NCBI GenBank assembly: GCA_004102785.1
Contig: SCEJ01000003.1
Span: forward strand, 1 to 64,000
DNA length: 64,000 nucleotides
Direction: 5' to 3'
From: Muribaculaceae bacterium Isolate-013 (NCI)
GTDB taxonomy: Bacteria > Bacteroidota > Bacteroidia > Bacteroidales > Muribaculaceae
Made by a program: the position numbers and the translations under genes. Positions 1 to 64,000 of the stretch are shown piece after piece. The stretch's first letter is position 1. Each line of letters opens with the position of its first letter. Below the pieces are notes generated by a model. It saw only the letters and a list, made by a program, of their open reading frames with translations. It searched no databases and was not told the origin of the DNA.

Positions 1-769
1 GCTTATTCACAAGTATCTCAACGCAGGAGTGATAGTCAGCCACAAGTATGAGGACACAACGGAGGGCGTGCCGCAAGGCGGTCCACTCAGCCCCATATTG
101 AGCAACATAATGCTGACGGAACTTGACTGCGAACTTGAAAGGCGCGGACTTCCGTTTGTGCGTTATGCCGATGACTGCGTCATCTTTTGTAAAAGTCCGA
201 GAGCCGCCGAAAGGGTGTGCGAAAGTATCACGAAGTTCATAGAGGGGAAGCTCTTCCTAAAAGTGAACCGAGAGAAGACCCACGTCGGCAGTGTCCACGG
301 ACAGAAGTTCCTCGGCTACTCATTCAACATGTGAAGAGGAAAGTCTCGCTTGTGCGTTCATCCGAAAACCAAAGCCAAACTGCGGGCGAAACTCAAAGAG
401 CTGACATCGCGCAGTAACGGCTGGGGCTACGAGAAGCGCAAGGAGAAACTGACCTATGCAATCCGAGGGTGGGTAAATTACTTTCGGCTTGCTGAGATGC
501 GCACCTTTCTGAGGGACACTGACGAATGGCTGCGCAGTCGCATACGCATGTGTATATGGAAATGTTGGAAACGAGTGCGAACACGCTTCAAGAATCTACA
601 ACGATGTGGCATCCCCAAATGGCAGGCATGGCAGTGGGCTAACACCCGAAAAGGGTATTGGCGCACTGTCCACAGTCCGATATTGACGCGAGCCATATCA
701 ATGGAGAACCTGAAACGCGCACATTATCCCACGCTTACGGAATACTACGAGAAACTGCATCCGCGTTAA
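1..769 (+). pseudogene. ltrA: Group II intron reverse transcriptase/maturase, partial, with in-frame stop
   Basis: The frame is open from the left edge and reads the RT palm: PQGGPLSPILSNI (about positions 74-112) and the catalytic YADD motif (VRYADDCVIF, near 160-190). At 332-334 the frame meets TGA, after GYSFNM; the same frame then continues without any shift as RGKSRLCVHPKTKAKL, the thumb/maturase X domain, and the C-terminal region with GWVNYFRLAEM and CGIPKWQAWQWANTRKGYW, ending in TAA at 767-769. A single C-to-T change in a CGA codon would explain the stop. Either the maturase is dead, or two fragments are made, since a TTG at 350 could restart translation. A sequencing error is possible. 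Confidence 0.85.
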
Positions 770-870
770 GAACCGCCGTATGCCGAACGGCACGTACGGT
801 GGTGTGAGAGGTCGGTAAACACGAAAGTAGGAGATAAACACCTATGATTAGTGTTTACCTCCTACTCGAT
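770..870 (+). ncRNA. Group II intron domains V and VI
   Basis: Domain V is 770-803: the lower stem (ACCGCCGTA with TACGGTGGT, one G-U pair), a two-base bulge, and an upper TGCC/GGCA stem closed by GAAC. Domain VI follows after two bases: GAGAGG (806-811) pairs with CCT-A-CTC (861-867), leaving A864 bulged as the branch point, and GGTAAACAC (814-822) pairs perfectly with GTGTTTACC (851-859). The terminal loop is unusually long (823-850) and carries GTAGGAGATAAACAC (827-841), which can pair with 851-865 instead and would bury A864. Confidence 0.8.
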
Positions 871-902
871 TATTGCTGTTAGGTAATGATATGCGCCAGC
901 TA

Positions 903-1757
903 TCAGTCGGTGGCAGATTCAGGTGCCTGCCCTATAAGATCCATAAACTGGTCAAGATTGGGAGTGATGATAATCTCCGTGCGACGGTTGCGCTGACGTC
1001 CTGATTCAGTGGTGTTGTCGGCAATCGGGCGATATTCTCCGCGTCCGGCGGCAGAGAGACGTGCGGGGTCTATGCCGAACTTGTTCTGGAGTACCTGTAC
1101 AACAGAAGAGGCGCGCAGAGCCGAGAGGTCCCAGTTGTTGCGTATATTGGTGCGGTTGATAGGCACATTGTCAGTGTTGCCCTCAACCATGACGTCGTAG
1201 TCCTTGTAGTCCTTGATGATTTTGGCGATTTTCGACAGTGTCTCCATCGCCTTGTCTGAAATCTCGTAGGACCCCGAACGGTAAAGCATGTTGTCGGCCA
1301 GCGATATATATACCACACCCTTGAGCACCTTCACATCCACATCCTTAAGCTCGTCGCGCGACAGCGAGCGGGTCAGGTTATTGGTAAGCACCATATTGAG
1401 CGAATCGGAGCGGTCCTTGGCAGCTATGAGCTGCCTGATGTATTTGTTGGACGCGTTTATCTCGTCGACGAGCTTGGAGATATTCACATTCCCCTGTGAA
1501 TTTTGGGCAATGCTCTGGTCGAGGGTGCCCTGGAGGGCGGCAAGGTTATCCTTCAACTGCTGGTTGTTGGCCTTGGCTTCGGCGAGCATGGCATCAAGCG
1601 ACTTGTTATAGGCCTTGCTTTCGGCAAGTTCTACCTTTGTGGAGTTGTAGTCGTCAAGAAGGTTGTTGTATTTCCCGCGGCTGACACAGGAGGGAAGCGC
1701 TGTCGCCGTCAGGGCTATGGCGCCAAGTATGGCGATGTGGATTCTGCTGAGTTTCAT
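903..1757 (-). CDS. OmpA-family peptidoglycan-binding lipoprotein
   Basis: 284 residues. A type II signal peptide with lipobox LPSC places the lipidated cysteine at residue 24. Residues about 25-120 are Lys/Glu/Asn/Gln-rich and look like a coiled coil. The C-terminal part is an OmpA domain, with the diaminopimelate-binding Asp and Arg in NWDLSALRASSVV and the RQRNRRTEI end of the fold. Expected role: anchoring the outer membrane to peptidoglycan from the periplasmic side. It lies 101 bases downstream of dnaB on the same strand. A short GGGCA/TGCCC hairpin is in its leader (about 1784-1799), but I see no clean promoter. Its 3' end faces the group II intron. Confidence 0.88.
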   Translation of the reverse strand: MKLSRIHIAILGAIALTATALPSCVSRGKYNNLLDDYNSTKVELAESKAYNKSLDAMLAEAKANNQQLKDNLAALQGTLDQSIAQNSQGNVNISKLVDEINASNKYIRQLIAAKDRSDSLNMVLTNNLTRSLSRDELKDVDVKVLKGVVYISLADNMLYRSGSYEISDKAMETLSKIAKIIKDYKDYDVMVEGNTDNVPINRTNIRNNWDLSALRASSVVQVLQNKFGIDPARLSAAGRGEYRPIADNTTESGRQRNRRTEIIITPNLDQFMDLIGQAPESATD

Positions 1758-1858
1758 AGTCGGTAAGTATTAGTGTTTGACTTACGGGCATCAATGCCCA
1801 ATCTCTATAATACTTAACAACAGTGAAGGCGCAAGGGTTTGACACGTCAGGCCGAGTG

Positions 1859-3442
1859 TCAGAACGGCACAGACCCGCCAGACGACTGCAGATCGGCCGA
1901 ACCGCCCTGGAACGGACTGGCTGCACCATCTGTCGCCGGGGCCTGGAACGGATCGGACGTCACTGTGTCGCCTCCGTTGAGTTTCGACGAGATTACATGC
2001 GATGTAAACTGCGACTCCTCGTCCCAGTTCTGGAACCGTGCATACTGCGACACAAAGCGGAGTTTCACATCATCAACTTTACCCGAACGGTGTTTCGCCA
2101 CGATAAAGAGCGCCAGGCCGCGGATGTCGTTGCCTTCGGCATCCTCGCCGGAGTGCAGATAGTATTCCGGACGGTGTATGAAGCAGACGATGTCGGCATC
2201 CTGCTCGATGGCGCCGGACTCGCGGAGGTCGGAGAGCTGGGGGCGCTTGGATGCTGAGTTGTCGGCTCCGCGCTGCTCCACCGAGCGGTTTAGCTGCGAC
2301 AGAGCTATAATAGGAATATTCAGCTCCTTGGCAAGCTGTTTGAGCGAGCGCGAAATCATTGACACCTCCTGTTCGCGCGAGCCGAAGCGCATCCCCGATG
2401 CATTCATTAGCTGAAGGTAGTCGATGATGATACACTTCACATTGTGCTCGCGCACCAGACGGCGCGCCTTGGTGCGAAGCTCGAAAATCGAGAGCGACGG
2501 AGTGTCGTCTATATATAACGGCGCAGAGTAGAGACGTTTCACTCCGGCCATCAGTTTATCCCAGTCGGCTGGCTGAAGCCGGCCCGACTTGATTTTCTCA
2601 CCCTCCAGCTCGCATACGTTGGATATCAGACGGTTCACAAGCTGAAGGTTGCTCATTTCAAGCGAGAATATAGCCACCGGAGTGTTGACGCCAACAGCCA
2701 TGTTCATGGCCATAGAGAGCACGAATGCCGTCTTGCCCATGGCCGGACGGGCGGCTATGATTATAAGGTCGGAATTCTGCCAACCCGATGTAAGCTTGTC
2801 AAGCTCATGGAATTGCGTCTCGAGACCTGAAAGACCCGACTGCCGGTTTGCGGCTGCCTCAATCTGCTGAATTGCCTGGTTGATGATGGGGTCAATCTGG
2901 GTGACATCTTTCTTTACATTGCGCTGCGAAATCTCGAAAAGAGAGCCCTCTGCCTCCTGGAGAAGGTCGTCGACATCGTTGGCTTCGTCGTAGGCTTTCC
3001 CCTCGATGTTTGATGCGAATGTAATCAACTCGCGGGCAAGATACTTCTGCGCCACAATCTGGGCGTGAAAAAGTATGTGCGCGCCTGATGCCACACGGGC
3101 CGTGAGTTCGGATATGCGAGCCGGTCCGCCTATGGCATTGAGCTCGCCCATGGCGCGGAGACGCTCCGTGACGGTGAGCATGTCTATCGGCTGCTGTGAG
3201 GCGCCGAGCTGCTGTATGGCCTCGTATATTTTCTGGTGAGCAGGCTCGTAGAATGCCTCCGGCTTGAGAAGGTCGCACACGGTGGTGTATGCATCCTTCT
3301 CAAGCATCAGGGCGCCGAGCACGGCTTCTTCTACTTCGATATCACGCGGGGCTATGCGACCGTCTTTTTCAAGAAGCCGCTGCTGGGCCGCCTTGCGGTC
3401 GGCCCAGGAAGTCTGGCGGTTATTGTTGTTCAGTGGTGGCAT
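1859..3442 (-). CDS. dnaB: Replicative DNA helicase DnaB
   Basis: 527 residues, a normal length. The helical N-terminal (primase-interacting) domain spans about 30-135 (DIEVEEAVLGALML). The RecA-like motor follows, with Walker A ARPAMGKTA at 231-239, the Walker B segment IIIDYLQLM and a typical DnaB block LSQLNRSVEQR. It unwinds DNA ahead of the replisome as a hexameric ring. The last 40 residues are Gly/Ser/Asp-rich. The ATG begins one base after the hutI stop (TGA-A-ATG), so translation is probably coupled to hutI, an unusual context for an essential replication gene. Confidence 0.97.
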   Translation of the reverse strand: MPPLNNNNRQTSWADRKAAQQRLLEKDGRIAPRDIEVEEAVLGALMLEKDAYTTVCDLLKPEAFYEPAHQKIYEAIQQLGASQQPIDMLTVTERLRAMGELNAIGGPARISELTARVASGAHILFHAQIVAQKYLARELITFASNIEGKAYDEANDVDDLLQEAEGSLFEISQRNVKKDVTQIDPIINQAIQQIEAAANRQSGLSGLETQFHELDKLTSGWQNSDLIIIAARPAMGKTAFVLSMAMNMAVGVNTPVAIFSLEMSNLQLVNRLISNVCELEGEKIKSGRLQPADWDKLMAGVKRLYSAPLYIDDTPSLSIFELRTKARRLVREHNVKCIIIDYLQLMNASGMRFGSREQEVSMISRSLKQLAKELNIPIIALSQLNRSVEQRGADNSASKRPQLSDLRESGAIEQDADIVCFIHRPEYYLHSGEDAEGNDIRGLALFIVAKHRSGKVDDVKLRFVSQYARFQNWDEESQFTSHVISSKLNGGDTVTSDPFQAPATDGAASPFQGGSADLQSSGGSVPF

Positions 3443-3443
3443 T

Positions 3444-4682
3444 TCAGATAGACCGGCCTTTGAGGAGCACCTGTTCGATGAATGGCTCCGTATAGGCGTA
3501 GGGTATATATGATAACGAGCTTAAGGGGCGGGTTATTATCAGAGAGGCGAATTTTCCCGGAGTAACAGATCCGCATGAGCCAAGGAGACCCATTGCGGCG
3601 GCACCGTTATGCGTCACTGCATTAAGAGCCTGCGTGGGGTTAAGTTTCATTTTGATGCATCCCAAAGCCCACACAAAGCGCATGTCGCCCGACGGCGATG
3701 AGCCGGGATTGTAGTCGGACGCCAGCGCTACCGGCAGACCGGCGGCAACTGCCGGACGGGCCGGAGCATATGGGATGCCCAGGAAGAATGAGGCACCCGG
3801 GAGCATAGTCGGAATTGTCTGTGAACGGCCCAGCAGCAATATCTCCTCTTCACCCATGCGCTCAAGATGGTCAACAGACACAGCCCCGTTCTTCACGCCC
3901 ACCTGCACGCCGCCTGATATGGCGAGTTCGTTGGCATGAATCTTAGGCCTGATGCCGAACCTGGCGGCAGCCTGGAGTATGCGGTCGGTCTCGTCGACCG
4001 TGAAGAACCCCTGGTCGCAGAACACATCGACAAAGTCGGCCAGCCCTTCGGCGGCGACAGCAGGTAGCATTTCCCTTATCAGCATATCCACATATTCGCC
4101 CTGACGCCCGGCATAAGCTCTGCCTACGGCATGGGCGCCCAGAAATGTGGAACGCACCTCCAGCCCCGGCTCGGCAGAGCGCAGGCGGGCTATCACGCGC
4201 AGCATTTTCAGCTCATCCTCCACAGTGAGGCCGTAGCCGCTCTTTATCTCAACGGCTCCTGTGCCTTTTGCCATAATCTGACGCAGGCGTCGGTGAGCCT
4301 GTCGGAAGAGCGTGTCCTCGTCAGTGAGGTGAAGCAGGTCGGCGGAGTTGAGTATGCCGCCGCCACGGGCGGCAATCTCCTCGTAAGTCAGACCGTCGAT
4401 TTTGTCGCAGAACTCACCCTCGCGGCTTCCGGCATACACAAGGTGTGTATGAGAGTCGCAGAAAGTCGGCAGCACATAGCCTCCGCGGGCGTCAATCACA
4501 CGTGTGAAGCCAGATTCGGAGGGAAGCTCCTCCATGCTGCCCCAGGCAGCTATACGCTCGCCGTCGACAGTGAGCCAGGCATTGTCCACCCGGTCGGCGC
4601 GCTCCATCTCTACGCCGCGCAGAGGCTTGTCGGCCTCGGCGCGGGCGCAGAAAACGGATGCGATATTCTTAATCAGCAACAT
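3444..4682 (-). CDS. hutI: Imidazolonepropionase
   Basis: 412 residues, amidohydrolase superfamily. It hydrolyses imidazolone-5-propionate to N-formimino-L-glutamate, the third step of histidine breakdown. Metal ligands are visible as HTH (78-80, in CDSHTHLVYAG), a further His in KIHANELAISGG, the DHLERM histidine, and the Asp in LASDYNPGSSPSGDM. Its ATG overlaps the 3' end of hutH by 14 bases, and its stop lies one base before dnaB. It is the fourth gene of the ftcD-hutU-hutH-hutI run. Confidence 0.96.
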   Translation of the reverse strand: MLLIKNIASVFCARAEADKPLRGVEMERADRVDNAWLTVDGERIAAWGSMEELPSESGFTRVIDARGGYVLPTFCDSHTHLVYAGSREGEFCDKIDGLTYEEIAARGGGILNSADLLHLTDEDTLFRQAHRRLRQIMAKGTGAVEIKSGYGLTVEDELKMLRVIARLRSAEPGLEVRSTFLGAHAVGRAYAGRQGEYVDMLIREMLPAVAAEGLADFVDVFCDQGFFTVDETDRILQAAARFGIRPKIHANELAISGGVQVGVKNGAVSVDHLERMGEEEILLLGRSQTIPTMLPGASFFLGIPYAPARPAVAAGLPVALASDYNPGSSPSGDMRFVWALGCIKMKLNPTQALNAVTHNGAAAMGLLGSCGSVTPGKFASLIITRPLSSLSYIPYAYTEPFIEQVLLKGRSI

Positions 4683-6168
4683 TCAGGTCGGGGGTATTGC
4701 GGATGAACTGTATCGAGGCTTCAATCAGTGGCGACATTACAGTGTCGTCCTCTATGAACGGCACCGTCTCGCGGTAACGGGCGTGCCATTCCTCAATGGC
4801 CGGCGATGATTTCAGCGGCCGACGGAACTCCAGCGCCTGAGCCGAATTGAACAGCTCTATGGCAAGCACACGCTCGGTGTTGAGCACTATGCGGTAGAGC
4901 TTGGTAGCCGAATTCGAGCCCATCGACACGTGGTCTTCCTGCCCCTGTGAGGAGGGGATGGAGTCGCAACTGTTGGGCCAGCACAATCCTTTCGACTGGT
5001 TTACAATCGAGGCTGCGGCATACTGCGGTATCATGAAACCGGAGTTTACGCCCGGATTGGCAACCAGGAACGAAGGGAGGTCGCGTTTGCCGCCGATGAG
5101 CGTGTATATGCGGCGCTCGGAGATATTGGCGAGTTCTGATACAGCCACGGCAAGGAAGTCCATCGGCAGGGCGATAGGCTCGCCGTGGAAGTTGCCGGCC
5201 GAAACAATCAGATCCTCGTCGGGGAATACGGTGGGATTGTCAGTCGGTGCATTGATTTCCTCCTCAAGGATTCGCCAAACATATTCAATGGTATCCTTGG
5301 CGGCTCCGTGCACCTGAGGCATACATCGGAAAGAGTAGGGGTCCTGCACGTGGGCCTTGGGACGAACTGTTATCTCCGATCCCTCGAGCCAGCGTCGCAC
5401 GGCGCGTGCCGTCGCTACCTGTCCGGCATGGTTGCGAACCACATTCACGGGGTCGCAGAACGGTTCGATACGGCCGTCAAAAGCATCGAGCGACATTGCA
5501 CCGATTTTGTCGGCCAGCGCCGAAAGGCGGCGTGCGTTTATGAGCGACCACACTCCATATGAGCTCATGAACTGTGTGCCGTTGAGAAGCGCGAGGCCCT
5601 CCTTTGACTGAAGTTCCACCGGTTCCCAGCCGAATTCAGCAAGGACCTCGGCCGCAGGGCGTATCACCCCTTTGTATTCCACCTCGCCGAGGCCGATGAG
5701 CGGCAGCGACATGTTGGCAAGAGGGGCCAGGTCACCGCTGGCACCCAGCGAACCCTGCTGATATACTACCGGAGTCACGTCGTTGTTGAAGAAATCGAGC
5801 AGACGCTGCACTGTAATCAACTGCACGCCGGAGTTGCCGTAGCTGAGCGACTGCGCTTTCAGCAGAAGCATCAGCCGCACTATCTCGCGTGGCACACGCT
5901 CACCGACACCGCAGCTATGGCTCATCACCAGGTTTTTCTGGAGCTGTTTTAGCTGGTCTGCGCCGATGGATATGTTACAGAGTGAGCCGAAGCCGGTGGT
6001 AATGCCGTAAATAGGCTCTTTCTGCGATTTCATTTTGTTGTCGAGATATTCGCGGCAACGTATGATGCGGCTGCGGGCATCATCGCTGAGTTCCAGCTTT
6101 ACGCCGGGCTGCAGCAGTTGGCTTACCTTGTCGATGGTGAGCCATTCCGAACTAATATGGTGTATCAT
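4669..6168 (-). CDS. hutH: Histidine ammonia-lyase
   Basis: 499 residues. It deaminates L-histidine to trans-urocanate, the first step of the pathway. The Ala-Ser-Gly triad that cyclises into the MIO cofactor is at 143-145 (in GSLGASGDLAPLANM), and the N-terminal YGITTGFG loop at 54-61 carries the family's active-site tyrosine. The C-terminal SSQGQEDHVSMG block is also typical. It starts 18 bases after hutU and overlaps hutI by 14 bases, so the genes are clearly one transcript. Confidence 0.97.
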   Translation of the reverse strand: MIHHISSEWLTIDKVSQLLQPGVKLELSDDARSRIIRCREYLDNKMKSQKEPIYGITTGFGSLCNISIGADQLKQLQKNLVMSHSCGVGERVPREIVRLMLLLKAQSLSYGNSGVQLITVQRLLDFFNNDVTPVVYQQGSLGASGDLAPLANMSLPLIGLGEVEYKGVIRPAAEVLAEFGWEPVELQSKEGLALLNGTQFMSSYGVWSLINARRLSALADKIGAMSLDAFDGRIEPFCDPVNVVRNHAGQVATARAVRRWLEGSEITVRPKAHVQDPYSFRCMPQVHGAAKDTIEYVWRILEEEINAPTDNPTVFPDEDLIVSAGNFHGEPIALPMDFLAVAVSELANISERRIYTLIGGKRDLPSFLVANPGVNSGFMIPQYAAASIVNQSKGLCWPNSCDSIPSSQGQEDHVSMGSNSATKLYRIVLNTERVLAIELFNSAQALEFRRPLKSSPAIEEWHARYRETVPFIEDDTVMSPLIEASIQFIRNTPDLNVAD

Positions 6169-6186
6169 CTGATATCTGTTCTTGAT

Positions 6187-8199
6187 TTATTTGAATGCGG
6201 CATCGATGGTGGCGTCGTCTACTATGGCCGGAAGCGTCACGGTAAGACCGGGTGTACGCTCCATTTCGCGGCGAATGGCGTCCATGGCTCCCTTGTTACG
6301 GGCCCATGAGCGGCGTGCGATGCCGTTGTTGACATCCCACAGCAACATTTCGGAGATGCGCTTGTCGGCCTCCTCCGAACCGTCGATAACCATACCGAAT
6401 CCACCGTTGACAACTTCGCCCCATCCTACGCCGCCGCCATTGTGGAGCGACACCCAGGTGGCGCCGCGGAAAGCGTCGCCGATTACATTGTGCACCGCCA
6501 TGTCGGCACAGAACTGTGAGCCGTCGGTGATATTTGAGGTCTCGCGGTAGGGGGAGTCGGTGCCCGACACATCATGATGGTCGCGCCCGAGCACAATCTC
6601 GGCCGAAATCTCGCCGCGGCGTATGGCTTCGTTGAATGCCAGCGCGATGCGTGCACGTCCGAGAGCGTCAGCGTAAAGGATGCGTGCCTGCGAACCAACC
6701 ACAAGGTTGTTTTTGCCAGCCTCGCGTATCCAGTGAAGGTTGTCGGCGAGCTGCGAACGTATGTCGTCAGGCGCGTTTTCGGTCATCTCCCGGAGCACCT
6801 CGGCGGCAATCCGGTCGGTTGTCTCAAGGTCCTTGGGATCGCAGGAGGTGCACACCCAGCGGAAGGGGCCGAAACCGTAATCGAAGAATTTAGGTCCCAT
6901 TATATCCTGCACATATGACGGATAGCGGAACGAGCCGTCTTCATTAAGGATGTCAGCTCCGGCTCGTGAGGATTCCAGCAGGAATGCGTTGCCGTAATCG
7001 AAGAAATACATCCCCTTGGCGGTAAGTTTGTTTATGGCAGCCACCTGGCGGCGCAGCGATTCCTGCACGGCCTCTTTAAACCGTTCCGGCTCCTGGGCCA
7101 TCATGCGGTTTGACTCTTCATATGAAAGCCCGGCGGGATAATATCCTCCTGCCCAGGGGTTATGAAGCGAGGTCTGGTCACTGCCCAGATGCACGTGGAT
7201 ATCTTCGTCGGCAAGGCGTTCCCAAAGGTCTACGATATTGCCCTGATATGCGAGCGACACGGTTTCCCTGCCGGCCATTGCACGGCGTATGCGTGCCATA
7301 AGTTCGGAAAGGTCCTCATGCACCTCATCCACCCATCCCTGGGCGTGGCGCTTCTGTGTGGCGGCCGGGTTGATTTCCGCAACAACACTGACCACGCCGG
7401 AGATGTTGCCGGCCTTCGGCTGTGCGCCTGACATGCCGCCGAGTCCAGCCGATACAAACAGCATCCCTGCGGCGCTGTCCTGCCCCGGCTCCATGTGGGC
7501 GCGGGCTGCATTGAGCACTGTGATGGTTGTGCCGTGCACAATACCCTGCGGACCGATATACATATAGGAGCCGGCGGTCATCTGACCGTACTGCGACACA
7601 CCCATGGCATTCATCCGCTCCCAGTCGTCGGGCTTGGAGTAATTTGGTATCACCATGCCGTTGGTCACCACCACACGCGGCGCGCCGGGGTGGGAGGGGA
7701 ACAGCCCGAGCGGATGTCCGGAGTACATCACCAGCGTCTGGCTGTCGGTCATCTCCGACAGATATTTCATGGCAAGGCGATACTGCGCCCAATTCTGAAA
7801 CACAGCGCCGTTGCCTCCATATGTAATCAATTCGTGCGGATGCTGGGCCACTGCCGGATCAAGATTATTCTGAATCATCATCATTATGGCGGCAGCCTGG
7901 CGGGAGCGGGCCGGATAATCCTCGATACTACGCGCTTTCATCTCATAATGGGGTCGGAAGCGGTACATGTATATGCGTCCGTAGTCCTGCAGCTCCCTGG
8001 CGAATTCGGGAGCGAGCTCGGCATGCATATCTTCGGGGAAATAACGCAGTGCGTTGCGCAGAGCCAGTTTTTTCTCCTGAGGCGAAAGTATATCCTTGCG
8101 TCTGGGAGCATGGCTCACTGTGTTGTCGTATGGCCGTGGCTGGGGGAGTACGGCGGGTATCCCCTCGGCCACAGCTATCTTGAATTCCTCTTTAGTCAT
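6187..8199 (-). CDS. hutU: Urocanate hydratase
   Basis: 670 residues, the long form of urocanase rather than the roughly 555-residue form common in Proteobacteria. It converts urocanate to imidazolonepropionate with tightly bound NAD+ as electrophile. Recognisable blocks are TYGGNGAVFQNWAQY, MYSGHPLGLFPS, SAGLGGMSGAQPKA and, near the C-terminus, VSLHNGGGVGWGEV. It lies 43 bases after ftcD and 18 bases before hutH. Confidence 0.96.
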   Translation of the reverse strand: MTKEEFKIAVAEGIPAVLPQPRPYDNTVSHAPRRKDILSPQEKKLALRNALRYFPEDMHAELAPEFARELQDYGRIYMYRFRPHYEMKARSIEDYPARSRQAAAIMMMIQNNLDPAVAQHPHELITYGGNGAVFQNWAQYRLAMKYLSEMTDSQTLVMYSGHPLGLFPSHPGAPRVVVTNGMVIPNYSKPDDWERMNAMGVSQYGQMTAGSYMYIGPQGIVHGTTITVLNAARAHMEPGQDSAAGMLFVSAGLGGMSGAQPKAGNISGVVSVVAEINPAATQKRHAQGWVDEVHEDLSELMARIRRAMAGRETVSLAYQGNIVDLWERLADEDIHVHLGSDQTSLHNPWAGGYYPAGLSYEESNRMMAQEPERFKEAVQESLRRQVAAINKLTAKGMYFFDYGNAFLLESSRAGADILNEDGSFRYPSYVQDIMGPKFFDYGFGPFRWVCTSCDPKDLETTDRIAAEVLREMTENAPDDIRSQLADNLHWIREAGKNNLVVGSQARILYADALGRARIALAFNEAIRRGEISAEIVLGRDHHDVSGTDSPYRETSNITDGSQFCADMAVHNVIGDAFRGATWVSLHNGGGVGWGEVVNGGFGMVIDGSEEADKRISEMLLWDVNNGIARRSWARNKGAMDAIRREMERTPGLTVTLPAIVDDATIDAAFK

Positions 8200-8242
8200 A
8201 TTTTTTGCAAGTTCTTTTTTGTATGGGAGAGACGGCCGTGCC

Positions 8243-9964
8243 TCATCCTATCTTTGAATTCACAATCGAGAGAATCTCCTGCTCGCGCATATTGGCGAGT
8301 GTGGCTATTTCATCGGCCTCATCGCAGAGCGCCTCGGCGCGGGTGCGGTCTTTAAGTCCGGAGGCATTTATCCGGACGTTGAGCTGCGCGCCCAACACTG
8401 CCGCCCGGGCGGCAAGGGCGCCTACACCGGCATCGCTTACTGATGCGGGGTTCCCCTCGCGGGCCATAACCTCAAGAAGCTCGAATGCATCGAATGCTGT
8501 CTTCATGGTGTTGAGCGGCACCTCGGTAGCATAGAGAGTGGCTTTCTCAAGGGCTTCGGCTCGGGCGGCTTTCTCTTCGTCGGTGCTCTTGGGCATTGCA
8601 TAGACGGCCATTATACGGTTGAATGCCTCGGTATCCTCATCAACCAGAGCGGTCAGTCGGTCAACGAGGATACGGCCGCCGTCGGCATAGTTGGAGAATT
8701 CCTCCCAGCGCTCGTCCCAACCTGCCTTATGGGCGGAGAGGTTGGCTACCATAGTGCCGAGTGCCGCCGCAAGAGCTCCCATATAGGCTGCGATAGAGCC
8801 GCCGCCGGGAGCAGGGGATTCCGATGCGGTTTCATCGGCGAAGGCCTTCAGTGTCATATCGGTGAGACGAGTCTGCTGCTCTTTGCCGTTATTGGTGATC
8901 AGATATTCGATAACCTTCTCGCGCGGGATAAACGGCTTCAGTTCGGAAAGCCCCATCGACTTGTCGGCGATACGTATGATTTCATCTTCGGGAATACCTG
9001 TGGAGCGCTGCTGTTTGTGAAGGAAGTAACGTCCGGCCTCCACAAGTGCACGTTTGGGGATGAGCCCCACGATTTCAGTGCCGGTGACGCGGATGCCGCG
9101 GGCGGCGGCAGCTCGTGTCACTTCATCGAATGCAATATGGAGCGGGGTGCGGGCAATGTCGGTGATGTTCATCGACACCTGCGCAAGGCCGTATTCAGGG
9201 ATATACCATCCGATTGCCTTTGTGCCGGGGAGAGTGCCGGGTATCATTATGGTGTTACCCTGTGCATCCTTCACCGGTTTGCCGTTGGGCTTGCCCCCCT
9301 CACGCATCGGACGCCCTTTTTCGCGGACATCAAAAGCAATGGCATTAGCGCGCCGGGTGGATGTGGTGTTGAGATTGAAGTTTACAGCGATGAGGAAGTC
9401 GCGGGCGCCGATTGTGGTTGCTCCGGTACGGGCTGCATCTTCGTCGAACGGACGGTCGCCGAAGTCAGGTGCCTCGTTTTCGGAGTCCATTTTCTCAGGC
9501 AGAGCCTCATACTCTCCACGGCGGCAAACCGCGAGATTCTTGCGCTCGGGGGTGAATGCGGCGGCTTCGTAGCAATAGGTCGGCACTCCGAGCTCGTCAG
9601 CCACCCGCTCGGCAAGTTTACGAGCAAGTGCGGCACATTCTTCAAGAGAAATGCCGCTTACCGGTATAAGTGGACAAACATCGGTGGCGCCCATGCGCGG
9701 ATGTGCTCCGTGATGCTTCCGCATGTCAATGAGTTCAGCGGCTTTCTTTATACCCTGGAAAGCGGCCTCCACAACAGCGTCGGGCTCTCCGACAAAAGTC
9801 ACTACCGTGCGGTTTGTGGCCTCGCCCGGATCAACATCCAGTAGGCTTACGCGGGCGCCTGCGGCGCTCTGTGAGTTCTCAATGGCATCGGTGATGGCTT
9901 TGATCACCTCCTTGTCGCGCCCTTCGGAAAAATTGGGCACACATTCTATAAGCTGCTTTTGCAT
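8243..9964 (-). CDS. ftcD: Bifunctional glutamate formimidoyltransferase/formimidoyl-THF cyclodeaminase
   Basis: 573 residues with two domains. The formiminotransferase domain is about 1-330 (VPNFSEGRD near the start; MRKHHGAHPRMGATD at 81-95 holds the catalytic His region). The cyclodeaminase domain is about 365-573, opening with SPAPGGGS. The protein moves the formimino group from formiminoglutamate to tetrahydrofolate, giving glutamate, then releases ammonia to give 5,10-methenyl-THF. Many bacteria encode the two activities separately; here they are fused as in animals. It is the first gene of the hut operon, with a TAAATTTG -7 box about 30 bases upstream. Confidence 0.95.
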   Translation of the reverse strand: MQKQLIECVPNFSEGRDKEVIKAITDAIENSQSAAGARVSLLDVDPGEATNRTVVTFVGEPDAVVEAAFQGIKKAAELIDMRKHHGAHPRMGATDVCPLIPVSGISLEECAALARKLAERVADELGVPTYCYEAAAFTPERKNLAVCRRGEYEALPEKMDSENEAPDFGDRPFDEDAARTGATTIGARDFLIAVNFNLNTTSTRRANAIAFDVREKGRPMREGGKPNGKPVKDAQGNTIMIPGTLPGTKAIGWYIPEYGLAQVSMNITDIARTPLHIAFDEVTRAAAARGIRVTGTEIVGLIPKRALVEAGRYFLHKQQRSTGIPEDEIIRIADKSMGLSELKPFIPREKVIEYLITNNGKEQQTRLTDMTLKAFADETASESPAPGGGSIAAYMGALAAALGTMVANLSAHKAGWDERWEEFSNYADGGRILVDRLTALVDEDTEAFNRIMAVYAMPKSTDEEKAARAEALEKATLYATEVPLNTMKTAFDAFELLEVMAREGNPASVSDAGVGALAARAAVLGAQLNVRINASGLKDRTRAEALCDEADEIATLANMREQEILSIVNSKIG

Positions 9965-9992
9965 GGCTTTTGGTGTTCGGTTAACTTGGAGG

Positions 9993-10000
9993 CAAATTTA
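9993..10000 (-). promoter_or_regulatory. Promoter -7 box of the hut operon
   Basis: The minus strand reads TAAATTTG, an exact match to the Bacteroidota -7 element TAnnTTTG, about 30 bases before the ftcD start. No good TTTG is present at the expected -33 distance; the nearest candidate is TTATG. The expected leader is about 20 bases. Confidence 0.55.
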
Positions 10001-10115
10001 GCGAATTTTTCGGTACTTTATGCATAACGTCTGAAATATTTTGCCTATTCCTCCGAACCAATCCTGTCATCGGGTGTTATAGTGGTAAAAAACTACCAAT
10101 TAAAAAACTTTTGAA

Positions 10116-11129
10116 ATGAAATATCTTACTGACGAGAAGCTCGTGATTGTAGGAGCGGCAGGTATGATTGGCAGCAATATGGCTCAGACTGCCATCATGA
10201 TGGGACTTACCCCGAACATCTGCCTCTATGACCCATATGCTCCGGGATTGAAAGGCGTGGCAGAGGAACTGCTGCATTGCGGCTTCGAGGGTCTGAACCT
10301 GACCTATACCTCCGATATAGCGGAAGCTCTCACCGGAGCCAAATATATTGTGAATTCCGGCGGTGCGGCCCGCAAGGCCGGTATGACCCGCGAGGATCTG
10401 CTCAAAGGCAACGCTGCCATCGCAGAACAGTTCGGCAAGGATGTTCGCAAATATTGCCCCGATGTGAAGCATGTAGTTGTAATTTTCAACCCGGCGGATA
10501 TAACCGGTCTGGTGACACTGCTTTACTCCGGACTGAAGCCCAGTCAGGTATCAACCCTCGCAGCACTTGACAGCACACGTCTGCGCAACGAACTGGCGAA
10601 GTACTTCTCTATCTCGCCTGATGAGGTGACCGGATGCCGCACATATGGCGGCCATGGCGAGCAGATGGCAGTGTTTGCCTCTACTGCAAAGGTCAACGGC
10701 GAACCACTCACCCGGATTATCGGCACGGAAAAACTCCCCGGCAAAGACTGGGAAGAGATGCGTGTGCGCGTGGTTCAGGGCGGCAAGAACATCATAGACC
10801 TGCGAGGCCGCAGTTCATTCCAGTCGCCGGCATACCTTTCGATTGAAATGGTGGCCGCGGCCATGGGAGGTCCTGAATTCCGTTGGCCGGTAGGTACTTA
10901 TGTCAACAACAGTCGTTTCTCCCATATCGTAATGGCCATGGAGACCACCGTTTCAGCCAACGGAGTTAAAGTAAAACCGGTTACAGGCACTCCGGAGGAG
11001 GAAGCCGAACTCGACAAGAGCTATCGTCACTTGTGCGCGCTGCGCGATGAAGTGATTTCGCTCGGCGTGATGCCTCCTATCGACAAATGGGGCGATTACA
11101 ACCCCTACCTCTGCCAGACAACTGACTGA
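10116..11129 (+). CDS. mdh: Malate dehydrogenase
   Basis: 337 residues, LDH/MDH superfamily. It interconverts malate and oxaloacetate with NAD(H). The dinucleotide-binding glycine motif GAAGMIGS is at 13-20. The substrate-loop region RKAGMTREDLL carries an active-site Arg, DSTRLRNELA is present, and the catalytic His is in YGGHGEQMAVF. Annotation as malate rather than lactate dehydrogenase follows close family resemblance to the Bacteroides enzyme and is not proven by one residue. It is monocistronic, divergent from the hut operon, and ends before a strong bidirectional terminator. Confidence 0.87.
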   Translation: MKYLTDEKLVIVGAAGMIGSNMAQTAIMMGLTPNICLYDPYAPGLKGVAEELLHCGFEGLNLTYTSDIAEALTGAKYIVNSGGAARKAGMTREDLLKGNAAIAEQFGKDVRKYCPDVKHVVVIFNPADITGLVTLLYSGLKPSQVSTLAALDSTRLRNELAKYFSISPDEVTGCRTYGGHGEQMAVFASTAKVNGEPLTRIIGTEKLPGKDWEEMRVRVVQGGKNIIDLRGRSSFQSPAYLSIEMVAAAMGGPEFRWPVGTYVNNSRFSHIVMAMETTVSANGVKVKPVTGTPEEEAELDKSYRHLCALRDEVISLGVMPPIDKWGDYNPYLCQTTD

Positions 11130-11151
11130 CGCAATATTTCACACACGACAT

Positions 11152-11197
11152 AAAAAACATTGGCCTTATGTTTGACCGCATAAGGCCAATGTTTTTT
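11152..11197. terminator. Bidirectional terminator between mdh and ogt
   Basis: A perfect 19-bp inverted repeat (11152-11170 with 11179-11197) has an 8-base loop, and six A and six T form its outer ends, so it works as an intrinsic terminator on both strands. It separates the convergent genes mdh and ogt, and the ogt stop codon (11196-11198) is inside its arm. Confidence 0.92.
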
Positions 11198-11684
11198 AAT
11201 TGCGTTCGAGATTCAGAAGCCACAGCTTTCTGTCGGTTCCACCCGCATATCCCCCTATGCCGTTGGCAGCCACTACGCGATGGCACGGTATCAGGAGCGA
11301 AATCGGATTATTGGCCACGGCTCCGGCCACTGCACGCGGTGACGTCGGCCGCCCGGAGAGTTGTCGGATCCGTTCGGCAAGTTCGCCGTATGTCACTGTG
11401 GTGCCGCGCGGAATTTTCAACAGTTCATTCCACACCGTTTTCCTGAATGCGGTTCCCGGTGGAGAAAGAGCAGGGAGCGCGCCCAAAGCCCCTCCGGCGA
11501 AATAGGCGTCAAGCCGGCATCGCACATCTCTGAATATCTGAAGTTTGTCGTTGCGTATGGCGTTTTCAGGAAGTGTTGAGGCAAAATAACGCTGCCCCTC
11601 GATCCACAATCCGGTAAGTGCAGACTCTTCGGCCGCGAGAAGCAGACGCCCGAGTGGCGAATCTATATAAGTGAATGATGTCAT
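11196..11684 (-). CDS. ogt: Methylated-DNA-protein-cysteine S-methyltransferase
   Basis: 162 residues. It is a suicide repair enzyme that transfers the alkyl group from O6-methylguanine to its own cysteine. The acceptor Cys134 sits in the signature IPCHRV (132-137), and the DNA-binding part TVTYGELAERIRQLSG and the arginine-finger stretch RAVAGAVANNP precede it. The ATG overlaps the end of the ZIP transporter gene by 4 bases, so the two are co-transcribed. The reason for that pairing is not evident. Confidence 0.95.
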   Translation of the reverse strand: MTSFTYIDSPLGRLLLAAEESALTGLWIEGQRYFASTLPENAIRNDKLQIFRDVRCRLDAYFAGGALGALPALSPPGTAFRKTVWNELLKIPRGTTVTYGELAERIRQLSGRPTSPRAVAGAVANNPISLLIPCHRVVAANGIGGYAGGTDRKLWLLNLERN

Positions 11685-12436
11685 ACGGCAGCTTCGATAA
11701 ACAGCATGGCAAGCACACCCGCAACCAGCGCATATGTGGCCGGTTTCTGAAATCCGTGAGAGTGGGTCTCCGGAATCATTTCGTCGCTGATGACATAGAG
11801 CATCGCACCGCCGGCGACAGACAGCATGAACGGAAGCAGTGCCGAAGATATGTCGCCGATATAGTAGCCTGCGAAAACTCCGGCAACCTCAAGCAGTGCC
11901 ACTGCCACGGCAATAAGTGCCGTATTCAGGAATCGCACACCAGCCATAAGCAGCGGCGTGACAACCACCATACCTTCAGGTATGTTCTGAAGAGCGATGG
12001 TTAGCGTGATTGCAAATGCGTTGCCCTGGTCGCCGTTATAGGAGACTCCGGTGGCGAGTCCCTCCGGGAGTTTATGGATGGCAATGGCCATCACAAACAG
12101 TAGTGTGCGGTTGAGCGAGGCATTGTTCATATGCCGCTCCTCCTCGCGTATCCCCGAAAGATGATGCAGGTGCGGCGTGATACGGTCAAGGACACCGATA
12201 AGAGCCACTCCCGACGCCACGCCTGCAACAACCTGCCACCATGAGGATACGGCGCTCATCTCTACCGCCGGAAGAATAAGGCACACAATCGATGCCGTAA
12301 GCATCATGCCGGCGCAGAATCCAAGGAACACATCATTCCAGCTATGTGGTATGCGGCGAACAAACAATCCAATTGCCGATCCAAGTATGGACGATAATCC
12401 GAGTCCGGCCGCACATAAAAGTAAATCTCTAATCAT
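11681..12436 (-). CDS. ZIP-family metal transporter
   Basis: 251 residues with about eight hydrophobic segments. Two metal-site helices are clear: HKLPEGLATGVSYN and LQNIPEGMVVVTPL, the HxxPEG and NxPEG patterns of ZIP carriers. A His-rich cytoplasmic loop (HLHHLSGIREEERHMNN) lies before them. It probably imports Zn(II) or another divalent cation across the inner membrane. It is first in a two-gene unit with ogt; a TAATTTTG box is about 42 bases upstream. Confidence 0.88.
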   Translation of the reverse strand: MIRDLLLCAAGLGLSSILGSAIGLFVRRIPHSWNDVFLGFCAGMMLTASIVCLILPAVEMSAVSSWWQVVAGVASGVALIGVLDRITPHLHHLSGIREEERHMNNASLNRTLLFVMAIAIHKLPEGLATGVSYNGDQGNAFAITLTIALQNIPEGMVVVTPLLMAGVRFLNTALIAVAVALLEVAGVFAGYYIGDISSALLPFMLSVAGGAMLYVISDEMIPETHSHGFQKPATYALVAGVLAMLFIEAAV

Positions 12437-12477
12437 TAAACTACCTCTAAGTAACTGCTTGATTTAATTTGAGATTA

Positions 12478-12485
12478 CAAAATTA
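12478..12485 (-). promoter_or_regulatory. Possible -7 box of the ZIP-ogt unit
   Basis: The minus strand reads TAATTTTG, matching TAnnTTTG, 42 bases before the ZIP transporter start. No TTTG is seen at the -33 distance. The surrounding sequence is AT-rich, so a chance match is possible. Confidence 0.35.
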
Positions 12486-12545
12486 CAAAATCAATATTAC
12501 ATTCCGGCATAAAATCGAATGTTTCTAAGGAGTGGGGCAAAATCA

Positions 12546-12592
12546 AGGCCGGGCGGCATGGTGCATAGAAATATTGCCATGCCGTCCGGCCT
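12546..12592 (-). terminator. Terminator of the catalase gene
   Basis: A 16-bp stem (12546-12561 with 12577-12592, one G-U pair) with a 15-base loop lies just after the catalase stop. On the minus strand it is followed by a T-rich run (TTGATTTTG). Confidence 0.75.
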
Positions 12593-12622
12593 CATAATGT
12601 TGTAAATCCGAAATTTGCCGGG

Positions 12623-14127
12623 CTATCTGGCGGTCGTATTCCGTTTATCCCATGCGGGATGTGCCGGATCCTCCGCCGCCAAGGCTTCCTCAAGGTCTAT
12701 GCCAAGAGTCTGAGCGAGAAGGGCGCCATAACCGGGGTCGGCATTATGGCAGGCTCTTACGTGGCGCTGTTTTATAAAGAGCGGCACACCCTCCATGGCG
12801 CGGGCTGTATTCTCGCATGTCACTTTCTGCTCATCAGGAGGCATCAGCCGCCACAGTTTACCGGGCTGGGTATAGTAGTCGTCATCATACTCACGCTCGT
12901 CGTAGTTGTACACGGGGCCAGAGGTTTCCAGCGGCGGCTCCTTCATGGCGGGAGAATCCTGCCATTCGCCAAAGCTGTTAGGCTCATAAGGCACAGTGGC
13001 TCCATAATTGTCATCGGTGCGCATCTGGCCGTCGCGGTGGTATGAGTGGAAAGGACATCTGGGGCGGTTTACGGGTATGAGATTATTGTTTACACCCAGG
13101 CGGTAACGTTGTGCGTCGCCATAAGCGAAGAGGCGCCCCTGAAGCATTTTATCCGGCGAGAGACCTATTCCGTCGACAAAGTTCATGGGATTGAAGGCCG
13201 CCTGCTCTATTTCGGCAAAAAAATTCTCGGGATTGCGGTTAAGCTCGAGTATGCCGACATCGTGAAGCGGAAAATCCTTGTGATACCACACTTTGGTAAG
13301 GTCAAAAGGATTTATGTGATATGCTTTGGCCTCATCCTCGGTCATGAGCTGCACCTGGAGTTTCCATTTGGGGAAATCCCCGCGCTCGATAGCCTCGAAC
13401 AGGTCGCGCTGGTTCGATTCGCGGTCTTTGGCTATAACTTCCTCTGCCTCGCTGTCAGTAAGGTTTTTTATACCCTGAAGTGTGCGGAAATGAAATTTCA
13501 CCCAGGTCCGCTTGTTATCCTTGTTTATGAAGCTGTAAGTATGGCTGCCGAATCCGTGCATGTTGCGGAATGAGGCCGGAATGCCGCGAGGCGACATCGT
13601 GATTGTGACCTGATGCAGAGCTTCCGGCAGCAGAGTCCAGAAATCCCAGTTGTTTGTCGGGCTTCTCATGCCGGTACGCGGGTCGCGCTTTATGGCGTGG
13701 TTGAGATCAGGGAATTTGAGCGGGTCGCGCAGAAAGAATACCGGGGTGTTGTTACCCACGAGATCCCAGTTACCCTCATCGGTGTAGAACTTTATGGCAA
13801 ACCCACGGATATCACGTTCGGCATCGGCGGCTCCTCTTTCTCCGGCCACGGTTGAGAAGCGTACCAGGCATTCGGTCTTTTTTCCTACTTCCGAGAAGAT
13901 TGATGCACGGGTGTATCCGGTTATATCATTTGTCACGGTGAATGTGCCGAAAGCGCCCGCGCCCTTGGCATGCGTCGTTCGGGGATTACCTCACGGTCGA
14001 AATGCGCCAGTTTTTCAGTGTACCAGGGGTCTTGCAACGACATCGGTCCGCGCACACCGGCGGTCTGTACATTCTGGTTATCGGCGATAGGCCTGCCGTT
14101 TTCGGCGGTTAGTCTTTTTCTTTTCAT
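12623..14127 (-). pseudogene. Catalase, frameshifted at the active-site histidine
   Basis: The gene starts at 14127 ([19 protein letters not shown]) and is a heme catalase close to Bacteroides KatB. The first frame runs to EVIPERRM and then goes out of frame. The remaining protein ([20 protein letters not shown] to the end) lies in another frame. At the junction near 13968 the DNA reads ATGCC where ATG-His-GCC is expected, so four bases including the His codon are missing. That His is the distal heme residue needed for peroxide cleavage. Other sites survive: the Asn in [11 protein letters not shown] and the heme-ligand Tyr in [17 protein letters not shown] at 13936 could start the C-terminal part, but that product lacks the catalytic histidine. 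Confidence 0.88.
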
Positions 14128-14293
14128 AAGGTTCGGGGTGAGTGTTAAGAGATGATTGCGGCAACCTCTAATCTGCCGTTCAACATACAAAACAGATAGA
14201 GCGGTCAATAGTTCAAACAAAATGGCCAGTGCATCGCAGCCGCGACACACTGACCGTAATGTTTAAGGAGGACGCATCGAAGCGCCCGGCGAA

Positions 14294-17200
14294 TTATCGC
14301 ACAATCACTTTCTCAACCTTATTGCCGGCTTTGACCATGTAGATGCCGGGGGCGGCATTGATGGTTTCACGGCCGGAAGCGGATACAGTGGAAGCATAAG
14401 CCCGTCCGTCGGCGGTGTAAACGGCAACCGGCAGCCCGGCAGCTCCGTCAACTACGATATGTCCGTTCCTGCCTGAAACGGATATATTGCCGATGTTGGT
14501 TTCCGAAAGTCCTACAAGAGTGATTTCTGCAACATCCGAAGGGCGTGACTCCCCTTTATCATATACTGCCGTCACACGATATTCCGGCTCGTTGCCCGAG
14601 ATTTCGGAACTGTCAAGCCAGGAGTTTCCGGTTACGGGAGAGCCCTCGGCAAGTTCGCCGTTTTTCCATACATTGAAGCCGATAATCTCAAGATTGGCTG
14701 ACTCCGCCGAAATGAAAGAAATGTCGTCAAGCAGGAGCATGAACTTGTTGCGCGACACACAACGTATCGCAAAGTAACGCGCACCTTCGGGCAATCCGAA
14801 GCTGTATGAGTTCCACACCGCAGGGATATCGGAACGGCTTGCAAGAGTGCGGAAATCGGCAATCTCTTTTCCGGTATATGAAACCATCATCTCGAATGAT
14901 TCGACATATTGGGCCGAATAGCTCCGCGCATGGAAAGTCACTGTCTGGGCGACCCCTGTAAGCTCGGGCGAGATTACCCAGTCGTCACATTGCGATGCGT
15001 CATAGAGATACATCTGTGCAAGATATTTTATGCCCGAATTCGCACAATATGACTCATTGAATTCGGAATGAGTGGCATCCATCACCCACCACGACTGCGG
15101 CGACTGGAAATCGATGCCGGGAAGAGTCACGTTCTGAATCCGGCCGATCGGTTTGCCGTCACCGTCATAGGTTGTCCAGTCGCCGAACTCGGTGGAGAAG
15201 GAGTCGTAACTCTCGAAGTCATCGGTAAGCATCTCACCCTCGTAAGCATCCACTTCCGGAGTATCCCACTTGAGCTCGATGCCGTTTTCAGAGCGAAATC
15301 CTTTGACTGTTGTCACATGCGGTAGTGCAGAGACTTTGATTCCGACAGTGACTTCGTCCGAGAGGTTGTCTTCCGGCAGTTCATCCAGGCCATATTCCGC
15401 CTTGATCCGGAATGTGACCGGTTCGGAATCCATAGAAGAGTAGACGTGATGGAATGTATAGCGTTCGGAGGCGCCGGCCATCAGCTTGCGGCCGGGTTCC
15501 GTTGCTATGGGATCGCCATCGGCCATGAGCACTACTGAGTAACCGTCGACATCGTTGACACCCTTGTTGAAAACAGTGGCGGAAACTGCGAATTCCTTAT
15601 TGAATCCGGCCTCGGAGGGGGCGGATATTTCTGTGACGGCAATATCGTTGCCTGAAGTAGTGCCGACGTAAAGGTCATCTATAAATGTTTCCATATGTGT
15701 TCCGGCGATAGTGCGGATGCCGACCAGCAACTCTTTCCCGGCATACTCCTCAAGAGAGCCTGAAACCATGCACCATCCGGGTGCTGTGCCGAAATCGCCT
15801 ATATTGACAGTGCTGAGCGTTTTCCACCGGTCTTCGTCATACACCACAAGTTCGACTGTATTGTTGTAGCCGTCACCCATATTGTAGACGTAGAACGATG
15901 CTCCCGGTTTCACAGTATGCCCGTCAATGAAAATCTTCATGGTGTGGATCAGACCGGTGTCTCCGGCACTGCGCCCTTTTGACAAAAGGAAACCGTTGTC
16001 GGCCGAGTGCGACGAAATGCCATAGGCATTGTTATCCTTCAGCAGCGACCACATGGCGGTGCCACTGTCGTCGAATGCCATGAGATACTGGGTGTCGCCA
16101 TTGGGGAATGCTTCGTTATATGGGAGTGCGTAAGGGGTGCCGGCCGGAATAAGGGGGGAGTCGACAACCTGTGAGATACCGCCTTCGGTCTGTGCCGACA
16201 CATAGAAATGCACAAAATTCTGCTCGCCCGGTTTTACAGCCTGGAATGTATGGGATGTTCCGGCGATGTCATCGAAAAGCACCACATGGGTCTCGGCCTG
16301 GAGCTGATATATGGTATATGTCACCAGCTCCGGATTCAATGGATTGGCGTTTGCATCCCGGTCAACAGGCTCCCAGGATATTGTGACCTCTCCCGGTGTA
16401 TCGGTCTCTTTAAGATCAACGCCCCATGGTTCGGCCGGGGGATTTATACCGACGAGTACCGAGGCTGAAATTTCGTCGCCTTTTCCGTATTCATTATAAG
16501 CCATTGCTGAGTATGCAGTGATTCCACCCTGGCCCATTTCGTCGAAGAAAGTATAGGTTTGTCCAGGCTCAGGGTCATCATAGCTCTTTATAACAACATC
16601 GCCGCGCTTTACGTCAAGTCGGGTGAGTGAGGACAGCGGCTCGCCGAGAAGGTCTTTTTCAGGAGCTTTTACACTGACCTGCACACGGAAAGCGCCGTTT
16701 GCATCAGGCACAAGTGTAAGCGCCTCGGGTGCGGCAGGGCCGGCCGCGGCCGCCGGAGCCTCGATGGAATAGCCATAGACATACAGATTGTAGCGGTTGG
16801 CTTCGCTGATGCCATGGATGCCGATATAATACACACCGTCCTCCGAGGGTACGATGTTGCCGGAGAATGGCAGGATGTTGTCATTCCCGGCTCCGGAGCT
16901 TCCGGCATTGGTGAGTTCTATCGGAGCAATTACAACACCGGTCATAGCCTCGGCTGTGGGAGCTTTGCCGAATTTCACTTCCAGCCGCTCAGGATTGCTG
17001 ACATTCTGAATATTGGCATTCACAGTGAATTTGTAGGAATATCCCTTCCGCAGCTTTACGGCCGGAGTGATAAGCCAGTCGTCCATCGGCATCGATGAAT
17101 TCCACTGTATTACCATCGAGCCGGAATTGTACACCCACTGGCGGTGATCGTCGTTGGCATTTATTATAGTGTGGTTGTCAACCTTTTCCTCAGAGTCAAA

Positions 17201-18799
17201 TGTGTGTGCATATGGCGGCACTATCGAGCCGAGAGTGACCCTGTTGCTGAAAGCCTCCTGCGACGATTTGCCATTGTAGGAGGCCGTCACGCCATAATAA
17301 TAGTATGTAAGTGTTGAGGGCTCTTCAAATTCGATATCAGCAAATGTAGCTGAAGTAGCCTGTTCAATCACGGCATTTGACGGATAGCGCACGAGTCTGT
17401 ATGTCACCTGTTCCGGATCAAGATAACCTCCGTCGGATGACTCGGTTACAGGAGTCCATTCCACGTGGAACCGGCCGTCAGAGTAAGATGCCGTGATCTG
17501 CGGCACTGTCGGTGTGCCATGCCCTATGAATGTGGAGATTTTTGCCGACGGGCCGTCGCCTACGGCATTGTAAGCGACAACAGTAAACTCATAGTTGCCG
17601 TTTTTCTGTACAGTGACCGGCACTGTCACCATCTCACCGACGCCCTTGTTGCCGGAAGCGAGCATATTGTTGCCGTGAAGCACCTTGTAGCTGACCTGGC
17701 CGGAAAGTGCGGCTCCGGAGAATAGAGTGGACGGCAGTCTGAAAGCGATGGTTCCGGTCAGCGAACCTTCGGGGAATGAGGCTGAAAGTTCCGTGCAGGC
17801 CGCCGGTGCACCATCCTCTGCCGCCGGTGCCACTATATATAGTCCGGTGACTTGCTCGAATGTAGGATACGAAACAATCAGTGATGCCGCTCCGGTGGTA
17901 AGGCTTACTTCATATAATCCGGAAGTGACATCGTTGCAGAAAGCCCAGAACATCCGGCCGGAACGCGGATCTATTATTGCGGAAGTATTGTAACGGTAGT
18001 CGGGAATGAGTCCGGTGGAGCCGATAAGAGTTTTGGCTCCGGTTTCCTTGTTGATGATATAAAGAGACGAGCCTGAAATAGACGGTTTTGAAATTGTGCC
18101 GGTATATTCCGAGGCGATACCGTAGAGTGTGCCGTCGGGAGCGGCAGCCATAGCGCACCACAGATCTGTGGTGGAAGTGATACGGCTCACGAGCCCCATG
18201 GAGTAGTCGATTGTGCCGAACTGCATTGCCGTACCGGCGGAATTTGCGAAGGCGCCATAAACTTTACCGGTGGAGGCATCATATGCCACATCAGTGGCCA
18301 TGCATGAATTGTCAACGCCGGTAGAGCTTGTCTGAGTCCATGTGGATGCATTCCATACAGCAATTGTGGGTATGGGCATAAATGAATATCCGCCCGTATA
18401 TGCCGTATAATATGAGTCGCCGACCATGGCGCCGCCATATTCCGCATTGGGACCCTCCGCCACAAGCTCGAACGACTCGCCGGCCGCAACCGGGAGCTTA
18501 TATATACCGGGGGGCTTGGTGGCGGCATTGTCGGAATAAATCACCGAACCATATATCTCAGGCATATTGCCGGCTGATGCCTTGGGCACGGCATAACGGG
18601 TGTGCTGCTGCCTCCGGTCGAACAACAGTCTGTCGGATGCCGTCCGGGCCTCCTGATGATTGAGAAAGGGTACAACTGCATTTTCCACCGGGGTCGGCCC
18701 ATTGCGGAGAGTCTCTGCGGTGCCGCCGCGTGCATGAGTCTGGGCTATGGCCGGAAAAGTAACAGCCGCAAGAATGCCCGCTAAAGTCAAAAGTCTCAT
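14294..18799 (-). CDS. Large type IX-secreted multidomain surface protein
   Basis: 1501 residues. A signal peptide (about 1-19, ending PAIAQ) is followed by a region with repeats such as YDASTGKVYG that look like a propeller or streptavidin-like sheet (about 70-330). Then come several fibronectin type III-like domains and three jelly-roll modules of the choice-of-anchor/cleaved-adhesin kind, starting near YAHTFDSEE, LPYNEAFPNG and LTDDFESYD. A CARDB-like stretch begins NDIAVTEISAP. The last 70 residues (VYTADGRAY ... GIYMVKAGNKVEKVIVR) are a type A sorting domain for type IX export. No catalytic domain is evident, so adhesion or glycan binding is an inference. It has its own promoter. Confidence 0.85.
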   Translation of the reverse strand: MRLLTLAGILAAVTFPAIAQTHARGGTAETLRNGPTPVENAVVPFLNHQEARTASDRLLFDRRQQHTRYAVPKASAGNMPEIYGSVIYSDNAATKPPGIYKLPVAAGESFELVAEGPNAEYGGAMVGDSYYTAYTGGYSFMPIPTIAVWNASTWTQTSSTGVDNSCMATDVAYDASTGKVYGAFANSAGTAMQFGTIDYSMGLVSRITSTTDLWCAMAAAPDGTLYGIASEYTGTISKPSISGSSLYIINKETGAKTLIGSTGLIPDYRYNTSAIIDPRSGRMFWAFCNDVTSGLYEVSLTTGAASLIVSYPTFEQVTGLYIVAPAAEDGAPAACTELSASFPEGSLTGTIAFRLPSTLFSGAALSGQVSYKVLHGNNMLASGNKGVGEMVTVPVTVQKNGNYEFTVVAYNAVGDGPSAKISTFIGHGTPTVPQITASYSDGRFHVEWTPVTESSDGGYLDPEQVTYRLVRYPSNAVIEQATSATFADIEFEEPSTLTYYYYGVTASYNGKSSQEAFSNRVTLGSIVPPYAHTFDSEEKVDNHTIINANDDHRQWVYNSGSMVIQWNSSMPMDDWLITPAVKLRKGYSYKFTVNANIQNVSNPERLEVKFGKAPTAEAMTGVVIAPIELTNAGSSGAGNDNILPFSGNIVPSEDGVYYIGIHGISEANRYNLYVYGYSIEAPAAAAGPAAPEALTLVPDANGAFRVQVSVKAPEKDLLGEPLSSLTRLDVKRGDVVIKSYDDPEPGQTYTFFDEMGQGGITAYSAMAYNEYGKGDEISASVLVGINPPAEPWGVDLKETDTPGEVTISWEPVDRDANANPLNPELVTYTIYQLQAETHVVLFDDIAGTSHTFQAVKPGEQNFVHFYVSAQTEGGISQVVDSPLIPAGTPYALPYNEAFPNGDTQYLMAFDDSGTAMWSLLKDNNAYGISSHSADNGFLLSKGRSAGDTGLIHTMKIFIDGHTVKPGASFYVYNMGDGYNNTVELVVYDEDRWKTLSTVNIGDFGTAPGWCMVSGSLEEYAGKELLVGIRTIAGTHMETFIDDLYVGTTSGNDIAVTEISAPSEAGFNKEFAVSATVFNKGVNDVDGYSVVLMADGDPIATEPGRKLMAGASERYTFHHVYSSMDSEPVTFRIKAEYGLDELPEDNLSDEVTVGIKVSALPHVTTVKGFRSENGIELKWDTPEVDAYEGEMLTDDFESYDSFSTEFGDWTTYDGDGKPIGRIQNVTLPGIDFQSPQSWWVMDATHSEFNESYCANSGIKYLAQMYLYDASQCDDWVISPELTGVAQTVTFHARSYSAQYVESFEMMVSYTGKEIADFRTLASRSDIPAVWNSYSFGLPEGARYFAIRCVSRNKFMLLLDDISFISAESANLEIIGFNVWKNGELAEGSPVTGNSWLDSSEISGNEPEYRVTAVYDKGESRPSDVAEITLVGLSETNIGNISVSGRNGHIVVDGAAGLPVAVYTADGRAYASTVSASGRETINAAPGIYMVKAGNKVEKVIVR

Positions 18800-18905
18800 T
18801 AATAATAAATTGGTTTATGTATAAATACCTCAATACTGACGACGCTATCAACATATAAACAGTTTTTGTGCTGTCACTTTGCTGCATAAACAGTCAGATA
18901 ATGTG

Positions 18906-18937
18906 CAAAGGTATGCATAAAGCAACTGTATTCCAAA
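18906..18937 (-). promoter_or_regulatory. Promoter of the type IX-secreted protein gene
   Basis: The minus strand carries TTTG (18934-18937), a 20-base spacer and TACCTTTG (18906-18913), a full match to the Bacteroidota -33/-7 consensus. The expected transcript start near 18900 gives a leader of about 100 bases. Confidence 0.75.
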
Positions 18938-18948
18938 TTTTAGATATG

Positions 18949-18996
18949 AGTATGCAGCACTTTTACGGCATAACTGCCGTAAAAGTGCTGCATACT
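18949..18996. terminator. Perfect 22-bp hairpin between two minus-strand genes
   Basis: A 22-bp perfect inverted repeat (18949-18970 with 18975-18996) has a TAAC loop. It lies downstream of the 213-residue membrane protein gene and 11 bases upstream of the -33 box of the next gene. There is no long T run on either side, so it may be a terminator lacking a U tract, or an operator for the downstream promoter. Confidence 0.6.
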
Positions 18997-19089
18997 ATTT
19001 TAAAGCATAAGATGACCGGTTATATAAAATGATTTTAAAACAACCTCTTAATGCAGTGGTATGGTACTTCGGTCTTTATATCCAGGCAA

Positions 19090-19731
19090 CTACATCCGGT
19101 CTTTGTGTGACGGCCTGCGTCGCGGGATATTCCTGCGTTTGTGTTTCTTTCTGTGCTGAGCCGGGTACTTGATTGAATCGGTACGCAGCTCTTCCCATCC
19201 GAGAAATCCACGGCAGACAACGATGCCTATGCTGTCGCCTTTGTGCAGTGAGTCATAGCGTTTCCTGTTGAGGCTTATCGTAGATGTACTGCCGTTTTCA
19301 AGACGCAGATCCGCACAGTAAACATAATATGGCGCACCGCGGGTGTACACGTTGCGCCGCACACGCTTGGTGTGATAGCGTTTCTCCTTGTAGACTTTCG
19401 CTACAAGAGCCTTCTCATGCCTTGACGGCTCGCCCGAGGGCACATAATGGTTGACAGCAAGCTGCGCAATCATAAACAGCCCGGTAAAAAACAAAATGTG
19501 GCAAATATAATTCAGAATAAAAGTGCTTCGGCATGTAAGCCACTTCCACATGCGCCACAATAACAGCCCGGAGACAGCGGCAACGGCAAACGCCACTATC
19601 GCCGGAATCCACCATCGCACAAATGTGAAATCAAGCATCACCGCCGCACCGATATAATCGACCACGGCCCAGACCGCGAGGAATGTGCCACACACAATCC
19701 TTAGCGCCCGTTTTGTTTTTGACTGTTCCAT
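19090..19731 (-). CDS. Small membrane protein of unknown function
   Basis: 213 residues, family not recognised. There are three hydrophobic segments (about 12-32, 38-60 and 72-92), then a soluble domain with KAYKE-type basic patches and a very basic C-terminus (HRKKHKRRNIPRRRPSHK). The soluble part looks beta-rich and short, with Cys pairs at YYVYCADLRL and GIVVCRGFLG. A strong hairpin ends only 9 bases before this ATG, leaving little room for a ribosome site. The next in-frame Met (MLDFTF, residue 33) would cut off the first helix. Confidence 0.65.
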   Translation of the reverse strand: MEQSKTKRALRIVCGTFLAVWAVVDYIGAAVMLDFTFVRWWIPAIVAFAVAAVSGLLLWRMWKWLTCRSTFILNYICHILFFTGLFMIAQLAVNHYVPSGEPSRHEKALVAKVYKEKRYHTKRVRRNVYTRGAPYYVYCADLRLENGSTSTISLNRKRYDSLHKGDSIGIVVCRGFLGWEELRTDSIKYPAQHRKKHKRRNIPRRRPSHKDRM

Positions 19732-19740
19732 AAAAGAATA

Positions 19741-19767
19741 TGCGGAACCGGGATTCCCGGTTCCGCA
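19741..19767 (-). terminator. Hairpin terminator after the M48 protease gene
   Basis: A perfect 12-bp GC-rich stem (19741-19752 with 19756-19767) with a 3-base loop follows the M48 gene. On the minus strand it is followed by TATTCTTTT, which runs into the next start codon at 19731. It is either an intrinsic terminator or an attenuator of the downstream gene. Confidence 0.75.
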
Positions 19768-19787
19768 ATATAAACGTGTTTATGCTG

Positions 19788-20573
19788 TTATTCCGGACGG
19801 GGAATTCCGTCTTTTTCCGCACGCTGGCTCATGCGCTTGATTCGGTCGGCTGTCTCGGGATGCGAGGAGAACATCTTTGATATATAGCTCGACTCTGCGC
19901 CCTGCTCCATATTCTGGAATTTCTCGAACGCCTGCACCATGCCCCATGGGTTCTTGCCGTTGGCTTTCAGGAATTCATAGCCGTAGTCATCAGCTTCTTT
20001 CTCCTGCTTCTGAGAGTATTTGGCTCCGGCAAGAGATTCGCCGAGCGCGCCAAGCTGCGATTCGGAAAGGGCAGCGGCAACTCCTCCGGCCGATGCGATG
20101 GCATCCTTGGCTGCACCGGTGAGAAGTTCCTGTTTGAAGGCTTTCTTGGAGTGATGCTTTGCCACATGGCCGATTTCATGGCCGATTATGCCGAGAAGCT
20201 CGTCATCGGTCATTATATCCATCAGCGATGAAAACACTCGCACACTGCCGTCGGGGCAGGCGAATGCATTCACATCAATAACCTCATACACCTTGAAATT
20301 CAAGGGTATGCCATCGGCTTCGGTCAGCCCCTGCGTGAGTCGGCGCAGACGCTGGGTATAGGGGCTGTCTTCATCAGATACCTTATTGTGGGTATCCATC
20401 CAGTCAACCGATTCTTTGGCATATGCGGCCATCTGGGCATCGGTCAGTGTAAGAGCCTTGACCCCTTTGGAAAGGCCGTTTACAGCCTTGCCTACATTGA
20501 ACTGGGCAGAGGCTTCCGGCGCGCCGCTGCAGAGCGCGGCCACCATAGCGAGACTGATAAAAATACGTTTCAT
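19788..20573 (-). CDS. M48-family periplasmic zinc metalloprotease
   Basis: 261 residues with a signal peptide (about 1-23, ending ASA). The zinc site is GHEIGHVAKHHSKKA, the HExxH motif of the M48 (Ste24/BepA/LoiP-like) family, and the third ligand Glu is likely in QEKEADDYGYEFLKANG. Without transmembrane helices or TPR repeats it resembles the small single-domain Bacteroides members. A role in envelope protein quality control is inferred from the family. A TACCTTTG box lies about 38 bases upstream, separating it from the murU-like gene. Confidence 0.9.
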   Translation of the reverse strand: MKRIFISLAMVAALCSGAPEASAQFNVGKAVNGLSKGVKALTLTDAQMAAYAKESVDWMDTHNKVSDEDSPYTQRLRRLTQGLTEADGIPLNFKVYEVIDVNAFACPDGSVRVFSSLMDIMTDDELLGIIGHEIGHVAKHHSKKAFKQELLTGAAKDAIASAGGVAAALSESQLGALGESLAGAKYSQKQEKEADDYGYEFLKANGKNPWGMVQAFEKFQNMEQGAESSYISKMFSSHPETADRIKRMSQRAEKDGIPRPE

Positions 20574-20610
20574 TTCTTTATATGTTCAGTATTTATGTCT
20601 ATTCAGTATG

Positions 20611-20618
20611 CAAAGGTA
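20611..20618 (-). promoter_or_regulatory. -7 box of the M48 protease gene
   Basis: The minus strand reads TACCTTTG, an exact -7 match, with an expected leader of about 35 bases. The -33 position holds no clear TTTG. Confidence 0.5.
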
Positions 20619-20642
20619 GTAAATTTTCCTGAAAGGATGTTA

Positions 20643-21413
20643 TTATTTTGTGCCGGAAAAATCGGCGGTTGCCGCGGCAAGCTTTTCGGGTGTGCCGATG
20701 TCATGCCACCGGTATTCTTTTTCAGGCACAAATCCGCGTATGTCAGCTCCCTCGCCGATAGCCCATAAATAAAAGGGTGTCAACGAGAATACTGGTCCGT
20801 GCGAATCGGCATACCGCTGTAACATCGGCGCGATTCTGCCAAGATTGACAATGTGCACGCCATTGAATGCCGCTTTGAAAACGCTGTTGGCTTCCGTTCG
20901 GAATGATTCAGGCTTTACATCGCCTGTCTTTTCATTACTCCATCCTCTGAGTTTTGAATCCGTTTCATCGAACCACAACATCCGTGATGAGAATCTGCGA
21001 GGGTTGACCAGAAGCATGGCATCAGCTTCGCTGTCGTGAAAACGCTTTTCCATCTCAGAGATGTCAAAATCTGTTACTATATCGGCGTTGTGCAGCAGTA
21101 TCGGGCCGTCAGGCTGATGAAACAAATTTGCGGCATTAAGCAATCCTCCGCCGGTATCCAGCAACAATCCGGACTCGTCGGAAAGGTCCACAATTGTAGA
21201 TATCGAGCTGTCGGACGCGATAAACCTGCGTATTTCATCGGGGAAATGGTGTATATTGACAACCATGTGGTTTATCCCCCCCTCATCTCTCAATCTTTCG
21301 ATGCATCGCTGCAACGCAGGCACGCCGGCCACGGGGGCCAGCGCCTTTGGTCTGGTAAGTGTAAAAGGCTTCAGCCTGGAGCCGATTCCGGCAGCAAAAA
21401 CCATCGCTTCCAT
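20643..21413 (-). CDS. MurU-like sugar-1-phosphate nucleotidyltransferase
   Basis: 256 residues. The N-terminal signature VFAAGIGSRLKPFTLTRPKAL is the nucleotide-binding loop of sugar nucleotidyltransferases. LHNADIVTDFD carries the metal-binding Asp, and KEYRWHDIGTPEKL closes the fold. It starts one base after an AmgK-like kinase gene. By analogy with the Pseudomonas recycling route, AmgK makes MurNAc-1-phosphate and MurU turns it into UDP-MurNAc. Mannose-1-phosphate or glucose-1-phosphate as substrate cannot be excluded from sequence alone. Confidence 0.8.
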   Translation of the reverse strand: MEAMVFAAGIGSRLKPFTLTRPKALAPVAGVPALQRCIERLRDEGGINHMVVNIHHFPDEIRRFIASDSSISTIVDLSDESGLLLDTGGGLLNAANLFHQPDGPILLHNADIVTDFDISEMEKRFHDSEADAMLLVNPRRFSSRMLWFDETDSKLRGWSNEKTGDVKPESFRTEANSVFKAAFNGVHIVNLGRIAPMLQRYADSHGPVFSLTPFYLWAIGEGADIRGFVPEKEYRWHDIGTPEKLAAATADFSGTK

Positions 21414-21414
21414 A

Positions 21415-22866
21415 TCAATTCTGTCGGTCGGTTTTCAGATGCGGCTGCTCATGGTGGATTTCCACCACATTCACCTGCGGATACCTGGCGCGGAGATGTT
21501 CGGCCATGGCATGTGCGGAATATACCGAGCGATGCCGCCCGCCCGTGCAGCCGAAGCCAACACTCAGCGACGAAAAGCCTCTTTTCAGATATTTTTCGAC
21601 AGCGGCATCGACAAGGCTGTATGCGCTGGCAAGAAACGGAAAAATCTCCCCATCCTTTTCAAGGAATTCAATTACTGGACGGTCCATGCCGGTCAGCGGC
21701 TTATACTGCTCATAACGCCCGGGATTGTGCACTGCACGACAGTCGAATACGAAGCCGCCGCCATTGCCGGAATAGTCAGCCGGATACCCCTTACGATATG
21801 AGAAACTCTGCACCGTAACGGTCAGTTTCCCCTCTGGAAAAGTATGGCATCCGCCGGGTATCTGCAATGACTCCGCAATTTTGGCCAGTTGCGGGAACTC
21901 AGAGGCCAATTGTGGACCTTCTTCAGAAAAAAGCTTTTTCAGATTCGCTATGCCCAGGGGAAGCGATTCGATGAAATGAGGCTTCCGCTCAATGAGCCCG
22001 CGGAACCCATAAGCACCAAGCACCTGCAATTGCCTAAAAAGCACTAAGTAGGGTAGGGAGGTCATAAAGCCGGACTCTGAGAAATCGTTGCATAACTCAC
22101 GTGCGGCACGGCAGTAACATTCAATTGCCGCCAGTTTTGTCTCCATTGAAAAACCGGCCTTTGCCTGCCACAGAAACGAGGCAACATCATATGCGGCCGG
22201 GCCTTTCCGGCCTCCTTGAAAATCGATTCCGTAGAGATTGCCGCTTGCTGAATCGACTATAATGTTGCGGCTTTGGAAATCACGATACATAAATGTATCC
22301 CAACTATTGGAATCAATAAGAATTAAGCCGCGCAGACGGTCAAAATCTTTCTGTAACGCCGCCTCGTCGAATCCCTGGCCGATAACCTTCAGAAAGGAAT
22401 ATTTAAAGTAATTCAGGTCCCAGTTCACCGTATTGGCATCAAGAGATTTCTCCGGATAACATTCCGAGAAATCAAGGTCGCGGCTTCCGATATAATGGAA
22501 ACCGGCCAGCAGCCGCATTGCCTTTTCAAGTAGAAGATAATCATCCTGACCACCAAGACACTCCAATAACGATTTTCCGGAGATATAACTTTGCAGATAG
22601 GCTGACTGACCGGCATCTTCGCAGATGATTTCAGGCACATCAAGATCTTTGGCGCGGAAGTGCCGGGCCAGGTATATGAAAGCTCTGTTTTCGCGGGCAT
22701 CGTCACCACATGTGCCTACAATATCGGGAATGCTGCCGTTGCCGGCCAGCAGATAATATCTGCGGCTGGAGCCGCCGGCGGCAAGAGGTGTGATGCCGGC
22801 GGGCGGCAGGCCATATCTCTCGTTATACAGCAGCGAGAGTCTCGCCTTATCTGATTCAATATTCAT
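21415..22866 (-). CDS. AmgK-like sugar kinase fused to a RapZ C-terminal domain
   Basis: 483 residues. The N-terminal part (about 1-335) is an aminoglycoside phosphotransferase-type kinase: YRDFQSRN at 194-201 is the catalytic loop and IDFQ at 214-217 the metal-binding Asp. The best relatives in function are AmgK-type MurNAc/GlcNAc anomeric kinases. The C-terminal part (about 347-473) matches the RapZ C-terminal domain, with SFSYRKG (354-360), FDCRAVHNPG (374-383) and GCTGGRHRSV (439-448). In E. coli that domain senses glucosamine-6-phosphate and binds small RNA. The RapZ P-loop domain is absent, replaced by the kinase. It lies 15 bases after a beta-propeller gene and one base before the murU-like gene. 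Confidence 0.85.
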   Translation of the reverse strand: MNIESDKARLSLLYNERYGLPPAGITPLAAGGSSRRYYLLAGNGSIPDIVGTCGDDARENRAFIYLARHFRAKDLDVPEIICEDAGQSAYLQSYISGKSLLECLGGQDDYLLLEKAMRLLAGFHYIGSRDLDFSECYPEKSLDANTVNWDLNYFKYSFLKVIGQGFDEAALQKDFDRLRGLILIDSNSWDTFMYRDFQSRNIIVDSASGNLYGIDFQGGRKGPAAYDVASFLWQAKAGFSMETKLAAIECYCRAARELCNDFSESGFMTSLPYLVLFRQLQVLGAYGFRGLIERKPHFIESLPLGIANLKKLFSEEGPQLASEFPQLAKIAESLQIPGGCHTFPEGKLTVTVQSFSYRKGYPADYSGNGGGFVFDCRAVHNPGRYEQYKPLTGMDRPVIEFLEKDGEIFPFLASAYSLVDAAVEKYLKRGFSSLSVGFGCTGGRHRSVYSAHAMAEHLRARYPQVNVVEIHHEQPHLKTDRQN

Positions 22867-22881
22867 TTTTAAAGATAATCT

Positions 22882-24456
22882 TCAAAAGTTGTCGTTATCC
22901 TTTTTCCGTGGATAGAAAAGCAACAGGGCGCCTCCGGCGACCAATCCGGCACCGGCGGCCACAATAGCTATAATAGCATCATCGCTCAGAGTCCCATCAG
23001 TCTTTGCCGCTCCTTGTGCCGCGGCCCGGATTGAGTCTGTACCTTCAATCAAGGCTAATCCTGAAACGGTATCCGGCTCAACGTCAAGCTCTGTCTCCGG
23101 CACATACGGCATATCCGGGCGGCGTACCGTGAAGATGTTCACAGCGTTGCCTCCATATCCTTTCCGTCCCTGCGAGGTGGCGATCAGTTTGCGTCCGTCG
23201 GCCGAGAGGGCAAGCCCTACTGGATAGGAATCGCATCTTATGCTGTCGGCCACTTTCATAGTTGAGGCATCCACCACATAAACAGCATTGCCTGAATTGC
23301 ACGCCACAAATATATATTTGCCGTCGGGTGAGATTTCAAGGGTTCTGGCGCCTCCCCCTACCTTGCAGGTTTCAATGCGTCCGTTAAATCTAATGTTTTT
23401 TGTGCTCTCGGTTTTGGCTTTCTCCACACCAGCCACAAGACTGTCAAGCGGAAGCTTGATTACGGAACCGGCCACATTGCATGAGCCATAAAGATAGCCG
23501 TCCTTGACTGCGAGATGGCGTACGCTGTACACACTCTGAACCATGCCGACATGTTTCCCCTCCGCCACGTCGATTACAGCCAGCGGGCCACCCATGCCTG
23601 ACACCAGCAGATAGCGGGAGTCGGGGGTAAACACGGTGCCGCGCAGCAGAAAACCGGATTTGGAGTCGCGGTCAACTGACGAGTCCAGCGGAAAGTTCAA
23701 CTGCAGTTTATTTCCTACTGTGACCGGTGGCAGATGATGCCACTCCTGCGGATTATCGGATGATATATCGATGAAACCCACCGTGTTGTCGCCCCAATGC
23801 GTCACGGCAATAAGCTTGCCGTCGGGCGATGTGGCCACCATTTTCGGCAGCGGTCCGGTCTCAAACATTCTGAATATTGTGTGCGTGTCAGTGTCGATGA
23901 CAGCAATCGCCGAAGGATCCTGGGCGTTGATGTCGAAAGTGCGGCGGTAATAAGGCACCCACAGATAGCGTCCGTTGTGGCTCCAGGTGCTCTCCACCGG
24001 TTTCCCTTTGAAAGCCCGTGTCTCCCCGTCCTTATAATGGGTGAACGGATAGTAACCCGACGGCTTTGCCCACAACATTCCGTTGCCGGAGGGGAATGTG
24101 TGCTCGATTACATGTTTTTTCTCCAGGGTGCGGGCATCGTAGGCCACGGTCTTGCATCCTTCCAGCGAATTGATATAGAACAATGCCCCGTCGGGAGAGA
24201 ATGAGGCTGATTTCGGAGAAAAGATATCAGTGTCGTAAGTTGATTTCTGTGCCGCCGAATATTGTTGCAGCTTGCCGATATTAATCAGTTTAAGGCTCCC
24301 TTCAACCCCGGCCGAACTGTCACCGATCTGGCTATGTACCACCGGAGGCACTTTGGGTGTGTCTTTGTTCTGTGTTCCTGGATTATCCAATGCAGATACC
24401 CCGGAGTAGATAAAGGTAATCAGCGCAAGAAATATGGCTGCCGTTTTACAATACAT
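22882..24456 (-). CDS. Membrane-anchored YncE-like beta-propeller protein
   Basis: 524 residues from the ATG at 24456 (MYCKTAAIFLALITF). I chose this start because the longer frame would run into prfA and across the promoter. The signal peptide is about 1-24. The body consists of YVTN/YncE-type propeller blades, e.g. ISPDGKYIFVACNSGNAVYVVD and LSADGRKLIATSQG. Near the C-terminus a helix (IIAIVAAGAGLVAGGALLLF) and a basic tail PRKK would fix it in the inner membrane, propeller outside. Substrate is unknown. It is the first gene of an operon with the RapZ-kinase fusion and the MurU-like enzyme, which suggests cell-wall sugar metabolism. Confidence 0.85.
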   Translation of the reverse strand: MYCKTAAIFLALITFIYSGVSALDNPGTQNKDTPKVPPVVHSQIGDSSAGVEGSLKLINIGKLQQYSAAQKSTYDTDIFSPKSASFSPDGALFYINSLEGCKTVAYDARTLEKKHVIEHTFPSGNGMLWAKPSGYYPFTHYKDGETRAFKGKPVESTWSHNGRYLWVPYYRRTFDINAQDPSAIAVIDTDTHTIFRMFETGPLPKMVATSPDGKLIAVTHWGDNTVGFIDISSDNPQEWHHLPPVTVGNKLQLNFPLDSSVDRDSKSGFLLRGTVFTPDSRYLLVSGMGGPLAVIDVAEGKHVGMVQSVYSVRHLAVKDGYLYGSCNVAGSVIKLPLDSLVAGVEKAKTESTKNIRFNGRIETCKVGGGARTLEISPDGKYIFVACNSGNAVYVVDASTMKVADSIRCDSYPVGLALSADGRKLIATSQGRKGYGGNAVNIFTVRRPDMPYVPETELDVEPDTVSGLALIEGTDSIRAAAQGAAKTDGTLSDDAIIAIVAAGAGLVAGGALLLFYPRKKDNDNF

Positions 24457-24480
24457 ATTATTGATGATTGGTTCGTTGTG

Positions 24481-24512
24481 CAAATCTACTGCTTTTATAT
24501 GGAAGCGGCAAA
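24481..24512 (-). promoter_or_regulatory. Promoter of the propeller-kinase-murU operon
   Basis: The minus strand has TTTG (24509-24512), a 20-base spacer and TAGATTTG (24481-24488), a full -33/-7 match. The predicted transcript start is about 20 bases before the ATG at 24456, which supports that start. Confidence 0.75.
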
Positions 24513-24592
24513 TGTTTGCGTTTTTTTTCGTAACTTCGCGGAAAATTCCACTACCGACAAGTAGACCGGTGTAATAATAGATTCTAAATTCA

Positions 24593-25702
24593 ATGGAAGA
24601 AAATTCGCTTCTGCGCCGTCTTGACGGCATCGAAAGCCGGTTTGAGGAGGTGAGCACACTTATCTCCGATCCCTCCGTGATTTCTGACATGAAACGCTAT
24701 GTGAAACTCAACAAGGAGTATCACGACCTTGAGCGACTGACCGCCGCCACACGGCGATACCGCTCTCTGCTTGCCAATATCAGCGAGGCGCGCGAAGCTC
24801 TCGACACAGAAACCGACAGCGAAATGCGGCAGATGGCTAAAGAGCAACTTGACGAAGCGTCAGGACAGTTGCCCGAAGTGGAGCAGGAAATCAAACTGCT
24901 GCTGATTCCGGCTGATCCGGAGGATTCAAAGAATGCGATTGTGGAAATTCGCGGCGGAACAGGAGGCGATGAAGCCGCTCTTTTTGCCGGAGACCTGTTC
25001 AAGATGTATCAGCGCTACTGCGAGAAGCAGGGATGGAACGTGGCGGTCACATCTTTCTCAGAAGGCGCCGCCGGCGGATTCAAGGAAATTGTATTCTCCG
25101 TAAGCGGTCAGAATGTCTACGGCATCCTTAAATATGAAAGCGGCGTGCACCGAGTGCAGCGTGTACCATCTACTGAGACACAAGGGCGTGTGCACACCTC
25201 GGCTGCCACGGTAGCCGTTCTGCCCGAAGCCGAAGCTTTCGATGTGGAAATCAACGAGGGCGAAATCAAGTGGGAAACTTTCCGCTCGGGAGGTGCCGGC
25301 GGCCAGAATGTAAACAAGGTAGAGTCGGGCGTGCGTCTGCGTTACATGTGGCGCAATCCGGTGACAGGCCAGACCGACGAGATTCTCATCGAATGCACCG
25401 AAACCCGCGACCAGCCCAAAAACAAAGAGCGGGCGTTGAGCCGTCTGCGCACATATATATATGACCGGGAGCATCAGAAATATGTCGACGATATCGCCTC
25501 CCGACGCAAGACGCTGGTGTCGACAGGCGACCGCTCTGCAAAAATACGCACCTACAATTTTCCACAGGGGCGTATCACAGACCACCGCATAAACTTCACA
25601 GCCTATAATCTCCAGGCGTTTCTTGACGGAGACATACAGCAACTCCTTGATGCTCTTTCCGTGGCAGAGAACGCCGAGAAGCTGAAGGAATCGGAGCTCT
25701 GA
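24593..25702 (+). CDS. prfA: Peptide chain release factor 1
   Basis: 369 residues. It recognises UAA and UAG in the ribosomal A site and triggers peptide release. The GGQ loop is in SGGAGGQNVNKVESGVRL. The tripeptide codon reader is PST in RVPSTETQGRVHTSAATV, the RF1 type (PxT) and not the RF2 SPF. It starts a short unit with pyrF, which follows after 49 bases. The ATG is supported by the usual RF1 N-terminus and by divergence from the propeller operon. Confidence 0.97.
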   Translation: MEENSLLRRLDGIESRFEEVSTLISDPSVISDMKRYVKLNKEYHDLERLTAATRRYRSLLANISEAREALDTETDSEMRQMAKEQLDEASGQLPEVEQEIKLLLIPADPEDSKNAIVEIRGGTGGDEAALFAGDLFKMYQRYCEKQGWNVAVTSFSEGAAGGFKEIVFSVSGQNVYGILKYESGVHRVQRVPSTETQGRVHTSAATVAVLPEAEAFDVEINEGEIKWETFRSGGAGGQNVNKVESGVRLRYMWRNPVTGQTDEILIECTETRDQPKNKERALSRLRTYIYDREHQKYVDDIASRRKTLVSTGDRSAKIRTYNFPQGRITDHRINFTAYNLQAFLDGDIQQLLDALSVAENAEKLKESEL

Positions 25703-25751
25703 TGCCGGATGATAATTATCGATTTGTCTCACAATACATTTAAAACTCCAT

Positions 25752-26594
25752 ATGACCAGAAAACAGCTCATCGAACAGATTGCCGCCAAGCACACATTCC
25801 TTTGCGTTGGCCTGGATCCCGATATCAAAAAAATGCCGTCACATATCGTGGAGAATGCGGCTACCCCGGGAGAGGCGATAGCAGTGTTCAACCGCTCGAT
25901 TATCGATGCGACAGCACCCTATTGCGTTGCATACAAGCCCAACCTCGCGTTCTACGAAGCCTATGGCACTGATGGAGAACACGCTCTTGCCGAGACTGTG
26001 AAATATATAAAGGAGAAATACCCCAGCCATCTTGTTATCGCTGATGCGAAACGCGGCGACATCGGCAACACCTCCGCCATGTATGCCAAGGCATGTTTCG
26101 AGGCGCTTGGCGCCGATGCCATCACCGTAGCGCCCTATATGGGCAAGGACTCGGTGACACCGTTCCTCGGGCATGAAGGGAAATGGGTAGTGCTTCTTGC
26201 TCTGACCTCTAATCCAGGCTCTGCCGATTTCCAGCTTATAGAGGATAAGGACGGTAAGCGGCTCTTCGAGCGTGTTATAGAAACCTCCCGCACATGGGCC
26301 TCCGAGGAGGAGCTGATGTTCGTGGTAGGGGCCACCCGAGGCCGCCTGTTCGAGGATATCCGCCGCTGCGCCCCTGACAATTTCCTTCTGGTTCCCGGCG
26401 TTGGCGCACAGGGGGGAAGCCTCGAGGAGGTATGCCGCTACGGCATGACAGCCGACTGCGGCCTTCTGGTAAACTCCTCGCGCGGCATTATCTATGCTGC
26501 CAACGACGACACTTTCGCCGCCGCCGCCGCCCGTGAAGCATCTGCCCTTGCCGGTGAAATGGCAAAACTCCTTAAGGATTATTCAAAACTCTAA
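25752..26594 (+). CDS. pyrF: Orotidine 5'-phosphate decarboxylase
   Basis: 280 residues, the longer subfamily. It converts OMP to UMP in pyrimidine synthesis. The catalytic Asp-Lys-Asp array is in [19 protein letters not shown], substrate contacts are FLCVGLDPD and [13 protein letters not shown], and the phosphate loop is VPGVGAQGG. It lies 49 bases after prfA on the same strand, most likely co-transcribed. Confidence 0.96.
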
Positions 26595-26634
26595 AAAAAT
26601 CATCTGCCGGGAGCGATATTCCGAAAGAATTACG

Positions 26635-26642
26635 TATTTTTG
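26635..26642 (+). promoter_or_regulatory. -7 box of pgk
   Basis: TATTTTTG matches TAnnTTTG 55 bases before the pgk ATG at 26697. It supports that start, because codons upstream of about 26648 would not be in the transcript. No TTTG is at -33. Confidence 0.55.
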
Positions 26643-26696
26643 CATCTGATTTTCGCATCTTACGAGAACAACAAAAACAACATAAACTCTGACAAC

Positions 26697-27944
26697 ATGA
26701 AACTTGACGATTACAATTTCGCCGGCAAAAAGGCGATAGTACGTGTAGACTTCAACGTGCCTCTGGATGAGAACGGCAACATCACCGATGACACCCGTAT
26801 CCGTGGCGCCCTTCCCACCCTTGAAAAAATCCTCAAGGATGGCGGCAGCCTCATCATCATGTCGCACATGGGCAAGCCCAAAGGCAAGGTAAACCCCAAA
26901 TTCTCCCTCCTTCAGATCAAGGATGCAGTGGCCAAGGCGCTCGGTCATGACGTGATATTCGCTCCTGACTGCGCCAATGCAGCCGAGGCGGCAGCCAACC
27001 TCAAACCCGGCGAAGTGCTTCTGCTCGAGAACCTCCGCTTCTATCCCGAAGAGGAAGGCAAACCCGTAGGTATCGACAAGGAAGATCCCGCATATGATGC
27101 CGCCAAGAAAGAGATGAAAGAACGTCAGAAAGAGTTCGCCAAGACTCTCGCGTCATATGCCGATGTTTATGTGAACGACGCTTTCGGCACCGCTCACCGC
27201 AAACACGCCTCCACCGCAGTTATCGCCGACTATTTCAAGCAGGAAGACAAAATGCTCGGCTACCTCATGGAGAAGGAGGTGACCGCTGTCGACAAGATTC
27301 TCTCTGACATCAAGCGCCCCTTCACCGCTATAATGGGCGGCTCGAAGGTTTCGACCAAAATCGGTATCATCGAGAACCTCATGGATAAAGTTGACAACCT
27401 CATCCTCTGCGGCGGTATGACCTACACTTTCGCAAAGGCCCAGGGCGGCAAAGTAGGTGTGTCGATCTGCGAGGACGACAAACTTGACCTGGCACGCGAC
27501 ATCATCAAGAAAGCCAAAGAGAAAGGTGTGAACCTCGTGCTCGGTGTTGACTGCGTGGCAGCCGATTCGTTCAGCAACGACGCCAAGACTCAGGTTTGCT
27601 CAGTAATGGATATTCCCGAAGGTTGGGAAGGTCTCGATGCAGGCCCCAAGACCCGCGAGCTTTTCGCCAACGCCATCAAAGGCGCCAAGACCATTCTTTG
27701 GAATGGCCCTGCCGGAGTTTTCGAGTTTGACAACTTCACAGCCGGCTCACGCGCTATCGCCGATGCCATTGTAGACGCCACCAACAACGGCGCGTTCTCG
27801 CTCGTAGGTGGCGGCGACTCCGTGGCCTGCGTTAACAAATTCGGCCTTGCCGACCAGGTAAGCTATGTATCCACTGGTGGCGGCGCTCTCCTTGAAGCCA
27901 TCGAGGGTAAGGTGCTTCCCGGCATCGCTGCTGTAAAAGGCTAA
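26697..27944 (+). CDS. pgk: Phosphoglycerate kinase
   Basis: 415 residues from the ATG at 26697 ([22 protein letters not shown]). It makes ATP from 1,3-bisphosphoglycerate in glycolysis. The substrate-binding signature RVDFNVPL is near residue 15, SHMGKPKGK follows, and the nucleotide site [13 protein letters not shown] is near the C-terminus. A 19-codon upstream extension is in frame but starts at a non-ATG codon inside the promoter. The codons are strikingly uniform, with frequent C-ending ones such as GCC and AAC, as expected for a highly expressed gene. Confidence 0.97.
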
Positions 27945-27962
27945 TGTAATATAACTCCATAT

Positions 27963-27998
27963 AACGGAAGGGGGCGCTGCGAGGCATCCCCTTCCGTT
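27963..27998 (+). terminator. Terminator of pgk
   Basis: A perfect 11-bp stem (27963-27973 with 27988-27998) with a 14-base loop starts 18 bases after the pgk stop and ends 16 bases before the next ATG. It is followed by a short T-rich stretch only. Confidence 0.75.
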
Positions 27999-28014
27999 CA
28001 CTTTATATCACACT

Positions 28015-29202
28015 ATGACAGAGGAATTCAGAACTTTCGTAGAGGAAAACATCAATGAGAATCCGGTGCGGCTCAGAATGCGGATGCGTGGCGACAGCCG
28101 GGCGTGGATTCCGCTTGCCGTATCGCACATCGAAGCGTTGGGTAAGGGCCGGAAGAAATATCCCTCGTTGCCTGATTCTTGGATTTTCCCCTCTGTCACG
28201 GCTGTGGAGCAGTCAACGCCCCTCCTTACAGCCGAATATAATTTCAGCGTGGCCGCAAAGGCTGTCGGCCGGCAGTTGCGCGAATGCCGTATTCTTGACA
28301 TGACAGCAGGGATGGGGATGGATGCCTTGGGATTTGCCGACAGCGGAGCTGACCTCACGCTTATAGAACTGAATCCGATACACGCGCAGGCGCTTGCCGT
28401 GAATTTCGAGCGGTTTCGGAATGTAACCGTAACGGAGGGTGACTCTGTGAAATGGTTGTCGGAATATTCCGGGCCGCGCTTTGACATTGTATTCATTGAC
28501 CCGTCGCGGCGCACGGAATCCGTCGCGCGCGCCTATAATCTGCATCACTGCACTCCCGACCTGATTGAGCTTTCTCCGCTGATTCTTGAACGGGCGGAGG
28601 TATGCATAGCCAAACTGTCGCCCATGCTTGATATAACCCAGACACTACGTGACCTGCCGCATTGCCGCGAACTGCATGTTGTGGAGGAGGGTGGGGAATG
28701 CAGGGAACTGCTGGCGGTTATCAGCAGCCACGCGCAATCCGGGAACTGCTCGATAATCGTACATAAAGAGGGGCTTACAATAAACTATGATGCAGGCGCG
28801 GCATCGCCTGACGGCATAAACTATGCCATGCCCCGGCCGGGAATGTATCTGCTTGAGCCTTCGCCTGCAATAGCTAAAGGATTGCCTGCCAATCGAATCT
28901 GCGGATACGAAGTGGCAATGCTGGCGCCGAACACCCATATATTTGTCGGTGATGCGATTTCAGACCCCGGACTTGGCCGATGGAGTTACATCGAGGCCGT
29001 GCTTGATTTCGCCGGGTCAAGGCTGAAACGGATCGGCAACGAAATTGGACCGGCTGAGGTTGTGGCCCGGAATCTTCCCGGGATGACATCAGACTCGCTG
29101 AGGAAAAGGCTCGGTGTCATGGAATCCTCCGGGCGGAGAATAATCGGCACCTCACTTGCCGATGGCAGCAAGGTGCTCCTCCTTTGCGGCAAGCGACTTT
29201 AA
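28015..29202 (+). CDS. SAM-dependent methyltransferase with THUMP-like domain
   Basis: 395 residues. A Rossmann methyltransferase core is present: ILDMTAGMGMDALGF is motif I, DLTLIELNP the acidic loop, and IVFIDPSRR the DPSR-type motif IV near residue 160. The C-terminal part resembles a THUMP-like RNA-binding domain (KVLLLCGKRL at the end). Related Bacteroidota proteins are annotated as THUMP-like methyltransferases. An RNA substrate is likely but not known. The 3' end overlaps the convergent CPBP protease gene by 51 bases. Confidence 0.8.
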   Translation: MTEEFRTFVEENINENPVRLRMRMRGDSRAWIPLAVSHIEALGKGRKKYPSLPDSWIFPSVTAVEQSTPLLTAEYNFSVAAKAVGRQLRECRILDMTAGMGMDALGFADSGADLTLIELNPIHAQALAVNFERFRNVTVTEGDSVKWLSEYSGPRFDIVFIDPSRRTESVARAYNLHHCTPDLIELSPLILERAEVCIAKLSPMLDITQTLRDLPHCRELHVVEEGGECRELLAVISSHAQSGNCSIIVHKEGLTINYDAGAASPDGINYAMPRPGMYLLEPSPAIAKGLPANRICGYEVAMLAPNTHIFVGDAISDPGLGRWSYIEAVLDFAGSRLKRIGNEIGPAEVVARNLPGMTSDSLRKRLGVMESSGRRIIGTSLADGSKVLLLCGKRL

Positions 29203-30054
29203 CCACCATATGCCGGCCACTGTAAGAACCACGCTCACACATACTGCCAGAATCTCTGCCGGACTGCTCAGGTCGCTGCCAAAAGTGTTGATTGCGGCAT
29301 TATCTGCGGAGTCTGCGGAATTCCATTGCGAAATCACATAGACTGAGTTGTTGATGATATGCACGCAAACAGGTATCCAAAGACATCGCGTCCAATAAAG
29401 CAGGTAACCGAAATATGCCCCTAAAAGCATACGGGGTATAAAGCCGAAAAACTGAAAATGGAAGGCGCTGAATATAACGGCTACAATCCATATCACGCTC
29501 CACGCCGGAAGCCTTGTTGCCATCAGTATCCGCTGTAATGCTCCGCGAAAGAATATCTCCTCGCTGAAACCGGCAAGCACACCTACAATCAGCACGGAGA
29601 CAATCAGCGTGCCGACCGAATCACCGCTTAATATCGCCGCTGTGGCCTGCGATGCCGCATCCTCCGTATGCCGCATCCACGCTTCGACAGATGTCATTGA
29701 TTCAGGCAGATGAATGTTCTGGTTAAAGCTGATTATCATGTTCATCGCAGGCACGGATACAAAGAGCACCAGCAGTGCAAGCAGTAATAATGATGCTTTC
29801 GGGGGCTGGTCAACACCAAGCATACGGGCCGGCAGGCGTGTGGCGGTGAATGCGGCCACAAAAGCCGGGATTATGAAAATAAACAGATCCTGCATCACGG
29901 CGAGTATCCGCCCGGCAGCCTCCGGCCGCTGTATTATTTTGCCAAGAACAGGCACAAGAATCCCGACCATTACCAAACAGAATACAAAAGCGCACAGAAG
30001 CAACATCAGCGAGATGCCGGGATTTGCAATTCGATAATCAAGATTCTTTTTCAT
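29152..30054 (-). CDS. CPBP-family intramembrane glutamic protease
   Basis: 300 residues with about seven or eight hydrophobic segments. The three catalytic motifs of the CPBP (CAAX protease/Abi) family are visible: EEIFFRGALQR, the His in FSAFHFQFFGF and the His in HIINNSVYV. The substrate is unknown; bacterial members act in bacteriocin self-immunity, membrane protein processing or stress. It overlaps trmN6 by 4 bases at its start, so the two are coupled, and overlaps the convergent methyltransferase gene by 51 bases at its end. Confidence 0.88.
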   Translation of the reverse strand: MKKNLDYRIANPGISLMLLLCAFVFCLVMVGILVPVLGKIIQRPEAAGRILAVMQDLFIFIIPAFVAAFTATRLPARMLGVDQPPKASLLLLALLVLFVSVPAMNMIISFNQNIHLPESMTSVEAWMRHTEDAASQATAAILSGDSVGTLIVSVLIVGVLAGFSEEIFFRGALQRILMATRLPAWSVIWIVAVIFSAFHFQFFGFIPRMLLGAYFGYLLYWTRCLWIPVCVHIINNSVYVISQWNSADSADNAAINTFGSDLSSPAEILAVCVSVVLTVAGIWWLKSLAAKEEHLAAIGK

Positions 30055-30806
30055 TTCACATAAAGATAATATGGTTCAACAAGTCGTGTATATTCGGCAG
30101 AGGCTTCTCCGGTGCGCAGGCGGATTGTAAGCCGGTCTTCTGTCACAGCCGACACAATCCCCTTACGGGCAAACTGCCAAAGGATGCGCCGTGGCGGTTT
30201 CCCCTCTCCGGTAGTGACCGCCGTGCGTCTTTCCAAAGATAAACCGACAAGCTCTGCCTCAAATTCCAGGGAATCACGCGATATATCTGTGGATATAAGA
30301 CAAAGCCTTCCGTCAGGCGAAAGAATCTCTGCCGCACTTCTTATCAGCGCCACAGGCGATAGTTCTCCTTCATGGCGTGCCAGAGAGCGGCTCGCGTCCG
30401 GAGCAACCGGCCCGTTAGGGAAGAAAGGCGGATTGCTGATTAGCAGATCCACATGGCCGCGAGCTCCAAGGCATTCATTACAGAAATTTTCAAATGACAT
30501 GCCGGCACACTTAAGCCGGTCACTCCATGGGGATTCGCCGAAATTGGCGGCAGCTTCGGCAGCGGCCTCCGGGTCAATATCAACCCCCGTAATCCCGGCA
30601 TCGGGAAATCGCTGGGCCATCATCAATGCAATCACACCGGTGCCCGTGCCGACATCTATGATTTTCGTTGGAAATATATCCGTGTCGTGAAGAGCCCAGG
30701 CTCCGAGAAGCACCCCGTCAGTCCCGACTTTCATAGCCGAATGCCGGTTTCTAACGGAAAACCTCTTGAACCGGAACACATTCTCCTTGGCTCTGACTGT
30801 TTTCAT
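30051..30806 (-). CDS. trmN6: tRNA1(Val) (adenine(37)-N6)-methyltransferase
   Basis: 251 residues. It belongs to the TrmN6 family that methylates A37 of tRNA(Val). The SAM motif GTGTGVIALMMAQRF and the catalytic NPPF tetrad (LLISNPPFFPNGP) are clear, and the N-terminal KVGTDGVLLGAW is typical. A -33/-7 promoter lies so close that the predicted transcript starts at or near the ATG, so the message may be almost leaderless. It is translationally coupled to the CPBP protease gene. Confidence 0.9.
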   Translation of the reverse strand: MKTVRAKENVFRFKRFSVRNRHSAMKVGTDGVLLGAWALHDTDIFPTKIIDVGTGTGVIALMMAQRFPDAGITGVDIDPEAAAEAAANFGESPWSDRLKCAGMSFENFCNECLGARGHVDLLISNPPFFPNGPVAPDASRSLARHEGELSPVALIRSAAEILSPDGRLCLISTDISRDSLEFEAELVGLSLERRTAVTTGEGKPPRRILWQFARKGIVSAVTEDRLTIRLRTGEASAEYTRLVEPYYLYVK

Positions 30807-30810
30807 GCTG

Positions 30811-30843
30811 CAAAATTAATGTTTTATTTTCATTCATGCCAAA
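30811..30843 (-). promoter_or_regulatory. Promoter of trmN6
   Basis: The minus strand has TTTG (30840-30843), 21 bases, then TAATTTTG (30811-30818). The -7 box ends only 4 bases before the ATG at 30806, which implies a leader of nearly zero length unless translation starts further in. Confidence 0.65.
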
Positions 30844-30859
30844 CACAAGCTTTCCGCCA

Positions 30860-30891
30860 TTTGTTTTTATTAGGTTAAATCGCTAACTTTA
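30860..30891 (+). promoter_or_regulatory. Promoter of ysxC
   Basis: TTTG (30860-30863), a 20-base spacer and TAACTTTA (30884-30891) match the -33/-7 consensus with one change in the last base. The leader would be about 60 bases. Confidence 0.6.
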
Positions 30892-30956
30892 CACAAATTT
30901 TATGCGCTGAAGCATAAACAAGTAAGACAGTCACTTATCTCGAACAGCCAACTATT

Positions 30957-31574
30957 ATGATAGTCAATACCGCACGCTTCATCATATCAAGCTCCCATGT
31001 CAAGGGATGTCCGGCCGAAATGCGGCATGAGTTCGCCTTCATAGGCCGATCCAATGTGGGTAAATCATCGTTGATCAATATGCTCACCGGCAACAAGTCG
31101 CTGGCAATGACCTCATCGACACCCGGCAAGACAATGCTCATAAACCATTTTCTAATCAACGACGAATGGTATCTTGTCGATTTGCCCGGTTACGGGTTTG
31201 CACAGCGCAGCAAAGCCGACAGGGAAAAACTGTTGAAAATGATTCAGGGCTACATTCTGAACCGGCAGCAGATGACCTGCCTGTTTCTTCTTATTGACGG
31301 TCGGCACAAGCCTCAGAAAAACGACATGGATTTCATGAGATGGCTGGGGGAGAACGGCGTGCCTTTCTGCATCGTTTTCACAAAACTTGACAAACTCTCA
31401 TCTTCGGCAGCCAAGGCCTCCACGGCCGCCTATTGCGCGCAGTTGCTGGAGGAATGGGAGGAGTTGCCTCCGGTGTTCCGTACCTCGTCGGTCGACAAGC
31501 GCGGCCGCAACGAACTTCTCGATTATATCGGGCAGCTCTGCCGTCTGCCGCTTGAAGAATCTTCCGCAGAGTAA
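30957..31574 (+). CDS. ysxC: Ribosome biogenesis GTPase YsxC/YihA (EngB)
   Basis: 205 residues. It is a TRAFAC-class GTPase needed for large ribosomal subunit assembly. G motifs are in order: GRSNVGKSS (30-38), the switch I threonine in SSTPGKT, DLPGYG, TKLDKL, and the closing SS. The length is standard. It is followed after 62 bases by the gene for a small protein and a shared strong terminator. Confidence 0.95.
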
Positions 31575-31636
31575 ACATTCAGGGTATCCATAGTTGTTAT
31601 ATGATTGTAAATCGTAATTAAACAACTCTGAAAACT

Positions 31637-31831
31637 ATGGATCTCAACGAAATCAAAAGTAAAGTAGAGAACGCGGCCGATGTTGTGGAGAACGCGGCCA
31701 ACAAGGTAAAAGACGCTCTCAACAACTTGCCCGGAATGGCAATAAACAAGGCCGACGACGGCAAGGTCAGCGAGAAGCTGGAAAAGGAGCGTACAGCCAC
31801 ATTAAACAACAACCCGCGAAATAACGACTGA
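31637..31831 (+). CDS. Small acidic/basic helical protein, 64 residues, unknown
   Basis: I do not recognise a family. The protein (MDLNEIKSKVENAADVVENA at its start) is highly charged, has no Trp, Cys or signal peptide, and is predicted helical up to about residue 35, then polar and Asn-rich. A 24-base tandem duplication encodes VENAADV-VENAANK. It has an ATG after an A-rich leader, lies between ysxC and a terminator 5 bases past its stop, and uses codons like its neighbours, all of which favour a real gene. A stress-type or ribosome-associated helper is only a guess. Confidence 0.6.
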   Translation: MDLNEIKSKVENAADVVENAANKVKDALNNLPGMAINKADDGKVSEKLEKERTATLNNNPRNND

Positions 31832-31835
31832 CATC

Positions 31836-31885
31836 CACAAAGTATGCCTCAGGCCGAGACACTCCCGCCTGAGGCATACTTTGTG
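31836..31885. terminator. Bidirectional terminator
   Basis: A perfect 19-bp stem (31836-31854 with 31867-31885) with a 12-base loop lies between the convergent 64-residue protein gene and the polytopic membrane protein gene. A short T run (TTTT) follows on the plus strand. Confidence 0.88.
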
Positions 31886-31892
31886 TTTTCAG

Positions 31893-33497
31893 TCAGCTAA
31901 TCCACATTCCCTCGATACGGAAAACAGGGGAGACCGGGAATACGCGCCAGGGCAGAAGGAGCGCCAAACGCTCCCCATGCGCGTTTTCATACAGGAAATA
32001 AAACATGCGCACGGAATCCATTTTCACCGGTCCCGCCTTTATGCTAGCCAGGAATTCTCCTTCGCGTGCAATATCGCCACCGACAGCTTCCGTCAGTTCA
32101 TCCTGGGAACAGAAATAGAAGTCACCGAATTGCCTTACAGCCATATTTCCATCAAGCAGCCGGCCATCATCCGGCCGCAAATCAGCAAGGCGGCAGGGTA
32201 TCACTACCGGCATTTTCTCTTCCGAGCCATAGCATCTGGCAAACATCCATCTCTGATAACGGTCGTAATAGATATTGAACGACGGAGCCATCCAGGCAAT
32301 CACAGGTGACGCATACTCCGGAGTAAAATCAAGATAGACTGTTCCGTCGGCCGATGCCTTGTAGGATTCTACCAGAGTATCATACTGCGAACGGTATCGC
32401 CATGCATAGACATCGCATACCGCCAACCTCGCAAATCCCAAGAGCAGCAACAACACTCCGGCTATCCGGAATAACCTGCCAGGCCTCCTTATATATGAGC
32501 TGAACATATACCCCATAATAACAACGGAAGCGAACTCACACCACCAGCCGGCTCTCGGCGCCCTGACACTCAACACATGTATTGCCATGGAAACAACCGC
32601 ACTTATTCCCAACAGGATGCACAGCGGCGAGACCAGCGGTCTCCTCCATTTTTCTTTGGTCATGAGAACGGCAGCCACAGCCGCGCACAGCAGAAAAGCC
32701 GGATGCAACGCCAAAACCACGACAATGCGCGAAAGCACCGAACCCGGCATACCGGCGCGGGCCAGTGCCGCCGGTGATGAAAAAATCCATGCAATACCCG
32801 CCGACAATCCGACAAGGAGAATCAAGTTGCGTCTGTTGCGATAATCCGGACGAAAAACCAGCAACGCGATTACTCCTGCAAACAGTGGTACGCTGAATCC
32901 TTCATGCCATCCTCCGGCAATCGCACCGGGAATCAGCAGAGGCAGAGTATTCTTCCATGTGGTGTTTCCCGACGGAGAAAGTGACAGACTCACCAGCCAA
33001 CAGCATAATGCGGTAGGGATAAGATAATTGAACTGATAACATGCCAGATAGACCGAATCATACCACGGCAGAGCAAAAATCCACAATACTGTCATTGCCA
33101 CAGCCGTTGTAAATCCGACCTCCCTACGGCATGATTCCGCCACTACCCGATACGATAACAGCATTGCAGCGCCAAATGCGCCGGCGCCCACCAGAGACCC
33201 AATCCATCGCGGAAGAAGCAGTGACAAGGTGAATATAATGTTCGACAGCCGGCCGTTATCATTGAGATAATGATTCGCTATTGTACCGCAGGCTGCCTCC
33301 CATCGTGATGTGCCTTTGAGCCCGGCCGCATAAATGTCAGAGTTAAACCACAGATCATCGGCAAATGGGGGCATAAGCAGGAAGCCGGCCAGCAGCAATG
33401 CGATAAACACCGCGCTGACGGCATAAGCAGATTGTGTTATGTGGCAGGAACCCTTCACAAAACAGTGGTCACATCTGAAAGCGTGATTTGAGTTCAT
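31893..33497 (-). CDS. Polytopic membrane protein, DUF6056-like
   Basis: 534 residues from the ATG at 33497, which has AGGAG 7 bases upstream; a TTG six codons earlier is less likely. About ten or eleven hydrophobic segments occupy residues 25-375, and a soluble C-terminal domain follows. The acidic motif PPFADDLWFN after the first helix is like the lumenal Asp motif of GT-C glycosyltransferases and of DUF6056 proteins. It could use a lipid-linked sugar, but no substrate can be named. The start overlaps the end of the ABC-F gene by 29 bases. Confidence 0.65.
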   Translation of the reverse strand: MNSNHAFRCDHCFVKGSCHITQSAYAVSAVFIALLLAGFLLMPPFADDLWFNSDIYAAGLKGTSRWEAACGTIANHYLNDNGRLSNIIFTLSLLLPRWIGSLVGAGAFGAAMLLSYRVVAESCRREVGFTTAVAMTVLWIFALPWYDSVYLACYQFNYLIPTALCCWLVSLSLSPSGNTTWKNTLPLLIPGAIAGGWHEGFSVPLFAGVIALLVFRPDYRNRRNLILLVGLSAGIAWIFSSPAALARAGMPGSVLSRIVVVLALHPAFLLCAAVAAVLMTKEKWRRPLVSPLCILLGISAVVSMAIHVLSVRAPRAGWWCEFASVVIMGYMFSSYIRRPGRLFRIAGVLLLLLGFARLAVCDVYAWRYRSQYDTLVESYKASADGTVYLDFTPEYASPVIAWMAPSFNIYYDRYQRWMFARCYGSEEKMPVVIPCRLADLRPDDGRLLDGNMAVRQFGDFYFCSQDELTEAVGGDIAREGEFLASIKAGPVKMDSVRMFYFLYENAHGERLALLLPWRVFPVSPVFRIEGMWIS

Positions 33498-35448
33498 CCA
33501 GCTCCTGCGAAGCAAGCTCCCACAGACTCATGGCCGTCTCAAGCTCGCGGGTGCGCGAATTATGGAGCGTGAAGATTTCGTTGTCAATATCTCCGGCTGC
33601 TATTTTTGCTTCGATGTCAGCGATTTCCGCTTCTATACGCGCAATATTGTCCTCAGCCTCCTGCACTTTCTTGGCCGCACGGCGCACCATTTTGTCGCGC
33701 TCGCGTTGCTCGGCATACGTCAGGCGCGGTTTCTGCTCTGTCTCCGCTCCTGCACTATGTTGCTTTGCCGGTATATCCTCTGCGGATTTCTCTTTTATAG
33801 CGGGAGCCTGCGGTCTGTTGCGTTCGAGCTCCTGGAGTGAGACAAGTTTCTTTTTCTCAAGAAACTCATATATGCCGCCGAGACACTCGCGCACCTTTCC
33901 ACCTCCGAATTCATAAACCTTCTCCACCAGACCGTCAAGAAATTCACGGTCGTGGCTCACAACGATAACTGTGCCGTCAAAGTCCTTTATCGCCTGTTTC
34001 AGAATATCCTTTGTGGCCATATCGAGGTGGTTGGTAGGTTCGTCAAGAATCAGCAGATTCACCGGCTGCAAAAGCAGACGAATCATTGCCAGACGTGTTT
34101 TTTCTCCACCGGAAAGCACTTTCACCTTTTTGTCGGAGGCTTCACCGCCAAACATGAAAGCGCCGAGGATGTCGCGTATTTTGGTACGTATGTCGCCCAC
34201 GGCCACACGGTCGATTGTGTCGAAAACCGTCAGCGACTCGTCAAGGAGCTGAGCCTGATTCTGTGCGAAATACCCGATTTTGACATTATGGCCGATTTTC
34301 AGGCTGCCGTCGAAGGGGATTTCGCCCATTATACATTTTACCAACGTGGATTTACCTTCGCCGTTTTTCCCGACAAATGCCACTTTCTCACCACGTTTGA
34401 TGGTGAATGTAGCGCCGGAAAATACGGTATGGGTCCCGTATGCTTTCCCCACATTGTCGGCGATAACCGGATAATCTCCGGATCTCGGAGCAGGTGGAAA
34501 CCGCAGGTTCAGCCGGGACGTATCCACTTCATCGACCTCGATACGCTCTATTTTTGCAAGCTGCTTCATGCGGCTCTGCACCTGCACGGCCTTTGTGGCC
34601 TTGTAGCGGAACCGTTCGATAAAAGCTTCCGTGTCGGCAATCTCTTTCTGCTGGTTCTGATAAGCTCTCATCTGTTGCTCTACCCGCTCTTTGCGCAGCT
34701 CCACGAACCGGGAATAATTTACTGCATAATCATAGATTTTGCCGCATGAGATCTCTATGGTCCGGTTTGTGACATTGTCGATAAAAGCACGGTCGTGACT
34801 CACGAGCACCACCGCGCCGGCCTTCTGCACGAGGAACTGCTCAAGCCATTGTATCGATTCTATGTCAAGATGGTTGGTCGGCTCGTCGAGAAGCAATACA
34901 TCCGGGCGCACGAGGAGAAGTTTTGCAAGCTCGATACGCATGCGCCAGCCGCCTGAGAACTCTGCGGTCATCCGGCCGAAATCTTCCCTCACAAATCCCA
35001 GGCCGAGAAGGGTTTTCTCCATCTCGGCCTCAAAGTTCTCGCTCTGCTCCATGGCAAGACGCTCGGTGAGGTCGGATACATGCTCGATCAGTTGCCGGTA
35101 CGACTCGGAATCATAATCTTCGCGTGTGGCCAGCTCGTTGTTCATGCGGTCGAGACGCTGTTTCATCTCGTCCACATGGCTGTAAGCCTTCCGCACTTCC
35201 TCTATCACGGTGGCGGTGTCGGTAAGTTTCATCTGCTGCGGCAGATACCCCACGGTGGTGTCGGCCGGGACTGACACCTGTCCGGAAGTAGGCGACTGCA
35301 GCCCCGCGATGATTTTCAGCATCGTGGATTTTCCGGCTCCGTTCTTGCCTACGAGGGCTATGCGGTCGCGCTTGTTTATAACATAATTTATATTGTCGAA
35401 CAGCGGACGCGCGCTGAACTCGACAGATAAATTCTGGACTGAAATCAT
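33469..35448 (-). CDS. ABC-F family ATPase
   Basis: 659 residues with two nucleotide-binding domains and no membrane part. Walker A motifs are GKNGAGKST (34-42) and GKNGEGKST. Signature motifs are FSGGWRMRIELAKLL and LSGGEKTRLAMIRLL, each followed by LLLDEPTNHLD or LILDEPTNHLD. The linker and a charged coiled-coil C-terminus (about 570-655) fit the Uup/YdiF-like translation-factor group. It probably acts on stalled ribosomes; drug resistance is not implied. It lies 35 bases after the cyclo-ligase gene. Confidence 0.92.
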   Translation of the reverse strand: MISVQNLSVEFSARPLFDNINYVINKRDRIALVGKNGAGKSTMLKIIAGLQSPTSGQVSVPADTTVGYLPQQMKLTDTATVIEEVRKAYSHVDEMKQRLDRMNNELATREDYDSESYRQLIEHVSDLTERLAMEQSENFEAEMEKTLLGLGFVREDFGRMTAEFSGGWRMRIELAKLLLVRPDVLLLDEPTNHLDIESIQWLEQFLVQKAGAVVLVSHDRAFIDNVTNRTIEISCGKIYDYAVNYSRFVELRKERVEQQMRAYQNQQKEIADTEAFIERFRYKATKAVQVQSRMKQLAKIERIEVDEVDTSRLNLRFPPAPRSGDYPVIADNVGKAYGTHTVFSGATFTIKRGEKVAFVGKNGEGKSTLVKCIMGEIPFDGSLKIGHNVKIGYFAQNQAQLLDESLTVFDTIDRVAVGDIRTKIRDILGAFMFGGEASDKKVKVLSGGEKTRLAMIRLLLQPVNLLILDEPTNHLDMATKDILKQAIKDFDGTVIVVSHDREFLDGLVEKVYEFGGGKVRECLGGIYEFLEKKKLVSLQELERNRPQAPAIKEKSAEDIPAKQHSAGAETEQKPRLTYAEQRERDKMVRRAAKKVQEAEDNIARIEAEIADIEAKIAAGDIDNEIFTLHNSRTRELETAMSLWELASQELDELKSRFQM

Positions 35449-35483
35449 GTGATGAATAAAATAATGATTGGAGGCTTCTGCGG

Positions 35484-36038
35484 TCAGCGGCGGCGTATAA
35501 CGATGCGGTGTGATTCTGTAATCACCACATCGACCGCAACATCATGCTCCTCAGCCGGGATATCCTCGTCAAGCAACTGAAAGTCATATCCCACGCCTAC
35601 TTTCGTGGCTTTGGTGCCGTGGAGCAAACGGTCATAATAGCCTTTTCCGCGCCCCACACGGTTGCCCGACCGGTCATATGCCACAGCCGGAACAACAACA
35701 AGCTCTATCCGGGATATATCCACAATATCATCTCCCTGAGGTTCCTCAATATGGAATGCTCCCAATGCCATTCGTGAACGGTCATAGGGAAGAATCTCGA
35801 GATTCACGCCATTCACCCTCGGCAGGAAGAAGTTCTTGCGTTCAGCCCACCTGGCGATAAAGCTTCTTGTGGAAAGCTCGTCGGGGAGGGAATGGTACAT
35901 CAGCACATTTTCAGCGAGCGCGAATGCCGCTGAATTTTCCAGCACGTCAAATACCCTGCGGGCGGCTTCCTCCTTCTCAGCAAGAGTCAGGAGGCTTTTG
36001 CGGGCTTTGATGCGGGTACGAATCTGATTCTTATCCAT
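35484..36038 (-). CDS. 5-formyltetrahydrofolate cyclo-ligase
   Basis: 184 residues. It converts 5-formyl-THF to 5,10-methenyl-THF using ATP and so returns a storage folate to the one-carbon pool. The signature RVGRGKGYYDRLL and the N-terminal KNQIRTRIKARKSL nucleotide-binding lysine/arginine region are present. It joins FtcD and FolC as folate genes in this window. It lies 37 bases after the S41 protease gene on the same strand. Confidence 0.93.
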   Translation of the reverse strand: MDKNQIRTRIKARKSLLTLAEKEEAARRVFDVLENSAAFALAENVLMYHSLPDELSTRSFIARWAERKNFFLPRVNGVNLEILPYDRSRMALGAFHIEEPQGDDIVDISRIELVVVPAVAYDRSGNRVGRGKGYYDRLLHGTKATKVGVGYDFQLLDEDIPAEEHDVAVDVVITESHRIVIRRR

Positions 36039-36075
36039 AACAGGTTGCGTTTGCGGATGCGGCGCGACTGGCCGG

Positions 36076-37698
36076 TTACCTCTTTAGCGGAGGCAGCGGA
36101 AAATCAGCCGATCCCTTGTCGATTTCCTCAATAGCCCTCAGCACATTGGTGTCGATGCGGTTCGCTATGCTGAAGAAAGCATTGTAACCTATGGCATCGC
36201 GTGCAATCAAGGCTTTCAGTTGATTAACAATCAAATCATGTGAAATGTTGATATAATACCACCGTGCGGCGATACCGTTGTTTACACAATATCCCACAAA
36301 CTGGCGCAGAAGGGTGTCATCGTCCGGAAGCATTGAGAGAAGTGCATCCGCATCTTTGGCCTTGGAGAGGGCGTCGCGATGCTCGTCGACATAATCGAAC
36401 GCGAACTTCTGGAGAAGACCGGCATTCGCCACATTGATATAATATGATGTTATCCCGGATGTGTCATTGGGCACGAAAATATCAGGCATTATACCGCCGC
36501 CGCCATACACCGTGCGGCCATTCATGGTTTTGAACGCAAGTTCCTTGTTGAGTTTCACCGAATCCTCGGAGAACATCTCGCCACGTGTATAGCGGTCAAG
36601 TATATCATGCTCATATGCCGAGAGGTTGGAGTAGTCCTTCTGTATGCAACGGCCCGACGGTGTATAATACCGGCCTACGGTCAGACGGATTGCAGAGCTG
36701 TCGGGGAGCACCGTCTGCCGCTGTATGAGACCCTTGCCGAATGAGCGGCGGCCGATGACGATGCCGCGGTCGTTATCCTGTATTGCGCCGGCAAAGATCT
36801 CTGATGCCGATGCTGAATACTCATCAAGAAGCACGGCCACACGGGCATCGCCGAAAGCACCGGTCCCGTCGGCCACCACAGTCGAGGTGGTATAGAAGTC
36901 GCGCCCTTTGGTAGAGACTATCAGTTCACCTTTGTGAAGGAACTCGTTGACCATCTGGAATGCGATTTCCATATATCCGCCCGTATTGCCGCGGAGGTCT
37001 ATTATAAAGTCCTCGGCACCTTCCTGTCTGAGGTTGTTCAGGGCCTGCCAGAACTCTTCATAAGTGGTGCGTCCGAATTTATTCACTTTGATATATCCTT
37101 TCCCCGGCTCGATTATATATGCGGCGTCAACCGATGTCACCGGAATATCGCCGCGGGTCACCTCAAACGAAAGAGTTTTCTTGGAATTCTGACGTTTTAT
37201 GCCCAGAACTACTTTAGAATCGCGGTCACCTCGAAGCATTTTCAGTACCTGTTCGTTTGTAAGTCCGGTACCTGCCACATTCTCGCCGTCGACCTTTATG
37301 ATGCGGTCGCCGGCTTTAAGGCCAACCTTTTCCGACGGGCCTCCGGGGATAACCTCGATTATGGATATAGTGTCGTTGTTGAGCATGAACTGTATGCCGA
37401 CTCCGCAGAAGGAGCCGTCAAGATCGTCATTCACGGCCTGCAGGTCGCTTGCAGGGATATAGGCTGAGTGTGGGTCAAGATTGGTCAACAGCGAGGGGAG
37501 AGTGCGCTCAAGCAGGGAGTCAAGGTCAACCTCGTCGACATAGTCATTCTTTATCAGGTTCATCACAGTCTGGAATTTTTTCTGTGTGGCCGACGGCGAA
37601 CTGCCGGAGCGCAGCAGAGAGGATGTGAGGAAACCCGCAACGAAAGAAACGGCCACAATCACAGGCAGCCATACAGAAGCTTTCTTCAGAGAGTTCAT
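36076..37698 (-). CDS. S41-family C-terminal processing protease
   Basis: 540 residues. An N-terminal signal anchor (about 8-30) is followed by a PDZ domain (about 90-175, FCGVGIQFMLNND ... GDRIIKVDGENV). The S41 catalytic domain has the nucleophile Ser in DEYSASASEIFAGA and the general-base Lys in GRRSFGKGLIQ. It is a periplasmic tail-specific protease like CtpA/Prc. The last 100 residues, after GGGIMPDIFVPND, form an extra helical domain common in Bacteroidota members. It starts 26 bases after the deaminase gene. Confidence 0.93.
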   Translation of the reverse strand: MNSLKKASVWLPVIVAVSFVAGFLTSSLLRSGSSPSATQKKFQTVMNLIKNDYVDEVDLDSLLERTLPSLLTNLDPHSAYIPASDLQAVNDDLDGSFCGVGIQFMLNNDTISIIEVIPGGPSEKVGLKAGDRIIKVDGENVAGTGLTNEQVLKMLRGDRDSKVVLGIKRQNSKKTLSFEVTRGDIPVTSVDAAYIIEPGKGYIKVNKFGRTTYEEFWQALNNLRQEGAEDFIIDLRGNTGGYMEIAFQMVNEFLHKGELIVSTKGRDFYTTSTVVADGTGAFGDARVAVLLDEYSASASEIFAGAIQDNDRGIVIGRRSFGKGLIQRQTVLPDSSAIRLTVGRYYTPSGRCIQKDYSNLSAYEHDILDRYTRGEMFSEDSVKLNKELAFKTMNGRTVYGGGGIMPDIFVPNDTSGITSYYINVANAGLLQKFAFDYVDEHRDALSKAKDADALLSMLPDDDTLLRQFVGYCVNNGIAARWYYINISHDLIVNQLKALIARDAIGYNAFFSIANRIDTNVLRAIEEIDKGSADFPLPPLKR

Positions 37699-37724
37699 AT
37701 AAATGCCTTACAGCAAACGTAAAA

Positions 37725-38159
37725 TCAATTGTTCAAATCAGGGATATGCACGCATTCGACATTGGCACGCCGCAGAAGATCGATGCCGTCGGTTATGCGG
37801 TAAAGTTCGTGAAACACCACACGCCTGATACCGGCCTGGATAATCAGTTTGGAACACTCCATACAAGGCGAGGCTGTGATATAGAGGGTGGCGCCGTCGG
37901 AAGAGTTGTTGCTCCGCGCTACTTTGGTTATAGCATTTGCCTCCGCATGAAGCACGTACGGCATGGTCACGCCGCTTTCATCTTCGCAAACATTCTCGAA
38001 ACCCGACGGAGTTCCGTTGAATCCGTCGGATATAATCATTGAATTCTTCACAATTATGGCGCCAACCTTACGCCTGGTGCAATATGAGTTTTCCGCCCAT
38101 ATCCCGGCCATTCTGAGATAGCGCTTGTCAAGCAATTCCTGTTTTTCGTTCTGTTCCAT
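37725..38159 (-). CDS. dCMP deaminase family protein (ComEB-like)
   Basis: 144 residues. Zinc-dependent cytidine/deoxycytidylate deaminase fold: the His-Ala-Glu site is HAEANAI and the two zinc cysteines are in PCMECSKLI. ENSYCTRRKVGAIIV and GFNGTPSGFENVCEDE match dCMP deaminases, which give dUMP for dTMP synthesis. The hairpin-bearing leader and -7 box lie upstream, divergent from ispD. Confidence 0.92.
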   Translation of the reverse strand: MEQNEKQELLDKRYLRMAGIWAENSYCTRRKVGAIIVKNSMIISDGFNGTPSGFENVCEDESGVTMPYVLHAEANAITKVARSNNSSDGATLYITASPCMECSKLIIQAGIRRVVFHELYRITDGIDLLRRANVECVHIPDLNN

Positions 38160-38205
38160 TCAAAAGGTAAAAAACTGCGGAGATGCGGACCTCCGCAATA
38201 GTTTG

Positions 38206-38213
38206 CAAAGGTA
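38206..38213 (-). promoter_or_regulatory. -7 box of the dCMP deaminase gene
   Basis: The minus strand reads TACCTTTG, an exact -7 match. The leader of about 40 bases would begin with a 7-bp hairpin (38176-38182 with 38191-38197). No TTTG is found at -33. Confidence 0.5.
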
Positions 38214-38294
38214 CTAATTATTTCCATGTTAAATTAATATTATAGTGCTAAAAAAACGCTACGTCCCCCGACAAATGCATCGGATGGAGCTTTT

Positions 38295-38326
38295 TTTGTT
38301 TATTTTTCAGGAATTGGTTAACTTTA
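38295..38326 (+). promoter_or_regulatory. Promoter of ispD-recG
   Basis: TTTG (38295-38298), a 20-base spacer and TAACTTTA (38319-38326) lie just upstream of ispD; the leader would be about 15 bases. Confidence 0.65.
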
Positions 38327-38348
38327 CACCCTAATTTCACTTGAACAG

Positions 38349-39035
38349 ATGCCACAGACTATCGCCATAATTGTCGCCGCAGGCTCCGGATTGCGTTTCG
38401 GAGGCGACACCCCAAAACAGTTTCTCGAACTTGATGGTGCGCCGGTGTGCGTATGTGCCGGCCGTTGTTTCAGAAAGGCTGTGCCTGAAATCAGAATAAT
38501 ATACGTGCTGCCAGAGCGGGATTTCAGTCTATGGGAGGAATTCATGAAGCGTTTCATCGCAGACTGGAACGATGTGGCATTTGTGCGTGGTGGAAAATCG
38601 CGCTGGGAGTCTGTGAAAAACGCATTGGGTGCGATAGTGGCCGATACTGCGGCATCGGCCACGGTGCTTGTTCACGACGGTGCGCGGCCGCTTGTCGATG
38701 AGGAGACCATCAGGGCGGTAATCCGTGCGTCGGTCAATACCGACGGCGCCGTGCCGGTGATACCCGTCACTGATTCCCTGCGGAAGATAGGGGAGGACGG
38801 CGTCAGTTCGGAGCCGGTTGACCGCTCCTCCTACCGTGCGGTGCAGACTCCGCAGGGAAGCCGCCTGTGGCGTTTGCGCCAGGCCTATGAAATGCCATAT
38901 GACGAAAGTTTTACCGACGATGCCTCGGTGCTGGCAGCCGCCGGCTTCTCCAATATAGTGCTGGTGAAAGGATCTGTCAGAAATATCAAGATAACCACCC
39001 CGGAGGATCTTAAAATCGCAGCATGCCTGATTTGA
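38349..39035 (+). CDS. ispD: 2-C-methyl-D-erythritol 4-phosphate cytidylyltransferase
   Basis: 228 residues. It couples CTP to methylerythritol phosphate in the MEP isoprenoid route, which also feeds the menaquinone side chain. The CTP loop IVAAGSGLRFGGDTPKQF is at about 9-26 (Arg and Lys in the usual places), VLVHDGARPLVDEE and the Asp/Lys near VKGSVRNIKITTPEDL are present. Its 3' end overlaps recG by 13 bases. Confidence 0.95.
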   Translation: MPQTIAIIVAAGSGLRFGGDTPKQFLELDGAPVCVCAGRCFRKAVPEIRIIYVLPERDFSLWEEFMKRFIADWNDVAFVRGGKSRWESVKNALGAIVADTAASATVLVHDGARPLVDEETIRAVIRASVNTDGAVPVIPVTDSLRKIGEDGVSSEPVDRSSYRAVQTPQGSRLWRLRQAYEMPYDESFTDDASVLAAAGFSNIVLVKGSVRNIKITTPEDLKIAACLI

Positions 39036-41116
39036 GGAAAATCGATGTACAGTTTGTAAAGGGGGTAGGACCGGCGAGGGCTGCCCTTTTGCGTGATGAG
39101 CTGAAGATTCATTCAGTCCATGACCTGTTGCATTTTTTCCCGAGAGAATATGTAGACCGTCAGCACATCTATCCGATATCATCCTTCAGCGGAGAGATGC
39201 CGTCAGTGCAGGTGAAGGGGCGGTTTGTGAATTTCACAGTAGCCGGCGAAGGAGCAAAGTCACGCCTTACAGGGCTCTTTACCGACGGCACAGGAACAAT
39301 GGAGGTGGTATGGTTCCGGCGTATAAAGGCTATACGCCAGGCATATAACCCTGGCGTTCAATATGTGCTTTTCGGCAAACCACAGAGTTTCAACGGACAC
39401 TGGAGCATTGTACATCCTGAAATAGAGAACACCGAAACGGCGTCGGCAGCCAGGGGGCTGCGCGGGGTGTATCCTCTGACCGAGCGATTGCGCAACAGTT
39501 CGGTCAGTTCCCGTTCCATATTCCAATGGGTGCAGACAGCGCTTTCGGTCTATGGCCGTTCGGTTGAGGAGACGCTTCCCGCACATGTGCTGGGGAAATA
39601 TCGGCTTGTATCAAAAAGTGATGCAATCCAGTGGATTCATAATCCGCCGGAGCATATAACATTGCAGCGCGCCCGCGAGAGGCTGAAATTTGAGGAGCTG
39701 TTTTATTTACAGGTCAAGATTCTGCTTTCAAGCAACAAGCGTTCCGGCATGGTCCGAGGACGCGTATTTCCGCGCATCGGCAGTTTTTTCAATAACTTCT
39801 ATTCACAGACATTGCCGTTTCCGCTTACCGGAGCACAGAAACGTGTAATGAAGGAGATACGGTCCGATCTTGGTTCAGGGCGGCAGATGAACCGGCTGCT
39901 TCAGGGCGATGTGGGCTCGGGCAAAACCGTGGTGGCACTTATGACCATGCTCATCGCGCTTGACAACGGCACCCAGGCATGCCTCATGGCTCCTACCGAG
40001 ATTCTCGCCACACAGCATTATGAGTCATTGCGCGCGATGGCGGCGCCTCTTGGAATCAATGTAAAGCTTCTTACAGGCTCGACAAAGGCCAAAGCACGTG
40101 GCGAAATCGACAGGCAGCTTCTCGACGGCTCGCTTCATATACTTGTAGGCACCCATGCCGTGATAGAGGACCGGGTAAAGTTCCGCGATCTCGGGCTGGT
40201 AGTAATCGATGAGCAGCACCGGTTCGGTGTTATGCAGCGCGCCCGCCTGTGGGCTAAAAATGAGTTTCCGCCGCATGTGCTTGTGATGACAGCCACACCG
40301 ATTCCGCGCACATTGGCTATGACACTCTACGGCGATCTGGATGTATCGGTTATCGACGAGCTGCCCCCGGGCAGGAAACCGATCACAACTCTGCTCCGCT
40401 ATGAGCAGCAGCGCATGGATGTGCTCAAAGCCGTGGGGCGACAGCTCGCAATCGGGCGTCAGGCATATATAGTGTTCCCGCTCATCGAAGAGAATGAAAA
40501 GCTTCAGTTGCAATCGCTCCAGGAAGGATACGATTTTGTTCGCGAGGCATTTCCGAGCTATGAGATAGCCATGGTGCACGGCAGGATGAAGCCGGCCGAA
40601 AAAGAATACCAGATGAATCTTTTCGCATCGCACAAGGCTCATATACTTGTGGCCACGACTGTGATTGAGGTGGGTGTGAATGTGCCGAATGCCTCGGTAA
40701 TGGTAATAGAGAATGCCGAAAGGTTCGGACTGGCGCAGCTTCACCAGCTACGCGGCAGGGTAGGGCGCGGGGCTGACCAGAGTTACTGCATACTGATGAC
40801 CAAAGTAAAGATTGCCGGTGACACCCGGAAGCGTCTTGAGCTGATGACCTCCACCACCGACGGCTTCGTTATCGCCGAGGCAGACCTTAAAATGCGCGGT
40901 CCCGGCGACATAGAGGGCACCATGCAGTCGGGCATCCCGCTTGACCTGCGGATAGCCAACCTGGCTACCGACGGCCAGATTATCCAGGCTGCAAGGAATG
41001 AGGTCGAGGCCCTGCTTGATGTGGATGCGGAAATCTCACATCCGGAGCATAAGATGATTCTTCCGGAACTGCGGGCGCTGTTCCCTCCGGTATCCGACCT
41101 CAGCCGCATATCATGA
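39023..41116 (+). CDS. recG: ATP-dependent DNA helicase RecG
   Basis: 697 residues. It reverses stalled forks and branch-migrates junctions. The N-terminal wedge/OB domain holds VKGVGPARAALL and KGRFVNFTVAGEG. The helicase core has Walker A LLQGDVGSGKTVVAL, motif II VIDEQHRFG, TATPIPRTLAM and QLRGRVGRGADQSYC, and the TRG region follows (GFVIAEADLKMRGPGDIEGT). It overlaps ispD by 13 bases. Confidence 0.97.
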   Translation: MPDLRKIDVQFVKGVGPARAALLRDELKIHSVHDLLHFFPREYVDRQHIYPISSFSGEMPSVQVKGRFVNFTVAGEGAKSRLTGLFTDGTGTMEVVWFRRIKAIRQAYNPGVQYVLFGKPQSFNGHWSIVHPEIENTETASAARGLRGVYPLTERLRNSSVSSRSIFQWVQTALSVYGRSVEETLPAHVLGKYRLVSKSDAIQWIHNPPEHITLQRARERLKFEELFYLQVKILLSSNKRSGMVRGRVFPRIGSFFNNFYSQTLPFPLTGAQKRVMKEIRSDLGSGRQMNRLLQGDVGSGKTVVALMTMLIALDNGTQACLMAPTEILATQHYESLRAMAAPLGINVKLLTGSTKAKARGEIDRQLLDGSLHILVGTHAVIEDRVKFRDLGLVVIDEQHRFGVMQRARLWAKNEFPPHVLVMTATPIPRTLAMTLYGDLDVSVIDELPPGRKPITTLLRYEQQRMDVLKAVGRQLAIGRQAYIVFPLIEENEKLQLQSLQEGYDFVREAFPSYEIAMVHGRMKPAEKEYQMNLFASHKAHILVATTVIEVGVNVPNASVMVIENAERFGLAQLHQLRGRVGRGADQSYCILMTKVKIAGDTRKRLELMTSTTDGFVIAEADLKMRGPGDIEGTMQSGIPLDLRIANLATDGQIIQAARNEVEALLDVDAEISHPEHKMILPELRALFPPVSDLSRIS

Positions 41117-41134
41117 AATAGCGGCTGTATGCAA

Positions 41135-41178
41135 AAAACCGAAGCGGAGAATCACGTGCGATTCTCCGCTTCGGTTTT
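41135..41178. terminator. Bidirectional terminator between recG and the LRR gene
   Basis: A perfect 19-bp stem (41135-41153 with 41160-41178) has a 6-base loop and A/T runs at its outer ends. It serves both convergent genes. Confidence 0.92.
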
Positions 41179-41200
41179 AGCTGTTAATCAGGAATGTTTA

Positions 41201-42259
41201 TCAGTAGTTCCACTGACATGCAACCATCGAGAGGCTGTTGCATCCGATTGTACGGAAGTCGACTATGTGGTTGTAGCGGCAGTTGATATATGTCAGGGCC
41301 TGGTCAAACGACACATCGAGCATCGAAAGCTCATTGTTGTTGCAGAGCAGACGCTGCAGGAAAGTCTGGTTGGAGAGATTCAGGTCGGTAAGGTCGTTGT
41401 AAGAGCAGTCGACAAACAGAATCTGCGGGCAGTTCTCAACCGTAAGCGAGGTCAGGTCATTGTAGGAGCAGACCAGGTCAAGGAGTGCATTACAGTCGCG
41501 CACTGTAAGAGACTTCATGTTGTTGTCGGAGCAGATAAACGAACTGAGCGAGGGGAGTCCGCTTACAATAAGATTGGTAATCTCGTTGTCGTCGACATTG
41601 AGGTTCTGAAGCTTCTCAACCCCGGCAAGGGTGAGGGTTGTCAGCTTGTTGTAGCCGCAATAAAGATTCTTCAGGGCCGTGCAATAATCCACGGTGAGGT
41701 TCTCCAGGTGGTTGCCTTGGCAGTTGAGAGTCTCGAGCGTCGACGAATTGGAAACGTTGAGGTCAACCAGGTAGTTGTTCGAGACATTCAGAGTCTTGAT
41801 CATGGGAGTGGCGGAAATCTCGAAATCGGTAAGCCGGTTTTTGTAGATTTTCACGTTTACAAGACCGGTGCATCCGTCAAGATTGGCTGCGGTAAGCCGG
41901 TTGCGGTAGGCGTTGAGTTCGCTGAGAGCGGCATCGCCGGAAACATTAAGGGAGGTAAGGCTGTTGCGCGACACATCCAGGCTCTGGAGAGCAGTGAAGC
42001 CGCTGAGGTTCAATGTGCCTGCGAGTTTCTTGTCCTTCCATTCGATTGATGTGACGTGGCCGTTCTCAACCTTCACTCCCTCCCATGAGGCAGGATTCTT
42101 GAGATCGCTGATGCCGAGAGCCTGGGCGTTAGTGCCTTCTTTCTCGGAATTCTGTGTAAGAAAAGCCTGGAGCTGTTTAAGCTCATTCTTGTTGACTTGC
42201 TGTGCCGAGGCTGACATGCAACCCAAAATAACAGCCAGCATAATAATCGCTTTTTTCAT
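41201..42259 (-). CDS. Secreted leucine-rich repeat protein
   Basis: 352 residues. A signal peptide (about 1-19, ending ASA) precedes a cap-like N-terminal segment with ISDLKNPASWEGVKV. From about residue 85 the protein is built of some twelve repeats of about 21 residues with the pattern L-xx-L-x-(C/V)-xx-N-x-L, e.g. LNVSNNYLVDLNVSNSSTLE and LVCSYNDLTSLTVENCPQ. This is the InlA/BspA-related type frequent in gut Bacteroidales. There is no membrane anchor or sorting domain visible, so its surface attachment and ligand are unknown. I found no clear promoter in the 144 bases upstream. Confidence 0.85.
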   Translation of the reverse strand: MKKAIIMLAVILGCMSASAQQVNKNELKQLQAFLTQNSEKEGTNAQALGISDLKNPASWEGVKVENGHVTSIEWKDKKLAGTLNLSGFTALQSLDVSRNSLTSLNVSGDAALSELNAYRNRLTAANLDGCTGLVNVKIYKNRLTDFEISATPMIKTLNVSNNYLVDLNVSNSSTLETLNCQGNHLENLTVDYCTALKNLYCGYNKLTTLTLAGVEKLQNLNVDDNEITNLIVSGLPSLSSFICSDNNMKSLTVRDCNALLDLVCSYNDLTSLTVENCPQILFVDCSYNDLTDLNLSNQTFLQRLLCNNNELSMLDVSFDQALTYINCRYNHIVDFRTIGCNSLSMVACQWNY

Positions 42260-42354
42260 ATCTAAATAGTTGGTTTGTGATTCCGTACTGTTTTAGTATC
42301 TTTACACTTAGAACAACATTGATATTAAAAAAGTTGGAATAACGTAAAAAAAAG

Positions 42355-42382
42355 CGCGCCACCCGCATTCACAGGTGGCGCG
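42355..42382 (-). terminator. Terminator of the RidA gene
   Basis: A 9-bp GC-rich stem (42355-42363 with 42374-42382) with a 10-base loop lies 21 bases past the stop. On the minus strand it is followed by a run of eight T, a classic intrinsic terminator. Confidence 0.88.
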
Positions 42383-42403
42383 TCAGGCATGAAGTCTGTA
42401 AAA

Positions 42404-42784
42404 TCAGAGTTCTTTTACAGCTATTACTTCAATTTCAACAAGAACATTCTTGGGAAGTGTGCGCACGGCGACAGCCGAGCGGGCGGGGTAGGGAGCCTCG
42501 AATGCCTCGGCATATACCTCGTTCATCGGCACGAAATCTGCCATGTCGGCGAGGAATACGGTGGTTTTAACGATGTTCTTCATCGAGAGGCCGGCGGCTT
42601 CCATTATAGCCTTCACGTTGGCAAGCGACTGGCGGGTCTGTGCCTGGATGCCTTCGGGAATCTCGCCAGTCACAGGATTCAGGGGAATCTGGCCTGAAGC
42701 ATAGACAAACGGGCCGCAGTCAATCGCCTGGCTGTACGGGCCGATAGCACCGGGCGCCTTTTCAGTTGCAATCTGAGTTTTCAT
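42404..42784 (-). CDS. RidA family reactive-intermediate deaminase
   Basis: 126 residues. RidA (YjgF/UK114) proteins hydrolyse reactive enamines and imines from PLP enzymes. The start [20 protein letters not shown], the active-site Arg in [15 protein letters not shown] and the Glu in the C-terminal [11 protein letters not shown] fit the RidA subgroup. It follows the yihY gene by 21 bases and is probably co-transcribed. Confidence 0.93.
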
Positions 42785-42805
42785 TCTGATAGGTTAAATT
42801 ATAGG

Positions 42806-44230
42806 TTAACGGTTTGAGTCGGTTTTATTATCTGTGAGCAGGTCAGTGACCTCAAGTTGCGAGAGCCTGATTTCGGAAGTAACTCCGAAATGTGAAGCCT
42901 CTACTTTGTCAATCATATCGTTTACAGAACCGAAGCGTCTGTCGAAATCAGGTATGAAGCCACTGTTGCCATGCTCGTTGATTGTCTTTATCGCCTGCCC
43001 GACGGTGATGGCCATAGGATCCTTGGCAGGGGCAAGTCCGAAAACGTCAGTACTCTTTCCGATAACGACCCTCTGCAACAGCCCGCATGCCACAAGCAGA
43101 TTCGCCGAATCGGTTACAAGTGTAAGCGGCAAGCCGTAGGTATTGGCAAGGTCGCGGTCGGATAACGGTTTCTGTTCCCTGACAAATCGGGTGACGACCG
43201 CCGACAGAACGGCCATCGTTATACGCCAGCGGTAATCCTTGGATATGTCGGCTATCTCATTCGAGAAACTGAACTGGAAGATATTCTGTGACGAATAGCA
43301 TACAAGCGCGCCCGCAAGGGTTATAAGCCACACTAACTGCAGCCATATCAGAAGCAGAGGCAGCAATGAAAATGAACCATATATGGCATTGTACTTGGTT
43401 ACATATATCTGTCCCGATACAAACAGCCATTGTAGGATAAGGAACGAAGAGCCTGCGAGGATGCCCGCGATGAAGGCATTTTTGAAATACACTTTCGTGT
43501 TGGGGATGAGCATATATGCGCCGGCGAAAAACAGCCAGGTCAGCACCAGTGACGCACCGTCGAGCAGCCATCCGATTACAGGTGACATGAAATCGAACGG
43601 CAGTGTCGCCTGCAACGTCGATGACATGAATACTGTGATACCGCTCGAACATATCATCAGCACCGGTAATATCAGGAATATCGCAGTATAGTCTGTGATT
43701 TTACGCCACAGTGAGCGGCCGCGAGGTATTCCCCATATTTTATTGAAGCATTCCTCTACTTTCGAGACAAGAGAAATCAGTGTCCATAACAGGAATGGGA
43801 TGCCGATGCCGACAAAAAGCCCCTCCGAAGCCTGAGCCAGGTATGAATCGACAAATTCAAGAGCTTGCTCCCATGCACTCCGCTGCGCAGGCATATAGCT
43901 GAACAACTGGCTCTTCAGAAGATTCTGGAATCCGAATCCACGTCCTATTGCGAAAAGGAGCGCCAGAGCCGGAACAATGGTAAGCACCGTCTGGTAGGTA
44001 AGGGCTGCTGCACGGGTCTGAAGGTCGGCATTGAAAAAAGACTTGACCGTGAGGCTCAGAGTCTTCATTATGTTCACTTTCCATGATCCGCGCGTGTCGC
44101 TCCAAACGCCACCCATGATATAGTCATAGGATTTCATGACTTTATCCACGAGTCTCTTGAAGAAACCCGTATCATTCTTTTCACCACTGCTGTGGTTTTC
44201 TCTGCGGTTGTTGTCGGCAATATCGCTCAT
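42806..44230 (-). CDS. YihY/BrkB-family inner-membrane protein
   Basis: 474 residues. The YihY core (about 50-330) has six hydrophobic segments, with LQTRAAALTYQTVLTIVPALALLFAIGRGFGF and PNTKVYFKNAFIAGILAGSSFLILQWLF as hallmarks. A C-terminal extension (about 345-474) looks like a winged-helix-type domain. The function of the family is not settled. A full promoter lies so close that the ATG at 44230 would have almost no leader; MKSYDYIMGGVWSD near residue 33 is a possible true start. Confidence 0.85.
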   Translation of the reverse strand: MSDIADNNRRENHSSGEKNDTGFFKRLVDKVMKSYDYIMGGVWSDTRGSWKVNIMKTLSLTVKSFFNADLQTRAAALTYQTVLTIVPALALLFAIGRGFGFQNLLKSQLFSYMPAQRSAWEQALEFVDSYLAQASEGLFVGIGIPFLLWTLISLVSKVEECFNKIWGIPRGRSLWRKITDYTAIFLILPVLMICSSGITVFMSSTLQATLPFDFMSPVIGWLLDGASLVLTWLFFAGAYMLIPNTKVYFKNAFIAGILAGSSFLILQWLFVSGQIYVTKYNAIYGSFSLLPLLLIWLQLVWLITLAGALVCYSSQNIFQFSFSNEIADISKDYRWRITMAVLSAVVTRFVREQKPLSDRDLANTYGLPLTLVTDSANLLVACGLLQRVVIGKSTDVFGLAPAKDPMAITVGQAIKTINEHGNSGFIPDFDRRFGSVNDMIDKVEASHFGVTSEIRLSQLEVTDLLTDNKTDSNR

Positions 44231-44238
44231 TCGTTCAC

Positions 44239-44270
44239 AAAGTTAATTACTTTGACATGCATTTGCAAAT
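44239..44270 (-). promoter_or_regulatory. Promoter of yihY-ridA
   Basis: The minus strand has TTTG (44267-44270), 20 bases, and TAACTTTG (44239-44246), a full consensus match. The -7 box ends 8 bases before the ATG at 44230. Confidence 0.7.
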
Positions 44271-44347
44271 TTTTATTCGATGCATAGTTGATTAACGATG
44301 CTCAACTGAATGTTGTTCTCCCTGCAGCCAAAGAATGAGTAAACGTG

Positions 44348-44394
44348 GCTTTCTGATGGCGGTATATGCCTGTATCGACACGCAATCAGAAAGC
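44348..44394 (-). terminator. Possible terminator of nrdDG
   Basis: A perfect 10-bp inverted repeat (44348-44357 with 44385-44394) has a 27-base loop and spans the nrdG stop codon. No T run follows, so the call is weak. Confidence 0.25.
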
Positions 44395-44883
44395 AGGTGC
44401 TGTATCAGGCTCATACAGTTGCAGCTCATTGCCGGAGGAAAGGCTTGAGAGAATCAGGCGCTGGTTTGATGAGCCGCGGAAAACCAGACCGGTGTCGCGC
44501 AGTGACTGAACGAAAGGGCCGTCGACAAGCACATCGACCGTATTCAGAAGCAGGCTGTATCTGTCGTCGCTTACAAGGCTTTCCCAAAGGAAGCCGGTAT
44601 AACACCAAAGGTCATATCCCTGCTCTTTGAGAATGCAGGCAAGCCTGGTCAGTTCGTCAATCTGATACAACGGATCGCCGCCGGAGAAAGTCACACCGGA
44701 GAAGCCGGCCCGTTCTACCGCTTCAACAATTTCAGATACACTCATTTCGCTGCCGCCGGCCATATCCCACGACTGCATGTTGTGGCAGCCCGGACACTGA
44801 TGCAGGCATCCCGCAAAATATATGGCCGTTCTAAGCCCGGGCCCATCTACTGATGTGCCTTCAACAATACCAAGTACACGCAT
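44386..44883 (-). CDS. nrdG: Anaerobic ribonucleotide reductase activating protein
   Basis: 165 residues, radical SAM family. It installs the glycyl radical on NrdD. The cluster-binding Cys-x3-Cys-x2-Cys is CLHQCPGC (about 31-38), and the GGDP motif for SAM is TFSGGDPLYQ. It lies 9 bases downstream of nrdD in the same unit, which is the usual pairing. Confidence 0.95.
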   Translation of the reverse strand: MRVLGIVEGTSVDGPGLRTAIYFAGCLHQCPGCHNMQSWDMAGGSEMSVSEIVEAVERAGFSGVTFSGGDPLYQIDELTRLACILKEQGYDLWCYTGFLWESLVSDDRYSLLLNTVDVLVDGPFVQSLRDTGLVFRGSSNQRLILSSLSSGNELQLYEPDTAPAF

Positions 44884-44892
44884 GAGCAGGCA

Positions 44893-47100
44893 TTATTTGT
44901 GAACCACACGGTCGGCAAGCTCGGCAAGTTTAGCTGAATTCCAGCGGTCGGTAGTGCCTACAAGATAACCGGTGATGCGCTGCAGGCGGTCTATACGGCG
45001 GCTTTTGCATGTGGGGCATTCCTCAAGCCCTTCCGTGGCATCCTCGTATCCGCAGTCAAGACAACGATTGCGGTTGTGGTTGACCGAGCAGTATCCGATG
45101 TTGTTTTTATCCATCAGATTCACTATATCCATTATAGCGCCGGGATTGTGGGTGGCATCGCCGTCAATCTCCACATAAAATATATGGCCGCCACGCGTCA
45201 GTTCGTGATAAGGCCCTTCCACACGGGCTTTATGAGCCGGCGAGCAGTGGTAGTAGACGGGAACGTGGTTGGAGTTCGTGTAATAGTTTTTGTCGGTGAT
45301 GCCGGGAAGTTCGCCGAAACTCTTTTTGTCTTTGGCGGTGAATTTGCCGGAAAGCCCCTCTGCCGGTGTAGCCAGGATGGAGAAGTTGTGGGAGTAGCGT
45401 TCGGAGAACTCATTGGCGCGGGAACGCATGTGGCTCACGATTCTAAGACCGAGAGCCTGCGATTTCTCGCATTCTCCGTGGTGTTTGCCGGTGAGCGCCA
45501 CAAGGCATTCGGCAAGTCCGATGAATCCGATGCCGAGTGTACCCTGATTGATTACCGGTTCGATAGTCTCGTCGGGGCGGAGGTTCTCGGCGCCAAGCCA
45601 CAGGCGTGACATCAGCAGCGGGAACTGTTTGGCAAGGGCTGTGCGCTGGAAATTAAAGCGGTCGCATAGCTGGCGTGCGGTAAGCTCCAGAAGGTTGTCG
45701 AGCCGACGGAAAAAAGTCTCGATCCGTTCGTTCTCATCCTTGATATTCATGCATTCGATTCCGAGCCGCACGATGTTGATTGTGGAGAACGAAAGATTGC
45801 CGCGGCCTACTGAAGTCTTAAGCCCATAACGGTTCTCGAATACCCTTGTGCGGCAGCCCATGGTCGCCACCTCGTACAGATAGCGTTGCGGATCATCCTC
45901 GCGCCATAACTCATGATGATTGAATGTGGCGTCGAGATTCACGAAGTTGGGGAAGAACCGGCGGGCAGTAACTTTGCAGGCAAGTTCATAAAGATCATAA
46001 TTGCGGTCAGTCGGATTGAAGTTCACCCCTTTCTTCTTTTTCCATATCTGGATTGGGAAAATTGCGGTGGCTCCGTTTCCTACCCCTTCATAGGTGGAGC
46101 GAAGAAGTTCGCGGATAACGCACCGCCCTTCGGCCGAAGTGTCGGTGCCGTAGTTTATCGATGAAAACACCACCTGGTTGCCACCACGGGAGTGAATGGT
46201 GTTCATATTGTGGATGAAAGCCTCCATCGACTGATGTACACGGCTGACGGTGTTGTTGACGGCATGCTGGAGTATGCGCTGTTCGCCGTCAAGCCCTTCG
46301 AGCGGCTTTTTAACAAAATCATCGATTTCTACATTGTACAAGCCGGAGTAGTCCTCACCAGTTAGCTGCGCAATCTGCTTCAGTTCCTCTATGAAAGAGT
46401 AGCGTACAAATGGCGCAAGATAGAAATCAAAAGCGGGAATTGCCTGTCCCCCGTGCATCTCGTTCTGGCATGTCTCGAGCGAGATGCACGCTATGACCGA
46501 TGCGGTTTCGATGCGCCGGGCGGGGCGAGATTCGCCATGGCCTGCCACAAATCCGTTTTCCAGGATGTGATTCAGCGGGTGCTGTACGCAGGTCAGCGAT
46601 TTTGTAGGATAGTAATCTTTATCGTGAATGTGGAGATACCCTCCCCTGACAGCCTCACGTGCCTCATCGGAAAGGAGATAATCGTCAACGAACGGCTTTG
46701 TTGTCTCGGAAGCGAACTTCATCATCATTCCTGCCGGCGAGTCAGTGTTCATGTTCGCATTTTCGCGGGTGATATCGTTGTTTTTCGCCTCGATTATCTC
46801 AAGAAACATGTCGCGAGTCTTCGCACGACGTGCAATGGATCGCTTGTCGCGATAGGCGATATATTTTTTTGCCACCTCTTTTCGTGGCGACTTCATCAGT
46901 TCCAGCTCGACTCTGTCCTGAATCTCCTCAACCGTCATCTGCTCACGGCCGCCCATGCCGATTCTGTCGGATATTTTCTGTATTAACGCCTCGTCCTCGC
47001 CAAGCGGCGTCTGAAGCATGGCCTTGCGGATAGCAGCTTTGATTTTTTCCTCGTTATAGCCTACTATTCGGCCGTCGCGTTTGAGTACAGTCTGTATCAT
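44893..47100 (-). CDS. nrdD: Anaerobic ribonucleoside-triphosphate reductase
   Basis: 735 residues. It reduces NTPs to dNTPs without oxygen, using a glycyl radical. An ATP-cone regulatory domain is at the N-terminus (about 1-90, VLKRDGRIVGYNEEKIKAAI). The C-terminal zinc site has cysteines in RCLDCGY and EECPTCKS, followed by the radical-glycine region RITGYLVGTTDRWN. The start is supported by a promoter 75 bases upstream that has a palindrome behind it. Confidence 0.96.
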   Translation of the reverse strand: MIQTVLKRDGRIVGYNEEKIKAAIRKAMLQTPLGEDEALIQKISDRIGMGGREQMTVEEIQDRVELELMKSPRKEVAKKYIAYRDKRSIARRAKTRDMFLEIIEAKNNDITRENANMNTDSPAGMMMKFASETTKPFVDDYLLSDEAREAVRGGYLHIHDKDYYPTKSLTCVQHPLNHILENGFVAGHGESRPARRIETASVIACISLETCQNEMHGGQAIPAFDFYLAPFVRYSFIEELKQIAQLTGEDYSGLYNVEIDDFVKKPLEGLDGEQRILQHAVNNTVSRVHQSMEAFIHNMNTIHSRGGNQVVFSSINYGTDTSAEGRCVIRELLRSTYEGVGNGATAIFPIQIWKKKKGVNFNPTDRNYDLYELACKVTARRFFPNFVNLDATFNHHELWREDDPQRYLYEVATMGCRTRVFENRYGLKTSVGRGNLSFSTINIVRLGIECMNIKDENERIETFFRRLDNLLELTARQLCDRFNFQRTALAKQFPLLMSRLWLGAENLRPDETIEPVINQGTLGIGFIGLAECLVALTGKHHGECEKSQALGLRIVSHMRSRANEFSERYSHNFSILATPAEGLSGKFTAKDKKSFGELPGITDKNYYTNSNHVPVYYHCSPAHKARVEGPYHELTRGGHIFYVEIDGDATHNPGAIMDIVNLMDKNNIGYCSVNHNRNRCLDCGYEDATEGLEECPTCKSRRIDRLQRITGYLVGTTDRWNSAKLAELADRVVHK

Positions 47101-47178
47101 TTTAATTAATCGGTTGTGTTATAAAGGGGTGTGACTAGGTGACGGAGAGAATGCATCTTCCAGGAGGAAAAGCAGTGG

Positions 47179-47210
47179 CAAAGTTAAGGCAAAAAAATGA
47201 CACTTGCAAC
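47179..47210 (-). promoter_or_regulatory. Promoter of nrdDG
   Basis: The minus strand has GTTG (47207-47210), 20 bases, and TAACTTTG (47179-47186). The leader is about 75 bases. Confidence 0.65.
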
Positions 47211-47211
47211 A

Positions 47212-47229
47212 ACACATCATCAAATGTGT
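47212..47229. promoter_or_regulatory. Palindrome behind the nrdD promoter
   Basis: The plus strand reads ACACAT, six bases, ATGTGT, centred about 45 bases before the predicted transcript start. Its position suits an activator site; the half sites do not have the spacing of an NrdR box (18 rather than 16 bases overall). Confidence 0.35.
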
Positions 47230-47320
47230 AAAATTATTTTCCGACAACTTTTAATACCTGGCATTTTCCTCAAACCACTAACAATCAATGTATAACACTT
47301 TCAAAACGGAAAACTTTCAT

Positions 47321-49069
47321 TCATTTACCGCACCGATTAATCTCCAGTTTGTCAAACTTTTCATCACCGAGCACAGCCTTGAGATATTTATAGTCATCGC
47401 TCTTGAAATTAACTCGGCTCCATGGCAGGGGCTCATTGCGGTCAGTCAGATAAACCGGTCTCGGCTCGGAATATCCTGCGTTAACGAGCGACCATTCCAG
47501 GCGCATAAAAGGCGAGTCAATCAACGCGATATCAAACAGAGTCATACATAGTGATTTCTGCGGCGAGACACAATTACGGCTGTTGCGGCGCAGATTGATG
47601 ATGTAATCCGGCGACTGTGCGATACATTCATCCGACAGCCAGCACAGCACGGGCACATGGAGCTGCATGGCTGTCGGGGTAGGGGACGCGTGAAGAAACC
47701 GCTCTCTGCTGTCATCGAAAATATCCTCTCCATGATCAGTGGAATAAACAACCGCAGCCTTGCACCCGGCTTTAGCAGCCGCGGTGATTATCTCAGAAAG
47801 AACATAGTCGGTGTATAATATGGTATTGTCGTAGGCGTTTATGAGTATCGGCCGATTCGAGGCGCTGGCATCTACGCAGTTGTCGGGCGTAAAGTGCGCG
47901 AAATCTTCGGGGTAACGGTCGGAATATCTGAAATGCGAGCCGTAAGAATGAAGCACGATAAACTGCTTGGTATGTTTTTTTTCAATTTCATGACTAAGCA
48001 ACGGAAGCAGGTCTCCGTCATGTGCGGCCGTGAATTCGCCGCCGGACAGGTAGACTGTTGTGTCAGCCTCTTCAGCAAAGAACTGCGTGTACGAACGGTT
48101 GGGTGTCTGCGTTGAGAAGAATGCAGTATGATACCCAGCCTCATTAAATGCTGTAATCACACTTTTATAGTTGTATATCGAATCGAAATTCTCCGCAGAG
48201 GCCGAGCTTATCAGCATCGGTACACTCTTGTGCGTTGTGTTTGATTCCGAGAAACTTTTTGGGAAATAGGTCAGACCTTTGATTTCTGACAGCCTTGGGT
48301 TTGTATTGCGCGGGTATCCGCCAAGCGACCAGTTATGCGCCCGTCCGGTCTCACCCACGACAAATATATAAAGTTCCCGCTCATTCGGGTCAGCCATTGA
48401 TTTCGCGTCATAACTGAAAGCCCCGGAGGTCTGGTGATAATTCTCCATCTGACCTGCGCGCCTGCACGCCTCGACGAGGTTTGCGACTGCATTTGCCGGG
48501 AATATGCTGCGTACAGCACTGAAACCCGGAATGAAGAAATACCCGGCGCCGACGCATACAGCGCCAATGGCACACCACACGATGCCGCAGAATAAAAACC
48601 GCCTTGCCATCCTCACCGAGAGGCGGATGTTCGTCTTCAATGCATATGCGCCCCATACGATGGATGTGACATAAAGCAACGTTACCGCTACAAGTGCCAT
48701 GACAAGATTCGACAGAAGCTCCGTAGCCTCCGAAACGCTTGTCGTGAAAACATTCAGAAACATATCCACAGCTATCACTCCCTCACCATACAGATATAAG
48801 AGAACAACCTGGAACGCAGCAAAGAAAATTAAGGGGAAAACAACGAAAACACCGGTTCCGGTTCTCTTTACACCTGCCATTATCAGGGAATACACCCCTA
48901 ATGGCAGAAAGAATGAAGAAAGCCCCGAAAGCAACGGCTCCGGCTCGGTAAGGCAGAGCACAATATTGGGAATCATAAGCGCTGCAATCACCCACATCGC
49001 GAGCAGTGATGCATTGCCGGGTATTTTTTTTATATTATCAAATATGCTATGGTGTGACGAATGTCTCAT
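47321..49069 (-). CDS. Phosphoethanolamine transferase (EptA-like)
   Basis: 582 residues. Five N-terminal membrane helices (about 20-190) precede a periplasmic sulfatase-fold domain. Its metal and nucleophile sites are visible: VGETGRAHNWSLGGYPRNTN, the catalytic Thr in SNTTHKSVPML, and STDHGED near the C-terminus. Enzymes of this class add phosphoethanolamine to lipid A or other glycans, which in some species lowers binding of cationic peptides. The acceptor here is unknown. It starts 8 bases after the outer-membrane barrel gene. The 220 bases between its stop (47321) and nrdD (47100) hold only the nrdD promoter and the palindrome. Confidence 0.92.
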   Translation of the reverse strand: MRHSSHHSIFDNIKKIPGNASLLAMWVIAALMIPNIVLCLTEPEPLLSGLSSFFLPLGVYSLIMAGVKRTGTGVFVVFPLIFFAAFQVVLLYLYGEGVIAVDMFLNVFTTSVSEATELLSNLVMALVAVTLLYVTSIVWGAYALKTNIRLSVRMARRFLFCGIVWCAIGAVCVGAGYFFIPGFSAVRSIFPANAVANLVEACRRAGQMENYHQTSGAFSYDAKSMADPNERELYIFVVGETGRAHNWSLGGYPRNTNPRLSEIKGLTYFPKSFSESNTTHKSVPMLISSASAENFDSIYNYKSVITAFNEAGYHTAFFSTQTPNRSYTQFFAEEADTTVYLSGGEFTAAHDGDLLPLLSHEIEKKHTKQFIVLHSYGSHFRYSDRYPEDFAHFTPDNCVDASASNRPILINAYDNTILYTDYVLSEIITAAAKAGCKAAVVYSTDHGEDIFDDSRERFLHASPTPTAMQLHVPVLCWLSDECIAQSPDYIINLRRNSRNCVSPQKSLCMTLFDIALIDSPFMRLEWSLVNAGYSEPRPVYLTDRNEPLPWSRVNFKSDDYKYLKAVLGDEKFDKLEINRCGK

Positions 49070-49077
49070 TATGAAAT

Positions 49078-50388
49078 TTAAAATGCTTCATTAAGTCCGA
49101 TTGAGAATGCCATGGAGTTTCTGCCGAACCCCACATCGACTCTCACATTGACATCTTTTTTGAACTCCCAGCGATAACCTAACCCGAACGACGGCAAGAG
49201 CCTTTTGAAATTAATCTGGTCGAGCCGGTGAAATACGGAGCCGACCCCGGCCCATATCACGATGCCGTTTCTCCGCCATATATGCTGCCGGAGCTCTACA
49301 ACCGCATCAATCTCTCCGCGGTCGCGGTAGCGCCGTTCGTAATAACCTCTTATGCCCGAAGATGCATCAACGGCCGAAAGCATGCTCCATGGGGTATGTT
49401 CGGTGGCTCCGCAACCATGAAACTGAAATGCCATTATGCCTGACTTCCAGAAACGATGATACCATCCGAAAGTGAGTTCTGTTATCGAGAATCCTCTTTT
49501 ATTGCCTAAAAAAGTCGGGAAGAAACGCTGATGCAGACGTAGGTTGTACCCCTGCGAGGCATTTGTGGCTATATCACGTGTATCAATCGAGAATACAAAT
49601 CCCAGGCCATATGAAAGCTGCTCCAACGGCTCGCCTTTCCACACTTCGGTGTTTTTGGCTTTTGTCCCCTTTGAATAATCAAAGTAGACCGATGGTCCGA
49701 GAAATATATCATGGGGCAGATGCCATAGAAACTCGCCGGAGATCAACGACTGGAGCAACGTGTAGTTGGTTTCATTATTTTTGTCGGCTCCCATCTCATA
49801 TCCCACGCCCCAGAATTTCGAGGGAAAATGACAGAAACTGGCACGGTAGTTGACTCGTATCCGGTCGTTTGGAAACGAATGATGTCCTCTGGTTCCCACA
49901 TTATAGAATCCAGTGACTGACCCCTCGGCAAACACATCGAGTTCTGATAAAGGGGTGGTTTCCCTCGGCCCGGTACGATATACTCCGGCTGCAATCAAAG
50001 CGAGTTCTACGCTCGTCGACGATGAATAGCTGGGGCCGCCAAGAAACGAAATGTCGAATTCACCTTTCTCCGGCTCGTTGTTTGAATCGCTGAAATAATC
50101 AATCACACGCTGAATTATATTGCGGTCTGTGGAGGTGTCCTCTATTGCGGCGTCGATTATCGCCGATGAGAGACTGTCGGCGCTGAAGTCGATTCCGGGC
50201 ACAAGGATATCGGGGCGAGGAGCGGTTATTGCCGGCGAAAGACTGTCGGGGCGCACCACGTGGAATGTTTCACCCTTCATCGGCTCGCAAGCCATGACAC
50301 ATGACAAGACAATAGTTGCCATAAACCCCATCGCTCCTTTGCTGGCAAAGGAGCAAACAGCGGCGCTATTATCTGATTTCAGCCTCAT
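49078..50388 (-). CDS. Outer-membrane barrel of the BamA/TamA type without POTRA
   Basis: 436 residues. A hydrophobic signal sequence lies at about 19-35 (GFMATIVLSCVMAC), with Cys34 as a possible lipid site. A disordered stretch rich in Asp/Ser/Pro leads to about residue 105. The rest alternates as a 16-strand barrel, with the family-like GLGFVFSIDTRD, SSGIRGYYERRYRDRGE and closing DVGFGRNSMAFSIGLNEAF (terminal aromatic Phe). No POTRA domain fits into the N-terminal 105 residues. Its partner 8 bases downstream is a phosphoethanolamine transferase, which suggests joint action on the outer membrane. Confidence 0.82.
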   Translation of the reverse strand: MRLKSDNSAAVCSFASKGAMGFMATIVLSCVMACEPMKGETFHVVRPDSLSPAITAPRPDILVPGIDFSADSLSSAIIDAAIEDTSTDRNIIQRVIDYFSDSNNEPEKGEFDISFLGGPSYSSSTSVELALIAAGVYRTGPRETTPLSELDVFAEGSVTGFYNVGTRGHHSFPNDRIRVNYRASFCHFPSKFWGVGYEMGADKNNETNYTLLQSLISGEFLWHLPHDIFLGPSVYFDYSKGTKAKNTEVWKGEPLEQLSYGLGFVFSIDTRDIATNASQGYNLRLHQRFFPTFLGNKRGFSITELTFGWYHRFWKSGIMAFQFHGCGATEHTPWSMLSAVDASSGIRGYYERRYRDRGEIDAVVELRQHIWRRNGIVIWAGVGSVFHRLDQINFKRLLPSFGLGYRWEFKKDVNVRVDVGFGRNSMAFSIGLNEAF

Positions 50389-50452
50389 AATCAGTCGAAA
50401 CTATTGGATGAATGTGCTATTGGAAACAAGTGATGACGGAGTTTTTCGGTTG

Positions 50453-50460
50453 CAAAGTTA
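50453..50460 (-). promoter_or_regulatory. -7 box of the barrel-eptA unit
   Basis: The minus strand reads TAACTTTG, an exact -7 match, with a leader of about 60 bases. It is divergent from the menD box 22 bases away. No TTTG is at -33. Confidence 0.5.
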
Positions 50461-50482
50461 CCGCTTTTCAATTAAATTTTTC

Positions 50483-50490
50483 TACCTTTG
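50483..50490 (+). promoter_or_regulatory. -7 box of the men operon
   Basis: TACCTTTG matches TAnnTTTG; the leader to menD would be about 60 bases. The -33 region is T-rich without an exact TTTG. Confidence 0.55.
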
Positions 50491-50556
50491 TAGAGGATTG
50501 GCGGAGAATGCAGCCAATTAAGCCGTCTATACCAATATAAACAACATTTTTACCAA

Positions 50557-52260
50557 ATGGTTAATACTGACAAGACAATTTGCAGGATGATCGCCTCCAT
50601 GCTTGCAGGGTATGGAGTTAAGGATGTTGTGATATCCCCCGGCAGCCGTAACACACCGCTGGTGATGGCGATATGTCGTAATCCCGTTTTGCGAACCCGA
50701 CAGATTGTCGATGAGCGCACGGCAGCATTCATAGCACTGGGGATGGCATCGGGCTGCAATCGCCCGGTAACGCTGGTATGCACGTCCGGTAGCGCGGTAC
50801 TCAATTTCGCTCCGGCCGTTGCGGAGGCATATTATCGGAAAACACCCCTGATTGTCATCTCGGCCGACCGGCCCCGGGCATGGATAGATCAGGACGACAG
50901 TCAGACCATCCGGCAGCACGGTGTGCTGGGAGGCATAACGCAGGCTTCATGCGCTGTTGATGATGTCACTGAGGATGTCGGCTTCCAGAACAGGGTGCTG
51001 AACGATGTCCTGGCCACGGCATTGCATGGCCGTCGCGGGCCGGTGCATATCAACGTGCATCTCTCAGCGCCATTATCGGACGTCACCGAAAGTGGAGATA
51101 ACAACGATTTCAGCCGGGTAATCGAATATATAGAGGCCCCGCAGGTTATATCTACGGCTCAGTCCAGGCGGTTTGCCGAATATCTGCATGGCCGGAAGAT
51201 ACTTGTTGTCGGGGGATTCATGCCGCCGGACGCACGGCTCAACAAGGCTCTCGGAGATCTTGCCGCGCTGCCGCAGGTCGCCGTTGTGGTCGAAGCTCTT
51301 GCAAACGTTCATGCCGCCGGAGCCTACAACTCACCCTCGGCGATTCTTTCCGGACTGACTCCGATGGAAAGAAGCGACCTCGCCCCGGATGTGGTTCTTT
51401 CATTTGGCGGCGCGCTTGTAAACACTCAGCTTAAGGAGTTCCTGCGGGGAGCCGCAGGTTCTGAGACATGGTGCATCGGCCGAAACGAAACGACGGTTGA
51501 CTGCTTCCGCACACTATCGCGCAGGGTAGAGATTGAACCCGCCGGATTTTTCCCCAGGCTGGCCGGAGCCATGGCGTTTCTAAACCGAAAGAACGGCAGT
51601 ACATGCGGATATTCGGAGAAATGGCGCAAGGCTGCCGCAAGTGCAATGGCATCGTCAGCCGACTTCATGAGCGCTACGCCATGGAGCGACCTGGCCGTAG
51701 TCAGCCATATCCTGCAAAGGATTCCGCATAACGCTAATCTCCAGCTTGGCAACGGCATGAGTGTCCGAAATGCTCTGCTGCATGATTTAGGCGCGTTTCA
51801 CCGCGTGGATTCTAACAGGGGCGTCAGCGGCATTGACGGGTGTGTCGGCACAGCCGTAGGAGCAGCATCAATGTATAACGGTCTCACATATGCTATCGTG
51901 GGAGATATGTCGGCAACTTATGATATGGGAGCATTGGCATATGCCGCCATGGCTCCGGGGCTTCGCCTGATTGTTGTAAACAACGGCGGCGGCGGAATCT
52001 TCCATTTTGTAGGCACCACACGCAATCTCCCGGAGAAGGATATGATGGTAAACTCTCCCGCGCCTCCGCTCCGACAGCTTGCAGAAGCCTACGGCCTTCG
52101 GTATTTCAGTGCCGGTGACTTCGGCTCATTGGCAGCGGCCATGAATTCAATGGCCCACAGAAGCCCGACACCCGCAGTGCTTGAAGTGTTCACCGACGGC
52201 GAATCAAGCGCCGGGATAATGCGGAGTTACCTCTCCCGAAACAATTTGACAAACGAATAA
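50557..52260 (+). CDS. menD: SEPHCHC synthase
   Basis: 567 residues, thiamine diphosphate enzyme. It adds a succinyl-semialdehyde unit from 2-oxoglutarate to isochorismate in menaquinone synthesis. The N-terminal [16 protein letters not shown] and [14 protein letters not shown], with the catalytic Glu, are typical. The cofactor motif is [12 protein letters not shown] and ends with [12 protein letters not shown]. It is the first gene of menD-menB-menC-menE. menF, menA and menH are not in the window. Confidence 0.96.
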
Positions 52261-52270
52261 AATCACTATA

Positions 52271-53092
52271 ATGACACGTAACTGGGAAACAATAAAGGAA
52301 TACGAGGATATCCTCTTCCAGAAATACAAAGGGATTGCGAAGATAACCATAAACCGTCCGGAGGTCTACAATGCATTCCGCCCGAAAACAAACTTCGAGA
52401 TGCTCGACGCCATGCAGTATTGCCGCGCATGTCCGGAGATCGGTGTGGTGATACTTACCGGAATCGGCGACAAGGCATTCTGCTCGGGCGGCGACCAGAA
52501 TTATAAGGGGAACGGCGGATATATCGACTCCGACGGCACTCCCCGTCTGAATGTGCTCGAACTGCACAGGGCCATACGCTCCATACCGAAACCTGTGATT
52601 GCGATGGTCAACGGATATGCGATAGGTGGCGGCAACGTGCTCAATGTCATCTGCGACCTTTCAATTGCGTCGGAGAACGCTCGTTTCGGCCAGACCGGGC
52701 CTAAAGTGGGAAGTTTCGATGCCGGATTCGGCTCATCCTACCTTGCCAGGTGCGTCGGGCAGAAAAAGGCGCGTGAAATATGGTTCCTTTGCCGTCAGTA
52801 TACCGCACAGGAAGCCCTTGAGATGGGCATGGTCAACACCGTGGTGCCTTTTGACGAACTCGAGGATACTACCGTAGAATGGTGCGAGACAATCCTGAAG
52901 CGTTCGCCGATGGCGATCAGGTTCATCAAAAGGGCTCTTAACGCCGAACTTGACGGACAGGCAGGACTTATGGAATTTGCCGGCGACGCCACTCTGCTTT
53001 ACTACACCATGCCGGAAGCCCAGGAAGGTAAAAACGCGTTTCTGGAGAAACGAGACCCCGATTTTGACAAGTTCACCAAATTTCCCGGATGA
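52271..53092 (+). CDS. menB: 1,4-dihydroxy-2-naphthoyl-CoA synthase
   Basis: 273 residues, crotonase fold. It closes the second ring of the naphthoquinone from succinylbenzoyl-CoA. [16 protein letters not shown] is the oxyanion/bicarbonate-site loop, [16 protein letters not shown] the family hallmark, and [19 protein letters not shown] the second active-site stretch. It follows menD by 10 bases and overlaps menC by 4 bases. Confidence 0.96.
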
Positions 53093-54144
53093 TGCTTAAG
53101 GCTGCGTGGGCGCCATATACCCTGCATTTCCGGGAAACCGCTGTCACGTCGCGAGCCAGGATGCACACTAAGGACACCTATATAATAAAGGTGTGGGATA
53201 GTGCCGATTCCGGGTGCGTGGGGTGGGGGGAGTGTGCGCTGTTCAGAGGCCTCAGCGCAGAAGACACCCCTCATTATGAATCGGTACTTACGGAGGTCTG
53301 CCGCAATATCGGCTTTTATGTCGAGAATGGGTTCCCGGAAATCTCATCTCTGCGGTTCGGATTCGAGATGGCTCTCGCGGATTTGAAAAACGGAGGGAAG
53401 CAATTATATTTTGCCACACCGTGGGCTCACGGCAAACGGAGCATTACAATCAACGGCCTGATATGGATGGGCGACAAGCACCGGATGGCGATGCGTATCC
53501 GGGAGAAACTTGATGCCGGATTCCGTTGCGTGAAATTGAAAATCGGAGGGATTGACTTCAACGATGAGGTCGATTTGTTGCGGCATATCCGAAGCATTTA
53601 TTCTCCATCGGAGATTGAGCTACGGCTTGACGCCAACGGGGCATTCCCTCCCGACAAAGCCCTGAACTATCTTGAAACTCTGTCGCGTTTCGGCATACAC
53701 TCCATAGAACAGCCCATAAAGGCCGGGCAGCCGGAGGAGATGGCGACAATCACTCGTGAATCTCCGATTCCGATAGCTCTTGACGAAGAGCTTATCGGAG
53801 TCACATCATCAGCCGATAAAGCCCGACTGCTGTCATCGGTCAAGCCGCAGTATATCATCCTGAAACCATCGCTCTGCGGAGGTTTTGTAGAAGCTGACGA
53901 ATGGATCGCTGCCGCACAGCGACTGCATATCGGATGGTGGGCGACTTCCGCACTCGAGTCCGACCTGGGGCTGGCTGCGATAGGGCAGTGGGTGGATAAA
54001 TATGAGCCCACGTTGCCGCAGGGGCTTGGCACCGGACGACTGTACACCAACAACATCCAGTCACCGTTGCATCTTGACGGAGAACAACTCGGATATGATT
54101 CCGCCCGAAAATTTGTTTTACCTGAACTGAAATGGCAAGATTGA
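53089..54144 (+). CDS. menC: o-Succinylbenzoate synthase
   Basis: 351 residues, enolase superfamily. It dehydrates SHCHC to o-succinylbenzoate. The catalytic Lys is in [11 protein letters not shown], metal ligands are in [20 protein letters not shown] and ALDEELIG, and the second Lys is in [12 protein letters not shown]. The ATG overlaps the menB stop by 4 bases, and its end overlaps menE by 13 bases. Confidence 0.94.
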
Positions 54145-55091
54145 ATCTGACCGAGGCAGGGGAGCGATTTCTCCGTGAATGGGAGAATGATTCTGAATAT
54201 ATCTCCGCGCATACATCCGGCTCTACGGGAACTCCAAAAGAGATACATCTTCTGAAAGAGGATATGAGGCAGTCGGCCCGCGCCACCAACAGCTTTTTTA
54301 AAATTGCCCGCGACAGCATTATTGTCAGTCCGTTATCAGCCGGATATATTGCGGGGAAAATGATGATTGTCAGAGCATTGGAGGCTGGATGTTGCCTTTT
54401 CTCGGAGGAGCCGTCAAACCACCCGTTGCGTAAGAACTATGGCTCTGTCGACCTCCTTCCGATTGTGCCTTCACAGATAGACGGCCTGCTTGAGTCGCAA
54501 TATCTGCCGACGATAAGGAATATAATTGTAGGAGGCGCGCCGATGTCGTCTGAACAGGAGCGAAAACTGACTGTAATCAGCTCATTAAATATATATTCCA
54601 CCTACGGCATGACTGAAACGTGCAGCCATGTTGCGCTTCGGGCCATCGGGCAACCGCTCTATGAAGCCATGCCAGGCATAACGTTTGATGTGGATTCACG
54701 CTCATGCCTGATTGTCAAAGCGCCCGGATTCTCATTTGGAGAACTGACAACCAATGACATTGTAGCCCTAACCGATAGTACTCATTTTTGCTGGAAAGGA
54801 CGTGCGGATAATGTTGTGATTTCCGGAGGCATTAAGATATTTCCTGAAGAAATTGAGCAAAAGGTATCGGAGCACATTCCATGGAATTTTTATTTCATCG
54901 GCGAGCCTGACTCCAAGTGGGGGGAACGGCTGATTATGAAAGTTGAATACGCCGGAATCGAGACTGAGCACATTGAGCGCCGTCTCAGAGATATTCTTTC
55001 TGCCAATCTGCCGAAGTTCCATTTCCCGAAGGAAATCATATTCCTCCCAGAATTTTCCCGAACCTCGAACGGCAAAATCCGTCGAGTGTAA
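54132..55091 (+). CDS. menE: o-Succinylbenzoate-CoA ligase, short form
   Basis: 319 residues, shorter than the 450-490 of E. coli or Bacillus MenE. It is an adenylate-forming enzyme that activates succinylbenzoate to its CoA thioester. The phosphate loop HTSGSTGTPKEI is at about residues 26-37, so most of the usual N-terminal subdomain before it is missing. STYGMTETCSH and the C-terminal SNGKIRRV with the catalytic Lys are intact. Short MenE forms are common in Bacteroidales. It overlaps menC by 13 bases. Confidence 0.9.
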   Translation: MARLNLTEAGERFLREWENDSEYISAHTSGSTGTPKEIHLLKEDMRQSARATNSFFKIARDSIIVSPLSAGYIAGKMMIVRALEAGCCLFSEEPSNHPLRKNYGSVDLLPIVPSQIDGLLESQYLPTIRNIIVGGAPMSSEQERKLTVISSLNIYSTYGMTETCSHVALRAIGQPLYEAMPGITFDVDSRSCLIVKAPGFSFGELTTNDIVALTDSTHFCWKGRADNVVISGGIKIFPEEIEQKVSEHIPWNFYFIGEPDSKWGERLIMKVEYAGIETEHIERRLRDILSANLPKFHFPKEIIFLPEFSRTSNGKIRRV

Positions 55092-55096
55092 GACAT

Positions 55097-55127
55097 TAAT
55101 AAGCTCGGCTCATATTTGAGCTTATTA
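55097..55127 (+). terminator. Possible terminator of menDBCE
   Basis: A perfect 10-bp stem (55097-55106 with 55118-55127) with an 11-base loop begins 6 bases after the menE stop. No T run follows, so termination by it alone is uncertain; a stronger hairpin lies at 55443-55485. Confidence 0.4.
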
Positions 55128-55220
55128 CCAAATCGTCTGCTGAAATCTCACAACCGGATATTTCGCCTGAACATAATTTTACATAACCCTCATTCTATAA
55201 CAAAATCAAGTTGAATTTTG

Positions 55221-55414
55221 GCTACCCCCACGGCTCTTTCATTTAACTTTGATGCTATAATGCGCCACTGTTAATCAAGTAGTTATATGTAGCAGTTACG
55301 CAATGGCTGTATTAATCTCATTTTGGATAAAAGGGTTAATGGCTTTTAACTAACTATCAGTCATACACTTTGAAAATTCCAAGCATTTTTAAATGAAAGA
55401 GCCGTGGGCTACCC
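55221..55414. mobile_element. MITE-like element, 180 bp, with 7-bp target duplication
   Basis: The 19-base end CCACGGCTCTTTCATTTAA (55228-55246) is repeated as an exact inverted copy at 55389-55407. The element between them is 180 bp, AT-rich, and has no open frame of any size. The copies of GCTACCC directly outside both ends (55221-55227 and 55408-55414) look like a 7-bp target duplication. No transposase is in the window, so it would depend on one elsewhere. The insertion lies in the 417-base gap between the convergent men operon and glutamine synthetase-like gene. Confidence 0.65.
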
Positions 55415-55442
55415 ACAGCTTGTGCGGTTCAATATAGAAAAG

Positions 55443-55485
55443 GACTGACATGGAGTTTTTCTTTATGAGAAACTTCATGTCAGTC
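55443..55485. terminator. Bidirectional terminator next to the glutamine synthetase-like gene
   Basis: A 16-bp stem (55443-55458 with 55470-55485, one G-U pair) has an 11-base loop; a T run (55492-55497) follows on the plus strand. It sits 23 bases past the glutamine synthetase-like stop and faces the men operon. Confidence 0.85.
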
Positions 55486-55508
55486 AGTATGTTTTTTGTT
55501 ATCTGAGA

Positions 55509-56999
55509 TTAACCGCAGTGGAACGAGTCGGCAATCAATTGCTTTAGGACTGCATTGTCGGCCTTGATGCGTTGAGTGAGGTCGGAGTCGTTGTAGGATT
55601 TGAGCATTTTGATCTGACCGTTTATCATCATGGCCGAGAAAATGCCGTCTTTCTCATAGAGGTCACGCTGCTGGCTGAGACACTCGGCGCTGTCACTGCA
55701 TGATGCAGGAAGGGCTTCAAGATCGTCAATGTTGGCATTGCCGTCGAGGAACGTAGCCCATGCAATCTGCTCTGCCTCAGCAAGACGGAACCCATGCAGT
55801 CCGGCCACAACGATTGCAGCGAGATATGAGGGGATATTGGCGGAACCATCGCCGGAACGTATCTCGATTGTCTGACGCTGGGATGCGTCAACCGAAGCCA
55901 ATCCGGCAGGTAAGCCGTTGGCCAACGCACTCATATCACTTGAAGATGTCCAGCCGAGCGGCACTCTTACCAGCCCGGCTCGGTTGCGCATTCCCCAGCA
56001 TACGGTAGTCGGCGCCTCCTGATGAGGCACAAGGCGCAGATAGCTTGATGGTATCGTGTTGCCGAATGCAGTCAGCGACGGCGCCATAACCATAAGTCCG
56101 GCGATAAGCTTGCGCGCCTCCGTCGACAGTTCTTTTTTCTCATCAAGCATAACATTGCGCCCGTCCTTGTCTTTCAGACGCATATGTATATGCAGGCCTG
56201 AGCCGGCTTTCCCCTCGATAATTTTAGGAGAGAAGGTAACTATGAGATTTTCCTGATGCGCAAGGTTGCGGATAACCCATTTGGCGATAAGGAGCTGATC
56301 GGAGGCTTTCCGCACTGCAACGGGCAGGAATTCGATTTCGTTCTGCTCGTAGGTCATGCCATTGAGTGTGAAACACCCCACCTCGGAGTGGCCGTATTTG
56401 ATTTCACCGCCGGTGGCTGCAATCATGCTCATACACCGTGCACGGAAACTCTCGAATTTTGCAAACGGGCCTGATTCATGATACCCTTTCTGATCGGCAA
56501 CCGGATACATTTCGGTGCAGGGAGCTATCACATAATACTCCAGCTCGCCCATCGCCTCAAACTCAAGCGAGGTTTCAGCCCGGAAGAGTTCGCTGGCTTT
56601 ATGGAGCGCATATTCGGGAGTACATTCCACAGGTCTGCCGTCGTTCCCGAAAAACGAGCAGAGCATTACCAGCGTCGGCTCTGGCGCAAACGGGTTCATA
56701 AAAGCGGTGGAGAACCTCGGGAGCACGTATAAGTCGCTGTTACGTGCATCAATGAACGGGAAAAGGCTCGAACCGTCAACCCTTTCGCCCGAGGTAAGAA
56801 TTTCCGTGAGATATTCCTCTGAGTTGATTACAAACTGAAGAGTTTTCAACCGGCCGTCACCGCCGGGATACATGAAGTTCAGCATTCCGATGCTGTTCTC
56901 CTTCACATAGCGTATGATATCAGCGGCTGTGAACTCCTCCGGAGCCTTGTTCAGAAAGGCAACCACGGGATTACGTGAAGTGGAAAAATCTTTGTTCAT
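55509..56999 (-). CDS. Glutamine synthetase family protein (GSI-like)
   Basis: 496 residues. A beta-grasp N-terminal domain (about 25-125) is followed by the catalytic alpha/beta domain. Metal-site residues are in LEFEAMGELEYYV, ENLIVTFSPKIIEGKAGSGLHIHM (with the N-binding His) and RSGDGSANIPSYLAA. The Bacteroides relative is annotated as glutamine synthetase. The family also holds gamma-glutamyl-polyamine ligases, so ammonia as substrate is likely but not certain. It is a single gene with its own promoter. Confidence 0.82.
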   Translation of the reverse strand: MNKDFSTSRNPVVAFLNKAPEEFTAADIIRYVKENSIGMLNFMYPGGDGRLKTLQFVINSEEYLTEILTSGERVDGSSLFPFIDARNSDLYVLPRFSTAFMNPFAPEPTLVMLCSFFGNDGRPVECTPEYALHKASELFRAETSLEFEAMGELEYYVIAPCTEMYPVADQKGYHESGPFAKFESFRARCMSMIAATGGEIKYGHSEVGCFTLNGMTYEQNEIEFLPVAVRKASDQLLIAKWVIRNLAHQENLIVTFSPKIIEGKAGSGLHIHMRLKDKDGRNVMLDEKKELSTEARKLIAGLMVMAPSLTAFGNTIPSSYLRLVPHQEAPTTVCWGMRNRAGLVRVPLGWTSSSDMSALANGLPAGLASVDASQRQTIEIRSGDGSANIPSYLAAIVVAGLHGFRLAEAEQIAWATFLDGNANIDDLEALPASCSDSAECLSQQRDLYEKDGIFSAMMINGQIKMLKSYNDSDLTQRIKADNAVLKQLIADSFHCG

Positions 57000-57065
57000 A
57001 GTGTAATAAGTGTTTCATGATTAGGTTAGCCGGCGGCTAAGTCCGACGAATATTCAAGGTGCCCG

Positions 57066-57097
57066 CAAATATACTCCGTTACATCCGAATAAACAAG
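57066..57097 (-). promoter_or_regulatory. Promoter of the glutamine synthetase-like gene
   Basis: The minus strand has CTTG (57094-57097), 20 bases, and TATATTTG (57066-57073). The leader of about 65 bases holds a 6-bp hairpin (TTAGCC/GGCTAA). Confidence 0.6.
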
Positions 57098-57152
57098 CAA
57101 TCTGCCGTAAAACACCTTTTAAAGATGCATCATAAACAGCGGCTGCTCTCCC

Positions 57153-58475
57153 CTACTCTCGTCCCTGTGCTTTTGGCTGCGAAGCAGGTTGTATCAGAAG
57201 GCGCAGCGAGGTAGAGTAGTTGAAATATGCCCAGATCCAGTTTATCAGTACGGTGAGCCTGTTGCGGAATCCGAGAATTGAAATCAGATGAATGAACATC
57301 CATGCCAGCCAGGCCATAAAACCGGAAAACTCCAGGTGTCGAAGCTGCACCACAGCCCGATTGCGCCCCACAGTGGCCATCGCGCCCTTATCCTTGTATC
57401 TGAACGGCTTAGCTTTATGCGGATTCATAAGATTGTCAGCCAGCAGTCTGCCCATCTGAATGGCAGGCTGGGCAAGCTGCGGATGTCCTTTGGGGAATTT
57501 AGTGTCAATATCGGCTCCGTCCGCCATAAGTGCAATATCGCCGATGGCATATATATCGGCTCCCAATGCTCTGGCTCGGCAGAATCCATCGACAATAATG
57601 CGTCCACCCTGACCTATATAGGCTTCTTTGTCAACATCGGTAACAAATCTGAAGGGGGTGGCGCATACGCCTGCTGTCCATATCACGGTATCAGCCTTGA
57701 GCTCTCCACCGTCGGCCATCACTACGGTATGCCCGTCATAATTCCTCACATTCACCCCCAACCGGCATGTGACCATAAGTTGGGAAAGTGATCTAAGCGC
57801 ATCCGCGGAGCATTTCCCGTTGAAAGTACGCAACAGCCTGTCGGAGCCTTCCAGGAGGGTAATCCGCATTTCGTCAGGATTAATCTCGGGATACTCACGC
57901 GGCAATACATAGCGTTTCATCTCACCGAGAGCCCCGGCGATTTCAACACCGGTGGGGCCACCGCCGATTACCACAAACGACAGAAGTCTCTTCCTTACCT
58001 TGCTATCGGTTTCAATCGAAGCTTTTTCAATCCTTCGTAATATGTCGTTTCTGCACCGCAAAGCCTCTGAAGTGGACTTGAGGGTATAGACCCTGTCTTC
58101 AAGTCCGTCGATATTGAAGAAGTTGTTGGTTGTGCCGGCGGCTATCACAAGAATATCATATTCCAGTTCCTCAAGATCCGTGGAAACAACCTTCCGGGCA
58201 GGGTCTATGGAAGACACACATCCCATATTGAACCGTATGCCGCGGCTGCCACGGCGTAGTTTCCGCAATTCTCTACGAAGCGGAAAGCAGATACTCGACG
58301 GGTCAAGACCCGCCGATGCTACCTGATAGAATAACGGCGGGAATGAATGGTAGTTGTTCCGGTCTACGAGCGTGATATCAAATTTCCGCGGATCAAGCCG
58401 CTTGACGAAATTCAGCCCGGCAAAACCGCCGCCGATTATAACTACTTTCCTGGTTTGTCCCTCTTTATTTGCCAT
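57153..58475 (-). CDS. Type II NADH:quinone oxidoreductase (NDH-2)
   Basis: 440 residues. A monotopic flavoenzyme that passes electrons from NADH to quinone without pumping protons. The FAD-binding GGGFAGLNFVKRL lies at about 14-26, the NAD-binding VIGGGPTGVEIAGALGEM at about 170-187, and YAIGDIALMADG closes the flavin site. The C-terminal amphipathic/hydrophobic part (WLAWMFIHLISILGF, WIWAYFNY) would hold it on the inner membrane. With menaquinone made by the men cluster nearby, it would form a simple respiratory entry point. Confidence 0.9.
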   Translation of the reverse strand: MANKEGQTRKVVIIGGGFAGLNFVKRLDPRKFDITLVDRNNYHSFPPLFYQVASAGLDPSSICFPLRRELRKLRRGSRGIRFNMGCVSSIDPARKVVSTDLEELEYDILVIAAGTTNNFFNIDGLEDRVYTLKSTSEALRCRNDILRRIEKASIETDSKVRKRLLSFVVIGGGPTGVEIAGALGEMKRYVLPREYPEINPDEMRITLLEGSDRLLRTFNGKCSADALRSLSQLMVTCRLGVNVRNYDGHTVVMADGGELKADTVIWTAGVCATPFRFVTDVDKEAYIGQGGRIIVDGFCRARALGADIYAIGDIALMADGADIDTKFPKGHPQLAQPAIQMGRLLADNLMNPHKAKPFRYKDKGAMATVGRNRAVVQLRHLEFSGFMAWLAWMFIHLISILGFRNRLTVLINWIWAYFNYSTSLRLLIQPASQPKAQGRE

Positions 58476-58486
58476 AAGTAACTGTT

Positions 58487-58494
58487 CAAATATA
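58487..58494 (-). promoter_or_regulatory. Possible -7 box of the NDH-2 gene
   Basis: The minus strand reads TATATTTG, an exact -7 match, 12 bases before the ATG. No TTTG occurs at -33. Confidence 0.4.
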
Positions 58495-58558
58495 TGAAAT
58501 CACTATTTAGAACACCTTTGCGGGCCGGAGGGTTGAGTCTGTTCTGTCGATAAACGAT

Positions 58559-59863
58559 TCACTGACTGATGTAGCCAAGGGCGTCAGCTACCACAAATGT
58601 GCTTCCGCCGATGAAAATCATCGGATTGCAGTCTACGGCCCCGGAGGCTATGCGCCTGGCTTCGTCGATGGCCTCCCCTACTCCGGTCACGATGTGACCT
58701 TTAAGGCCGACCCCCGCGGCTTTTTCAGCAAGTATTTCAGCCGGCAGGGCTCTTGGCACTGACGCCCGTGTGAAAAGATAGTATCCGTCAGGCGGCATAA
58801 GTGGCAATATATGGGAGATATCCTTGTCGTTGACAAAACCGATCACCATTATAAGCATTCCCTGATGGTTTGAAAGCCGTTTCGACAGATACTCCCATCC
58901 GCCGATATTATGCCCTGTGTCGCATATCGTCAAAGGGTGGTCGGATAACGTCATCCACCTCCCCCGGAGGCCGGTTGACGACGTTACCGTATCAAGGCCT
59001 CTTTTTACATCCGAATCCGATAATGGTGTAAATTCAGAAATTGACTCCAACGCCGCCAGAATGGTGCGGAGGTTATTGGTCTGACAGTCTCCGGTAAGAT
59101 CGAATGTAACCTCGCCGAATGGTGTGCACCCGGCAACAAGGCGGTTGCCTGATACAGCGCATGATGATATAAAATCAGGGAATCTCTCCATGGCATCAAC
59201 AAGTGGAGCACCCCTCTTTGCCGCCACTCCGGCAAACACATTCTTTACTTCGCCTTCCGCTTCACCTATAACCACCGGCACCCCCGGTTTGATAATGCCT
59301 GCCTTTTCACCGGCAATTTCAGCCAAAGTATTGCCGAGCTGGGCAGTATGGTCGAATGAGATATTCGTTATTACCGACAGCAGCGGTGTTATTATGTTTG
59401 TGGAGTCAAGTCTCCCGCCAAGCCCGACCTCTATCACAGCAAAATCAGTGCCGCACTCGGCAAACCAGTTGAATGCCATCACCGTAGTAAGTTCAAAAAA
59501 CGACGGTTTAAGCTCTTCTACAAGTCCGCGCCTGATACATTCCTCAACGAACGCCACTACATTCTCCTGAGGAATCATCTTGCCGTCGATTCGTATTCGT
59601 TCCCGGAAATCAAGCAGGTGCGGCGATGTGAACAGACCTGTTTTCTTGCCTGAGGCCTGAAGCACGGATGCTATGGAGTGCGACGTGGAGCCTTTGCCGT
59701 TAGTGCCCCCCACATGTATGCACTTGAGTTTATCCTGAGGATTGCCGAAAGCAGCAGCCAGTTTGCGCACTGTGTCAAGTCCGGGTTTATAGGCAGCCGC
59801 CCCGATTTGCTGGAACTGGGGAGTCTGTGTATATAGGAAGTCTACGGCCTGCGAATAGTCCAT
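58559..59863 (-). CDS. folC: Folylpolyglutamate synthase/dihydrofolate synthase
   Basis: 434 residues. Mur-ligase-type enzyme that makes dihydrofolate and lengthens its glutamate tail. The P-loop HVGGTNGKGSTSHSIASVL is at about 50-68, the second motif EVGLGGRLDSTNIITP carries the catalytic Glu, and FDHTAQLGNTLAEIAGEKAGI the Mg-binding His. It lies 4 bases after the second chromate transporter gene, so it is the last gene of that unit. Confidence 0.95.
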   Translation of the reverse strand: MDYSQAVDFLYTQTPQFQQIGAAAYKPGLDTVRKLAAAFGNPQDKLKCIHVGGTNGKGSTSHSIASVLQASGKKTGLFTSPHLLDFRERIRIDGKMIPQENVVAFVEECIRRGLVEELKPSFFELTTVMAFNWFAECGTDFAVIEVGLGGRLDSTNIITPLLSVITNISFDHTAQLGNTLAEIAGEKAGIIKPGVPVVIGEAEGEVKNVFAGVAAKRGAPLVDAMERFPDFISSCAVSGNRLVAGCTPFGEVTFDLTGDCQTNNLRTILAALESISEFTPLSDSDVKRGLDTVTSSTGLRGRWMTLSDHPLTICDTGHNIGGWEYLSKRLSNHQGMLIMVIGFVNDKDISHILPLMPPDGYYLFTRASVPRALPAEILAEKAAGVGLKGHIVTGVGEAIDEARRIASGAVDCNPMIFIGGSTFVVADALGYISQ

Positions 59864-59867
59864 TGTT

Positions 59868-60437
59868 TCAGAAATAATATATTAGGAATCCGGCCACTCC
59901 TGAAGCAATTATCACAAGGATTGGATGGATTTTTGTAAACAGCACTGTGGCAAGAGCACCGGTAGCAATAACAGTGGAAATAACAATCTCACGAGCCTCC
60001 GTGCCGAAGTTCTCGCCATTCATCAGCAGCAATGCCGCCGAGGCTATCAGCCCTATCACTACCGGACGCAACCCTTTGAATATGCCTCGGATCGCCACAC
60101 TCTCTTTGTGCCGGCTGATAAAATGGCTCGTGTAAGCCACCAGCAGAAATGATGGCAGAACCACGACGAAAGTACACGTAAGCGAGCCGAGCAGCCCCCA
60201 TAGCGGAGAGTTGAATCCGGCCTGCATAGGAGCGGCATAGCCGATATAAGTGGCCGAGTTGATTCCGATAGGCCCCGGAGTCATCTGTGATATGGCAACA
60301 ATATCCGTGAACATTTTTTCGGTAATCCATCCGGGCCTGACTATTTCACGTTCTATAAGGGAGAGCATGGCATATCCGCCACCGAAGCCGAACAGTCCGA
60401 TTTTAAGATAGCTCCATATAAGTCTGAGGTAAATCAT
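59868..60437 (-). CDS. Chromate transporter half-protein
   Basis: 189 residues with five or six membrane helices. The ChrA signature FGGGYAMLSLIEREIVRPGWIT and ISQMTPGPIGINSATYIGYA are clear. It is one half of a split ChrA; the other half is the gene upstream, overlapping by 4 bases. The two halves probably insert as a heterodimer. The natural substrate in an anaerobe is unlikely to be only chromate and is unknown. Confidence 0.88.
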   Translation of the reverse strand: MIYLRLIWSYLKIGLFGFGGGYAMLSLIEREIVRPGWITEKMFTDIVAISQMTPGPIGINSATYIGYAAPMQAGFNSPLWGLLGSLTCTFVVVLPSFLLVAYTSHFISRHKESVAIRGIFKGLRPVVIGLIASAALLLMNGENFGTEAREIVISTVIATGALATVLFTKIHPILVIIASGVAGFLIYYF

Positions 60438-61069
60438 AGCTTTTCCTCCTTTTCAATTTTATCGATTTGCTCTGTGTCAAAGCGCTTTTCCTGTCGCCTG
60501 AGCCACAGCCACCCTGCAATACCACCTATTACTATATAAAGAATCGGATTGGATATCACTGGAAGTTTCGACCATATCGCCAGGGCCACAACAATCGGTA
60601 TCCAAATTGTTTTCCAGCCGATTTCCGCCGACTTGGCAGTAGTAATCACAGGAGCGATAATCAGCGCCACCACTGCCGGACGTATCCCCATGAATATCGC
60701 CGAGATCACTTTATTGTTCTGAATCAGGTCGGGAGTAAGAAACACCGCGATTGCAAGAATTATAAGGAAGCAGGGCATTATGGTGCCGAGTGCGGCCGCT
60801 ACCGAACCTCGCATTCCACGCAGACGGTCGCCGACCGCAACCGAGATATTGACTGCCAGGATACCCGGCAACGACTGCGCCACTGCCAGCAGGTTCAGAA
60901 ACTCCTTGCGGGGAATCCATCCCTTTTTATCCACAACTTCACGCTCGATAAGTGATATCATGGCCCAGCCGCCGCCGAACGTGAAAGCACCGATACGCAT
61001 GAACGACATAAAAAGCTGCGAATAAATATTGCCTCCCCCTTTTAAGGGTTTATCTAATTTATCTTTCAT
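60434..61069 (-). CDS. Chromate transporter half-protein (first gene)
   Basis: 211 residues from the ATG at 61069 (MKDKLDKPLKGGGNIYSQL). An in-frame GTG at 61111 would add 14 residues but lies inside a leader hairpin. ChrA signatures are FTFGGGWAMISLIEREVVDKKGWIP and AVAQSLPGILAVNISVAVG. The tail is charged (RLRRQEKRFDTEQIDKIEKEEKL). It heads the unit chrA-chrA-folC. Confidence 0.85.
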   Translation of the reverse strand: MKDKLDKPLKGGGNIYSQLFMSFMRIGAFTFGGGWAMISLIEREVVDKKGWIPRKEFLNLLAVAQSLPGILAVNISVAVGDRLRGMRGSVAAALGTIMPCFLIILAIAVFLTPDLIQNNKVISAIFMGIRPAVVALIIAPVITTAKSAEIGWKTIWIPIVVALAIWSKLPVISNPILYIVIGGIAGWLWLRRQEKRFDTEQIDKIEKEEKL

Positions 61070-61095
61070 TATCTTAACCGATACTAATGCTGTTA

Positions 61096-61122
61096 TGCCT
61101 TGAAAATACACCTTTCAAGGCA
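61096..61122 (-). promoter_or_regulatory. Leader hairpin of the chrA-folC unit
   Basis: A perfect 10-bp stem (61096-61105 with 61113-61122) with a 7-base loop lies in the leader, between the -7 box and the ATG at 61069. No T run follows, so it is not a terminator; an RNA-stability or regulatory role is possible. Confidence 0.45.
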
Positions 61123-61142
61123 CAAATTCGGATACACGGCTG

Positions 61143-61150
61143 CAAAGTTA
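61143..61150 (-). promoter_or_regulatory. -7 box of the chrA-folC unit
   Basis: The minus strand reads TAACTTTG, an exact -7 match; the leader to 61069 would be about 70 bases. The 320-base gap from 61070 to 61389 holds only this box, the leader hairpin and the rprX promoter. Confidence 0.5.
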
Positions 61151-61255
61151 ATCATTTATTTCTTTACAAAGTGTAATTTCGCGAAGTCGCAGTTAGCAAT
61201 TAGCCGCGTATTATGATAGAAAAACGACATCCAACACTAAAAATATTGGAAATAA

Positions 61256-61287
61256 TTTGTTAATTCAAGTCTTAAATGTTAATTTTG
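61256..61287 (+). promoter_or_regulatory. Promoter of rprX
   Basis: TTTG (61256-61259), 20 bases, and TAATTTTG (61280-61287) match the consensus fully. The leader is about 95 bases. Confidence 0.75.
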
Positions 61288-61389
61288 ACGCCAAGTGTTA
61301 AAGAACATAGCAAAATCAACGGCGTGTTCCGAAAACATTATTCTCCTCCGAATGTTAAATTTAGTAAACGGTTTTGAAAGTCACCGATA

Positions 61390-62958
61390 ATGAAGAAATC
61401 CACAATATGGTTCCTGGCCGCGCTTATGGCCCTTACGCTGATTTGCCTCCTGTACATACAGATTATGTACATGGAGAGCATGATCCGAATGCGCGACGAC
61501 CAGTTTTCTGAAGGTGTAAGGCGAAGCCTTTATGCCGTGTCATCGCTCCTGGAGCAGGATGAGACAAAATATTACCTCGAAGAGGATGTGGCTGAAGTCG
61601 AGGCCGCCTCGATATACTCGCAGTATGGCGGCACACCACGCCTCGGCGGGATGCGCTATACATTTACGACGCACAGCGGCCTGGTAGGTGATGTCACAGT
61701 AAGAGCCGATCCTGACAAAATCTACAATCTCCAGCGCGAAGACGGTTCACTGGCACAAAGCTACAACACCATGCGCGAGGAACTGAAAGGACAATACCTC
61801 TATCAGAAAGGCCTTATCGATGATGTTATAATCAACATCATGAACAAGGCTGCCGACAGGCCAATCGAGGAGCGCGCCGACTCGGCGGCCGTGCGCACTT
61901 ATCTGAAACAGGAACTTGAAAACAACGGCCTGGCGCTCCCGTTCGAGTTCGCAGTAGTCAACCGCAACGGGCATGCCTTCTACAAGACCGGAGGCTTCGG
62001 CAGCGACGATATGTCGTCGCTCGACAACACACTGTTCGTCCAGCCGCTTTTCCGCAATGACCCGCGGCAGAGCAAGAACTACCTGCGCGTATACTTCCCG
62101 TCGAAGGACAAGTATATCCTTTCGTCGGTAAAATTCCTGATACCCTCGTTTGTGTTCACTTTCATTCTGATAATCGTTTTCATCTACACGATTGTGCTTT
62201 CCTTCCGCCAGAAGAAACTCACAGAGATGAAAAATGATTTCATCAACAACATGACACACGAGTTCAAGACGCCGATTTCCACCATATCGCTTGCCGCACA
62301 GATGCTCAACGACAACTCTGTGAGGAAATCACCCGCCATGCTCCAGCACATATCCACGGTCATCAACGATGAGACCAAGCGACTCCGCTTCCAGGTGGAA
62401 AAAGTGCTGCAGATGTCGATGTTCGACAAAAAGAAAGCCACTCTGCGCCTCCAGGACGTCGATGCCAATTCGCTGATTTCCAACGTAGCCAATACATTCA
62501 GGCTTAAAGTGGAAAAATATGGCGGCCGCCTTGCCACAGACCTTGATGCCCGCAATGCCATTATCAACGTCGATGAGATGCACTTCACCAACGTAATCTT
62601 CAATCTGCTTGACAATGCAGTGAAATACCGTAAGGAGGACGAGCCTCTGCGCCTCACTATAACCACCGCCGACACCTCGTCCGGCAAGCTGAGAATCTCC
62701 ATCGCCGACAACGGCATAGGGATAAAACGCGAGAACCTCAAAAAGGTTTTTGAACGATTCTACCGCGTATCTACCGGAAACCGCCACGATGTGAAAGGTT
62801 TCGGCCTCGGACTGGCCTACGTGCACAAGATGATAACACTCATGGGCGGCCAGATAAAAGTCGAGAGTGAATTCGGCAAAGGCACATGCTTTATCATCAC
62901 TCTTCCGTTGCTTTCGGACGACTCTGATACTGACGACGGCAACGGTTCCGCCGAGTGA
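61390..62958 (+). CDS. rprX: Sensor histidine kinase RprX
   Basis: 522 residues. Two membrane helices (about 5-25 and 245-270) enclose a periplasmic sensor domain of about 220 residues. The cytoplasmic part has the phospho-acceptor His in NNMTHEFKTPISTIS, the N box HFTNVIFNLLDNAVKY, the G1 motif IADNGIGI, and GFGLGLAYVHKM. It pairs with the response regulator 88 bases downstream. Naming as RprX rests on the close match of that regulator to Bacteroides RprY. The signal is unknown. Confidence 0.9.
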   Translation: MKKSTIWFLAALMALTLICLLYIQIMYMESMIRMRDDQFSEGVRRSLYAVSSLLEQDETKYYLEEDVAEVEAASIYSQYGGTPRLGGMRYTFTTHSGLVGDVTVRADPDKIYNLQREDGSLAQSYNTMREELKGQYLYQKGLIDDVIINIMNKAADRPIEERADSAAVRTYLKQELENNGLALPFEFAVVNRNGHAFYKTGGFGSDDMSSLDNTLFVQPLFRNDPRQSKNYLRVYFPSKDKYILSSVKFLIPSFVFTFILIIVFIYTIVLSFRQKKLTEMKNDFINNMTHEFKTPISTISLAAQMLNDNSVRKSPAMLQHISTVINDETKRLRFQVEKVLQMSMFDKKKATLRLQDVDANSLISNVANTFRLKVEKYGGRLATDLDARNAIINVDEMHFTNVIFNLLDNAVKYRKEDEPLRLTITTADTSSGKLRISIADNGIGIKRENLKKVFERFYRVSTGNRHDVKGFGLGLAYVHKMITLMGGQIKVESEFGKGTCFIITLPLLSDDSDTDDGNGSAE

Positions 62959-63046
62959 TTTTCACACATTTCACTCAGAAATGTTAAATCACGGTGAACA
63001 ATTTTGAATATTTAAGAATTATAACAGTAAATAAAACTAAAAGACT

Positions 63047-63754
63047 ATGGACGACCGTATGCGAATTCTCCTTTGCGAGGATGATGAGAATCTGGGAATG
63101 CTCCTTCGTGAGTATCTCCAGGCCAAGGGGTTCAGTACCGACCTTTTTGCCGATGGCGAGGCCGGCTACAAGGCGTTCCTCAAAGGGAAATATGATATAT
63201 GCGTGCTGGACGTGATGATGCCGAAAAAGGACGGATTCACCCTGGCCCAGGAAATCCGCGCCGTAAACTCGGAGGTTCCCATCATCTTCCTCACCGCCAA
63301 AACCATCAAAGAGGATATTCTTGAAGGGTTCAAAATCGGTGCCGACGATTATATCACCAAGCCTTTCTCGATGGAGGAGCTTGTGCTCAGAATCGAAGCC
63401 ATACTTCGCCGTGTAAAGGGGAAGAAGGGTAAAGAGGTCACGATGTACAAAATCGGCAAGTTCACCTTCGACACCCAGAAGCAGGTGCTCATCATCGGCG
63501 ACAAAGTGACCAAGCTCACCACCAAGGAGTCGGAACTCCTCACCCTGCTCTGCGCCCATGTCAACGAGATTCTTGAGCGCAACTACGCCCTGAAGACCAT
63601 CTGGATTGACGACAACTATTTCAACGCCCGCTCTATGGACGTCTACATCACCAAACTGCGCAAGCACCTCAAGGATGATCCGGCGATTGAAATCATCAAC
63701 ATCCACGGAAAAGGCTACAAACTTATAGCACCGGAAGCCACTCCGGAAAAATAA
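63047..63754 (+). CDS. rprY: Response regulator RprY
   Basis: 235 residues, OmpR/PhoB family. The receiver domain (about 1-125) has the phospho-acceptor Asp55 in ICVLDVMMPKKDGF, acidic EDDE at 11-14, and the conserved Lys in FLTAK. The winged-helix DNA-binding domain (about 135-230) includes LTTKESELLTLLCAHVNE and RSMDVYITKLRKHLKDD. The sequence is strongly like Bacteroides RprY, a regulator in redox and envelope control. The ATG follows an A-rich leader. A terminator follows 55 bases after the stop. Confidence 0.94.
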   Translation: MDDRMRILLCEDDENLGMLLREYLQAKGFSTDLFADGEAGYKAFLKGKYDICVLDVMMPKKDGFTLAQEIRAVNSEVPIIFLTAKTIKEDILEGFKIGADDYITKPFSMEELVLRIEAILRRVKGKKGKEVTMYKIGKFTFDTQKQVLIIGDKVTKLTTKESELLTLLCAHVNEILERNYALKTIWIDDNYFNARSMDVYITKLRKHLKDDPAIEIINIHGKGYKLIAPEATPEK

Positions 63755-63809
63755 CCCCGGCGCGAAACTTTTACACGCTTTTGCCGTGTAGGTATGAAAT
63801 TTAATTGTT

Positions 63810-63856
63810 AAATTTGCGAAGTCGAAATACAAAATTTCCGACTTCGCAAATTTTTT
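63810..63856 (+). terminator. Terminator of rprXY
   Basis: A perfect 15-bp stem (63810-63824 with 63839-63853) with a 14-base loop is followed by a T run to 63856. A TAAATTTG (63809-63816) inside the stem resembles a -7 box but would start a transcript within the hairpin. Confidence 0.88.
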
Positions 63857-63877
63857 ACTTACGTTCTATACCGATTC

Positions 63878-64000
63878 ATGAAAAAACTCGTTCCGGCGCT
63901 TGCCGCCGTGGCTCTCATCGCGTCGCCGGCTTTGGCTAAAGACCGTATGACCCACAACCCCAAAGCCACCAACACAGAGACAATACTCCACGTATGGAGC
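63878..64000 (+). CDS. Start of a secreted protein (cut by window edge)
   Basis: 41 codons visible. MKKLVPALAAVALIASPALA is a clear signal peptide with AxA cleavage at about residue 20. The mature part begins KDRMTHNPKATNTETILHVWS and is too short to identify. It follows the rprXY terminator, so it should be transcribed on its own. Confidence 0.7.
   Translation, partial: MKKLVPALAAVALIASPALAKDRMTHNPKATNTETILHVWS

Follow-up and report, generated by a model that had tools for sequence, protein, structure and literature searches.

What does the C-terminal domain of the RNase adapter RapZ do when it is attached to a sugar kinase? The question is raised by a gene of a Muribaculaceae bacterium in the 64,000-nucleotide stretch of DNA analysed here (the window), which the original prediction had read as an amino-sugar kinase joined to the sensor domain of RapZ and adjoined by a MurU-type gene. 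We examined the architecture of the encoded protein, the distribution of its parts among genomes, the pathway to which it may belong and the residues kept or lost in its RapZ domain.

Architecture of the fusion protein

A single open reading frame does join the two parts, with exactly the predicted coordinates and Pfam matches to the APH kinase family and to PF22740 (RapZ_C; E 3e-31, 108.6 bits, cut-off 27). The motifs FDCRAVHNPG and GCTGGRHRSV, expected to be intact, were both found in the protein, and the adjoining gene, whose two top PDB matches are MurU enzymes, lies 1 bp past the kinase stop (Table 1). Upstream, a beta-propeller gene ends 15 bp before the kinase start and is possibly on the same transcript; it was absent from the conserved neighbour clusters of related loci.

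Table 1. Features of the locus, in window coordinates
Feature	Position	Strand	Basis
Kinase–RapZ_C fusion protein, 483 aa	21415..22866	-	ORF, ATG start; Pfam; AlphaFold2
APH/AmgK-like kinase domain, residues 25-244	22135..22794	-	PF01636, E 2.6e-15; Foldseek
Kinase catalytic loop R195-D196-x4-N201 (RDFQSRN)	22264..22284	-	invariant residues
Kinase D215 of the IDFQGG motif	22222-22224	-	invariant residue
Inter-domain linker, residues 334-347	21826..21867	-	no secondary structure in AlphaFold2 model
RapZ C-terminal domain, residues 348-467	21466..21825	-	PF22740; Foldseek vs 5o5s
N381-P-G-R384, counterpart of E. coli N188-P-H190-W191	21715..21726	-	alignment; His to Gly
C440-TGGRH-R446-S447, strand-Cx5R-helix anion-binding loop (E. 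coli C247...R253)	21526..21549	-	invariance; model
MurU-like sugar-1-phosphate nucleotidyltransferase, 256 aa	20643..21413	-	PDB matches; NCBIfam MurU
Beta-propeller protein, upstream of the kinase	22882..24690	-	ORF and beta-propeller matches

AlphaFold2 modelled the full chain with a mean pLDDT of 90.4 and a pTM of 0.70, and the isolated RapZ_C with a pLDDT of 91.2. The kinase part reaches to about residue 333 and is followed by the linker, in which residues 341-344 have a pLDDT below 50. The top Foldseek match of the kinase model was 3csv (TM-score by target length 0.79, E 1.6e-12), while the RapZ_C model matched the C-terminal domain of E. coli RapZ (5o5s) with a TM-score of about 0.79-0.80 by query and 0.91 by target length (rmsd 1.7). 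With RapZ (E. coli and YvcJ-type relatives) the domain shares 35% identity over the modelled region, the fold and the anion-pocket loop, which in the model is flanked by a strand (433-440) and a helix (446-461). Unlike RapZ, however, the window protein has an APH kinase and not the N-terminal P-loop (Walker A) domain, and it scores 94 bits against the NCBIfam RapZ model, which has a cut-off of 244.

AmgK is a MurNAc/GlcNAc anomeric 1-kinase, and MurU is a MurNAc-1-phosphate uridylyltransferase. The catalytic Asp and Asn and the metal-binding Asp of AmgK are kept in the fusion (D196, N201 and D215); together with R195 and R200 they are invariant in 12 diverse and 28 fused members. NCBIfam AmgK was the sole kinase family matched by all 12 kinase members tested, and among nucleotidyltransferases MurU scored best for the neighbouring gene in both NCBIfam and PDB (8hhd, 2.9e-17; 4y7t, 5.8e-17). 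Since the scores lie far under the curated cut-offs (31 and 26 bits against equivalog cut-offs of 550 and 500 for the two AmgK models; 92 bits against 250 for MurU), we regard both proteins as distant relatives of AmgK and MurU. The predicted AmgK type therefore holds as a distant relationship, not by the curated criterion.

AmgK of Pseudomonas, Caulobacter and Legionella is likewise an APH-fold kinase beside a MurU-type uridylyltransferase, with the catalytic Asp/Asn/Asp kept, whereas the fusion kinase belongs to a separate clade on a long branch. In the kinase tree, the kinases of the RapZ_C-linked subtype formed a single clade (SH-aLRT 100), apart from proteobacterial AmgK and from the kinases of f18, a clade of the sampled Bacteroidota. 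RapZ_C is present on the window kinase and missing from the kinase–MurU pairs examined in Legionella, Sinorhizobium and f18. The AmgK-like kinase of Sinorhizobium is fused to TsaE and followed by a MurU-like gene (L127 1775-3289); fusion partners are taken by AmgK recurrently (TsaE in Sinorhizobium, RapZ_C here).

Distribution and linkage of kinase, RapZ_C and MurU

Relatives turned up in Bacteroidales, Acidobacteria and KSB1 when bacterial and archaeal genomes were scanned. Only three elements were conserved throughout their neighbourhoods: the kinase, RapZ_C and the MurU-like gene. Together this type of kinase, the RapZ_C subtype found with it and the MurU-like enzyme make up a module that occurs in Bacteroidota, Acidobacteria and KSB1. 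A wider conserved operon was considered and rejected, as the remaining neighbours were common only to small groups of relatives. Fusion is the usual state: 64 independent fused copies from Bacteroidota and Acidobacteria rule out a chance join or an assembly artefact.

In a sample of 296 Bacteroidota genomes (all counts uncorrected for phylogeny), RapZ_C was found in 36, and no genome contained a RapZ frame of canonical size. All 36 also carried this kinase subtype and a MurU-like gene, and RapZ_C was present in 36 of the 37 genomes with the kinase subtype. The exception, G009, probably lost the domain, because it is nested within the kinase tree. Of 74 loci, some of them incomplete, 56 included the MurU-like gene. 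In six genomes with a fusion it was located elsewhere in the genome; RapZ_C therefore keeps to the kinase more faithfully than MurU does. In each of the 71 loci compared, conservation was also higher in RapZ_C than in the kinase (median 54% vs 38%). On the domain tree, a single change parts the kinase-linked form from canonical RapZ.

In KSB1 (L068), family f5 (L070-L075) and genome G031 (L014), RapZ_C is encoded by a gene of its own next to that of the kinase, and it is unlinked to the kinase in G271 and G180. In G031 the two parts are split by a single stop plus 3 bp (L014 472-1896) and are fused in its congener G124, so this split is a recent fission or a sequence error. The unlinked RapZ_C gene of G271 lies 32 bp upstream of a same-strand gene for an MFS transporter, possibly a sugar importer (L076 5661-7381). 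Free-standing RapZ_C-like proteins were further encountered on Streptomyces linear plasmids (L101 3995-4381) and in phage records with Corynebacterium, Listeria, Staphylococcus and Microcystis hosts. Short faecal records named 'Bacteriophage sp.' contain a RapZ_C 60-65% identical to that of the window, most likely bacterial DNA inside phage records.

The kinase and its probable part in MurNAc salvage

MurQ is the MurNAc-6-phosphate (MurNAc-6-P) etherase, NamZ an exo-N-acetylmuramidase, and AnmK makes MurNAc-6-P. Among the 296 Bacteroidota genomes, 86 lack MurQ. AmgK-like kinases, called with the A1 profile at E <= 1e-20, were present in 84 of these 86 and in 16 of the 210 MurQ-bearing genomes (Fisher 1.7e-54, a value that ignores relatedness); the two MurQ-less genomes without the kinase, G056 and G288, both belong to f18. 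Outside f18, the kinase occurred in 21/21 MurQ-less vs 16/210 MurQ-bearing genomes, likewise uncorrected for phylogeny. Twenty of these 21, which come from families f1, f4, f5, f16, f17, f34, f35, f41 and f47, have RapZ_C. The pattern recurs within family f17, where six kinase genomes are without MurQ and the ten listed kinase-less genomes have it. This complementarity to MurQ outside f18 places the kinase in MurNAc metabolism. As a general rule, exclusion of MurQ fails in Acidobacteria, where the module, AnmK and MurQ were found together in all 15 genomes checked.

In the window's own genome neither MurQ nor AnmK was found. Another contig (C141, L131 7086-12487) carries SpoIID/DUF4922, AmpG-like, NamZ and MurK-like genes in a row, the last matching Tannerella forsythia MurK (8ow9) at 2e-41. 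With this cluster present, free MurNAc should enter the cytoplasm, where no MurQ would break down its phosphate. The kinase–MurU pair of f18, devoid of RapZ_C, adjoins NamZ and a sodium:solute symporter (L118 2103-6710, L119 4462-9080), which we read as a compact operon for MurNAc import and activation; its MurU carries a left-handed-helix tail.

An AmgK/MurU route in Bacteroidetes has been proposed from work on T. forsythia (PMC5790795, PMC7670621), and these salvage papers make no mention of RapZ_C on AmgK. The MurNAc salvage of T. forsythia (MurT/AmpG/MurK/MurQ plus the proposed AmgK/MurU) and the window's genome have the NamZ/AmpG-like/MurK-like row and the proposed AmgK/MurU route in common; MurQ is missing from the latter.

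In this reading the kinase half would phosphorylate free MurNAc, and perhaps also GlcNAc, at C1 as the first salvage enzyme, and the product of the MurU-like gene would use the resulting sugar-1-phosphate to make UDP-MurNAc, from which new cell wall is built. Whatever RapZ_C does, the kinase very probably belongs to MurNAc salvage, as judged from its catalytic residues, its linkage to MurU, the complementarity to MurQ and the co-occurrence of RapZ_C with the kinase. APH-fold kinases and nucleotidyltransferases are broad families, choline kinases are among the structural matches of the kinase in Foldseek, and the subthreshold AmgK and MurU scores would also suit a pair acting on another sugar or alcohol, such as choline, heptose or a surface-glycan sugar. 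That the MurNAc assignment is wrong in this way appears quite improbable, given that AmgK was the only kinase family matched by 12/12 members, that MurU was the top-scoring nucleotidyltransferase, that the kinase is complementary to MurQ outside f18 and that the related f18 pair adjoins NamZ and a symporter.

RapZ_C: RNA binding, sensing or catalysis

To compare the domain with its canonical counterpart, 74 kinase-linked RapZ_C sequences were set against nine canonical RapZ from Proteobacteria, Bacillota and Actinomycetota (E. coli numbering). Position 190 is Gly in 73 of the 74 and His or Tyr in all nine canonical sequences. Position 191 is Arg/Lys instead of W/Y, position 238 is aromatic in 74/74 instead of R/K, and position 178 is Gly instead of D. 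An insert (SGNGGGF) precedes the FD.R motif, and K270 and the C-terminal basic tail are not conserved. The change from K to Q at position 251 carries no information, as Q also occurs in several canonical RapZ. Invariant in 74/74 are D182, R184, N188, C247, T248, G249, G250, H252, R253, S254 and H276.

The replaced residues bear on the suggestion that the domain still binds RNA and regulates an RNA of Bacteroidota as RapZ does GlmZ. In E. coli RapZ, H190A alone abolishes activity on GlmZ, and R238 lies in the RNA-facing basic patch (PMC9841335). GlmZ (RF00083) had no match in the genome, with a positive E. coli control, and neither a canonical RapZ nor a second RapZ_C was found elsewhere in it. 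An Rfam scan of the window gave a group II intron match at 771-870 (RF00029, 45.8 bits) and no RNA near the kinase–RapZ_C gene. The fold is the same as in RapZ, and most members have K/R/H at position 170 and K/R at position 196, which speaks for RNA binding; with the RNA-related residues replaced and with no GlmZ and no second RapZ_C, RNA regulation is nevertheless very unlikely. Of the original interpretation, a putative MurNAc 1-kinase of peptidoglycan salvage with an attached RapZ_C is retained and RNA binding is not. RapZ_C is probably an enzyme or a sensor for the same sugars rather than an RNA-binding part.

The C-terminal domain of E. coli RapZ is controlled by glucosamine-6-phosphate (GlcN-6-P), which it binds with a KD of 186 nM (PMC7073468). 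This is the main precedent for the sensor proposed in the original prediction, in which RapZ_C would bind an amino-sugar phosphate (GlcN-6-P, MurNAc-6-P or a product) without turnover and switch the MurNAc kinase allosterically, coupling salvage to de novo supply. The invariance of the anion-pocket residues T248, G249, H252 and R253 fits such a role, and metabolite regulation commonly takes the form of a fusion to an enzyme. However, GlcN-6-P should not be assumed as the ligand, because H190/W191 are changed to G/R in the pocket, and with Gly at position 190 the ligand specificity probably differs. The linker also looks flexible in the AlphaFold2 model, the domain is free-standing and even unlinked in several genomes, it is more conserved than the kinase it would regulate, and mere binding would not obviously need an invariant Cys. 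We consider the sensor a serious if somewhat doubtful candidate, one of two live readings beside a phosphatase.

The phosphatase reading starts from the loop itself. The C-x5-R(S) loop (C440...R446-S447) is invariant in 74/74 sequences, and RapZ_C may be an amino-sugar-phosphate domain built around this loop of the Cys-phosphatase type. Its conservation above that of the kinase is what is expected of an enzyme, and its occurrence as a free-standing and unlinked gene likewise speaks for this reading. In E. coli RapZ, C247A and C247S are inactive, a catalytic SH was suggested, and crystals treated with GlcN-6-P contained a 'chemically transformed product' (PMC9841335); the loop has been likened to the phosphate loops of Cys-phosphatases, and hydrolysis of GlcN-6-P was proposed as possible (PMC7199280). 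In the kinase-linked form, the domain would take the 6-phosphate off MurNAc-6-P, or off another amino-sugar 6-phosphate related to it, and hand the free sugar to the kinase, and a pocket with Gly and Arg could admit the larger, acidic MurNAc-6-P. We tentatively place this reading first, just ahead of the sensor; our best guess from the sequences is that RapZ_C serves the attached kinase by binding an amino-sugar phosphate and perhaps also dephosphorylating it.

In Pseudomonas, the HAD phosphatase MupP acts before AmgK and MurU. The three steps of that route (MurNAc-6-P to MurNAc to MurNAc-1-P to UDP-MurNAc) would be repeated here with RapZ_C in the first, as a functional analogy only, since the candidate is a Cys-loop domain and not of the HAD fold. 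With Cys-dependent protein-tyrosine and dual-specificity phosphatases RapZ_C shares the strand-C-x-x-G-x-x-R-S-helix loop (PMC7199280), whereas the residue before the Cys is Gly and not His, and the folds are not alike: Foldseek of the RapZ_C model finds RapZ only, DUSP10 being the best such phosphatase at rank 48 (E 1.5). The RapZ literature cited here contains no report of phosphatase activity, and the E. coli protein that bears this loop is a sensor and binds RNA.

The genomic supply of MurNAc-6-P bears on both sides. All 24 AnmK-positive, kinase-bearing Bacteroidota genomes have RapZ_C, and AnmK is present in 15/15 of the module-bearing Acidobacteria; no AnmK was found in the kinase genomes without RapZ_C (f18 and G009) and no MurK in the 14 of them checked (13 of f18, and G009), where the f18 contrast represents one clade. 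Against a phosphatase, neither AnmK nor MurK was detected in 10 of the 36 module genomes (f17, f35, f46), so these ten have no known source of MurNAc-6-P. A strict partnership of RapZ_C with AnmK was rejected; it fails in 12/36 genomes, and adding MurK rescues only 2.

The E. coli domain dimerises on its own (PMC5737377, PMC7199280), and RapZ_C remains with the kinase even where MurU is elsewhere in the genome. Both observations would suit a module for dimerisation or scaffolding that keeps the kinase together or docks MurU, its pocket a relic. In a relic, however, C, T, G, G, H, R and S would not be expected to stay invariant in 74/74 sequences across three phyla, and survival as an unlinked gene is hard to reconcile with dimerisation alone, which makes this role improbable.

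Both the kinase–MurU route and the RapZ domain have been described before; what is new is their combination. The sequence of the fusion is public while its architecture seems undiscussed: within the open-access literature, our scope here, AmgK and RapZ were not found in the same paper. In NCBI annotation, the fusions of Bacteroides finegoldii (WP_237923178.1) and Parabacteroides distasonis (WP_005858754.1) are called 'RNase adapter RapZ', and loci L100 (3990-5420) and L128 (3986-5416) hold fusions annotated in this way. The label is misleading because the first two thirds of the protein are a sugar kinase. It conceals an enzyme with which common gut Bacteroidales likely salvage MurNAc, and it can mislead work on both cell-wall recycling and RNA regulation in these bacteria.

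The finding also bears on the chemistry of the RapZ pocket, with its essential Cys, its 'transformed' crystal ligand and a hydrolysis that is so far a proposal. In this natural set of RapZ_C domains, tied to a pathway enzyme and stripped of RNA-related residues, the chemistry of the metabolite is set apart from RNA binding, and the kinase-linked domain is amenable to simple assays. We infer the kinase substrate, the RapZ_C ligand and any catalysis by RapZ_C from sequence, and it is quite possible, though less likely than not, that the fusion is a one-chain, two-step MurNAc-salvage enzyme in which RapZ_C is a new Cys-loop 6-phosphatase and the kinase re-phosphorylates the sugar at C1. If so, RapZ_C would stand in for MupP, a HAD phosphatase, throughout Bacteroidota and Acidobacteria, and the RNA-binding regulator RapZ would descend from, or share a domain with, a metabolic phosphatase.
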